A stretch of 39,150 bases of DNA. Origin: Bacteroidales bacterium. Its GTDB lineage: Bacteria > Bacteroidota > Bacteroidia > Bacteroidales > PWNQ01. The position numbers and the translations under genes were made by a program. This document shows, in pieces, positions 1 through 39,150 of the stretch. Under the pieces are notes generated by a model. That model was given only the letters and a program-made list of their open reading frames with translations. It was not told the DNA's origin and made no database searches. Each line of letters opens with the position of its first letter. Within the stretch, counting starts at the first letter, position 1. The stretch is taken from assembly GCA_021738505.1 (NCBI GenBank), contig JAIPBW010000028.1, positions 1 through 39,150 on the forward strand, in the 5' to 3' direction.

Positions 1-232
1 GAACGCCAAAGCGTAACCTGTGAAAAAGCGTCCCAGCTGTGGGACTTTCGATATGATGATATCTATTGCAATCTCTTGCCAGGTTCTTTTTCCTGACTGT
101 AAATTTATCATGACCACATTTCTTACATTGATAGCCCGCTTTCCATTTGATTTCAGCTAAATAACGTAAACAGGCTTTATCGTCTGGAAAGGCCTCATTA
201 AACTTAGTAATACTTTCTCCTTTAAATTCCAT
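1..232 (-). CDS. IS1595-like transposase, N-terminal part (cut by window edge)
   Basis: Read on the minus strand from the ATG at 232, the first 77 codons are open to the window edge. The protein begins MEFKGESITKFNEAFPDDKA and continues with a zinc-ribbon pattern, CxxC at residues 36-39 and a further Cys at 55, then a segment ending in TAGTLFHRLRFG. An acidic/aromatic start, 'FPD..AC..YL...W..GY.C..CG', a zinc ribbon and 'TAGT.FH' is the hallmark of the N-terminus of IS1595/ISXO2-type transposases; the DDE domain would lie outside the window. The outer end of the element was not located with certainty; it should fall between 233 and about 360. No tandem partner or passenger gene is visible. 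Confidence 0.75.
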   Translation of the reverse strand, partial: MEFKGESITKFNEAFPDDKACLRYLAEIKWKAGYQCKKCGHDKFTVRKKNLARDCNRYHHIESPTAGTLFHRLRFGV

Positions 233-478
233 GTGACTATATTTTAAATCAATTTCTTGGTCATTGTATAAGTATTTATTTTTATACCTCAATAAGATAA
301 TTTGAAGTTTTTTTACTGTTTTAGCTAAACTGGATTATTCCGGGGTGGCAAAAAAACAAAAAAATGATGGTATCTATATCACATGAGTTGGTTGTTTAAG
401 AAATGCAAGTGGTTGAAAAAGTGTATATCTTTATGAATAATTTGGGATTAAGCTTAAGGTATTAACATGATATGTTAA

Positions 479-976
479 ATGAATGTTAAAAGTTCTGAAA
501 GTACAACATTTCGTTTTTTCTATTGTTTAAGTTTTGTGTTAAGATTTGGAAACATAGTATTAAGTTTTTTATTGCTTATTTCTATAAGTGGAATAAGCAT
601 CAATCAACACTTTTGTAAAGAACAAATTGTTGATGTTCATGCTGCTGTTTTCAATTTTGGAGAACAAAAAACTTATGAATGCTGTGAAAATTCCGCTCCC
701 GATTGTGATGGAGAGCAAGTTACATGTAATATTAATGAAGGAAATAGTGGATGTCCTTTTTGTCACAATGAGGAAAAAGAGCTGAAAATTAAAGATTATT
801 TTATTACGGCTGATTTTAATTGTGAATTTTTACAGCAAGCAACCACGTTAAATACAGACTCTTATGAGACTTTGGTAAGTCCGTTAATTTTTAATACGTT
901 TAATTTTCTGTTTAATCGATTTATTCCGCCCGATGCACGGACGTCATTATCTTTCCTGAATCGATATCTACTTTGA
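479..976 (+). CDS. HYC_CC_PP-like small membrane protein of a metal-efflux operon
   Basis: A 165-residue protein with one hydrophobic segment (about residues 23-42) and a Cys-rich outer part. Visible motifs are INQHFC just after the membrane segment, a CC pair, a CPFC pair, and a late 'FIPP'. This order (H-aromatic-C, CC, PP) matches the small Bacteroidota family called HYC_CC_PP, whose members sit next to heavy-metal efflux genes; its biochemical role is not known to me. The next gene, a CusA-type pump, starts 56 bp downstream, so the two are probably co-transcribed. The inferred role is periplasmic metal binding or sensing. The family call rests on motif memory only. Confidence 0.6.
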   Translation: MNVKSSESTTFRFFYCLSFVLRFGNIVLSFLLLISISGISINQHFCKEQIVDVHAAVFNFGEQKTYECCENSAPDCDGEQVTCNINEGNSGCPFCHNEEKELKIKDYFITADFNCEFLQQATTLNTDSYETLVSPLIFNTFNFLFNRFIPPDARTSLSFLNRYLL

Positions 977-1032
977 AAAATAGTAGCTGTAAATTAATAT
1001 AATTCAGTTATTTATTTTCAAACAGAAAACAT

Positions 1033-4000
1033 ATGTTAAATAAAATCATTCAATTTTTTCTGACAAACAGAGTAGTTACATTCTTATTACTTCTCCTGCT
1101 TGTTGGATGGGGCTTGGCCTTAAGTCCTTTTAACTGGGATATGGGTAATTTTCCGCGCGACCCTGTGGCTGTGGATGCCATACCGGATATAGGCGAAAAC
1201 CAGCAAATTGTATTTACGAAATGGGAGGGACGTTCACCTCAGGATGTGGAGGACCAGATTACGTATCCGTTAACTACTGCGCTGCTTGGAATACCAGGTG
1301 TAGAAACCGTTCGTTCGAACTCCATGTTTGGGTTTTCTTCCATATACGTCATCTTCAAAGATGATGTGGAATTTTACTGGAGCCGTTCGCGCATATTAGA
1401 AAAATTAAATTCCTTACCCGAATCAACATTGCCCCAGGGTGTCCAGCCTTCTTTAGGGCCTGATGCGACAGCTCTCGGGCAAATATATTGGTATACTTTG
1501 GAGGGGCGTGACAAAAACGGAAATCCTACCGGAGGCTGGGATCCTCAGGAACTGCGTAGTATTCAGGATTATCATGTCCGTTATGCCCTGGCCTCAGCCG
1601 AAGGTGTATCCGAAGTAGCTTCGATAGGCGGATATGTAAAGGAATATCAGGTGGATGTGGATCCCTCTGCATTAAAAGTGCACGGAATTTCCCTGCAGCA
1701 GGTTATTACCGCCGTTCAACAATCTAACCGTGATGTTGGCGCACGGACAATGGAAGTGAATAATGTTGAGTATCTGGTGCGCGGACTGGGGTATATTGAA
1801 AATATTGAAGACCTCGAAAATGCAGTCATTACCCAGGAAAACAATACGCCGTTAAAAATCAAAGATGTAGCGAATGTGACTACGGGGCCGGCTCAGCGCA
1901 GAGGCATACTCGACAAATCAGGTGCTGAAGCTGTAGGAGGCGTTGTCGTTGCACGCTATGGGTCTAATCCCCTCGAGGTTATCAATAATGTAAAAGATAA
2001 AATTAAAGATATTGAAGACGGGATGCCGTCCAAGACACTGGAGGACGGCACAGAGTCTAAAGTCGAAGTTGTTCCGTTTTATGACCGTACGGAACTTATC
2101 CATGAAACCATCGGCACACTGGAAGAAGCACTTTCGTTGGAAATTTTGATTACGTTAATTGTTGTCATAATTCTGGTGATGAACCTGAGGGCTTCTGTCT
2201 TGATTTCCGGGGTGTTGCCTATTGCCGTGTTAATGACTTTTATTGCCATGAAATATATGGATGTTACGGCTAATATCGTAGCGCTTTCCGGAATTGCTAT
2301 CGCTATCGGAACCATGGTGGATATGGCTGTGGTGCTCGTGGAAAATATCGTGCGACATATGGAAAACGCCAGGCCCGATGAAAAGCTTAAAGATATTATC
2401 TTCCGGGCTTCTTCCGAAGTCTCTTCAGCTATACTTACGGCCGTACTAACGACTATTATCAGCTTTATACCTGTTTTCAGCATGCAGGGTGCTGAAGGAA
2501 AATTGTTTGGCCCGCTCGCATTTACAAAAACATTTGCACTTGTTGCCGCTCTTATCGTTACACTGATTTTAATCCCCACAATAGCATACTGGATTTTTGG
2601 TCTGAAAGTCAGAAGAAAAGTTGTCAGGACTGTTTTGAACAGTATTTTGGTATTGTCAGGAATTATTTTGATCTTTATATCAGGCCATTGGGGAGCCTGG
2701 GTGTTACTGCTTATCGGTATTTTAAATCTGGTATCTGTTTATGTTCATAAACCTAAACTCTTCCGTATCCTGAACAATGCCGTCTTCGTTTTTGCTATCG
2801 GTTTTTTGTTAAGCCGTGAATGGTTGCCATTAGGGCCGGGAAAAAGCTTGTTTACCAATATGGTATTTCTTTTCCTGGTTACCGGAGGATTGTTGTTGCT
2901 TTTTGCAGTCGTTATCAAATATTATCAGCCGATATTGCGCTATTTATTACACAACAAGAAAACGTTCTTGTTGATTCCCGCTTTAATTCTCTTGTTGGGA
3001 ATAAATATCTGGCTTGGATTTGATAAGGTTTTCAACTTTGCTGCAAAAGGATTTGATAAGATTAATGTTAATATTCGCACAACGAGTGTCTGGAGCGGAT
3101 TAACACATACATTTCCCGGGGTAAGTAAAGAATTTATGCCTTCTTTGGATGAAGGGTCTTTTTTACTAATGCCGACTTCTATGCCACATTCCGGAGTGGA
3201 AGCAAACAAAGAATATTTACAAAAATTAGATATGGCTGTTTCTGCTATTCCGGAAGTAAAAACAGTAGTTGGAAAAGCCGGCAGAGTGGAGTCGCCTTTA
3301 GACCCGGCGCCCATGAGTATGTTCGAAAATGTTATTCTTTATAAATCCGAATATAAACTGGATGAAGACGGACACCGCATCCGCTTTGCTGTGGATGATG
3401 AGGGAGATTTTCTCAGGAATGATGACGGTGAGCTGATCCCCGACCGCAACGGACGATATTTCCGGCAGTGGCGCGATCATATTAAAACAAAGGACGATAT
3501 TTGGGATGAAATTGTTAGTGTAACCAAACTTCCGGGCGTAACTTCAGCTCCAAAGCTTCAGCCTATAGAAACACGGCTGGTGATGTTGCAGACCGGAATG
3601 CGGGCGCCCATGGGAATTCAGGTTTACGGACAGGATCTGGAACAGATTGATGAGTTTGGAAAAGAGTTGGAAAATCACCTTCAACAAGTTCCGGCACTGA
3701 AAAAACAATCGGTGTTTGCCGACCGTGTTGTCGGGAAACCCTATCTGCAACTGGACCTCAACCGTGATAAAATGGCGCGCTATGGGATTACCGTGGGGAA
3801 ACTACAAAATTATATTGAAGTAGCTCTTGGCGGAATTCCACTTACTCAGACTGTAGAAGGCAGGGAGCGCTATCCGGTAAGAATTCGTTATCCACGCGAA
3901 GTTCGCGATAATCCCGGTGAACTTGCCGATATGATGGTTCCGGTCAACGAAAGTTTATCGCTACCGTTGGGCGACCTGGTGAATATTACTTATCACCGGG

Positions 4001-4785
4001 GGCCTCAATCCATAAAAAGTGAAAATTCATTCCTGACCAGCTATGTTATTTTCGATCGTAAAGACGGGATTTCTGAAATCGACGCCGTGGAGCGCGCAAA
4101 ATCGTTTTTACAGGATAAAATCGATAAGGGCGAGTTGGTCGTACCGGAAGGTGTAAACTATGAATTTACCGGGAACTATGAAAATCAAGTCAGAGCGGAA
4201 AAGCGGCTAAGCATTATTATTCCGATAGTGTTGATTGTCGTTTTTGTTATCCTTTACCTGCAATTTAGTTCAGTGGCCACTTCCTTAATGGTATTTTCCG
4301 GAATTGCTGTTGCTTTCTCCGGTGGCTTTCTTTTGATTTGGCTTTACGGGCAGCCCTGGTTTTTAGACTTTACCGTATTTGGTACGAATATGCGGGATCT
4401 TTTCCAGATAAGTACTGTTAATCTAAGTGTGGCTGTCTGGGTAGGATTTATAGCGTTATTTGGTATTGCTACCGATGATGGGGTTGTGATGGCTACTTAT
4501 TTGCGTCAGGTGTTTCGAAAATCCAAACCAACAACAAAGAAAGAAATCCATGAATCAGTTATTCTGGCGGGAAGCCGGCGAGTGCGCCCCTGTCTGATGA
4601 CAACGGCAACTACGCTGTTGGCTTTAATGCCTATTCTTACCTCTACAGGACGTGGCTCTGATGTTATGGTGCCTATGGCTATTCCCGCATTTGGCGGTAT
4701 GCTTATCGAACTGGTGACCCTGTTTGTGGTCCCTGTATTATACGCAATGTGGCAGGAACGTGAACTGAAAGGAGGACAATCATGA
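1033..4785 (+). CDS. cusA: CusA/CzcA-type heavy-metal efflux RND pump
   Basis: A 1250-residue HME-RND inner-membrane antiporter that would drive metal export together with the TolC-like and CusB-like products downstream. The N-terminal segment, the porter region, the TM4 signature GTMVDMAVVLVEN (D430, E437, proton relay) and the C-terminal half with DDGVVMATY are all present. It is about 200 residues longer than E. coli CusA: extra hydrophobic segments lie near residues 520-640, and a hydrophilic insert of about 50 residues (YKLDEDGHRIRF onward) lies in the second porter half. By eye, M851 in RLVMLQTGM matches CusA M573, but the positions of M623 and M672 appear as Ile and Val, so copper/silver specificity rests mainly on neighbours. 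The 3' end overlaps the next gene by four bases (ATGA). Confidence 0.93.
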   Translation: MLNKIIQFFLTNRVVTFLLLLLLVGWGLALSPFNWDMGNFPRDPVAVDAIPDIGENQQIVFTKWEGRSPQDVEDQITYPLTTALLGIPGVETVRSNSMFGFSSIYVIFKDDVEFYWSRSRILEKLNSLPESTLPQGVQPSLGPDATALGQIYWYTLEGRDKNGNPTGGWDPQELRSIQDYHVRYALASAEGVSEVASIGGYVKEYQVDVDPSALKVHGISLQQVITAVQQSNRDVGARTMEVNNVEYLVRGLGYIENIEDLENAVITQENNTPLKIKDVANVTTGPAQRRGILDKSGAEAVGGVVVARYGSNPLEVINNVKDKIKDIEDGMPSKTLEDGTESKVEVVPFYDRTELIHETIGTLEEALSLEILITLIVVIILVMNLRASVLISGVLPIAVLMTFIAMKYMDVTANIVALSGIAIAIGTMVDMAVVLVENIVRHMENARPDEKLKDIIFRASSEVSSAILTAVLTTIISFIPVFSMQGAEGKLFGPLAFTKTFALVAALIVTLILIPTIAYWIFGLKVRRKVVRTVLNSILVLSGIILIFISGHWGAWVLLLIGILNLVSVYVHKPKLFRILNNAVFVFAIGFLLSREWLPLGPGKSLFTNMVFLFLVTGGLLLLFAVVIKYYQPILRYLLHNKKTFLLIPALILLLGINIWLGFDKVFNFAAKGFDKINVNIRTTSVWSGLTHTFPGVSKEFMPSLDEGSFLLMPTSMPHSGVEANKEYLQKLDMAVSAIPEVKTVVGKAGRVESPLDPAPMSMFENVILYKSEYKLDEDGHRIRFAVDDEGDFLRNDDGELIPDRNGRYFRQWRDHIKTKDDIWDEIVSVTKLPGVTSAPKLQPIETRLVMLQTGMRAPMGIQVYGQDLEQIDEFGKELENHLQQVPALKKQSVFADRVVGKPYLQLDLNRDKMARYGITVGKLQNYIEVALGGIPLTQTVEGRERYPVRIRYPREVRDNPGELADMMVPVNESLSLPLGDLVNITYHRGPQSIKSENSFLTSYVIFDRKDGISEIDAVERAKSFLQDKIDKGELVVPEGVNYEFTGNYENQVRAEKRLSIIIPIVLIVVFVILYLQFSSVATSLMVFSGIAVAFSGGFLLIWLYGQPWFLDFTVFGTNMRDLFQISTVNLSVAVWVGFIALFGIATDDGVVMATYLRQVFRKSKPTTKKEIHESVILAGSRRVRPCLMTTATTLLALMPILTSTGRGSDVMVPMAIPAFGGMLIELVTLFVVPVLYAMWQERELKGGQS

Positions 4786-6056
4786 AACGCTTAATAATAA
4801 TTATGCTGATGATTATATCAGCAAGTGTAAATGCACAGCAAGCAAATCTGGAAGAATTGCAAAAGGTGGCGGTAAAAGATAATCCCGGTATCAAAGCGGC
4901 TTTTAATCAATGGTATTCCGGTCTGGAAAAAGCAACCACAGAAGCAGCATTACCAGATCCTTCTATGGCTTTTGGTTATTTTGTAAGCCCTGTTGAAACG
5001 CGATTAGGTCCCCAGGAGTTCAGAGCAGGTGTTTCTCAGCAAATTCCCTGGTTCGGAACTTTGAAGTTTCGCTCGAAGGCAGCCGAAAGTGAAGCACGGG
5101 CTGATTATTACCTGATAGAGCAGAAGTCGAATAAAATCCTAAAACAACTCACTGTTGCCTATTATGAAGCTTATCTGGCCGCTAAGCTCAAGCAAATTCA
5201 CCAAAGTCAGTTGAAATGGCTGGAAGCTCAGCAGGAATGGATAGAAACAAAGTATAAAGATGGTTCGAAATCCATGGCCGACGTAGTGCGCATAAAAATG
5301 GCTATTGACAGACAAAAAGAACAGATTGAGAAATATAAAGATGATATCACTAAGCGATCTGTGCGCGTTAATAAAATAGCCAATCGTGAACCTTATGCAG
5401 ATATTCATTTTCCGGATAGTATTGACGCAGCAACCATTGCTGAGTTTCCGGGTATGGATAAGGTGCAGCTCGATAGTGTAAATCCCGGATTAATGGTTTT
5501 GCAAAATAAAGAGCAAGCTTCACGATATGCCGGCATTGCATCGGAACGTTCCAATTATCCGGCGTTAAATCTCGGGGCAGAATACATTGCCATAGGGGAA
5601 CGCACGGATATGGAGGTCTCAGGTAGTGGAAAGGATGCTGCAGTGGCCAAAATAAGCCTGAACTTGCCTGTAAATATCAGGAAGAATAAGGCCCGTGTAG
5701 CGATGAAGGAATTTCAAGCTGAAAAATACAATCACCTGTATGAAGAAAAGAAAAATGAGCTTTATGCGCAAATATTTGATTTATCCACAGAATATCAGGA
5801 TGCCTTCAGAAAGCTTGAATTAGCTGCGCAGCAAGCTGAAGATGCATTGTATGTGGAAGAGTTGCTTAAAAGCGACTATGCAACAGGAGCTGCCGGTTTT
5901 GATGAGTGGATGGAAATTCGCAGAGAGTTATTGGAGTATCAAAAAGAACAAATACGAAACCTGGTTAATGCCCTGAAAATTAATGCGGAGCGTAAAATGA
6001 TCTTAAATCAGTTTAAGATCAAACCGGCTCGTGAAAAGAAATTAGATAAGAAATAA
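4782..6056 (+). CDS. TolC/CusC-like outer membrane efflux protein
   Basis: A 424-residue protein with a clear signal peptide (MKRLIIIMLMIISASVNAQQ) followed by long amphipathic helices typical of the outer membrane factor family, for example the segment ending in QFKIKPAREKKLDKK. It would form the outer-membrane channel of the tripartite metal pump. The start is well fixed: AAAGGAGG at 4768-4775 lies six bases before the ATG, and the ATG overlaps the cusA stop codon, giving translational coupling. No N-terminal acylation Cys is seen, unlike E. coli CusC. The length agrees with other Bacteroidota TolC-family members. A long spacer separates it from the adaptor gene that follows. Confidence 0.9.
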   Translation: MKRLIIIMLMIISASVNAQQANLEELQKVAVKDNPGIKAAFNQWYSGLEKATTEAALPDPSMAFGYFVSPVETRLGPQEFRAGVSQQIPWFGTLKFRSKAAESEARADYYLIEQKSNKILKQLTVAYYEAYLAAKLKQIHQSQLKWLEAQQEWIETKYKDGSKSMADVVRIKMAIDRQKEQIEKYKDDITKRSVRVNKIANREPYADIHFPDSIDAATIAEFPGMDKVQLDSVNPGLMVLQNKEQASRYAGIASERSNYPALNLGAEYIAIGERTDMEVSGSGKDAAVAKISLNLPVNIRKNKARVAMKEFQAEKYNHLYEEKKNELYAQIFDLSTEYQDAFRKLELAAQQAEDALYVEELLKSDYATGAAGFDEWMEIRRELLEYQKEQIRNLVNALKINAERKMILNQFKIKPAREKKLDKK

Positions 6057-6181
6057 TTCAGTCGGTATAAGATGTCTGTAATTTTTAGGAATTAGTAAAA
6101 AGGAATTATTAGACCGCAAAAATGATAAAACAATGAACCGAGCCATGACAAAAACTTTAACACACACGGGGATGATTAAAT

Positions 6182-6242
6182 GGCGATGATGGCGAGTTGG
6201 CGATGATGCGATGATACGTTGAAGCGTTGATGCGATAGGGCG
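6182..6242 (-). repeat. Degenerate 8-bp tandem array (CG-phased)
   Basis: On the plus strand CG recurs every eight bases (one unit has nine): units such as atgatgcg, atgatacg, ttgaagcg, ttgatgcg. Read on the minus strand the units are CGCATCAA, CGTATCAT, CGCATCAT and the like, the same form as the much cleaner array at 33233-33344. Confidence 0.65.
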
Positions 6243-6284
6243 AACGAAGAGACTGAGAGAATGAGAGAAACAAAGAACACCGAA

Positions 6285-6322
6285 CCCCGGTGAAACAGCT
6301 CCTGCCGTCGCGTTTCACGGGG
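6285..6322. other. Stem-loop in the operon spacer
   Basis: CCCCGGTGAAAC at 6285-6296 can pair with GTTTCACGGGG at 6312-6322, with one bulged base and a 15-base loop. There is no T run after it, so it is not a classic terminator; an mRNA-processing or stabilising hairpin within the operon transcript is one possibility. Confidence 0.55.
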
Positions 6323-6478
6323 CAAGCAAGGAACAAAATTTAGACAGATGAAACATCCATGACGAGTAAATTTTGACACACACGTGAATGATTATATAGG
6401 AATAAACAATCTCAAAAAATATTATGTTAAGTTAGAGTTTTAAGGTTTAGAATGTCAATATATTAAAATCATAAACAA

Positions 6479-8281
6479 ATGAAAACAAATAATATAAAGA
6501 AATATGGTATTTTCACACTGCTTTTTGTTCTGGGTTTAGTTGCCGGAGCCTTGATTTGGTCTGGTGGCGACGGAAGCAGTAAGGAAAAACAAGCGACCGA
6601 TGAGCATGAGCATGCCGAGTCGGAAGATACAGAATATACTTGTTCCATGCATCCGAGTGTTCGTCAGGATGAACCGGGAGATTGCCCGATTTGCGGAATG
6701 GAATTAATCCCGGTGGAAGATGAGTCTTCAGAAGGGACAGATGTACAGGATTTTGAAATGACAGAAACAGCGATGAAACTTGCGCAGGTGAGGACATCTG
6801 AAGTAACAGCAGGTTCCAGAGCTAAGGAGATCACACTGGAAGGAAAGATTGCTGCTGACCAACGCAAAGTATACAGTCAGGTAGTGCATTTTGGCGGAAG
6901 GCTGGAAGCACTGAATGTAAGTTATGTGGGTCAGAAAGTTGAAAAAGGCCAAAAGCTGGGAAGTATTTATTCCCCTGACCTTGTTGCTGCACAACGCGAA
7001 TTACTGGAAACATCAAAGTTTAAATACGGTAGCCAGGAAATGCTGGAAGCTGCCAGGCAAAAACTTAAGCAGTGGAAGCTTTCTGATGAACAAATTGAAG
7101 ATATCATCCAATCGGGAGAGGTGAAAACAAATTTTGATATCCGGGCGGATGTGAGTGGTTATGTTACGAAAATGAAAGCAAACAAAGGGGATTACCTTCA
7201 TCAGGGTGATTATCTGTTTGAAATAGCGGACCTTTCATCGGTCTGGGTTATGCTGGATGCTTACGAGCGTGATTTGCAATGGCTACATGAGGGTCAGGAA
7301 GTGAAACTAAAAGTTAACGCTTTTCCCGGGAGGGAATTTTCAGGCACCATTAATTTTATCGATCCCTTTATTGATGAAAACAGCAGAGTTGCGCAGGTAC
7401 GTGCCGAACTTAATAATAGCAACAGAAAGCTTAAGCCCGGCATGTTTATAAAGGGTCGGGTTAAAGCAACGATGAAAGAAGGTTCGGATGCTTTACTTAT
7501 TCCGAAAACCGCTGTTTTATGGACCGGTGAACGATCGTTGGTTTATGTACAAAACCAGGAGGCCGGAGAAAAACACCTTTTCCGTATGCGGGAAATCACA
7601 ACGGGCCAAACATTAGAAGACAGCATAATTGTGCTTGATGGCCTGGAGCAGGGCGAGCGAGTTGTTTCTCATGGTACGTTTGCTGTTGATGCAGCCGCCC
7701 AACTGGCGGGTAAAACCAGTATGATGAACCCCGAAACGGAGACTGCCAGCGCTGCTGATCTTGTGAAGGAAGGCGAAACTGCCGGCGTACAGGAGAAAGA
7801 TAAAATTACGGATGTAGAAAAGTTTGAAGTTTCAACGGAGTTTCAACAGCAGCTGACTCGTTTTTACCGGGATTATATCAAAATGAAAAATAGTTTTGTT
7901 GATACAGACCCGGACAAAGTAAATGAACATGCGAATCAACTTCAAAATAGTCTTGAAAATATTGATATGAGCCTTTTGGAAGGAGAAGCCCATATGCAAT
8001 GGATGGATTATCTAAAAATACTTAAAAAAGACCTGAATACTATTGCTGGAAGTTCAGATATAGAGGTGCAACGAGAAGCATTTGTGACTTTCAATCCGGC
8101 ATTTTATAAAGCTGTAAAAGCTTTCGGACTGATAGATGTTAAGGCATATTATCAATTTTGTCCCATGGCAAATGATGATAAGGGCGCCTATTGGATTAGC
8201 GAACAGAAAGAAATACGCAACCCATATTTTGGCGATGAAATGATGAGCTGTGGAGAAAATAAAGATACAATAGGAGGATAG
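6479..8281 (+). CDS. cusB: CusB-type periplasmic adaptor with heavy-metal-binding domain and C-terminal DUF3347-like domain
   Basis: A 600-residue membrane-fusion protein. Residues 10-28 form an N-terminal membrane anchor or signal. A heavy-metal-binding domain follows (C55, M57, H58, C69, C72 in YTCSMHP...CPICGMELIPV), typical of copper/silver adaptors. The barrel-sandwich and beta-barrel domains cover about residues 100-400 (for example ADVSGYVTKMKANKGDYL). After about residue 445 comes a helical domain with FCPMANDDKGAYWIS and MMSCGE, which fits DUF3347, a domain often fused to or found beside CusB in Bacteroidota. The Met, Cys and His content points to Cu(I)/Ag(I). The gene ends three bases before the next ATG, after a strong AGGAGG that serves the next gene. 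Confidence 0.92.
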   Translation: MKTNNIKKYGIFTLLFVLGLVAGALIWSGGDGSSKEKQATDEHEHAESEDTEYTCSMHPSVRQDEPGDCPICGMELIPVEDESSEGTDVQDFEMTETAMKLAQVRTSEVTAGSRAKEITLEGKIAADQRKVYSQVVHFGGRLEALNVSYVGQKVEKGQKLGSIYSPDLVAAQRELLETSKFKYGSQEMLEAARQKLKQWKLSDEQIEDIIQSGEVKTNFDIRADVSGYVTKMKANKGDYLHQGDYLFEIADLSSVWVMLDAYERDLQWLHEGQEVKLKVNAFPGREFSGTINFIDPFIDENSRVAQVRAELNNSNRKLKPGMFIKGRVKATMKEGSDALLIPKTAVLWTGERSLVYVQNQEAGEKHLFRMREITTGQTLEDSIIVLDGLEQGERVVSHGTFAVDAAAQLAGKTSMMNPETETASAADLVKEGETAGVQEKDKITDVEKFEVSTEFQQQLTRFYRDYIKMKNSFVDTDPDKVNEHANQLQNSLENIDMSLLEGEAHMQWMDYLKILKKDLNTIAGSSDIEVQREAFVTFNPAFYKAVKAFGLIDVKAYYQFCPMANDDKGAYWISEQKEIRNPYFGDEMMSCGENKDTIGG

Positions 8282-8283
8282 TG

Positions 8284-8925
8284 ATGCGAAAAAAATGGTT
8301 GAATATCGCATTGTGGCTGGCTGTAATTACAGTAGCTTACAATCTTGTAGAAGGAGTTATTTCCGTCTGGTTCGGGGTACAGGACAGTACGATAGCCCTG
8401 CTGGGTTTTGGCGTGGATAGTTTTGTTGAAGTTATATCCGGGATAGGGATTTTACATATGATGTTCCGGATGTACCGGAAAGGGGACGATGTTAAGCAGC
8501 ACGACCGTTTCGAAAGAGATGCTTTAAGGGTTACGGGAACTGCTTTTTATTTACTGGCCGCCGGACTGATTATTGGCGGAATACTTAAAATCATACAGGG
8601 CTACAAGCCGGATACAACTGTTGTGGGGATTATTATTTCAACTTTGTCAATCCTGACGATGTATTTTCTGATGCGTTATAAGCTTAAAGCCGGTAAAATA
8701 CTTGATTCAGAAGCGATTATTGCTGACGCTAATTGCACACGCTCATGTTTCTATCTCTCGTTTATTTTGCTTTTCTCCAGTGGGTTATACGAGCTTTTGG
8801 ATTTCGCCTGGCTGGATGTAGCCGGTTCGTTTGGCATTGCAATTTTTGCTTTTCGTGAAGGGAAAGAATCGTTTGAAAAAGCTTCGGCCAAGAACTTGAG
8901 TTGTTCGTGTGGTTCAAAGTGTTAA
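8284..8925 (+). CDS. Short CDF-like cation transporter with Cys-rich tail
   Basis: A 213-residue membrane protein with five or six hydrophobic segments. The segment ALLGFGVDSFVEVISG resembles TM2 of cation diffusion facilitators, and DANCTRSCFYLSF resembles the later metal-site segment with Cys in place of the usual His. The cytoplasmic CDF domain is missing; instead the protein ends SCSCGSKC, a probable soft-metal site. AGGAGG at 8272-8277 is six bases before ATG 8284, which decides this start over an in-frame GTG three bases earlier. Its place between the CusB adaptor and the HMA chaperone suggests handling of the same metal. The exact family was not settled. Confidence 0.72.
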   Translation: MRKKWLNIALWLAVITVAYNLVEGVISVWFGVQDSTIALLGFGVDSFVEVISGIGILHMMFRMYRKGDDVKQHDRFERDALRVTGTAFYLLAAGLIIGGILKIIQGYKPDTTVVGIIISTLSILTMYFLMRYKLKAGKILDSEAIIADANCTRSCFYLSFILLFSSGLYELLDFAWLDVAGSFGIAIFAFREGKESFEKASAKNLSCSCGSKC

Positions 8926-9008
8926 GATTTTGCTAAAGCTTTGTTTATTTAGAACAATTATAGATAAATCATGTTGATATAGTGAAAACCTCAAAAAATG
9001 AGAAAATT

Positions 9009-9389
9009 ATGAAGTTTATTAATGTAATGCTCGCAGGATTGTTTGTTCTTTTTTCCGCAGGCCTGATGCAGGCTGAGACAAACAGCCGGACTAATTTGAA
9101 TTTAGCGGAAATTACCTCCGAAACCGGAGAAAAAACATCGTTTAAAGTATATGGAAATTGCGGTATGTGTGAAAACCGTATTGAAAAAGCGGCCAAAGGC
9201 CTTGAAGGTGTAACTTCGGCCAGCTGGGACCGGGACGCAGAAATGTTGACTATTGAATACAACCCGGAAAAGGTAAATGTTATGGACGTCCATAAGGCAA
9301 TTGCCGAAGTCGGGCATGACACCAAAAAGGTGAAAGCCGATGACAAAACGTATAAAAATCTGCCCGGCTGTTGTAAATACAGAGACTAA
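9009..9389 (+). CDS. Secreted HMA-domain metal chaperone
   Basis: From ATG 9009 the 126-residue product starts with a signal peptide (MKFINVMLAGLFVLFSAGLM...A) followed by one heavy-metal-associated domain with the binding motif GNCGMCENRIEKAA and a C-terminal LPGCCKYR. An upstream in-frame GTG at 8982 would add nine polar residues ahead of the signal peptide and is less likely. The HMA fold with CxxC suits Cu(I) or a similar ion; the periplasmic location implies passing metal to the CusB/CusA complex. This is the last gene before a strong terminator and so probably the end of the metal operon. Confidence 0.85.
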   Translation: MKFINVMLAGLFVLFSAGLMQAETNSRTNLNLAEITSETGEKTSFKVYGNCGMCENRIEKAAKGLEGVTSASWDRDAEMLTIEYNPEKVNVMDVHKAIAEVGHDTKKVKADDKTYKNLPGCCKYRD

Positions 9390-9430
9390 AAGCTTTAAAC
9401 GATTGTTTTACAACGCTTAAGAGTTAAAAC

Positions 9431-9468
9431 AAAAAGCAATATCTGATAAACAGGTATTGCTTTTTTTT
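9431..9468 (+). terminator. Intrinsic terminator of the metal operon
   Basis: A 15-bp stem (9431-9445 with 9451-9465) containing one T-G pair, a five-base ATAAA loop, and a run of eight T at 9461-9468. It follows the HMA gene by 41 bp and separates the metal operon from the kinase gene. Confidence 0.85.
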
Positions 9469-9474
9469 CTTTGT

Positions 9475-9482
9475 TATCTTTG
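9475..9482 (+). promoter_or_regulatory. Possible -7 box (TATCTTTG) for the kinase gene
   Basis: TATCTTTG fits the Bacteroidota TAnnTTTG element and lies 16 bases before ATG 9499, right behind the terminator. No good TTTG -33 element is found at 19-22 bp upstream, so the call is tentative. Confidence 0.45.
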
Positions 9483-9498
9483 TGGAAAACAAGAACAC

Positions 9499-10368
9499 AT
9501 GCAATCTCCAATAAAAAAAGTAGCAGCCATACATGATTTATCGGGCTTTGGCCGTGCTTCGCTCACACAGGTAATTCCCATTTTATCCCGGATGGGTATG
9601 CAGGTTTGCCCGTTGCCAACGGCTGTACTGTCAACGCATAGTAAATTCTCTCATTTTCATTTTGTTGATTTAACCAATGAACTCCCGCCCATTATAGAGC
9701 ACTGGAAGGCTTTAGACCTTGACTTTGATGCGATTTACAGTGGTTTTCTGGGGTCTCACGAACAGGTGGAAATTGTAGCTAATTTGATAGATTCTTTTCG
9801 AAAGGATAATCAGCTTGTGGTTGTGGATCCTGTACTTGGTGATGATGGCAAAATCTATAAACCTTTAAGCCGCGATTTGGTAGAGGAAATGAAAGGCTTG
9901 ATAACAAAAGCTGACCTGATCACGCCGAACTTAACGGAAGCCGCTCTCTTATTGGATAGAGATTTTCCGGAAGATATTTCCACGGAAGAAGCCAAAGAAT
10001 GGTGTAAGGCCTTGTCAGATAAAGGTCCCGAAACCGTTATTATTACCAGTGTTCCGGAGCGTGACCCCAAAGCCAAAACTGCCGTCATTGCTTATGATAG
10101 CAGCGACAACCGTTATTGGAAAGTTACAGTAAATTATATCCCGGCCAGTTATCCGGGGACGGGAGATGCATTTACTAGTGTTATCACCGGGGCCTGGTTA
10201 CAGGGCGACAGCTTGCCTATTGCATTGGACCGGGCTGTGAAATTTACCAGTATGGGCGTTAAAGCTACTTTTGGATATGATTATGATGCAAATCACGGAA
10301 TTTTGCTTGAAAAAATACTGCATACCCTGGATGCTCCTTTTCAGGGAATAAGTTATGAATTGATATGA
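9499..10368 (+). CDS. Pyridoxal/pyridoxamine kinase (PfkB/ThiD-like)
   Basis: A 289-residue ribokinase-fold kinase. KKVAAIHDLSGFGRASL at the N-terminus, VVDPVLGDDGKIY in the middle and the catalytic anion-hole motif YPGTGDAFTS near residues 210-220 match PdxY/PdxK-type enzymes, which phosphorylate pyridoxal or pyridoxamine with ATP to make PLP. ATG 9499 was chosen; the frame extends up to a TTG within the terminator T run, which would be unlikely as a start. The gene overlaps the HAD phosphatase gene by four bases (ATGA), so the two are probably coupled. Confidence 0.85.
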   Translation: MQSPIKKVAAIHDLSGFGRASLTQVIPILSRMGMQVCPLPTAVLSTHSKFSHFHFVDLTNELPPIIEHWKALDLDFDAIYSGFLGSHEQVEIVANLIDSFRKDNQLVVVDPVLGDDGKIYKPLSRDLVEEMKGLITKADLITPNLTEAALLLDRDFPEDISTEEAKEWCKALSDKGPETVIITSVPERDPKAKTAVIAYDSSDNRYWKVTVNYIPASYPGTGDAFTSVITGAWLQGDSLPIALDRAVKFTSMGVKATFGYDYDANHGILLEKILHTLDAPFQGISYELI

Positions 10369-11198
10369 CAAAGAAACAGAACATAAAACTTGTAGCTACT
10401 GACCTGGATGGAACCTTGCTTAATGATGATCAAAAAGTCAGCCAGGAAAATGCAAAAGCTTTAAAATTACTTAAAGACCGGAATATTGTCCGTGTAGTTG
10501 CTACTGGGCGCTCGTATTATTCCTTTAAGAAAGTAATTCCACCCGATTTCCCTATTGACTATCTTGCGTTTTCCACAGGGGCTGGTATTATGAGTTGGCC
10601 CGACAAGAAATTGATCTATTCCCGCTATCTGGAAGCGGAAAAAGTAGAAGCAATAGCCCGGTTGCTTATTATGAAAAAAGTGGATTTTATGGTACATCAT
10701 GCCATTCCTGATAATCACTATTTCGATTATTGCCGGTTTAGCGGTGATAACCCGGACTTTGACCGGCGATGCCGGAATTATGTCGCGTTTGGCACAGCAA
10801 AAAATGAAAACTCCATAAGTTATAAGAATGCAACTCAAATACTTGCTGTTTTTCCTCCACAAAATCATAACTTATTTGATACGCTAGCCCAATCTATGCA
10901 AGGGACAAAAGTAGTGAAGACGACTTCGCCACTGGATAAAGAATCTTTATGGATGGAAATTTTCCCTCCCGATGTTTCCAAAGGAAAGGCTATAGAATGG
11001 GTCTGCAGTCAGGAATCAATAAATATAAATCAAACCCTGGGCATAGGAAATGACTATAATGATCTGGATTTATTGAGAGCGACTAGGTATAGTTATGTTG
11101 TGGAAAATGCTCCCTTTGATTTGAGACGAGAGTTCACAGGAACACTTAGCAATAATGAACATGGCTTTGCAAATGTTTTGGATAAACATTTAGAATAA
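10365..11198 (+). CDS. HAD-superfamily (Cof-type) phosphatase
   Basis: A 277-residue class IIB HAD hydrolase. Motif I is VATDLDGTLL (nucleophile D13, acid/base D15), a C2-type cap spans about residues 85-190, KGKAIEWV supplies the conserved Lys and GIGNDYNDLDLL is motif IV. Cof-type enzymes remove phosphate from sugar phosphates, FMN or PLP. Coupling to the preceding vitamin B6 kinase hints at pyridoxal phosphate or a related substrate, but this is inference from context. The gene converges with the minus-strand gene at 11218 with only 19 bp between them and no clear terminator. Confidence 0.87.
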   Translation: MTKKQNIKLVATDLDGTLLNDDQKVSQENAKALKLLKDRNIVRVVATGRSYYSFKKVIPPDFPIDYLAFSTGAGIMSWPDKKLIYSRYLEAEKVEAIARLLIMKKVDFMVHHAIPDNHYFDYCRFSGDNPDFDRRCRNYVAFGTAKNENSISYKNATQILAVFPPQNHNLFDTLAQSMQGTKVVKTTSPLDKESLWMEIFPPDVSKGKAIEWVCSQESININQTLGIGNDYNDLDLLRATRYSYVVENAPFDLRREFTGTLSNNEHGFANVLDKHLE

Positions 11199-11217
11199 AA
11201 AAGGAAAGGCTTGCCGA

Positions 11218-11523
11218 TTATTGAAACCTTTTGATGGTTACAATAGATGCGAGGGTAATTACAAACGGAATGGCAACCCGAATGTACTCATTATTAATTT
11301 TCTTAAATATATTTTGTTGCTTAAGATATTCATTGATAGACTGAATGATGGCAACATGTAAATTTTCTCTAACTGCCTGATTTTTTGTTCCATCATGAAT
11401 GCCCGAAAAGTTTAAAAAGGTAGCGATCCATTCATGTTGAGAAGCATATTGTTGCTCTGTCTGACGGATACGATCTTTTAAATCTTTTTTCACAGCTTGC
11501 ATTTCGCTGTAACTTTTTATCAT
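11218..11523 (-). CDS. Unknown small membrane protein in YtxH/Holin-X operon
   Basis: A 101-residue protein: a charged, helical N-terminal part (KSYSEMQAVKKDLKDRIRQ), then a C-terminal hydrophobic segment (VAIPFVITLASIVTI) and a basic end. It starts five bases after the stop of the Holin-X-like gene, so it is the third gene of a minus-strand operon. I do not recognise the family. A tail-anchored inner-membrane protein that works with the two upstream envelope proteins is a reasonable guess. Confidence 0.7.
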   Translation of the reverse strand: MIKSYSEMQAVKKDLKDRIRQTEQQYASQHEWIATFLNFSGIHDGTKNQAVRENLHVAIIQSINEYLKQQNIFKKINNEYIRVAIPFVITLASIVTIKRFQ

Positions 11524-11528
11524 AAGTC

Positions 11529-11861
11529 TTACTTTTTCTTATCATTTACATCTTTAAATGCAGTCCTGACGATTTCATCTTTCACGGGTCTTTCTATCAG
11601 AGGCTTACGGAACAAATATAACAAGAGCAATAGTAATAAATGCAACCCTGCAACTGCAGAAAAGCCAATGATATACGAGTTATATAAGTCTCCGATATAT
11701 AATCCTATAGCAACAGACAAGAAAAACACAAAGGAACCTAAAAACATCAGCAGCACTATTCGTTTCAATAATACTGCTAATGTTTTACTGACTTTTTCAG
11801 TTCCTTCTATTTTTAATAATAAAATGCGTGAACTGATGTAATTTTCCAGTTTTTTCAGCAT
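11529..11861 (-). CDS. Holin-X/DUF1469-like membrane protein
   Basis: A 110-residue protein with a charged N-terminal helix and two long hydrophobic segments (IVLLMFLGSFVFFLSVAIGLYIG and IIGFSAVAGLHLLLLLLLYLF, each quoted in part) and a basic tail. This layout fits the Actinobacterial Holin-X / 'phage holin family' (DUF1469), which in Bacteroidota is commonly encoded beside YtxH. Despite the name these are not proven holins; a role in envelope stress is assumed. It sits between the YtxH gene (15 bp gap) and the unknown gene. Confidence 0.75.
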   Translation of the reverse strand: MLKKLENYISSRILLLKIEGTEKVSKTLAVLLKRIVLLMFLGSFVFFLSVAIGLYIGDLYNSYIIGFSAVAGLHLLLLLLLYLFRKPLIERPVKDEIVRTAFKDVNDKKK

Positions 11862-11876
11862 ATTAACGCATTTTAC

Positions 11877-12101
11877 CTATGACTTGCTGGCGGTTTTATT
11901 TTTCATCTCACCAACTTTTTCTTCAACTTGCTCTTTTTGCTTATTGAGAATTTCTTTTACATTGGTTAATAATTCATCCGTTTTTGATGAAATATTTTCA
12001 CGGGTGTCTTTTCCACTTGCAGGAGCAAGTAAAACACCTGTAACAATTCCGGCAGCTGCTCCTGCCAATACACCGATTAATACTTTTCCACTGTCTGACA
12101 T
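11877..12101 (-). CDS. YtxH-domain protein
   Basis: From the ATG at 12101 the product is 74 residues: MSDSGKVLIGVLAGAAAGIV..., a glycine-rich membrane segment followed by LLAPASGKDTRE and a helical charged tail. GxxxG-rich TM plus 'LLAP.SGKETR' is the YtxH signature. The frame is open to 12149 but the added 16 residues are polar and do not match the family, so the inner ATG was chosen. YtxH proteins are stress-induced in several phyla, and the three-gene set here probably responds to envelope or salt stress. Confidence 0.85.
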   Translation of the reverse strand: MSDSGKVLIGVLAGAAAGIVTGVLLAPASGKDTRENISSKTDELLTNVKEILNKQKEQVEEKVGEMKNKTASKS

Positions 12102-12224
12102 AATTTTTAAATTTTTAAAGTTTGAATTTGTTAATTTGATTTGTTTCAATAGTTATACGATTTTAAACGTAAATTGTTCATGGAAATTATAAAAATTCCC
12201 ATGAATATATTTCATATTTAGTTG

Positions 12225-12255
12225 AAAATATTCGAGTTATTGCCTCGAATATTTT
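12225..12255. other. Perfect 12-bp stem-loop upstream of the YtxH operon
   Basis: AAAATATTCGAG (12225-12236) pairs perfectly with CTCGAATATTTT (12244-12255), loop of seven. A second, weaker hairpin (CATGG... with ...CCATG, 12179-12203) lies beside it. On the minus strand these fall after the GNAT gene and before YtxH, so they could end the GNAT transcript or regulate the YtxH leader. Confidence 0.55.
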
Positions 12256-12310
12256 GGCTTTTATATCCAATACGTGCAAATATAAGTAAAATATTTTGAT
12301 TTTATGCAAT

Positions 12311-12727
12311 TTAAGCATTTAAATTTCGGATTATGTAAATATCATAGTCTCCCAAATATTCAAAACCTAGTTGCTCATAGAGTTTTATGGCCTTAGTATT
12401 TTTTTTATGCACTTCCAGTTTTATTTGATATCCTTTTTCTTTTGCAAAAAGTATCGATTTTTTTGTTAAGAGTTTACCATATCCCAGGTTTTGATATTCG
12501 GGAAGAACTGCAATATGATGCAAATGTAACCTCCGGCCGTCAAAAGTCATCCATGAAGTACCGATTATAGTATTGTCTTGTTCCATAATCAACATTTTTC
12601 CTCCCATTACTATGGATTGTTCTATGATTTGCTCGTTGTCACCCCGCTTTTTGCTGCCAACACCTGTTGTCTCCCATACTTCGATCAGGCCTTCATAATC
12701 TCCTTTTTGATAATCGCGTATTTTCAT
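12311..12727 (-). CDS. GNAT-family N-acetyltransferase
   Basis: A 138-residue protein starting MKIRDYQKGDYEGLIEVWE (ATG 12727; a TTG two codons earlier is ignored). The acetyl-CoA loop appears as HHIAVLPEYQNLGYGKLL, motif A of GNAT, and KAIKLYEQLGFEYLG is the usual C-terminal motif B. It would transfer an acetyl group to an unknown amine; small-molecule or ribosomal protein substrates are both possible. It stands alone between the histidine kinase and the YtxH operon, all on the minus strand. Confidence 0.85.
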   Translation of the reverse strand: MKIRDYQKGDYEGLIEVWETTGVGSKKRGDNEQIIEQSIVMGGKMLIMEQDNTIIGTSWMTFDGRRLHLHHIAVLPEYQNLGYGKLLTKKSILFAKEKGYQIKLEVHKKNTKAIKLYEQLGFEYLGDYDIYIIRNLNA

Positions 12728-12814
12728 AGCCAAATAGATATTGGGTGATGTATTGAATTTTTGTTTTCAACTCTTTTAGTAAATGTTTACAATTTATAAG
12801 TTTTTGTGTGTTGA

Positions 12815-14197
12815 TTAGGGTTGATTTACAGGTATTTCTATTGTAAAGGTGCTGCCTTTTCCCGGGTAACTATCTACATAAATTCCCCCCTTATGATAAC
12901 CGATAAACTCCCGGCAAAGTATTAACCCCAGACCTGATCCGCTTTCATTTTGAGTTCCCTGTTTTTTATAAGTGCCATCAATAGTAAAGAGCTCTGTTAA
13001 AGCTTCGGGGTCGATACCAACTCCCTGGTCGGTAATGTTTATTTGTATAATCTCCGGGGAAGTTTGATTGACATTCATGTGAACTTTTGTTCCCGGATGC
13101 GAATATTTGATGGCATTGGAAAATAAATTTACAATTGCACTATGGAGCATAGTAGAATCGTGCCTGATAATTAATTCTTCAGGAGTATTAATAAGAAGGG
13201 TAATGTCTTTTTCATTGGCATATTGTTCCATCTCCCAATATGCTGTTTTTATAGTATTTATTAAATCTTGGTTGTAAGGTGAAAACTCGATTTTTCCATT
13301 ATGTAAACGCGTCCAGTCTAATAAGTTCTTTAGTATTTGAAATAACTGTTCGGAAGATTTATAGATATCATTTATATATTGCTTTTTTTCTTCGGCACTG
13401 TAATCTTCGTATTCATTGTTTAATATACTGGAGAAACCCAAAAGGGAGTTAAAAGGGCCGCGCAAATCATGGGCTAAGATGGATAAAAACTGATCTTTGC
13501 TGTTGATCTTTTCCCTTAAATGTTGACGCTTCCGGGTCAGATCAACTAGTTTTACCAAAAGCTCCGGTTTTTTGCGGAAAGTACAAAGAATTTTGTCTCT
13601 TTCTGTTTTTATCAAGCGACATTCTATGAGTTCTTTTTGTTCTGAATTCGTTTCTGAAAAATATAAGCTTTCTTTTGCTGAACGATCATCTTTTAAATTA
13701 GTTAATGTTTTTTGAAGCTTTTTATGAATCTTTCCGGGGAAATAAGAATATAAATTTGCGGAATCTGAAGTCGTATCAAGATAATTCGTTTTTCCCTGTT
13801 GAAAAATTCCGTTAATATTTCCGTGGAAGTCTGCTTGTAAAATCTTGTCAGAAATAGATTTAACCAGAGGCAGTTGTGTGCTGTAGAGTTGTTTTACATA
13901 ACTGAGGTTCGCTTTTAGTGTTTCCTGATTGTTCTGAAAATCATTTGTTTTTTTGGTGACACGATTAAGAAGGAAAAACAAAATGACAGCAAGTATACAC
14001 AATAGAAGAAAAAAATATACCTGAACCTGTATATCCGTTTGAACTTGCAGGGGCAATACTAAAACGGACATGCTTGTTTTGGTTAAGAGCTTATTCCTCA
14101 GGTTTGAAGAAAAAGATCTTTCTATATAGCAGGATAAAGATCTCGGGGCAATATCTTGCGATTTTATTTTACTTATAATATGCCTTGGTAAATTCAT
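12815..14197 (-). CDS. Membrane sensor histidine kinase
   Basis: A 460-residue protein with one membrane segment (about residues 58-79), a middle region of about 130 residues with no clear motif (possibly a degenerate PAS-like sensor), then the kinase core: H-box FLSILAHDLRGPFNSLLGF with H243, N-box NLFSNAIKYS (N357, N361), G1 DQGVG at 390 and G2 GSGLGL near 420-425. It would autophosphorylate H243 and pass phosphate to a response regulator, but none is encoded nearby. Met43 is an alternative start that keeps the membrane segment. Its upstream flank carries two palindromic elements. Confidence 0.88.
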   Translation of the reverse strand: MNLPRHIISKIKSQDIAPRSLSCYIERSFSSNLRNKLLTKTSMSVLVLPLQVQTDIQVQVYFFLLLCILAVILFFLLNRVTKKTNDFQNNQETLKANLSYVKQLYSTQLPLVKSISDKILQADFHGNINGIFQQGKTNYLDTTSDSANLYSYFPGKIHKKLQKTLTNLKDDRSAKESLYFSETNSEQKELIECRLIKTERDKILCTFRKKPELLVKLVDLTRKRQHLREKINSKDQFLSILAHDLRGPFNSLLGFSSILNNEYEDYSAEEKKQYINDIYKSSEQLFQILKNLLDWTRLHNGKIEFSPYNQDLINTIKTAYWEMEQYANEKDITLLINTPEELIIRHDSTMLHSAIVNLFSNAIKYSHPGTKVHMNVNQTSPEIIQINITDQGVGIDPEALTELFTIDGTYKKQGTQNESGSGLGLILCREFIGYHKGGIYVDSYPGKGSTFTIEIPVNQP

Positions 14198-14209
14198 GCG
14201 TTAGTAATT

Positions 14210-14380
14210 AATTAGAGTCTGTCAATTAAAGTCAGTGTCTGGTTTATAATGTTCGAGTTCAAAGTTTATCCCGCATTTATCGGGGGCTTGCGAAGTTTTT
14301 TATCATCAGGAGTCTCGATTGGAACATCGGGATGACTGTGATAAAAAACGAACGTAACGCAGAAATCGGACATTATAGAC
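14210..14380. repeat. Palindromic repeat element, copy 1
   Basis: A 171-bp unit starting AATTAGAGTCTGTCAAT and ending CATTATAGAC. The outer arms ATAATGTTCGA (14246-14256) and TCGGACATTAT (14366-14376) pair, and the inner arms TTTTTTATCA (14296-14305) and TGATAAAAAA (14339-14348) pair perfectly. Compared with copy 2 it carries an extra stretch of about 24 bp near 14264-14286. No coding frame. Confidence 0.75.
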
Positions 14381-14381
14381 T

Positions 14382-14522
14382 AATTAGAGTCTGTCAATAA
14401 AGTAAGTGTTTAGTTCATAATGTTCAAGTTCAAGGCTTGCGAAGTATTTAAAACCAAGGAGTTTACTCTGGCAAATGACTGTTTTAAATACGAGCATAAC
14501 GCAGAAATTGGACATTATGGAC
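14382..14522. repeat. Palindromic repeat element, copy 2
   Basis: A 141-bp unit in direct orientation to copy 1, one base after it. The outer arms ATAATGTTCAA and TTGGACATTAT pair; the inner arms TATTTAAAAC (14445-14454) and GTTTTAAATA (14481-14490) pair perfectly although their sequence differs from that of copy 1. The rest of 14198-14652 holds only AT-rich DNA without a gene. Confidence 0.75.
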
Positions 14523-14652
14523 AAACACTAATTTTCGACAACTTAGTTTGATTACAACTTACGAAGGTAAATATCTGTAGTTTAAAATGCAAATTTATTG
14601 CGTTGAAAATTTAGTGAAAAACTCACCTATGGCAGGATCTGCTATATCTTTC

Positions 14653-15180
14653 TTAATGTTTAAGCACTACAGACCCAAATACAGCATCAGCTTTAATAAT
14701 CAAATGAGGCTGTTGCTTGTTGAAATCTTTGGAGTGGATGTTCGTTGAGCCAAATCCGCTGTTAGGTTTGGAGCCGGGGAGTTCTACAGACCCAAAAGCA
14801 GCACTGGAACGGATTAAATAATTGACATCCGGATCAAGGATTACGCGCATTTCTCCGAAAACAGCATTTGTTTTTAACTCAATATTTTCTGTAAGCGTTA
14901 ATCCACGTAAGTCTAAGGTTCCCTGCCCAAATATAGCTGAATATTCGTTCGTGTTTTCATCAAACTGAAACTCTGACTCGGAAAATACAGCAGAGGAATT
15001 GCTTTTATTCGGCCCCAAAGAACCTGTTAGTAAAGCTATACCCAGGAAAATAAACAGCAAGCTTATGATAATCTTGCCGATTGGAAGATGAATGTCAAAC
15101 ATTTGTCTTAAGACTAAAAGAGCACCTAAAATGATAAGGAAAATGCCCCAAAAAGCACCGGATGTGAATAAATTTCGCAT
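14653..15180 (-). CDS. LiaF-like membrane protein
   Basis: A 175-residue protein with two N-terminal membrane hairpin segments (about residues 8-25 and 35-54) and a beta-rich C-terminal domain with recurring AVFG/AAFG motifs (NAVFGEMRV, SAAFGSVELPG, DAVFGSVVLK). This is the layout of the LiaF/DUF5668 family: LiaF-type transmembrane domain plus 'cell wall-active antibiotics response' C-terminal domain. In Firmicutes LiaF modulates a sensor kinase; in Bacteroidota its partner is usually unknown. Here a histidine kinase gene lies downstream on the same strand but 450 bp away. A minus-strand TAAATTTG box at 15213-15206 lies 26 bases before the ATG. Confidence 0.83.
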   Translation of the reverse strand: MRNLFTSGAFWGIFLIILGALLVLRQMFDIHLPIGKIIISLLFIFLGIALLTGSLGPNKSNSSAVFSESEFQFDENTNEYSAIFGQGTLDLRGLTLTENIELKTNAVFGEMRVILDPDVNYLIRSSAAFGSVELPGSKPNSGFGSTNIHSKDFNKQQPHLIIKADAVFGSVVLKH

Positions 15181-15205
15181 AATATTTAATTTTGGATTCG
15201 CTTTT

Positions 15206-15213
15206 CAAATTTA
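15206..15213 (-). promoter_or_regulatory. Candidate -7 box (TAAATTTG) for the LiaF-like gene
   Basis: The minus strand reads TAAATTTG, an exact TAnnTTTG match, giving a predicted leader of about 20 bases. No convincing -33 TTTG is seen upstream. Confidence 0.45.
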
Positions 15214-15302
15214 GTATATAAAATTGAAATAATGCGAGTTTTTACTGACGAAATGAATAATATTTTTTCAATGCTAATGCATTCATGTCTATTCCCTGAA
15301 TA

Positions 15303-15336
15303 TTTGTCTTAAATTTACAGGTTTATATTACTTTTG
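15303..15336 (+). promoter_or_regulatory. Candidate promoter of the exopolysaccharide operon
   Basis: TTTG at 15303-15306, a 22-bp spacer, then TACTTTTG at 15329-15336 fit the Bacteroidota vegetative promoter form. The flippase ATG lies 30 bases after the -7 box. Divergent from the LiaF-like gene. Confidence 0.65.
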
Positions 15337-15366
15337 CAAGTGAGATTAAGGCAGAAATATATCTTC

Positions 15367-16746
15367 ATGCATATTCTGAGGAAAATCATCAATAAAAAAA
15401 ATCACCTGCTATCTTCACAGTTTGTCCGACAAGTGTTGACACTGTTGAGTGGTGCATCTATTGCTCAGGCGCTTCCTATTTTGGTTAGTCCGTTATTAAC
15501 ACGTCTTTATTCTCCGGAAGCTTTTGGTTTACTGGCAGTATTTATGATGCTGGTAAATGTGTTTACGGTCGCGTCATCTGCCAAATATGAACAGTCCATC
15601 ATGCTTGCGGATAATGAACGGGATGCTAATCACCTGATGGCCTTTTCTATATGGATTTCTTTAGGTATGAGTGTGCTTTTGATGACGTTGTTTACCTTAT
15701 TCAATTCTTCCATTTCCCGGATTTTGAATGCTCCGGGTATTTCCCCCTGGTTATATGTTGTTCCTGCTGTAATATTTTTTCGGGGCATTTTCCAGATATT
15801 TGAAGTTTATTCCTCCCGTCAAAAGCGGTTTCGGGGAATATCAGTAAACCGGGTTCTTCAGCGTAGTGTCAGCTCCGGTTCGCAAGTAGGACTGGGATTT
15901 TTAGGACTGGAGGCTGCTGGTCTTATCCTCAGTAGCTTAGCCGGAAGCTTCATTGGTGCTGTTGGTATGAGCAGATCCAATTTGAAAAGTAAAGGTTTGT
16001 TCAAAAACATCAGTCGTAAACATATTTGGAAGCTGGCCGGACGATTTAAGAAGTTTCCAAAATATACCTTACCCGGGACATTTATCAATACAATGTCATT
16101 TCAACTTCCTGTCTTTTTGCTCACTTCCTTCTTTAGTAGCGTAATTGTGGGATTTTATTCTCTGGCTGACCGAATTTTGATGATACCAATGCGATTATTG
16201 GGGCGCTCAGTTTCCCAGGTGTTCTATCAGAGGGCGAATGAATATAAAAATGACAAGGTGAAATTGAGCCAGATTACGTATGAGGTTTATAAAAAATTAC
16301 TGTTGACCGGCATTATTCCGCTAAGCCTGGTTATAGTTTTTGGTGATCATTTGTTTGGATTGATTTTTGGCGAGCAATGGTACACGGCCGGACAATATGC
16401 ACAAGTTTTAGGTATTTGGGTCTTGTTTAATTTTATCTCATCGCCCATGTCTCGATTGTTTGTCGTGTTAGAAAAACAAGAAAAATCGCTTGTTGTGCAA
16501 ATCGTTTTGTTTTTCTTTCGCCTGGCACCGTTTCTTTTAGGTGTCGCTCTTTATGATGATGCACTTCAGGTACTTATGCTTTATGCGATGGTGAGTGGTG
16601 TGTTTTGGTTAGGCTTTTGTTTTTATTTGTTAAATATGGCGGGTGTGAATTTGAAGAAAGCCTTCTTCTATACAATTTTTATCGTGGCAGTATTCTTATT
16701 GCCCCTGGCCGGGCTGAGAATACTTATTTTTTCACTGATATTGTAA
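15367..16746 (+). CDS. Wzx-type polysaccharide flippase (MOP superfamily)
   Basis: A 459-residue integral membrane protein with about twelve hydrophobic segments. The N-terminal part FVRQVLTLLSGASIAQALPI and SPLLTRLYSPEAFGLLAVF is characteristic of Polysacc_synt/Wzx flippases, which move undecaprenyl-diphosphate-linked repeat units across the inner membrane. ATG 15367 was chosen over an in-frame TTG at 15334, which overlaps the predicted -7 box. It is the first gene of the exopolysaccharide cluster. No Wzy polymerase follows in this window, so polymerisation or attachment must be encoded elsewhere or use another route. Confidence 0.88.
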   Translation: MHILRKIINKKNHLLSSQFVRQVLTLLSGASIAQALPILVSPLLTRLYSPEAFGLLAVFMMLVNVFTVASSAKYEQSIMLADNERDANHLMAFSIWISLGMSVLLMTLFTLFNSSISRILNAPGISPWLYVVPAVIFFRGIFQIFEVYSSRQKRFRGISVNRVLQRSVSSGSQVGLGFLGLEAAGLILSSLAGSFIGAVGMSRSNLKSKGLFKNISRKHIWKLAGRFKKFPKYTLPGTFINTMSFQLPVFLLTSFFSSVIVGFYSLADRILMIPMRLLGRSVSQVFYQRANEYKNDKVKLSQITYEVYKKLLLTGIIPLSLVIVFGDHLFGLIFGEQWYTAGQYAQVLGIWVLFNFISSPMSRLFVVLEKQEKSLVVQIVLFFFRLAPFLLGVALYDDALQVLMLYAMVSGVFWLGFCFYLLNMAGVNLKKAFFYTIFIVAVFLLPLAGLRILIFSLIL

Positions 16747-17039
16747 ATAGATCATCATATCAAGATAAAAATATTAGATTTGTTGGTGCCGTGATAGGAT
16801 ATTTGACAGGGGATATTGAATAAGAAACAGATGGTAATATTTCCAGGACGAAATATTATTAATACACCCAAAAATGGTCAATAGGGATGGTGGTCACAAT
16901 ATCTATTACGAGCAAACATAACAAAGTTGTTGATGACTGGCTGCCGGTTGTAAATTGTAATTCAATGAGGCAACCGTAAAGCAAATAACAGGAAAAAATA
17001 TAATATTCACATTATTAATATTTTGAAGTAATTAAGACT
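16747..17039 (+). other. 293-bp gap in the exopolysaccharide cluster
   Basis: The other genes of this part of the cluster overlap or nearly touch, so a 293-bp gap is unusual. Only short frames with stops are seen (for example one of about 30 codons at 16887). It may be the remnant of a lost gene, but no recognisable protein fragment was found. Confidence 0.4.
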
Positions 17040-17609
17040 ATGGGGTTCTGGTATTTATTCGGTTCAATGATTTATCGCTGGGAGCATTATAAACAAAAAG
17101 CGTTAAAAAGTTTTTATCAAAGGTATTATTCCGGGAAAATAGAAAAAAAGGGGGCCGGATGTTATTTTAACGGCCCCATGAAAATCAGGGGGACAGACCA
17201 GGTTTCTCTGGGGAAAAATGTACATATTGGTGAAGGGGCCTATATCCGCGCCGAAGGTGGTTTGGAAATCGAAGATAATGTGCATATTGCCCGAAATCTA
17301 ACTGTCTATACCCATAGTCATAATTATCAAGGCAGAGCTTTGCCTTATGACGATGAATTTATGTATAAAAAAGTTCTAATCCAGCGCAATGTCTGGATCG
17401 GAATTAATGTCATTATCCTTCCGGGGACGGAAATAGGAGAGGGAGCAGTTATCGGCTCCGGAGCAGTGGTGCATGGTAAAATCCCCGATTTAGCGATTAT
17501 AGGAGCGGCTGCCGGACAGATTTTAAAAACCAGGGATAAGGAACATTATCAGAAGCTTGAACAAAACCAACAATATGGCGGACAAAATGGCAAACCATTA
17601 TTTGAATAG
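17040..17609 (+). CDS. Hexapeptide-repeat acyltransferase
   Basis: A 189-residue left-handed beta-helix acyltransferase of the WbbJ/LacA/Maa type. Hexapeptide repeats run from about residue 45 to 160 (VSLGKNVHIGEGAYIRAEGG, IGEGAVIGSGAVV), and the catalytic His region THSHN (H92/H94) sits at the expected loop. It would acetylate, or otherwise acylate, a sugar of the exopolysaccharide. The C-terminal tail EQNQQYGGQNGKP is polar and its coding DNA overlaps the start of the following sulfotransferase gene by 35 bases if that gene uses ATG 17575. Confidence 0.87.
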   Translation: MGFWYLFGSMIYRWEHYKQKALKSFYQRYYSGKIEKKGAGCYFNGPMKIRGTDQVSLGKNVHIGEGAYIRAEGGLEIEDNVHIARNLTVYTHSHNYQGRALPYDDEFMYKKVLIQRNVWIGINVIILPGTEIGEGAVIGSGAVVHGKIPDLAIIGAAAGQILKTRDKEHYQKLEQNQQYGGQNGKPLFE

Positions 17610-18471
17610 AATGCACCGGAGGATAAATGAATATCTGATTTATAAAACTCCCCGTGTTAGAAATACGGATTTTATGTCCTTCAAAAAAGAACTCTTGCCC
17701 ACACTAAGGCCGGTTTTTTTTCTGTCTACAGGTCGTACAGGAACAGCTTTTTTTGCCCGGTTGTTGAATCGTACAAACCAATACCAGGCTTTTCATTTTC
17801 CTTTTCCGGATTTTACGGGGGAAAATGTGCAAGCTTACAAGTTATATCGTCAGACAGGAATGGGTGAAGCAAAAATTTCTCAGGCTTTGGCTCAAACTTT
17901 TGTTGCCGGTCGACAGCAGTTATTGCATAAAAATTTTCTTTATGGAAAACGTTATTGTGAAACCAATAATAACCTGACCTTTTTTGCTCCGGCCTTAAAA
18001 TATTTGTTCCCGGAAGCCAAATTCGTGTTTGTGCACCGTCATCCGGGAGAGTTCATTCGCTCAGGCCTCAGGCGTCAGTGGTATCAAGCTCACCGCTATG
18101 ATATCGGACGGATCTATCCGGATGAGACAAGTTTTTATTCGCAAAAGTGGGATCAGGCTTCCTCTCTGGAGAAAATTGCATGGCTGTGGAAAGAAACGAA
18201 TGAGTTTATTCTGGACTTTAAAGAAATGGTTGAAGCGAAAGATTTTTATCGTTTTGACTTCTCTGAGATGAACCACGAAACAGTGCAACAACTTTTACAG
18301 TTTATGGAAGCGGATTTGCCAGCAGGACAAATAAGTAAACTTCTGAAAAGGCCTGTTAACAAACAGGCAAATGGAACTTACCCGGAATATGAAAACTGGA
18401 GTGAACAGGATAAATCAAGTGTACGCGATATATGTTCCCAAACAGCCCATAAACTGGGATATAAACTGTAG
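17575..18471 (+). CDS. PAPS-dependent sulfotransferase (first of two)
   Basis: A 298-residue protein from ATG 17575 (ATG 17611, after the stop of the preceding gene, is also possible; a TTG at 17557 is less likely). The 5'-phosphosulfate-binding loop reads FFLSTGRTGTAFFARLL (STGRTGT at about 51-57) and the 3'-phosphate-binding motif VFVHRHPGEFIRSGLRRQW (about 151-168). Both are the classical sulfotransferase signatures, in which sulfate is passed from PAPS to a hydroxyl group. In an exopolysaccharide cluster the likely acceptor is a sugar of the polymer or its lipid-linked precursor. Confidence 0.8.
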   Translation: MADKMANHYLNRMHRRINEYLIYKTPRVRNTDFMSFKKELLPTLRPVFFLSTGRTGTAFFARLLNRTNQYQAFHFPFPDFTGENVQAYKLYRQTGMGEAKISQALAQTFVAGRQQLLHKNFLYGKRYCETNNNLTFFAPALKYLFPEAKFVFVHRHPGEFIRSGLRRQWYQAHRYDIGRIYPDETSFYSQKWDQASSLEKIAWLWKETNEFILDFKEMVEAKDFYRFDFSEMNHETVQQLLQFMEADLPAGQISKLLKRPVNKQANGTYPEYENWSEQDKSSVRDICSQTAHKLGYKL

Positions 18472-18479
18472 CCAATATT

Positions 18480-19790
18480 ATGCTGAAAATTAAATATCCC
18501 GATAATTACCAGCCGGAACGTGAATATATTCTTCGTGTTTTGTTTGAGGAATTTGCCGGTCTGGAAATAGAATGGCAATGCGAAAACCGTACTGATTATT
18601 TATTGATGACGGAAACATCCGGAGAACTTCTTGTTAAAGATGATTTTTTTAACCGGTTTGGGGATCACAATTATCTTCATAAAGCAAATATTCCATCACA
18701 GATTGGCTGGCTTTCGCAACGAAATAAGGAAGGGGAATTAATACCTGTAATTTTCGGGGAGCCACATGTAGAAGAGTTTGAATCTCAAATTATTTGTCAT
18801 GCAGATTTATTTGCTTCCGCTTTTTTCATGCTGAGTCGTTGGGAAGAAGTTGTAAACGAAAACCGCGACCAACATGACCGTTTCCGGGCGACAGAAAGTG
18901 TGGCTGTTCAACATGACTTTATCCATCGCCCGATAGTTAATGAATATCTTGAATTGCTGTTGGGTTGGCTGAAAAAGCTGGGACTAAAGCAAAATATGCC
19001 ACAAAGAGAATTCCAATGGGTTCTAACCCACGATATTGATAAAATTTCCTGGGATAAAAATTACTGGAGAAGCCTGGCCAGAGATTTATTGAAGCAGGGA
19101 AATCCACAATTAGTATGGAAAAAACTCACCCAAATTTTTCGCAATCCTTATGATACTTTTGACAAGCTAATGGATTGGAGCGAGCAAGCCGGTGTGAAAT
19201 CACGCTTTTATTTTATGGCCGGAGGGAACGGAGAGTATGATTATGAAAACTATTTGCAAAAAGATAGTTTTAAAGAGAGCGTGCAGAAGATACAAAAGCG
19301 TGGACATATTATTGGTTTTCATCCCGGATATGCGACTTACCGGGATGAAAGTGAATGGAAAGAACAAAAAAATAGTCTGGCTCAGGTCATCGGCCAACCA
19401 ATAAATGAAGGAAGACAACATTTTCTTCGGGTCAGGATTCCGGAAACCTGGCAGATATGGGATGAAAACGATATGGAAACCGATTCGTCTATGGGTTTTG
19501 CTGAAATTCCCGGTTTCCGTTGTGGCACGTGTTATACATTTACGGTTTTTGATGTCAAACAACGAAAAACACTCAGATTGAAAGAAATGCCCCTGATTGC
19601 TATGGATGTTACTTATGCTAATTACTTGAAATATTCCCCCCGGCAAACCCTGGACAATTTGCGCGAAATCAAAAAACGCATTGTTCATTTTGGAGGGAAT
19701 TTTGTTATTTTGTGGCATAATTCAAACCTTTATGCGGAGTTTTGGCCTTTATATCTCCCGGTGTATAAAAAGTTAATAAGCGAGGACTAA
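18480..19790 (+). CDS. Polysaccharide deacetylase-like (CE4/NodB-related) protein
   Basis: A 436-residue protein. The N-terminal 170 residues have no motif that I recognise apart from resemblance to the domain often found ahead of Bacteroidota CE4-like enzymes. From residue 180 the sequence shows the metal-site motif VLTHDID (H184, D185, D187), SRFYFMAGG and the second His motif RGHIIGFHPGY (H276, H281), followed by a late ILWHNSNL. These fit a NodB-homology deacetylase fold. A substrate N-acetyl sugar in the exopolysaccharide is likely. It lies nine bases after the sulfotransferase gene and eleven before the next glycosyltransferase gene, so it is within the operon. Confidence 0.78.
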   Translation: MLKIKYPDNYQPEREYILRVLFEEFAGLEIEWQCENRTDYLLMTETSGELLVKDDFFNRFGDHNYLHKANIPSQIGWLSQRNKEGELIPVIFGEPHVEEFESQIICHADLFASAFFMLSRWEEVVNENRDQHDRFRATESVAVQHDFIHRPIVNEYLELLLGWLKKLGLKQNMPQREFQWVLTHDIDKISWDKNYWRSLARDLLKQGNPQLVWKKLTQIFRNPYDTFDKLMDWSEQAGVKSRFYFMAGGNGEYDYENYLQKDSFKESVQKIQKRGHIIGFHPGYATYRDESEWKEQKNSLAQVIGQPINEGRQHFLRVRIPETWQIWDENDMETDSSMGFAEIPGFRCGTCYTFTVFDVKQRKTLRLKEMPLIAMDVTYANYLKYSPRQTLDNLREIKKRIVHFGGNFVILWHNSNLYAEFWPLYLPVYKKLISED

Positions 19791-19800
19791 GAACGTTTCT

Positions 19801-20970
19801 ATGATGAAGATGTATTATGTGGCATTTGGACAACCCTCAAAGAGTTATGGTATAGCGCAAAAAATCCTTAACCAGGCAAAGGCTATGCGTGCAAATCAGA
19901 TAGATATTCAGGTACTGTTTGTTTCCATTTTTTCGTTGTCGAATGAGGACTACCTGGAAGGGGATTACCACCATCTTTATCTGGAAAACCCTGACCGGAC
20001 CCCTTTGGTTTCAAAACTTACAAACCGTCCCCGGCTCGTAAAAAAACTCACGAATTACTTGAATGATTATCCGGTTGATTTTATTTATATGCGCTATCCG
20101 GCTTACATAGACCGGGTAATGTTACGGTTCGCCAGGAGATTTGCACATAAGCTAATTATCGAAAACAATACGAAAGAATTGCCTGAGAAAGTTATGAATC
20201 GTGAAAAAATAACGCTGGCTCTGGAACATATCTATGGAAAAGCTTTCCTTTCTAATGTCAGGGCTTCTATATCCGTGACCGATGAAATTGCACGTTATGA
20301 AAAATCCCGCTCCGGTAACTCTTTGAATGCATATGTTATTCCCAACGGTATTCAAGTAGACAGCGTTGCGGAGAGAAGCGCGCCGGCTTTTGATGGGTAT
20401 CAACTGGATATACTTTTCGTAGCCAAACTATACAGGCATCACGGACTGGACCGGCTCATTTATGGATTAAAAAATTATTCCGGCAATATGAATATCAACC
20501 TTCATGTAGTGGGTGCCGGATTGGCAATGCCGGAAATAAAGAAGCTTGTGCAGAATCTGAAGATGCAACATCAGGTGAAATTCTACGGTCGGTTACACGG
20601 ACAAGAAATGGATAAGCTTTATGAACAATGTCATATTGCAGCCGGAACTTTGGGTATTCATCGCAAAAAAATGAAAGAAGGAGTTACCTTGAAAGTACGT
20701 GAATATGTCGCCCGCGGCATACCATTTTTTCTCTCCGACTATGACCCGGACTTGCAAAAGGATGAAATACGGCCATATTACTTGCCGGTGGCTGGAGATG
20801 AAAGTCCGGTTAATATTTCAGAGGTTGGAAATTTTGCCAATAAAGTATTAACGGATGAGGAGCATCCACAAAAAATGCGCACTTATGCGTGGCATAATCT
20901 TGACATGTTTGTGAAAATGAAAAGTTTGAAAAATGTGTTAGAAAATTTAAAAAAGGAAGACAATGGATAG
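19801..20970 (+). CDS. GT4-family glycosyltransferase (first)
   Basis: A 389-residue GT-B glycosyltransferase. The N-terminal half contains GQPSKSYGIAQKILNQAKAM and the acceptor-side motifs; the C-terminal half has a donor-binding region (LDILFVAKLYRHHGLDRLI, LHVVGAG, VKFYGRLHG) and a relaxed EX7E-like stretch (KEGVTLKVREYVARGIPF). It probably adds one sugar to the lipid-linked repeat unit on the cytoplasmic face. The 3' end overlaps the next gene by eight bases, indicating coupled translation. Donor and linkage cannot be read from the sequence. Confidence 0.83.
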   Translation: MMKMYYVAFGQPSKSYGIAQKILNQAKAMRANQIDIQVLFVSIFSLSNEDYLEGDYHHLYLENPDRTPLVSKLTNRPRLVKKLTNYLNDYPVDFIYMRYPAYIDRVMLRFARRFAHKLIIENNTKELPEKVMNREKITLALEHIYGKAFLSNVRASISVTDEIARYEKSRSGNSLNAYVIPNGIQVDSVAERSAPAFDGYQLDILFVAKLYRHHGLDRLIYGLKNYSGNMNINLHVVGAGLAMPEIKKLVQNLKMQHQVKFYGRLHGQEMDKLYEQCHIAAGTLGIHRKKMKEGVTLKVREYVARGIPFFLSDYDPDLQKDEIRPYYLPVAGDESPVNISEVGNFANKVLTDEEHPQKMRTYAWHNLDMFVKMKSLKNVLENLKKEDNG

Positions 20971-22111
20971 AAAGATACATATTGATAATGTGTTTACTCG
21001 CTATTCGCCTCCGAATTTCAAAGGCGGGATAGAAACCTATATTTATTATCTGGATAATTACTTGCGCGATAAAGGATTGAGTACTCGTGTGATTGCAATG
21101 AAGGATGACTATGATTATGATGCTTCTTTGGGAGATATTTTAAAGATACCAGTAAAAAGAATCCCTGTATTTGTAGGATTGCTTTTTCAGAAAAAAATCC
21201 GGCCACTTTTCAAAAACAGCGATATCGTCAATATTCATTACCCCACACTTGGCGTTTGGAAAATTCAAGCCCCGTTAATTTTGACTTTGCAAACCTTTGC
21301 TTCCGACAAGGAGGAGATAGGTAAGAAAAACTCTTTACGGAAAGTCCTGCGTGCCTGGTATCGCTCTTCACTGATGAAATGGTTAGAAAAGAAAACATTT
21401 CAGCAGGCTGAACAAATTATCTGTGTTAATGATGAGCTCAAGCAGGAGCTTTTGAAGCGGAATGTTGATCCACAAAAAATTCATGTCATCCGTAATGGCG
21501 TTGACACAGAAAAGTTTTCCTACCAGCCTCCTGCACCAAAGAAAGACGATGAAAAGCTAAAGTTTTTATTTCTCGGACGATTTATTGACCGGAAAAATAT
21601 CATTGAACTGATCCATGCTTTTGCTCGTTTAGACGCGGAAACGTGTAAGTTAATGGTTGCCGGTGTCGGGGTGTTGGAACCCCGGATTAAGGATCTTATA
21701 GAAAACGAATATCCTGATCGCGATATAGAATTTTTAGGCTACAAGTCAGGGGAAGAAGTGATAGAAGCCTTTCGGACAAGTGATGTCTTTGTATTACCTT
21801 CGTTTTATGAAGGATTGCCGTTTACTTTGCTTGAAGCAATGTCCTGTGGGAAACCCGCTGTAGTGGGAAACTTTGCTAATGCTTCCCTGGTGGTGAATGA
21901 GGAGCAAAATGGGTTTATTATCCCGCAAAACTCCATAGAGGCTATGGCAGAAACACTGGAAAAAGCTCTTGCTCATAGAAATGAACTTAAAAAGATGTCG
22001 GAAAATGCTCGTCGTCACATTGAACAGCATTTTTCTTTGCAGGATAGTCTTGAAAAAACCTGGCAGGTATTTGCCGGAGTACTGGAGGAAAGTAAGTCGG
22101 ATAATGGTTGA
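20963..22111 (+). CDS. GT4-family glycosyltransferase (second)
   Basis: A 382-residue GT-B enzyme. It opens with the glycine-rich acceptor loop YSPPNFKGGIETYIYYLDNY, has CVNDELKQELLKRNV and VIRNGVDTEKF before the donor domain, then FLFLGRFIDRKNIIELI and a canonical EX7E motif in FYEGLPFTLLEAMSCGKPAV. These are standard GT4 features, as in WbdC- or PimB-type mannosyl/glucosyl transferases. After its stop there is a gap of about 87 bases before the next start, without a terminator. Confidence 0.9.
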   Translation: MDRKIHIDNVFTRYSPPNFKGGIETYIYYLDNYLRDKGLSTRVIAMKDDYDYDASLGDILKIPVKRIPVFVGLLFQKKIRPLFKNSDIVNIHYPTLGVWKIQAPLILTLQTFASDKEEIGKKNSLRKVLRAWYRSSLMKWLEKKTFQQAEQIICVNDELKQELLKRNVDPQKIHVIRNGVDTEKFSYQPPAPKKDDEKLKFLFLGRFIDRKNIIELIHAFARLDAETCKLMVAGVGVLEPRIKDLIENEYPDRDIEFLGYKSGEEVIEAFRTSDVFVLPSFYEGLPFTLLEAMSCGKPAVVGNFANASLVVNEEQNGFIIPQNSIEAMAETLEKALAHRNELKKMSENARRHIEQHFSLQDSLEKTWQVFAGVLEESKSDNG

Positions 22112-22198
22112 TGATCGAGCTTCCTAAAAAAACGGTGGCGGCTTTTTCCGCATGAAATGAAAGGATAACATCACACCGATTTAATCAAATTGAAACTG

Positions 22199-23341
22199 AT
22201 GACAAAGATTTTACATATCTGCAGCGAATACAGCAACCGTCCGCTTTACGGGAATTTGGTAAAGCAGCTGGATAAAAAAGCGTTTGAGCAGCATATCTAT
22301 GTGCCTGTGCGACGCGCTTCGGATATTGGTAAAAATCAAACGGAAGGCACTAATAAAACTACATTTACCTACTCTTTTATTCTCAATCCCGCATTACGCC
22401 TTCTTTATTATCGTAAAACCCAAAAGATCTACCGTGATATTTGCAAAGCTGTTGATGTTCAAAGCTATGAACTGATTCATGCACATACATTATTTACCAA
22501 CGGGGGGCCGGCCTACTGGCTGAAAAAAAGGTTCGGAATTCCATACATATTGGCTATACGAAATACTGACCTGACAATTTTTTACAAATATTTTCCTCAT
22601 ATCAGGGGTTTTGGTATGAAAGTACTGAAAAATGCATCGGCGATTATTTTGATATCACCGTCATGGAAGGAAAAATTAAAAGAAATTATACCTGAAGAAG
22701 ATTGGCCCGGAATTGAGCGGAAATGCCGGGTTATTCCCAATGCTGTGGAGGAATACTGGTTGAAAAATCGTCCTGAACGTATTTCTAAAGCTGAAGCTGA
22801 TCACATGGAAATATTGTACGCCGGCCGGTTTATTAAGCGGAAAGGGATGCAATACTTGATGAAAGCGCTGGATTTGTTGAATGAGGATAAAGAAAAGTAC
22901 CGCCTGACTTTGATTGGAGGCGGAGGGAATTATGATAAAGAAATTCGTTCCATGGCTGCTGATAGAGACTTTGTAAGTATTAAAGAACAAATGCCCAAAG
23001 AGAAGCTGATTGAGGAATACCGGAGAGCAGATGTTTTTGCTATGCCTTCACATTCGGAGACTTTCGGGCTTGTTTATATCGAAGCCATGAGCCAGGGATT
23101 GCCTGTATTGTATGCCAAAAATGAAGGTATTGATAAGCTGTTTGAAGATTTTACCGTGGGCGCGGCTGCTGAAAATGATAATCCGAAACATATAGCATCT
23201 AAACTTCTTCTTATTGAACAAAACAAAGAACGATTAGCAAAGAATGCATTGGAACAATCATTAAAATTCAGTTGGGAAACAGTGTCAGAAAAATATGCTG
23301 ACGTATATTTGTCGGTGATAGAAAATCAAAAGGATGCCTGA
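22199..23341 (+). CDS. GT4-family glycosyltransferase (third)
   Basis: A 380-residue GT-B enzyme from ATG 22199 (an in-frame TTG lies three codons upstream). Motifs include HAHTLFTNGGPAYWLKKRFG, VIPNAVEEYW, ILYAGRFIKRKGMQYLM, LTLIGGGG and an EX7E motif in SHSETFGLVYIEAMSQGLPV. It is predicted to elongate the exopolysaccharide repeat unit. The stop overlaps the following gene by eight bases. It is more distant from the two preceding GT4 enzymes than they are from typical family members, so it does not look like a recent duplicate. Confidence 0.9.
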   Translation: MTKILHICSEYSNRPLYGNLVKQLDKKAFEQHIYVPVRRASDIGKNQTEGTNKTTFTYSFILNPALRLLYYRKTQKIYRDICKAVDVQSYELIHAHTLFTNGGPAYWLKKRFGIPYILAIRNTDLTIFYKYFPHIRGFGMKVLKNASAIILISPSWKEKLKEIIPEEDWPGIERKCRVIPNAVEEYWLKNRPERISKAEADHMEILYAGRFIKRKGMQYLMKALDLLNEDKEKYRLTLIGGGGNYDKEIRSMAADRDFVSIKEQMPKEKLIEEYRRADVFAMPSHSETFGLVYIEAMSQGLPVLYAKNEGIDKLFEDFTVGAAAENDNPKHIASKLLLIEQNKERLAKNALEQSLKFSWETVSEKYADVYLSVIENQKDA

Positions 23342-24191
23342 TTATATAGAGCATAATAACATATTCTGGAAGAAATATCAGGGGGCATTAATTCCTGAAA
23401 ATCCGCCGCATGTGGATATAGATCTTTCCAAAAAAGAGCAACAGGAACTACTAGAGCAAAGTGGTGCCTGGTTTTTGCGTTGGCCTTCCGATTGGGATAC
23501 AGAAAAATCAACTTCCTGGTGGTATGTGATTAAAGATGATTTTCAGGGGATGGAAGAACTCAGCAAAAACACCCGCTCAAAAGTGCGAAGGGCCCTGAAA
23601 AGACAAAAAGTGGATTTGGCTTCAGCTAAAGAGATTGCTGATGAAGGCTATGAGGTTTATCAGCAGGCATTCCGGAATTACGATACATTTCTCAAACCAA
23701 TGTCCCGAAAGGAATTTTCAGATTATGTGTTGTCGCTTAACCCTGACTACTGGGAGTTCTTTGCTTGCCGAAATGCGGAGGATGGAGCAATGACAGCTTA
23801 TTCTCAAAATCTGGTTATGGACCATACGGCAGAGTACAAAATCATCAAGCTGCATCCGGATTATCTTAAAGATTATCCGTCTTATGCTTTGATTTATACC
23901 ATGAATGAAGAATATCTGCAAAAGCGAGATATGAAATACGTTAATGACGGAGCACGTAGCATATCGCACCAAACAAACATTCAGCAGTTTTTAATGGATA
24001 AATTTAAGTTTCGGAAGGCCTTTACAACTTTAAATCTGACATACAGAAAGCCTTTAAAGCTTGTTGTGAGTTCTTTAATGCCTTTTTGTTCGTTGATCGG
24101 AAAAATAAAGGCTCGGCCTTTTCAACGATTAAGTATATTGCTGACCCAGGAAGCGCTGTATCGTCAAAGTCAAAAATCAAAACAACAATGA
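23334..24191 (+). CDS. FemAB/GNAT-like acyltransferase
   Basis: A 285-residue protein. RWPSDWDTEKSTSWWYVIKD, 'LSKNTRSKVRRALKR' and FFACRNAEDGAMTAYSQNLV followed by 'YALIYTMNEEYLQKRDMKYVNDGAR' (quoted in part) follow the layout of the FemAB-like branch of the GNAT fold seen in Bacteroidota polysaccharide clusters. Such proteins transfer an acyl or aminoacyl group, here possibly onto an amino sugar exposed by the deacetylase-like protein; this is inference. It overlaps its neighbours on both sides (eight bases before, four after), so it is firmly embedded in the operon. Confidence 0.65.
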   Translation: MPDYIEHNNIFWKKYQGALIPENPPHVDIDLSKKEQQELLEQSGAWFLRWPSDWDTEKSTSWWYVIKDDFQGMEELSKNTRSKVRRALKRQKVDLASAKEIADEGYEVYQQAFRNYDTFLKPMSRKEFSDYVLSLNPDYWEFFACRNAEDGAMTAYSQNLVMDHTAEYKIIKLHPDYLKDYPSYALIYTMNEEYLQKRDMKYVNDGARSISHQTNIQQFLMDKFKFRKAFTTLNLTYRKPLKLVVSSLMPFCSLIGKIKARPFQRLSILLTQEALYRQSQKSKQQ

Positions 24192-25153
24192 ATACCGGAA
24201 GACACTCTACTGTAGCAAAATTAGGCAGGGGATTGCAAAAAGCCCTTCCGGCGGTTTCGTTTTTGGATGCTATCCTGGGAATTCCCGTGCTGCTGCGTCC
24301 GAAATCGGAGTTTCCTGTTGTTTTTTTACTGGCTCCTCCACGTTCCGGCTCTACATTGACTTACCAGCTTTTAACCACAGCTTTTCAAAACCAACATCTG
24401 ACAAATGCCGGTAATCTGTTGTACACGATGCCTGCTTTTGGGGGATGGGTGTCAGAAAAACTTTGCAGTAGCAGATCCTCTGAGTTTAAATCTAAACAGG
24501 GCTTTGTTGCCGGCCTTTGTGGAGAAGCCGAAGGGTTGCGCTTTTGGTCTCACTGGACGGGAATAACCCTTGACGACAGCACAACGGATTTTAAAGCAAA
24601 CAAAGCCGGAAAATTAAAAAATAAGCTGGAGCATCTGTGCAGTGAAGACACCGCTTTTATAACCGGATATCTGGGGCATGTGCTGGCTATAGACAAATTG
24701 AAGAAACTTTTTCCTAATGCGGTCTTTTTGTATCTGCAACGCGATTTGTTTAGCAATGCAATCAGCTTGTATAATGTGTCTTCGGATGATTGGTATTCAG
24801 TCAAAACAAAATCCTTTCCTGAAGTTCAGTCAAAAGACAGGTTTGCTCAAATCGCCCGTCAGTTAACGGATATCCATCGTTTGATCATAAAGCAAAAGGA
24901 TGAACGGTTTTATACACTGCGTTACGAGACGCTTTGCGAGAAACCAGAGGAATTAATTGCTGATTTTCAGAAATTTGCCGGCAAACAAGGAGTTCATTTG
25001 CAACGAAAACCTTCTGCAATTCCCAATACCTTTCCGTATCAGGTGAAAACTCCTTCTGATAGTAAAATCTATCAACATCAATATGAGGCATTAGAAAAGG
25101 AAATTAGCTTTTTAGATGACGAGGTCCGGAAAGAAATGAAAAAAATGTTGTAG
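24188..25153 (+). CDS. PAPS-dependent sulfotransferase (second)
   Basis: A 321-residue protein. The P-loop-like 5'-phosphosulfate motif is FLLAPPRSGSTLTYQLL (PPRSGST at 50-56) and the 3'-phosphate motif is VFLYLQRDLFSNAISLYNV. ATG 24188 was chosen because it gives a four-base ATGA overlap with the stop of the previous gene; the frame is open about 100 bases further upstream inside that gene. It is only remotely like the first sulfotransferase, so the two probably act on different positions of the polymer. It is the last gene of this part of the cluster. Confidence 0.82.
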   Translation: MNTGRHSTVAKLGRGLQKALPAVSFLDAILGIPVLLRPKSEFPVVFLLAPPRSGSTLTYQLLTTAFQNQHLTNAGNLLYTMPAFGGWVSEKLCSSRSSEFKSKQGFVAGLCGEAEGLRFWSHWTGITLDDSTTDFKANKAGKLKNKLEHLCSEDTAFITGYLGHVLAIDKLKKLFPNAVFLYLQRDLFSNAISLYNVSSDDWYSVKTKSFPEVQSKDRFAQIARQLTDIHRLIIKQKDERFYTLRYETLCEKPEELIADFQKFAGKQGVHLQRKPSAIPNTFPYQVKTPSDSKIYQHQYEALEKEISFLDDEVRKEMKKML

Positions 25154-25430
25154 TCCGGATTAGCTTTTAAAAAAAGATTTAATTATAAATTTTCCCAATA
25201 TGTCTCAGATGCTAAATTTTGGCTTGTTTTATTAAATCTCGTAATATCGTGCTTTGGCACTTTTTACTTTTAATTGCTTTTTTTATGTTAAGTAATGCTT
25301 TTCAGGTTTTTACAGTATAATCAAATTGCATGCTTTCACTAATTCTCTTTTGAGATATCAAAACACCGTTTTATAATTCAGGATAGTTATTTGTAATCGA
25401 TTTAAATTGTGAATAATCATATGTATAAAT

Positions 25431-25463
25431 TTTGAATTTTGAATAATTATTGAAATAAATTTG
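25431..25463 (+). promoter_or_regulatory. Candidate promoter for the lipoprotein/barrel pair
   Basis: TTTG at 25431-25434, 21-bp spacer and TAAATTTG at 25456-25463 match the Bacteroidota form. Transcription would begin near 25470, which puts the CT tract in a leader of about 260 bases. Confidence 0.55.
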
Positions 25464-25501
25464 TACAATTATGATGAATATGATAATACCTGACTCACAT
25501 A

Positions 25502-25562
<61 letters not shown>

Positions 25563-25731
25563 GAACAGGGGTTTTACAGTGGATTAGGCGTTTTTGCAAT
25601 TGTATTGCACAGCATATTTTTATGGGAAAAGAATTTTGTTTTGTGTTTACGTAGCACAGTTTAAATTGAAAAATATCAACAGGAAATGAATGATTAATTA
25701 AAATTTAAACAAACAACAAAACAAAATACCA

Positions 25732-26841
25732 ATGAAAAAATTAAATATAGTAATGATCATGCTTATAACGTCATTTTTGTTTATGGCATGTGAAAAAGAA
25801 GAAACAGCAACTAATGAGAATGAGATACAGATTAAAAACAATGAAATTTTTGGGAATGGAGAGGATTATGGTTTTTATGTGGAACTGGACCCTAATATTC
25901 CATTTGAGAATATAAATATTGCAGAATATGGAATGTTACATTTTGAAACTATGGATGATTTTAAACAAACGAAAGCCGAATTGGAGCGAATGACCGAAGA
26001 TTGGATGGAAGCGTATTATACAGAGTTTGAAGATATTTCTACTAAAGAAATGATTATTATGGAAGACTCTACAGGTTATAGCGATGAGGAAATATTTAAG
26101 GATTTTGAGAGTGCCATGGGCTTTAATTCACTAAGAGCTAAAATTGCAGAAGAGCAATTTGAGTATTTGCAAATGGAAGATCCTCCTATTGAAGATGATC
26201 CGGACTGTCATTTTATTTTTGAAGAAAGCGTAAGAACACTTGTAAATAAACATGAGGAAGTTTTAATTAATGATTCTATATACAAATTATACGAAGGATT
26301 TGATCTTGTTATTCCTCATGACAAAATTGATAGTTTGCCAATCTTTCGCGAAAGTGACTCCACTGCATTTGAATTAGGAGGTGCACTAGAAGATGTTAGA
26401 AGGATAGTTTATGGTTCTTCTAGTGGCGGCAGTGATTGTGATCTTGCACGAGATGAAGGTGATAGAAATTTTAAGAGACCTGGAGATGGTGACTATAGGA
26501 TAAAATGGGTAATCAGTTATTGGGTACATCCATGGGATGAATCCCCAAGAATTGCAGTCAAAACAAAATTCAAAAAACGAGCAACTTTTCTTGGTATTCC
26601 TTATTGGCACAAAGTTAATAATAGTTATACACGAGCTGAATTATATGATAGGAGCGAACTTACTGATCCTGATGATTGTTCCAAAAAACAAGTAGAGGCT
26701 AACCCAGATTTTGATACTGGGCAAGGAGGAAAAGCTAAAATTAAAATATATACCCCATGGGAATATAAAGTAGCGAGTGGGGATTTGGAAGCTTATCATA
26801 GAGGAGATTGGATAAAATATAGCTCAAAACTCACTTTTTAA
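25732..26841 (+). CDS. Lipoprotein of unknown function
   Basis: A 369-residue protein with a lipoprotein signal (MKKLNIVMIMLITSFLFMAC, acylation Cys20) and an acidic mature part. After a helical acidic region come SSSGGSDCDLARDEGDRNFKR... and a C-terminal, probably beta-rich region (IKWVISYWVHPW, AVKTKFKKRATF, AKIKIYTPW). I do not recognise the family. It is followed after 11 bases by an outer-membrane barrel gene, so the two are likely co-expressed and may form a surface pair. It sits between the two parts of the exopolysaccharide locus and has no visible tie to sugar chemistry. Confidence 0.8.
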   Translation: MKKLNIVMIMLITSFLFMACEKEETATNENEIQIKNNEIFGNGEDYGFYVELDPNIPFENINIAEYGMLHFETMDDFKQTKAELERMTEDWMEAYYTEFEDISTKEMIIMEDSTGYSDEEIFKDFESAMGFNSLRAKIAEEQFEYLQMEDPPIEDDPDCHFIFEESVRTLVNKHEEVLINDSIYKLYEGFDLVIPHDKIDSLPIFRESDSTAFELGGALEDVRRIVYGSSSGGSDCDLARDEGDRNFKRPGDGDYRIKWVISYWVHPWDESPRIAVKTKFKKRATFLGIPYWHKVNNSYTRAELYDRSELTDPDDCSKKQVEANPDFDTGQGGKAKIKIYTPWEYKVASGDLEAYHRGDWIKYSSKLTF

Positions 26842-26852
26842 AACTATCTAAC

Positions 26853-28361
26853 ATGAAGCATATCCTATATCTTATTTTGGTCGTTTTTTTATTTACAGGC
26901 TTTTCAGGGAGCAATCTGTTTTCCCAAAGCTATACAGATAGCGTGTCATATCGCTCTGTAACACGCCTGAATATTTCCCTGCAAGCCAATTCGTATAATG
27001 ATCTGAACATAAATAATACAGTGGGAAAAGAGCTGCTCAACTCGGGACAAACCATCACTCCCGAGTTGGGAGTTTCTTTATCGCAAGATATTTGGAAGAA
27101 CTGGGGAGTTTCTTTTGGCGGAGCCGCAACAGTTATTCCGTTAAATACCAACTTCAATTTTGACCTAAAAAAATATAGCCCATATTTTGAAGAAAGCCTA
27201 TCTACATATTTTTCTGATTATTGGTATTTTATTGCAGATTATATGCTGAATTTCGGGGCTTTTAAAACATTTTATTGGAAGAATGATTATTCTTTTAATA
27301 TTGAAGCCGGAGTGAAATTAAACAGAATATGGCCTTATGGAATAACATCAGGGTTATCTGTAGTAAATAATGCTGATGAAACCAAAAGGATATTTGATTT
27401 TAGGATTGAGAGTCCCACAAGCGACTGGATGACCAAATATAGCTACTATGGTAAATTCGGACTTTTAAAGCACACCCGACGGAATTTAAATCACTGGACT
27501 TTAAGTCTGGTTTATCAATATTCTCCGGCAATAATAGGTAAAGGACATTATGAGTTTTCTAATCTACATGAGCCAAATGAAGGAGAAGTGGAGCTGGGAT
27601 TAAACTATCTCGGAGTTGAGTTTCTTTATGCTTTCAATTTACTTAAAAAAACCGATTTATCTCCGGATAAAGGTTTTTCCAGAACCCATTATGAATTGAA
27701 TAAAGAAAATAATCCTGAATTCAGATTAAATGCTGCTGAATTTGATACGTTACCGTTTAATTCATTATATTTAAAAGGAGGCTTGGGACTTAACCGTTAC
27801 AATAAACTGGATATGGATAAAAATGATATTTTACGTTCAAAAAATACATATTCTCCTTCATTTGCACTAGATATAGCTTATTCGCTAAAGAATAATTGGG
27901 TTATAAACAGCGGTGTTGAATTTAAGCAATTGCCGACTAAAGTTTATTTTTATGAAACTATAGGACAGGTGAATGATATAAATAAGGATAATATATATTC
28001 TATCCCTGTTGCTATTCAGAAATTATTTTACAAAAAGAAATTGTGGTTCTGGAATTTATATGGTGGATTAATGTATAGCCGTATAAAAGAGTTGTGGTTT
28101 GGAGGAGGTAGTGATGAATTTTCTTATAAAGTAGGGAATGAAAGTTTATGGAAAAATACTTTTGGCATCTTCCTTAAAGGCGGGCTGTTTAAAAAGATGA
28201 AAAATGAGCGATTCATGGAGTTTAATTTCGTGGCTCATTATTCTCCTTTTGATGTAAAAGAAGGATATTTCGAAACGAAAAATCAAAAAGGAGATATTAC
28301 ACTTGGTCTGAATTATATTGGTCTTGAGTTAGTATACGGATTTCAGTTATGGGATTTTTAA
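26853..28361 (+). CDS. Outer-membrane beta-barrel protein with two homologous halves
   Basis: A 502-residue protein with a signal peptide (ILYLILVVFLFTGFSGSNLFSQ) and alternating polar/aromatic strands typical of outer-membrane barrels. The two halves match: the first ends GEVELGLNYLGVEFLYAFNL near residue 265, the second ends GDITLGLNYIGLELVYGFQL at the C-terminus, and 'YSPAIIGKGHYEFSN' corresponds to 'YSPFDVKEGYFETKN'. This suggests a duplicated eight-strand-type barrel. The C-terminal aromatic residue (F) fits outer-membrane insertion. The function is unknown; pairing with the preceding lipoprotein suggests a joint surface role. Confidence 0.8.
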   Translation: MKHILYLILVVFLFTGFSGSNLFSQSYTDSVSYRSVTRLNISLQANSYNDLNINNTVGKELLNSGQTITPELGVSLSQDIWKNWGVSFGGAATVIPLNTNFNFDLKKYSPYFEESLSTYFSDYWYFIADYMLNFGAFKTFYWKNDYSFNIEAGVKLNRIWPYGITSGLSVVNNADETKRIFDFRIESPTSDWMTKYSYYGKFGLLKHTRRNLNHWTLSLVYQYSPAIIGKGHYEFSNLHEPNEGEVELGLNYLGVEFLYAFNLLKKTDLSPDKGFSRTHYELNKENNPEFRLNAAEFDTLPFNSLYLKGGLGLNRYNKLDMDKNDILRSKNTYSPSFALDIAYSLKNNWVINSGVEFKQLPTKVYFYETIGQVNDINKDNIYSIPVAIQKLFYKKKLWFWNLYGGLMYSRIKELWFGGGSDEFSYKVGNESLWKNTFGIFLKGGLFKKMKNERFMEFNFVAHYSPFDVKEGYFETKNQKGDITLGLNYIGLELVYGFQLWDF

Positions 28362-28577
28362 GTGAAGTCTATAATATCGAACCTACGGTTTTTTATGGGA
28401 TAGTACTGTTGTTTAATTATTATAATAACTTGCCTAACTTTATGCCTGATGGCACAAAGATAGACGCGGAATTTTGGTAAATGCTTTTCCTGCACTTTTC
28501 GAATTATTTTCTTTTATCGTGATGAATTCCTGTTTGGGATCACATCATTTCTTATTTTTGTTCAGTAAAGCGTTTAT

Positions 28578-29321
28578 ATGATATCTGTAGTTACACCAGC
28601 CTATAATGCTGCACGGTTTATTCAGGATACAGTGGAGTCCGTTCGGGATCAGACTTATCAGGATTGGGAAATGTTGATCGTGGACGATTGTTCTTCGGAT
28701 GATACGGTGCAGGTCGTCAAAGATCTTTCTGGTAAGGATCCCCGTATCCGGCTGTTTGCCCTGGAGGAAAATGTCGGTGCGGCAGAAGCCCGCAATATTG
28801 CCTTTCGTCATGCCAAAGGTCAATATATTGCTTTTTTGGACAGCGACGACTTATGGGTCCCCGAAAAACTTGAAAAGCAACTTCGGTTTTTGCAACAGAA
28901 CAATCATGCGTTTACATTTACAGACTATGAATGCATTACAGAAGACGGCTCGGAGGTGTTATACACCGTTCATGCTCCTGCAGAGATAGGATACAGACGC
29001 TTTTTACGGAATACAACTATTGGAACGCTTACGGTTATGATTGACCGGAAGAAAACCGGCGATTTTGAAATGCCGCAAATTCGTTCCAGCCATGATATGG
29101 CGCTTTGGTTATCATTGATGCATAATGGATTTAAAGCATACGGATTACAAGAGGTACTGGCAAAATACCGGCAGGTGGGAACTTCCAATACAGCGTCAAA
29201 ATGGAAAGCGGCAAAGGATGTATGGAAAGTATACCGGAATATTGAAAAATTAAATTGGTTTGATGCCGGGTTTAATTTTGCCGGATATGCTGTAAATGCT
29301 ATACTTAAAAGAATGAAATAA
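28578..29321 (+). CDS. GT2-family glycosyltransferase
   Basis: A 247-residue GT-A enzyme. The start MISVVTPAYNAARFIQDTVE, IVDDCSSDDT and the DxD motif in AFLDSDDLW (D88-D90) are classical GT2 features; SSHDMALWLSLM and LAKYRQVGTSNT also recur in this family. It would use an NDP-sugar to extend the lipid-linked saccharide. A possible TATTTTTG -7 box lies at 28553-28560, 17 bases before the ATG, without a matching -33 element. It opens the second part of the exopolysaccharide locus, with the epimerase gene seven bases after its stop. Confidence 0.9.
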   Translation: MISVVTPAYNAARFIQDTVESVRDQTYQDWEMLIVDDCSSDDTVQVVKDLSGKDPRIRLFALEENVGAAEARNIAFRHAKGQYIAFLDSDDLWVPEKLEKQLRFLQQNNHAFTFTDYECITEDGSEVLYTVHAPAEIGYRRFLRNTTIGTLTVMIDRKKTGDFEMPQIRSSHDMALWLSLMHNGFKAYGLQEVLAKYRQVGTSNTASKWKAAKDVWKVYRNIEKLNWFDAGFNFAGYAVNAILKRMK

Positions 29322-29328
29322 TAGAACT

Positions 29329-30399
29329 ATGAGCAAGATCGTGACGATCATCGGTGCCCGTCCGCAGTTTATTAAAGCGGCTGCGGTAAGCCGCGAAATT
29401 CGGAATCGGGATGATATACGCGAAATAATCGTGCATACCGGACAGCATTTTGATGCAAATATGTCGGAGGTGTTTTTTGAGCAAATGGATATTCCCAAAC
29501 CCAACTACAATCTGGGAGTCAATAGTCTTTCGCATGGAGCCATGACCGGCCAAATGCTGGAGAAAATCGAAGAAGTGCTTTTGAAAGAACAACCCGACCG
29601 GGTCGTGGTTTATGGAGATACCAATTCAACGATAGCCGGAGCTTTGGCAGCAAAAAAGCTGCATATTAAAGTGGCTCATGTGGAAGCGGGTTTACGTTCG
29701 TTTAATATGAAAATGCCCGAAGAAGTCAATCGTATTCTCACCGACCGCATTTCCGATATTTTGTTCTGTCCCACGCAAAAAGCAGTAGATAATCTCTATG
29801 CTGAAGGATTTGAGAATTTTAACAGCAAGATAGTGCTTTCAGGTGATGTGATGCAGGATGCAGCCAACTTTTATCGTGATAAATCAGTGAAACCAATTGA
29901 TAATTTACCGGAAAACTATCTTTTGGCAACCATTCATCGTGCGGAAAATACAGATTATCCGGAAAAGATAAAAGCTATCTTTGCGGCATTTGAAGAAATC
30001 GGAGAGGAGCTACCTGTCGTTTTGCCTCTGCATCCTCGTACGCGAAAGGTAATGGAGAAACTAAGCATTTCGGTGGATAGCCGGAAAGTAGTGTTGATCG
30101 AACCGGTGGGTTACCTGGAAATGGTTTGGTTGTTGACTCATGCGTCAATGGTGATGACCGACAGCGGCGGCTTGCAGAAAGAAGCTTACTTTTTCGATAA
30201 CTTTTGTATTACCCTTCGCGATGAAACCGAATGGGTTGAGCTTATTGAGCACAGTTTTAATGTGATATGTAAAGCTGAAAAACAAGCTATCATCAAAGCC
30301 TATCAAAAGTCAAAAAATATTAAACCGGATTTTTCTGTGGAACTTTATGGCGGGGGTAAAGCTTCGGCCAACATTGTGGATAACCTGACAAACCAATAA
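29329..30399 (+). CDS. wecB: UDP-N-acetylglucosamine 2-epimerase (non-hydrolysing)
   Basis: A 356-residue GT-B-fold enzyme that interconverts UDP-GlcNAc and UDP-ManNAc. Motifs in order: GARPQFIKAA, HTGQHFDANMSEVFFEQM, VYGDTNSTIAGALAA, HVEAGLRSFN, MPEEVNRILTD, LATIHRAEN, LPLHPRT and TDSGGLQKEAYF. Length is close to the usual 360-380. It supplies an N-acetylmannosamine-type donor, or a related 2-epimerised amino sugar, to the glycosyltransferases. The next gene begins one base after its stop. Confidence 0.93.
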   Translation: MSKIVTIIGARPQFIKAAAVSREIRNRDDIREIIVHTGQHFDANMSEVFFEQMDIPKPNYNLGVNSLSHGAMTGQMLEKIEEVLLKEQPDRVVVYGDTNSTIAGALAAKKLHIKVAHVEAGLRSFNMKMPEEVNRILTDRISDILFCPTQKAVDNLYAEGFENFNSKIVLSGDVMQDAANFYRDKSVKPIDNLPENYLLATIHRAENTDYPEKIKAIFAAFEEIGEELPVVLPLHPRTRKVMEKLSISVDSRKVVLIEPVGYLEMVWLLTHASMVMTDSGGLQKEAYFFDNFCITLRDETEWVELIEHSFNVICKAEKQAIIKAYQKSKNIKPDFSVELYGGGKASANIVDNLTNQ

Positions 30400-30400
30400 G

Positions 30401-31003
30401 ATGTCAAAAAAGAAGAATATGTGGAGTAAAACAGTCTTCGACAGGATTTTTTCCCTGATCGGGCTGATTGTATGTATTCCTTTATTTTTGGTCATTGGCA
30501 TACTGATAAAAATAAAAATGCCGGGGCCGGTCTTTTTTAAACAAAAGCGTGTAGGCCAACATGGGAAGTTGTTTCGTATGTGGAAATTTCGCAGCATGCG
30601 AAAAAGTAGTCCGGATACAACAGTAACCACGAGTCAGGATGCACGGATAACGCCACTGGGCAGCAAATTGCGGAAATATAAACTGGATGAACTGCCTGAA
30701 TTGTGGAATATACTGAAGGGAGATATGAGTTTTGTGGGCCCCCGGCCTGATGTGCCGGGATATGCGGATCAGCTGCAAGGTGAAGATCGCCTGATCCTGG
30801 AAATGAAACCGGGAATCACGGGACCGGCAAGTCTTAAGTATGCTAATGAAGAAGAACTGCTTGGCAAGGTTGAAAATCCTCAAAAATATAATGATGAAGT
30901 GATTTATCCGGATAAGGTGAGGATTAATCTGGATTACTACAAAAATTGGTCATTCAGCAGTGATATCCTGATTATCTGGAAAACAATCACCAGAAAATAT
31001 TGA
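30401..31003 (+). CDS. Initiating phosphoglycosyl transferase (PglC/WcaJ-type)
   Basis: A 200-residue monotopic phosphoglycosyl transferase. One membrane-inserted helix lies at about residues 15-38 (IFSLIGLIVCIPLFLVIGIL), followed by FKQKRVGQHGKLFRMWKFRSM, the catalytic DE pair in LDELPELWNILKGDMSFVGP (D96, E97) and PGITGPASLKYANEEELL. Enzymes of this size, like PglC, move a sugar-1-phosphate from a UDP-sugar to undecaprenyl phosphate and so start repeat-unit synthesis. Together with the aminotransferase that follows, a diamino or amino-deoxy sugar is a possible first residue. Confidence 0.93.
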   Translation: MSKKKNMWSKTVFDRIFSLIGLIVCIPLFLVIGILIKIKMPGPVFFKQKRVGQHGKLFRMWKFRSMRKSSPDTTVTTSQDARITPLGSKLRKYKLDELPELWNILKGDMSFVGPRPDVPGYADQLQGEDRLILEMKPGITGPASLKYANEEELLGKVENPQKYNDEVIYPDKVRINLDYYKNWSFSSDILIIWKTITRKY

Positions 31004-31027
31004 AAAGGGTACCAACGGTGAATATAT

Positions 31028-31053
31028 TCACTAAATGTACGTACATTTGGTGA
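31028..31053. promoter_or_regulatory. Near-perfect 26-bp palindrome, candidate operator
   Basis: TCACTAAATGTAC joined to GTACATTTGGTGA: 12 of 13 positions pair. A further half-site-like TCATCAAATGT follows at 31060-31070. TACATTTG at 31042-31049, a TAnnTTTG match, lies inside the right arm, so a protein bound here could block a promoter for the aminotransferase gene. Confidence 0.6.
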
Positions 31054-31117
31054 TTATGTTCATCAAATGTCTTATAACTCGATCAAAAAAGATCAGAAAA
31101 TAAGGGAGGAAAATAGT

Positions 31118-32254
31118 ATGGCTGAAGAGAAACAAATATGGCTTTCATCTCCGCACATGAGCGGTTATGAGCGTGAGATGGTGGAAGAGGCTTTTGATAC
31201 CAACTGGATAGCTCCCGTTGGGCCGCATATCAATGCTTTTGAAGAGGAACTGGCACAATATCTCAAACAAGGTAAAGTGGCTGTGCTAAGTTCCGGAACT
31301 GCCGCCATTCATCTGGCTTTGATTATGTTGGATGTCAAATCAGGGGACGAGGTGTTGGTTTCTTCATTGACGTTTTCAGGTTCTGTGAATCCTGTTGTTT
31401 ATCAGGGAGCTGTACCTGTTTTTGTCGACAGCGAAAAAGAAACCTGGAATATGGATCCTCAGCTTTTGGAAGAAGCAATAAACGACAGGATCAAAAAAGG
31501 TAAAAAACCAAAAGCCATAGTTACCGTGCATTTGTATGGTATGCCGGCAAAGATGGATGAAATCACAGCCATAGCTAAGAAATACGAAATTCCTCTGATT
31601 GAAGATGCTGCCGAAAGTATAGGCAGTGAGTATAAAGGACAGAAAACGGGGAGTTTTGGTGAGATCAGCATTTTGTCGTTCAATGGAAATAAAATCATTA
31701 CTACTTCCGGGGGTGGAGCTCTGGTTTCCCGGAATGAAGAGTATGTAAAGCTGGCCAAAAAATTATCTACTCAGGCCCGGGATGAAGCACCTCACTATCA
31801 GCATTCTATGATCGGGTATAATTATCGTATGAGTAATGTGCTGGCCGGAATAGGACGCGGGCAAATGAAAGTACTGGATGAACGCGTGAATCAGCGCCGA
31901 CGCATCAATCAATTCTACCGGGAATTGCTTGAAGGTTATTCCCACATCGAATTTTTGAATGAACCCCGGGGGCATTATTCCAACTATTGGTTAACGACCA
32001 TACTGATGCGGGACGAAGAAAATTCTCAAAAGCCCCGGGAATATTTGCGAACCGAATTGCAAAAGCATAAAATCGAGTGCCGTCCGTTATGGAAACCTAT
32101 GCACCTGCAACCTGTCTTTATGGATTATCCGGCCTATACCAACGGAACCAGCGAAGAACTCTTTGATGTTGGTCTTTGCCTGCCTTCCGGGACTAATATG
32201 AGTGATGAAGACCTGCAACGCATCAGCAGCAGGGTGAAGGAGATTTTGGGGTGA
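31118..32254 (+). CDS. DegT/DnrJ/EryC1-type sugar aminotransferase
   Basis: A 378-residue PLP-dependent aminotransferase. IWLSSPHMSGYEREMVEEAF at the start, VLSSGTAAIHLAL, VLVSSLTFSGSVNPV, IEDAAESIGSEYKG and the Schiff-base Lys in SFNGNKIITTSGGGALV (K192) are typical of the PglE/EpsN group, which aminates UDP-4-keto-hexoses. GGGAGGA at 31103-31109 sits eight bases before ATG 31118 and favours it over an in-frame ATG at 31067, which lies in a half-site of the palindromic region. No matching 4,6-dehydratase or PglD-type acetyltransferase is in the window. Confidence 0.9.
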   Translation: MAEEKQIWLSSPHMSGYEREMVEEAFDTNWIAPVGPHINAFEEELAQYLKQGKVAVLSSGTAAIHLALIMLDVKSGDEVLVSSLTFSGSVNPVVYQGAVPVFVDSEKETWNMDPQLLEEAINDRIKKGKKPKAIVTVHLYGMPAKMDEITAIAKKYEIPLIEDAAESIGSEYKGQKTGSFGEISILSFNGNKIITTSGGGALVSRNEEYVKLAKKLSTQARDEAPHYQHSMIGYNYRMSNVLAGIGRGQMKVLDERVNQRRRINQFYRELLEGYSHIEFLNEPRGHYSNYWLTTILMRDEENSQKPREYLRTELQKHKIECRPLWKPMHLQPVFMDYPAYTNGTSEELFDVGLCLPSGTNMSDEDLQRISSRVKEILG

Positions 32255-32266
32255 TTGAGGCGAAAA

Positions 32267-32299
32267 TTTGGTGTATGTAAAAAAAAATAATTAATTTTG
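32267..32299 (+). promoter_or_regulatory. Candidate tRNA promoter
   Basis: TTTG at 32267-32270, 21-bp spacer, TAATTTTG at 32292-32299; the tRNA begins 14 bases after the -7 box. Confidence 0.7.
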
Positions 32300-32312
32300 T
32301 CAATCTTATAAT

Positions 32313-32387
32313 GGGATGTTAGCTCAGTTGGTTTAGAGTGCCGCCTTGACAGGGCGGAAGTCACTGGTTCGAATCCAGTACATCCCA
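32313..32387 (+). tRNA. tRNA-Val (anticodon GAC)
   Basis: The acceptor stem GGGATGT (32313-32319) pairs with ACATCCC (32380-32386), discriminator A at 32387. The anticodon stem CCGCC/GGCGG (32341-32345, 32353-32357) holds the loop TTGACAG with anticodon GAC at 32348-32350. The T arm has GGTTCGAATCC. CCA is not encoded. A T-rich stretch follows and may end the transcript. Confidence 0.95.
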
Positions 32388-32620
32388 CTTTCCCTTTTTT
32401 ATTAAGTTATTTTCTTCAAATACATTAGATTTAAGCCATTTGCTTCTCTGAAGATGCCGCGCATGTCCCTGATAAATTGGGGCTGGCTTTGAATAGATTA
32501 CCCTGCTTGCGATTTCTTACGCCTTGTTTTTGATGTGAGTATAATGAATAATACAGGTTAAGTGCATCTGTTTTGATTCTGACTTAGGTCTTTTTTCATA
32601 CTGTTTTCCTTTTACTCTAA

Positions 32621-32714
32621 AAGGAAGAAGAAAGGAAGGAAAAAGGAAGGAAAAAGGAAGAAGAAAGGAAGAAGAAAGGAAGGAAAAAGGAAGAAGAAAG
32701 GAAGAAGAAAGGAA
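32621..32714 (+). repeat. 11-bp purine tandem array
   Basis: Eight 11-bp units of two types, A = AAGGAAGAAGA and B = AAGGAAGGAAA, in the order A B B A A B A A, plus a partial AAGGAA. One strand is all purine, so triplex or unusual structure is possible. Confidence 0.9.
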
Positions 32715-33063
32715 CCAAACTATACCAGGCTATAACCTTCTCAAAAATGTTAAGTCCCTTTGCTTAAGCAAAAATATTTCCCGTAAAGTTATGTAATTAT
32801 CTGATGTTGTGGTACATAAGGAAAGATAAAACTATTGCTTGCTATAAACTGTTTCAATTCCCCTGAGTTAGCCCCAATTAAACCGAGCAAAAAAATTGGA
32901 AATTGCTAAATGTATAAAAACACTTTAAAAACCTCGCAATGGAGCGCCGGGAGACCTTCGCGCCTCCGGCGGACGCGGCTCAGTCTTCAAACCTCCGCTC
33001 CGCTTCGGTTTTCATTCATCATAAGTGTGAATTGTTTTATACATATAAAAAGAATTTCGGGTT

Positions 33064-33162
33064 GTACGCTAACAGATTTCTCAGTCGGCTTTTTCTTCGC
33101 TCCGCTTCGAAAAAGCCTCCATCGAAATGACCTCGGGATGGATGGTTTGGGTGGGAAAAATG
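33064..33162 (-). repeat. Repeat R1, copy 1 (99 bp)
   Basis: Differs from copy 2 (33646-33744) at only two of 99 positions by eye. Contains the inner stem GGCTTTTTC with GAAAAAGCC and the outer stem ATTTC with GAAAT. Confidence 0.9.
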
Positions 33163-33232
33163 TCACGAAAGCTTTCGGGAGAGGGATATCCCGGCGAATA
33201 GTCGCTAATATTTTTTTGAGCTATTCTATTTT

Positions 33233-33344
33233 CGCACTATCGCACCTTCGCACTATCGTACTATCGTACTATCGTACTATCGTACTATCGTACTATCGTA
33301 CTATCGTACTATCGTACTATCGTACTATCGTACCTTCGTACTAT
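33233..33344 (+). repeat. 8-bp tandem array, 14 units
   Basis: Fourteen units of CGTACTAT or close variants (CGCACTAT, CGCACCTT, CGTACCTT); the middle nine are identical. Too short a unit, and without spacers, for CRISPR. Confidence 0.95.
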
Positions 33345-33387
33345 CGACTCACAGCTTACTACTCACTACTCACCACTTCCTTCGTAC

Positions 33388-33609
33388 CCCGATGGAATTT
33401 TTTGTAGCGAAGCGAAAAAAAATTACAGAGGGATCTCCCGGCGACACGTCGCAAGTTTTTCTTTCTTCATGTTATCCTGGCCTCATGCTGAGGAGTAGAT
33501 TTAACCGGGATGACAGCATGGTTGCATTTGTATTTTTCTCTTCGGCGGCGGCATTTTGTTTCCTATTTTGCTGCAGAAAAAGTAAAAACACACAAAAGAG
33601 ACGAAGCTT
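33388..33609 (+). repeat. Repeat R2, copy 1 (about 222 bp)
   Basis: Direct copy of 33828-34052, about 90% alike. Its left end lacks the CTGTCATC present in copy 2, being joined instead to the sequence after the 8-bp array. Confidence 0.85.
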
Positions 33610-33645
33610 TAGTGAAAATTGTCCGATTTATAAGGGGCTAAACCA

Positions 33646-33744
33646 GTACGCTAACAGATTTCTCAGTCGGCTTTTTCTCCGCTCCGCTTCGAAAAAGCCT
33701 CCATCGAAATGACCTCGGGATGGGTGGTTTGGGTGGGAAAAATG
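33646..33744 (-). repeat. Repeat R1, copy 2 (99 bp)
   Basis: Inner stem 33669-33677 with 33691-33699; outer pair ATTTC (33658-33662) with GAAAT (33706-33710). See copy 1. Confidence 0.9.
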
Positions 33745-33793
33745 AAAAAACGGCCACAGCGTATTTAATTTTTAAAGGCGTGGCCGTTTTTTC
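33744..33793. terminator. Strong bidirectional terminator-like hairpin
   Basis: A perfect 14-bp stem, GAAAAAACGGCCAC (33744-33757) with GTGGCCGTTTTTTC (33780-33793), loop of 22. Six A on one side and six T on the other suit termination in both directions, although no gene ends here. Confidence 0.7.
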
Positions 33794-33827
33794 ATTTTTC
33801 CTCTCTACTCACTAAAACCGCTGTCAT

Positions 33828-34052
33828 CCCGATGGAATTTTTTGTAGCGAAGCGGAAAAAAAATTACAGAGGGATCTCCCGGCGACACGTCGCAAGTTTT
33901 TCTTTCTTCATGTTATCCTGGCCTCATGCTGAGGAGTTGATTTAACCGGGATGACAGCATGGTTGCATTTGTATTTTTCTCCTCGGCAGCGGCATCTTTG
34001 TCTATTTTTTTTGCTGCAGGAAAAAGTACAAACATAGAAAAGAAACGAAACT
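33828..34052 (+). repeat. Repeat R2, copy 2 (about 225 bp)
   Basis: Includes ATCCC (33826-33830) pairing with GGGAT (33871-33875) and an inner stem AATTTTTT (33836-33843) with AAAAAATT (33858-33865). CTGTCATCCCG at 33821-33831 is repeated inverted as CGGGATGACAG at 33947-33957, giving 11-bp terminal inverted repeats around 137 bp. Confidence 0.85.
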
Positions 34053-34080
34053 TAAACTTTTTCCGCTCTAATACCGCGTT

Positions 34081-34465
34081 TATTGCCAACTGCATTTTGC
34101 CTATTGCCAACTGGCGAAAATACGCTTAGCCAAAGAAAAATTCAAAAATCCCCTGGCACGATTTGGAAAATAGCAGACAGGATCGTACATTTGCTGGTGA
34201 GATGGAAAACAAATCCCATAAACCAGTTAGCCACCAGCCGACGGGCGGACACGGTTTAGGCAATGTCCATATAACGTTAAGCGACTACTGCCGCAAAGAA
34301 GCCGACGGCTTGGGCGTGGTTTATTACAGCCAAATCAACTCCGCCTCGGATTATTATCCATTCGGCCAGCTCCTGACCGATGGAAATTACAGCAGCGGGA
34401 GTTACCGGTTTGGGTTTAACGGGAAAGAAATGGATAACGAGGTGAAAGGCATCGGCAATCAATAT
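34081..34465 (+). repeat. Orphan Rhs module conserved segment, copy 1
   Basis: A 7-bp-phased array (tattgcc, aactgca, ttttgcc, tattgcc, aactggc at 34081-34115) followed by conserved DNA from CGCTTAG (34123) to about 34465, shared with 35949-36325 and 38215-38590. The conserved part is richer in GC than the following variable part. Confidence 0.85.
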
Positions 34466-35293
34466 GATTATGGTTTTAGGATTTATAGTCCGAGGATAGC
34501 GAAGTTCTTAAGTGTAGATCCGTTGACTGCATCCTATCCATGGTTAACTCCTTATCAATTTGGATCTAATACACCTATAGCTGCTATTGACATAGATGGA
34601 CTTGAGGCATACTTATCAATTTATGGTGCAGGAATAGCAAGAAGGCAAGGAAAAACATTTGAACATAATGCATTATTTAAAATGGAATCAGAAAGGGATG
34701 TAAAATGGGGAAATGCAAATTCTTCTCATAATACTTTTAAAGGAAAAAGGTTAATTCAGTTATTGGAGAATAAAACAAAAGAGGAAGGAAGTGTTGGCTA
34801 TTTGTCAGTTTTTTCCCATTCTAATAATTCTAATATAATATTGGATAATGGACAATTTGACAAGCAAACTTTAGGTGTCAGTCAATGGCAAGGATATTCT
34901 CATACTGATTTGGAAACAGTTTTTGAAAATGACAATATTAAATTTCATAGTGATGCTTTAATTCTCTTTGCAGGATGTAATACCGCTAGACAAAAAATAA
35001 ATGGAAAAAAAACAGATAATGTAGCAGAATATATAACAAAAAAATATGGTGTAGCGACTATTGGCGCGGATGGTTATACTTCACCACAAGGATCAAATAA
35101 TTATAGAAAAGCAGATTATAATTATTATCTCTTCATGAAAGATGACAATGGAAATGTTACAAAAACTGAAATGGGCAAGAAATTGAACCCATACACAATT
35201 GAAAGAGCAAGGTTAAAAGTTGATAAACCTGAAGCAATGCCTACTAGGGGGGCTACACAAATTGATATAGATTCACAATCTGATGATGTTTAA
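34202..35293 (+). CDS. Orphan Rhs tip 1 with His/Cys protease-like C-terminus
   Basis: From ATG 34202 the product has 363 residues (a TTG at 34163 would add 13). Residues 1-135 hold the end of an Rhs core: GLGNVHITLSD, SASDYYPFGQLL, YRFGFNGKEMDNEVKG, YDYGFRIYSPRIAKFLSVDP and AAIDIDGLE. No Rhs/YD repeats precede it. The variable part contains YLSVFSHSNNSN (H206) and ALILFAGCNTARQ (C259), then VAEYITKKYGVATIGADGYT. A His, then a Cys after a hydrophobic strand, with ACNT/GCNT, recalls caspase/CHAT-fold peptidases. A toxin role is inferred. No signal peptide or proper upstream start is seen, so the module may be silent until joined to a full rhs gene. The secreted protein gene that follows is the likely immunity gene. 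Confidence 0.72.
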   Translation: MENKSHKPVSHQPTGGHGLGNVHITLSDYCRKEADGLGVVYYSQINSASDYYPFGQLLTDGNYSSGSYRFGFNGKEMDNEVKGIGNQYDYGFRIYSPRIAKFLSVDPLTASYPWLTPYQFGSNTPIAAIDIDGLEAYLSIYGAGIARRQGKTFEHNALFKMESERDVKWGNANSSHNTFKGKRLIQLLENKTKEEGSVGYLSVFSHSNNSNIILDNGQFDKQTLGVSQWQGYSHTDLETVFENDNIKFHSDALILFAGCNTARQKINGKKTDNVAEYITKKYGVATIGADGYTSPQGSNNYRKADYNYYLFMKDDNGNVTKTEMGKKLNPYTIERARLKVDKPEAMPTRGATQIDIDSQSDDV

Positions 35294-35313
35294 TTATAAA
35301 ATGATATAAATAA

Positions 35314-35793
35314 ATGAATAAATCCATACTTATTTTAGTAACTGTATTTACCTTGTCTTTTTTGGATGGACAGTCTCAGGATAACTGTCATAAAACTATG
35401 ATGGATTCTTGTAGACGTTATGTAATTAACTATACTCCAATATATGTAGAGGAAGGGGACAGTCTGGCTGTACCTAAAATACCGGAACCTCCTCCTGCAA
35501 TTAATAAATATTTGTTTAAATGTATAAGGAACTCAAATTATAAACCATTAAAATATTCATATGTTTTACTCGTAAAACAATGCAATATTTATAGATTGGA
35601 CCATATATTAGGGGAGCCGAGATATAAGAATAATGGATTTCTTGAAATGGCCAGGGTATTTTTAGATATAAAAACTTCAAAGGGAAAATATATAACTCCA
35701 TATTTTACATGTCAAATATGCGAAATGTTATATAAAAGGAAGACTGATATTTATGGATTTAGCGAAGCAGAAGAAATTCTGAGTAAAGATTGA
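35314..35793 (+). CDS. Candidate immunity protein for Rhs tip 1
   Basis: A 159-residue protein starting 20 bases after the tip gene, with a signal peptide (MNKSILILVTVFTLSFLDGQSQ) and several Cys residues (DNC, DSC, KC, QC, CQIC). I do not recognise a family. The place directly after an Rhs tip, the AT-rich composition equal to that of the tip's variable part and the small size are as expected for a cognate immunity protein. A periplasmic location would fit a toxin that acts or enters there. No other evidence for binding is available. Confidence 0.6.
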   Translation: MNKSILILVTVFTLSFLDGQSQDNCHKTMMDSCRRYVINYTPIYVEEGDSLAVPKIPEPPPAINKYLFKCIRNSNYKPLKYSYVLLVKQCNIYRLDHILGEPRYKNNGFLEMARVFLDIKTSKGKYITPYFTCQICEMLYKRKTDIYGFSEAEEILSKD

Positions 35794-35940
35794 TAATGGA
35801 AATGTCCCATAGGGGAGAGGGACTTTCCGGTAGTGTATCAAAGGTAACTTTTGGTAAGCATTAATCAACGATTATCAGAATAACGAAGTATCTATTTGAC
35901 TTATTAATTTGGTAAAACATCTTAAAATTTTTCAGGATTG

Positions 35941-36618
35941 ATGCTGCTTATTACCTACTGCACCCTACCAACTGCAACTGTCCAAAGGGCGCTTAGCGAA
36001 GAAAAACCAAAAATCCCCTGGCACGATTTGGAAAATAGCAGGCAGGATTGTACATTTGCTGGTGAGATGGAAAACAAATCCCATAAATCAGGCAGCCACC
36101 AGCCGGTGGACGGACACGGTTTAGGCAATGTCCACATGACGTTAAGCGACTACCGCCGCAAAGAAAAAGACGGCCAGGAAGTAATCTATTACAGCCAAAT
36201 CAACTCCGCCTCGGATCACTACTCATTTGGCATGTTGCTTACCGATGGAAGTTACAGCAGCGGGGATTACCGGTTTGGGTTCCAGGGGCAGGAAATGGAT
36301 AACGAGATCAAAGGCACCGGCAATTCCATCAACTTCAAGTACCGCATGCATGACCCAAGGATAGGAAGGTTCTTTGCGGTGGATCCGCTGGCGAAGAAAT
36401 ATCCCTATAATTCGCCTTATGCTTTTAGTGAGAATGATGTGATTAGAGCTATTGAGTTAGAAGGGTTAGAAAAATACATAATTAATATAATTGGTAAGTC
36501 TGATGGCAAAACAAAAGAAGAAGGAAGAAAAAAAGATGGATGGACATATGATTTAAGAATTCAAAATACACAGGAAAAAACAACTTATGACGTGCCGAGT
36601 TATGAACCAGTCGATTAA
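35941..36618 (+). CDS. Orphan Rhs tip 2 with very short C-terminus
   Basis: A frame of 225 residues from ATG 35941. Residues about 28-175 are Rhs-like: LENSRQDCTFAGEMENKSHK, GLGNVHMTLSD, SASDHYSFGMLL, YRFGFQGQEMDNEIKG, HDPRIGRFFAVDP and NDVIRAIELEGLE. Only about 45 residues (IGKSDGKTKEEGRKKDGWTY onward) follow before the stop, far shorter than tip 1, so the toxin part may be truncated or very small. The first 27 residues come from the 7-bp-phased repeat and are unlikely to be a natural N-terminus; ATG 36067 is an alternative. It overlaps the YwqK-like gene. Confidence 0.6.
   Translation: MLLITYCTLPTATVQRALSEEKPKIPWHDLENSRQDCTFAGEMENKSHKSGSHQPVDGHGLGNVHMTLSDYRRKEKDGQEVIYYSQINSASDHYSFGMLLTDGSYSSGDYRFGFQGQEMDNEIKGTGNSINFKYRMHDPRIGRFFAVDPLAKKYPYNSPYAFSENDVIRAIELEGLEKYIINIIGKSDGKTKEEGRKKDGWTYDLRIQNTQEKTTYDVPSYEPVD
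35949..36325 (+). repeat. Orphan Rhs module conserved segment, copy 2
   Basis: 7-bp-phased units (tattacc, tactgca, ccctacc, aactgca, actgtcc, aaagggc at 35949-35990), then GCTTAG and the shared Rhs segment, ending where the three tips diverge. Confidence 0.85.
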
Positions 36619-37330
36619 GGTAATTAGATGTTTAGTTATTTTAATATCATTGATGATTTTTGTAAATCAAAAAGCATTCACGCAAGAATTAATCAAAACA
36701 AAAACAATTCCAAGTTATTATTATTTTGGGAAAAACCTGAAATTAAATGTAAAATATTTAATGTATGATAGTACAAAGGTTGAGAAGCGCACATATTATA
36801 ACGGAAAATTATTTGAATTAATAACTTTTAAATACGATAAGGATTCCTTGATTCGACATGGTAAAACAATTGAAAATGATACAGCAGGTAGAATGATGAG
36901 CAAAAGTAATTATGAAAATGGAAAAATTAATGGACCGGTTTTTCAGTATTACTGGATAAGTGGCCAAATTCGTGGGGTAAAAATATATGATAATGGAGTA
37001 CTAGATGGTAAATTTTTTAATTTTTATTCAAATGGCAATGTTAAAATTGAAGGTCAATTCGAAGAAGGCTTGAAAACAGGGATTTGGAAATATTATTATA
37101 AAAATGGATATTTACAAGCTATTGGTAAATTTGCTAAAACAAATAATAAGGCCTGGAAGAGAGATAGTATACCTTTCAAGTTTTTTAGTGATACATGTCA
37201 AACTTCAAACTTTACGCCTCATGATTTAAAGTATAAAAGTATTGAACCTCAACTTAAAAAAGGCTTATGGCGTTTTTATGATTGTAAGGGCAAAATGATT
37301 GGAAAACATAATTATAGAGAGTATAAATGA
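36602..37330 (+). CDS. YwqK/MORN-type repeat protein, candidate immunity protein for Rhs tip 2
   Basis: A 242-residue protein from ATG 36602 with a signal peptide (MNQSIKVIRCLVILISLMIF...). The mature part has recurring MORN-like units: YYNGKLFELITF, YENGKINGPVFQYY, YDNGVLDGKFFNFY, QFEEGLKTGIWKYYY, LKKGLWRFYDCKGK. In the 'YwqK family antitoxin' group such repeats accompany polymorphic toxins. It begins 17 bases before the tip 2 stop codon in another frame; an in-frame ATG at 36587 is also possible. The signal peptide puts the protein outside the cytoplasm, as with the first candidate immunity protein. Confidence 0.7.
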   Translation: MNQSIKVIRCLVILISLMIFVNQKAFTQELIKTKTIPSYYYFGKNLKLNVKYLMYDSTKVEKRTYYNGKLFELITFKYDKDSLIRHGKTIENDTAGRMMSKSNYENGKINGPVFQYYWISGQIRGVKIYDNGVLDGKFFNFYSNGNVKIEGQFEEGLKTGIWKYYYKNGYLQAIGKFAKTNNKAWKRDSIPFKFFSDTCQTSNFTPHDLKYKSIEPQLKKGLWRFYDCKGKMIGKHNYREYK

Positions 37331-37373
37331 ATGAGGTTATTTGCCAGTTGGATAACAGTATAGATTAACCCAA

Positions 37374-37439
37374 AATAGCTATAATTTCGTGGCGCGGATT
37401 TATGATCTGAGGATTGTGCGATGGTTGAGGGTAATTCCT
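37374..37439 (+). pseudogene. Remnant of an Rhs core (third module)
   Basis: In one frame the DNA reads NSYNFVARIYDLRIVRWLRV, clearly a worn form of the Rhs motif found as 'YDFGARIYDPRIGRWLSVDP' in intact proteins. The upstream part of the core is missing, and downstream the frame runs directly into the immunity-like gene. The conserved 340-bp segment is absent here. Confidence 0.65.
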
Positions 37440-37463
37440 TTTAGTAAAATAATAATTAGAATT

Positions 37464-38158
37464 ATGAGTTGGTACAATTTAAAAAGGATGTGGTATATTT
37501 TTTTACTATTATTTTTAATTAGTTTAATGTCAGGGGGTGCTCTACGTATGAACGTAAGTTAGAGTTTAAAAAGAGTTATAAGCTTTATTCGAATATCCAC
37601 AGAAATAAGAAAAATTTAAAATATTTATTTAATACTGAAATTCTATTCCAGAATCGAGGAGAATTTGCTACTGATCAAAATTGTGCCAGAGTTTCCTTTA
37701 ACGTTAAGGCGCTTGACTCTGTTTTTTCAGATAGTATTAATGGAAAAATAAAACTATTTTATGTATTTGATAATTACGATAATCTAAATACCTATAGTAT
37801 AAATCTTTCATCTTCAAATATATATGGTTTAGATAGTAATGTATTTAATGATCAGAAAATGATAAAACGGTTCAAGTATATAGGTTACAAGGTCATTAAT
37901 GCCAGGATTTGTGCACTAAGTAAATCTAATCCATTTAAAGGGTATGATAATTGGATAATGTTTCATTATCAACCTGGTACAGCAATTCATTACTATAAAA
38001 ATGAACCTCCTTCAAATGTAGATGTATCGACACCAAATTTCATTAAACTTAAGGATCATTGGTATTTTTATAGTAAAGATATAGAAAATGAGAAACAAAA
38101 GAAAAAATTACAAAATATTTTGAAAAAGCAACAACGGTCTCATACGCACTGCCAATAA
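37464..38158 (+). pseudogene. Frameshifted lipoprotein, candidate immunity gene of the third Rhs module
   Basis: The ATG at 37464 opens a frame MSWYNLKRMWYIFLLLFLIS... that stops at 37561-37563. The frame one base over is open without a stop from the G run at 37533-37537 to 38158. Joining them at this G5 run (one G more or two fewer) makes a lipobox, LMSG(G)CST, exactly at the join, and a lipoprotein of about 231 residues. The mature part (KLYSNIHRNKKNLKYLFN, IKLFYVFDNYDNLNTYS, DNWIMFHYQPGTAIHYY) is not a family I recognise. Position after an Rhs remnant suggests an immunity gene that lost its toxin. A sequencing error, decay or slippage switch would all explain the break. Confidence 0.65.
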
Positions 38159-38214
38159 ACAGTCCTTAGTTTCTTATTATTACTTTTTATTCAAAAGTAG
38201 CAGCTACACAGCCC

Positions 38215-38590
38215 TATTGCCTGCCTCCTGCCAACCGGCCAAAGGTGCTTAGGCAAAGAAAAATCAGGAATTCCCTGGCCGGATTTGGAAAATAGCAGGC
38301 AGGATCGTACATTTGCTGGTGAGATGGAAAACAAATCCCATAAACCAGTTAGCCACCAGCCGGCGGGCGGAGACGGCTTAGGCAATGTCCACCTCACCCT
38401 AAGCGACTACCGCCGCAAAAAAGAAGCCGACGGCCAGGAAGTAATCTATTACAGCCAAATCAACTCCGCCTCGGATTATTATCCATTCGGCCAGCTCCTG
38501 ACCGATGGAAATTACAGCAGCGGGGATTACCGGTTTGGGTTTAATTCCCAGGAAAAAGACGATGAGATTTACGGACAGGGAAACAGCTAC
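38215..38590 (+). repeat. Orphan Rhs module conserved segment, copy 3
   Basis: 7-bp-phased start (tattgcc, tgcctcc, tgccaac at 38215-38235), then GCTTAG at 38247 and the shared Rhs segment to about 38590. Confidence 0.85.
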
Positions 38591-39025
38591 AGCGCAGAGT
38601 TTTGGCAGTATGACGCGAGGTTGGGGAGAAGGTGGAATGTGGATCCGGTAAATAAACCTCATGAAAGCTCCTATGCATCATTTGCAAATAATCCGTTTTG
38701 GTTTGTTGATCCTGTTGGTTTAGATACTGTTGAAATCTCCTCAGAAAAAGGAGAGATAGAAAACCATATAGAAACAAAAGAGGGAGATGATGTATTTTTC
38801 ATTATGGAAGATGGTAAAAGAAAAGAATCAAGAACATTTGATGATGGTTTTATTGAAAATATTGATGAAGATATCCTTGATAATGATGGTGATGTTTATC
38901 GTTTAAGAGGAGATGATGATTCACAAGAATTGTTTGAATTTTATGCAGATAATATAGAGATTGAATTTTCTTTAACTAGAACCGGAAAAGAAGGAACTAA
39001 AGGGTTGAATTTTGAGACTGTTTAA
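38324..39025 (+). CDS. Orphan Rhs tip 3, probably cut by an insertion element
   Basis: A 233-residue product from ATG 38324 (a TTG at 38285 would add 13). The Rhs core end reads GLGNVHLTLSDYRRKKEADG, SASDYYPFGQLL, YRFGFNSQEKDDEIYG, AEFWQYDARLGRRWNVDP and FWFVDPVGLD. The variable part is acidic: VEISSEKGEIENHIETK, DGDVYRLRGDDDSQELFEFY, ADNIEIEFSLTRTGKEGTKG, then LNFETV and stop. The last segment resembles the lead-in of JAB-like Rhs toxins, whose HxH...P metal motif would come later but is missing. A probable transposase starts 50 bp downstream, so the tip was likely truncated by insertion. No immunity gene is in the window. Confidence 0.62.
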   Translation: MENKSHKPVSHQPAGGDGLGNVHLTLSDYRRKKEADGQEVIYYSQINSASDYYPFGQLLTDGNYSSGDYRFGFNSQEKDDEIYGQGNSYSAEFWQYDARLGRRWNVDPVNKPHESSYASFANNPFWFVDPVGLDTVEISSEKGEIENHIETKEGDDVFFIMEDGKRKESRTFDDGFIENIDEDILDNDGDVYRLRGDDDSQELFEFYADNIEIEFSLTRTGKEGTKGLNFETV

Positions 39026-39035
39026 AAAAGTGTGT

Positions 39036-39070
39036 CAAAGTTAAATTAAAATAAGAATTTTAACTTTGAA
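39036..39070. other. Inverted repeat beside a probable insertion-element end
   Basis: TCAAAGTTAAA (39036-39046) pairs with TTTAACTTTGA (39060-39070). It lies between the tip 3 stop codon and the ATG at 39075, where the end of an insertion element would be expected; the exact element edge is not known. Confidence 0.45.
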
Positions 39071-39074
39071 AAAT

Positions 39075-39150
39075 ATGGTACGCAAAAAAGAAAAAAGAAA
39101 ATTAAAAGATTTAATACCAGATGACCACTTGCGAGAAGAAGTGACACGAC
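39075..39150 (+). CDS. Start of a probable transposase (cut by window edge)
   Basis: Only 25 codons are present: MVRKKEKRKLKDLIPDDHLR and five more residues. A basic start followed by 'L..LIPD..L' recalls the N-terminus of IS4-type transposases of Bacteroidota. The judgement is from memory of similar proteins and is weak by itself, but the truncation of the Rhs tip just upstream and the inverted repeat support a mobile element. Confidence 0.4.
   Translation, partial: MVRKKEKRKLKDLIPDDHLREEVTR

What the first reader, a model, noticed from the sequence alone, without database searches (positions are those of the whole stretch)
34081..39025. Archive of orphan Rhs C-terminal tips sharing one 340-bp recombination-sized segment
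Three copies of the same Rhs core end, each with its own 7-bp-phased leader, are joined to three unrelated C-termini; two have a secreted candidate immunity gene behind them, and a fourth, decayed module lies between. No YD repeats, secretion signals or proper promoters precede them. This is the layout of displaced rhs tips that can replace the active tip of a full-length rhs gene by homologous recombination, a route described for Enterobacteria Rhs/CDI systems. The conserved part is GC-richer than the tips, as expected for horizontally exchanged ends.
Basis: partly seen in the sequence, partly recalled or inferred. Interest (0 to 1): 0.72.

Follow-up and report, generated by a model that had tools for sequence, protein, structure and literature searches.

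The report
Orphan Rhs toxin cassettes with promoter-like leaders
A bacterium of the phylum Bacteroidota carries a row of spare toxin ends from Rhs weapon proteins, a known kind of arrangement, but here each spare end has the same strongly conserved piece of DNA in front of it that looks like a working promoter and start codon, so the spares may be switched on rather than silent.

Summary
Three copies of one Rhs core end (34.1, 36.0, 38.3 kb) carry unrelated C-termini; a fourth copy lies on contig C45. The shared stretch (~290 bp) ends at the codons for YRFGF. Beyond that point modules stop resembling each other (47-62% nt) and resemble tips of other families instead (71-79% aa): recombinant mosaics. 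Toxin/immunity cassettes of this kind are known and occur in 29 of 60 sampled relatives.

Two corrections. First, the leader is not promoterless. Its most conserved 63 nt (2 variable sites in four copies; 17 of 54 third codon positions vary in the adjacent core) hold TTTG-N20-TACATTTG, the Bacteroidota promoter consensus, ~35-fold enriched upstream of this genome's genes; an in-frame ATG follows 8 nt later. Second, no full-length rhs gene was found in the 89%-complete assembly, so the archive role is unproven.

Only module 1 looks whole: module 2's tip is ~50 aa, module 3's Toxin-JAB1 is cut by an insertion sequence, another module is decayed. Best reading: mostly degraded orphan cassettes, each with its own promoter, probably kept for exported immunity proteins. 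Expression and immunity are inferred, not shown.

The parts
32313..32388 (+). tRNA-Val (GAC) gene upstream of the module region; possible island insertion site, no repeat of its 3' end found in the window
34125..34201 (+). Module 1 non-coding leader: CTTAG boundary, then near-invariant block from 34160 with -33 TTTG (34162-34165) and -7 TACATTTG (34186-34193)
34202..35293 (+). Module 1 Rhs orphan tip ORF from the in-frame ATG: shared core to YRFGF (34417), core end to about 34603, then tip with H and C residues shared with a distant homologue (caspase-like reading tentative)
35314..35793 (+). Module 1 candidate immunity gene, 159 aa, signal-peptide-like N-terminus, no homologue found in 393 genomes of the order
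35992..36066 (+). Module 2 leader with the same promoter-like block (36025-36066; -33 TTTG 36027-36030, -7 TACATTTG 36051-36058)
36067..36618 (+). Module 2 Rhs orphan: shared core to YRFGF (36282), core end, and only about 50 aa of tip (probably truncated)
36602..37330 (+). Module 2 candidate immunity gene, signal-peptide-like N-terminus, weak MORN_2 repeats (below Pfam cut-off)
37331..38170 (+). Decayed module: core-end remnant (VARIYDLRIVRWLRV, about 37389) and a frame-broken secreted gene
38248..38323 (+). Module 3 leader with the same promoter-like block (38282-38323)
38324..39013 (+). Module 3 Rhs orphan: shared core to YRFGF (38542), core end, Toxin-JAB1 tip (PF15659 positions 2-39 of 87) cut off by the insertion sequence
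39014..39150 (+). Left end of a multicopy insertion sequence (GAGACTGTT...), at least 7 copies in the genome; the contig ends inside it

Best explanation
The region is a small, mostly degraded array of orphan Rhs toxin/immunity cassettes (standalone toxin cassettes of a polymorphic toxin system). Each cassette was built by homologous recombination inside the conserved stretch between LGNV and YRFGF: a lineage-specific leader and core start stay, and an exchangeable core end + tip + immunity gene is attached. Each leader carries its own housekeeping-type promoter and an ATG, so the cassette is probably transcribed without a full-length rhs gene in front. The most likely present benefit is production of exported immunity proteins against Rhs toxins of other strains, with the unsecreted toxin half harmless in the cytoplasm because its target is probably in the envelope. 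Reloading a full-length rhs gene is possible but has no demonstrated recipient here. Shown: cassette layout, mosaic boundary, leader constraint, promoter consensus and its enrichment in this genome, no rhs/YD gene in the assembly. Inferred: transcription, immunity function, periplasmic target, and recombination as the mechanism behind the mosaic.
For: Layout and family. Mosaic: within-array aa identity is 78-86% before YRFGF; after it the best matches are in other families (71-79%) and own-array identity is at most 48%; module 2 and C45 are 86% nt identical before and 93% after the boundary. Coding constraint on the core (pN/pS 0.20-0.40) but little on the leader after the ATG (ratio mostly 0.5-1.2, few sites). 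Leader block: 2 of 63 sites vary versus 17 of 54 third positions (p 3e-5), 6 of 15 fourfold sites (p 4e-4) and 10 of the next 36 nt (p 6e-4). Promoter: TTTG-N20-TACATTTG in all copies; in 148 upstream regions of this genome TAnnTTTG occurs 73 times versus 14.3 in shuffles, and the full motif 12 times (2 of them these modules) versus 0.29, commonest spacing 20. The consensus is that of sigma-ABfr (PMC7366714). Relatives: 29 of 60 genomes have Rhs core ends; strings of up to about a dozen cassettes, most with a secreted-type partner gene, some with known toxin domains.
Against: No transcript data. The motif ends 8 nt before the ATG, so the 5' UTR would be very short; in B. thetaiotaomicron only about 3.7% of 5' UTRs are under 10 nt (PMC7366714), though 7 of the 73 TAnnTTTG sites in this genome lie that close to an ATG (up to 2 of these are the modules). 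Recent gene conversion could also keep the block uniform. Most other genomes' orphan leaders lack the full consensus. The immunity genes are assigned by position and signal peptide only; the module 1 partner had no homologue in 393 genomes. A missing main rhs gene could simply be unassembled.
Confidence: 0.6

Rival explanations
1. Silent archive: untranscribed spare tips that reload a full-length rhs gene elsewhere in the same genome by homologous recombination, as shown for Salmonella.
For: Shared core segment with a sharp exchange boundary; some relatives have arrays directly behind a large rhs gene; 89% completeness leaves room for an unassembled gene.
Against: No rhs pre-core or YD repeat in the own assembly; the shared segment starts with a lineage-specific non-coding leader, so only about 160 bp of true core is left for recombination; leader constraint and promoter consensus.
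Confidence: 0.2
2. Plain relic: leftovers of a lost rhs locus, duplicated with their leader and now decaying, with no current function.
For: Module 2 truncated, one module decayed, module 3 cut by an insertion sequence; no conserved position in the genus.
Against: Core differences between copies are mostly silent (pN/pS 0.2-0.4, though part may date from before duplication), leader block under DNA constraint, module 1 and two partner genes still open.
Confidence: 0.17
3. Mobile cassette: the leader is a boundary or recombination site by which single modules are inserted at new places.
For: The C45 copy starts at the same CTTAG boundary directly at the rmuC stop codon; a tRNA-Val stands upstream of the window array; two tandem tyrosine recombinase genes flank the G029 array.
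Against: No recombinase gene in the window region, no repeat of the tRNA 3' end, no defined right end, no copy of the leader without a core, no match in the public genome or viral scans.
Confidence: 0.03

Closest known systems
Orphan rhs-CT/rhsI modules of Enterobacteria (dissociated rhs tips; Jackson 2009 PMC2935791, Poole 2011 PMC3150448, Koskiniemi 2014 PMC3967940)
   Same: Fragments of the conserved Rhs core joined to unrelated tips, with small partner genes, in strings; core GC-richer than tips; insertion sequences in some modules of the analogous CDI arrays.
   Different: Those usually lack translation initiation signals and sit behind a main rhs gene; here each copy has a conserved leader with a promoter consensus and an ATG, and no main gene was found. 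The exchange boundary is YRFGF, upstream of the core-end/DPxGL equivalent.
Standalone toxin cassettes of polymorphic toxin systems, including Bacteroidetes (Zhang 2012 PMC3482391)
   Same: Toxin domain plus adjacent immunity gene without trafficking domains; Tox-JAB-1 is listed there as Bacteroidetes-only, on RHS proteins, with an immunity partner (Imm65) that has a signal peptide and lipobox.
   Different: No statement about own promoters or lineage-specific repeated leaders was found in the passages read.
Orphan cdiA-CT/cdiI modules of CDI systems (Poole 2011 PMC3150448)
   Same: Arrays of tip/immunity modules; in E. coli EC93 the orphan immunity protein is produced although the orphan toxin is not.
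   Different: Different delivery protein; transcription there comes from the upstream main locus, here apparently from each module's leader.

Membership tests
Standalone cassettes of polymorphic toxin systems (Zhang 2012) | C-terminal toxin domain without N-terminal trafficking parts | tested here: met
   Module 3 matches Toxin-JAB1 above the Pfam cut-off; the ORFs have no YD repeats or signal peptide
Standalone cassettes of polymorphic toxin systems (Zhang 2012) | Adjacent immunity gene | tested here: inconclusive
   Two of three modules have a small secreted-type gene behind them; neutralisation not tested, module 1 partner has no homologue in 393 genomes
Standalone cassettes of polymorphic toxin systems (Zhang 2012) | Same toxin domain occurs on full-length toxins elsewhere | tested here: met
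   Tip-1 homologue (26% identity, shared H and C) at the end of a 2953-aa Rhs with a signal peptide in G148
Enterobacterial orphan rhs-CT modules | Fragment of conserved Rhs core fused to unrelated tips, in strings | tested here: met
Enterobacterial orphan rhs-CT modules | Located downstream of a main rhs gene with the same core | tested here: inconclusive
   None in the window or the 89%-complete assembly; the assembly is fragmented at repeats
Enterobacterial orphan rhs-CT modules | Lack of translation initiation signals (usual) | tested here: not met
   In-frame ATG and promoter consensus in a near-invariant leader
Enterobacterial orphan rhs-CT modules | Can recombine onto the main gene and be deployed | not testable with these tools
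   Needs strains and passage experiments

The most novel reading that the evidence does not exclude
In some Bacteroidota, orphan Rhs cassettes have become self-standing expression units: recombination keeps delivering new tip/immunity pairs behind a fixed, selected promoter leader, so the array works as an expressed, renewable immunity collection in cells that no longer own the Rhs weapon.
Probability: 0.25. Interest if true: 0.6.

Novelty: new variant of a known kind. Interest (0 to 1): 0.36.

Why it matters
Why orphan toxin tips are kept is an open question raised by the CDI/Rhs papers themselves. A conserved promoter at the head of each cassette, in a genome with no detectable main gene, would favour 'expressed immunity stock' over 'silent spare parts', and it can be tested with one reporter fusion and one RNA-seq run. 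The sharp YRFGF exchange boundary also gives a simple sequence marker for such cassettes in Bacteroidota.

Tried and rejected
Caspase-like fold for tip 1: the AlphaFold model is poor (pLDDT 48.5) and Foldseek and PDB sequence searches gave nothing useful; the only hints are DUF4347 at E 0.11 and shared H and C residues. A universal promoter in all Bacteroidales orphan leaders: rejected, most lack the full consensus. Same-genus G002 leaders do have a TATTTTTG box at a similar distance in an unusually conserved stretch, suggestive only. Coding function of the leader upstream of the ATG: rejected, single-base indels. Leader as an RNA element: no Rfam match there. Leader found elsewhere: none in public genomes or viral contigs. 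Shared relic at a fixed place in the genus: rejected. tRNA-bounded island: no repeat of the tRNA 3' end in the window.

Full report
Setting. The window is the whole contig C54 of a 3.06-Mb, 113-contig draft genome, 89.3% complete. The finding lies at the right end of the contig, behind a sugar-nucleotide aminotransferase gene and a tRNA-Val; the contig stops inside a multicopy insertion sequence.

Observation. Three copies of one segment start at 34125, 35992 and 38248. A fourth is at G000:C45:26-348 on the minus strand, its CTTAG boundary coinciding with the stop codon of rmuC. The segment has three parts. (i) A non-coding leader from CTTAG to an ATG (34202, 36067, 38324). (ii) A coding core from LGNV to YRFGF, open in all copies, with a 3-base insertion in module 3 that keeps the frame. 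(iii) After YRFGF, unlike sequence. Modules 1 and 2 match the RHS core model TIGR03696 above its cut-off; module 3 falls just below. GC content falls stepwise from the shared part (48-50.5%) to the tips (about 30%), as described for enterobacterial rhs (PMC2935791).

State of the modules. Module 1 is whole: a 363-aa product from the ATG and a 159-aa partner with a signal-like N-terminus. Module 2 has only about 50 aa of tip before an overlapping secreted-type gene with weak MORN_2 repeats. A decayed module follows (37331-38170). Module 3 carries a Toxin-JAB1 domain that stops at position 39 of 87 where the insertion sequence begins (39014); at least seven copies of that end occur in the genome with unrelated flanks. 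The two sides of that insertion were not linked, in keeping with the rules.

Mosaic structure. Between LGNV and YRFGF the four copies are 83-91% identical in DNA with pN/pS 0.20-0.40; after it modules 1, 2 and 3 are 47-62% identical. Comparison with tips from nine other genomes shows the switch: before the boundary each module is closest to its own neighbours (78-86%; next best 47-51%, from the same genus); after it each is closest to a tip of another family (71-79%), own neighbours at most 48%. Module 2 and C45 share the same core end (93% nt). In G029 many cassette pairs show the same switch (for example 86% before, 35% after). This is what exchange of tips by recombination within the core would leave; the exchange itself was not observed.

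Leader. The best conserved part is not the core but 63 nt around the ATG: 2 variable sites among four copies, against 17 of 54 third codon positions and 6 of 15 fourfold sites in the adjacent core, and 10 of the next 36 nt (Fisher p 3e-5, 4e-4, 6e-4). It holds TTTG-N20-TACATTTG followed 8 nt later by the ATG. This is the consensus of the Bacteroidetes primary sigma factor (TTTG at -33, TAnnTTTG at -7; PMC7366714). To check that this genome uses it, 148 intergenic upstream regions from 413 kb of the same genome were scanned: TAnnTTTG occurs 73 times against 14.3 in shuffles and 28 on the other strand, concentrated within 50 nt of the ATG; the full motif occurs 12 times (two are these modules) against 0.29, most often with spacing 20; it is about 25 times denser upstream than inside genes. 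Caveat: the implied 5' UTR is a few nucleotides, uncommon in B. thetaiotaomicron. Gene conversion is the alternative cause of uniformity, but it would have to stop sharply at the edges of the block.

Is there a main rhs gene? TIGR03696 finds the three modules and one orphan of another Rhs lineage on C34. YD-repeat model TIGR01643 finds nothing. A profile of the 400 aa before the core, from five rhs genes of relatives, finds nothing in this genome or in same-genus G002, but finds a broken rhs piece in same-genus G001 and long genes in several others. So either the gene is absent or it was not assembled. That profile missed the 1030-aa rhs of G020, so it does not cover all rhs types.

Relatives. 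29 of 60 sampled relatives have Rhs core ends. G029 holds a string of about a dozen cassettes on one contig, most followed by a secreted-type gene, with Tox-MPTase3, Peptidase_M91 and OmpA domains among the tips and no large rhs gene in the stretch read. G020 and G028 have cassettes behind large rhs genes. In several genomes the cassettes share a leader particular to that genome, joined near HLGNV or YRFGF. Two same-genus G002 cassettes on different contigs share about 200 bp of almost identical leader with a TATTTTTG box and a single-base indel just before the core. Tip 1 itself is rare; a 26% identical domain ends a 2953-aa Rhs with a signal peptide and a lipoprotein gene behind it in G148. 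Behind the homologue of the neighbouring aminotransferase gene, G001 and G002 have neither tRNA-Val nor modules.

Verdict. A real set of orphan Rhs toxin/immunity cassettes, ordinary in kind, mostly degraded, with two points of interest: a conserved promoter-like leader per cassette, and no detectable main gene. Archive for reloading: possible, unproven. Expressed immunity stock: favoured, unproven.

Noticed in passing
33388-33570 and 33828-34008: A 183-bp intergenic repeat in two copies (96% identical), with weaker relatives on contigs C2 and C5; a 99-bp element (33064, 33646) is interleaved. REP/MITE-like, origin unknown.
   Followed up: partly
33245-33350: About a dozen head-to-tail copies of the 8-mer TACTATCG in the intergenic stretch after the tRNA-Val.
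   Followed up: no
33727-33820: A long hairpin (AAAAACGGCCACAGC...GCGTGGCCGTTTTT) that looks like a strong terminator; Rfam only gave weak microRNA hits below cut-off.
   Followed up: no
L046 43-1644 and L079 7851-9641 (G029:C77): Two tandem tyrosine recombinase genes lie directly at one end of the dozen-cassette Rhs array and a transposase-like gene at the other; could be involved in moving cassettes.
   Followed up: no
L010 3788-5116 (G000:C34): A further orphan Rhs tip of a different Rhs lineage (442 aa) with a small gene behind it, near a contig end after a mutS-like gene.
   Followed up: partly
L054 (G020:C34): Orphan tips behind a 1030-aa rhs gene keep an identical short core start with an in-frame ATG (CCCGCCATGAAAACCACC...), another hint that orphan tips in this order keep start codons.
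   Followed up: no
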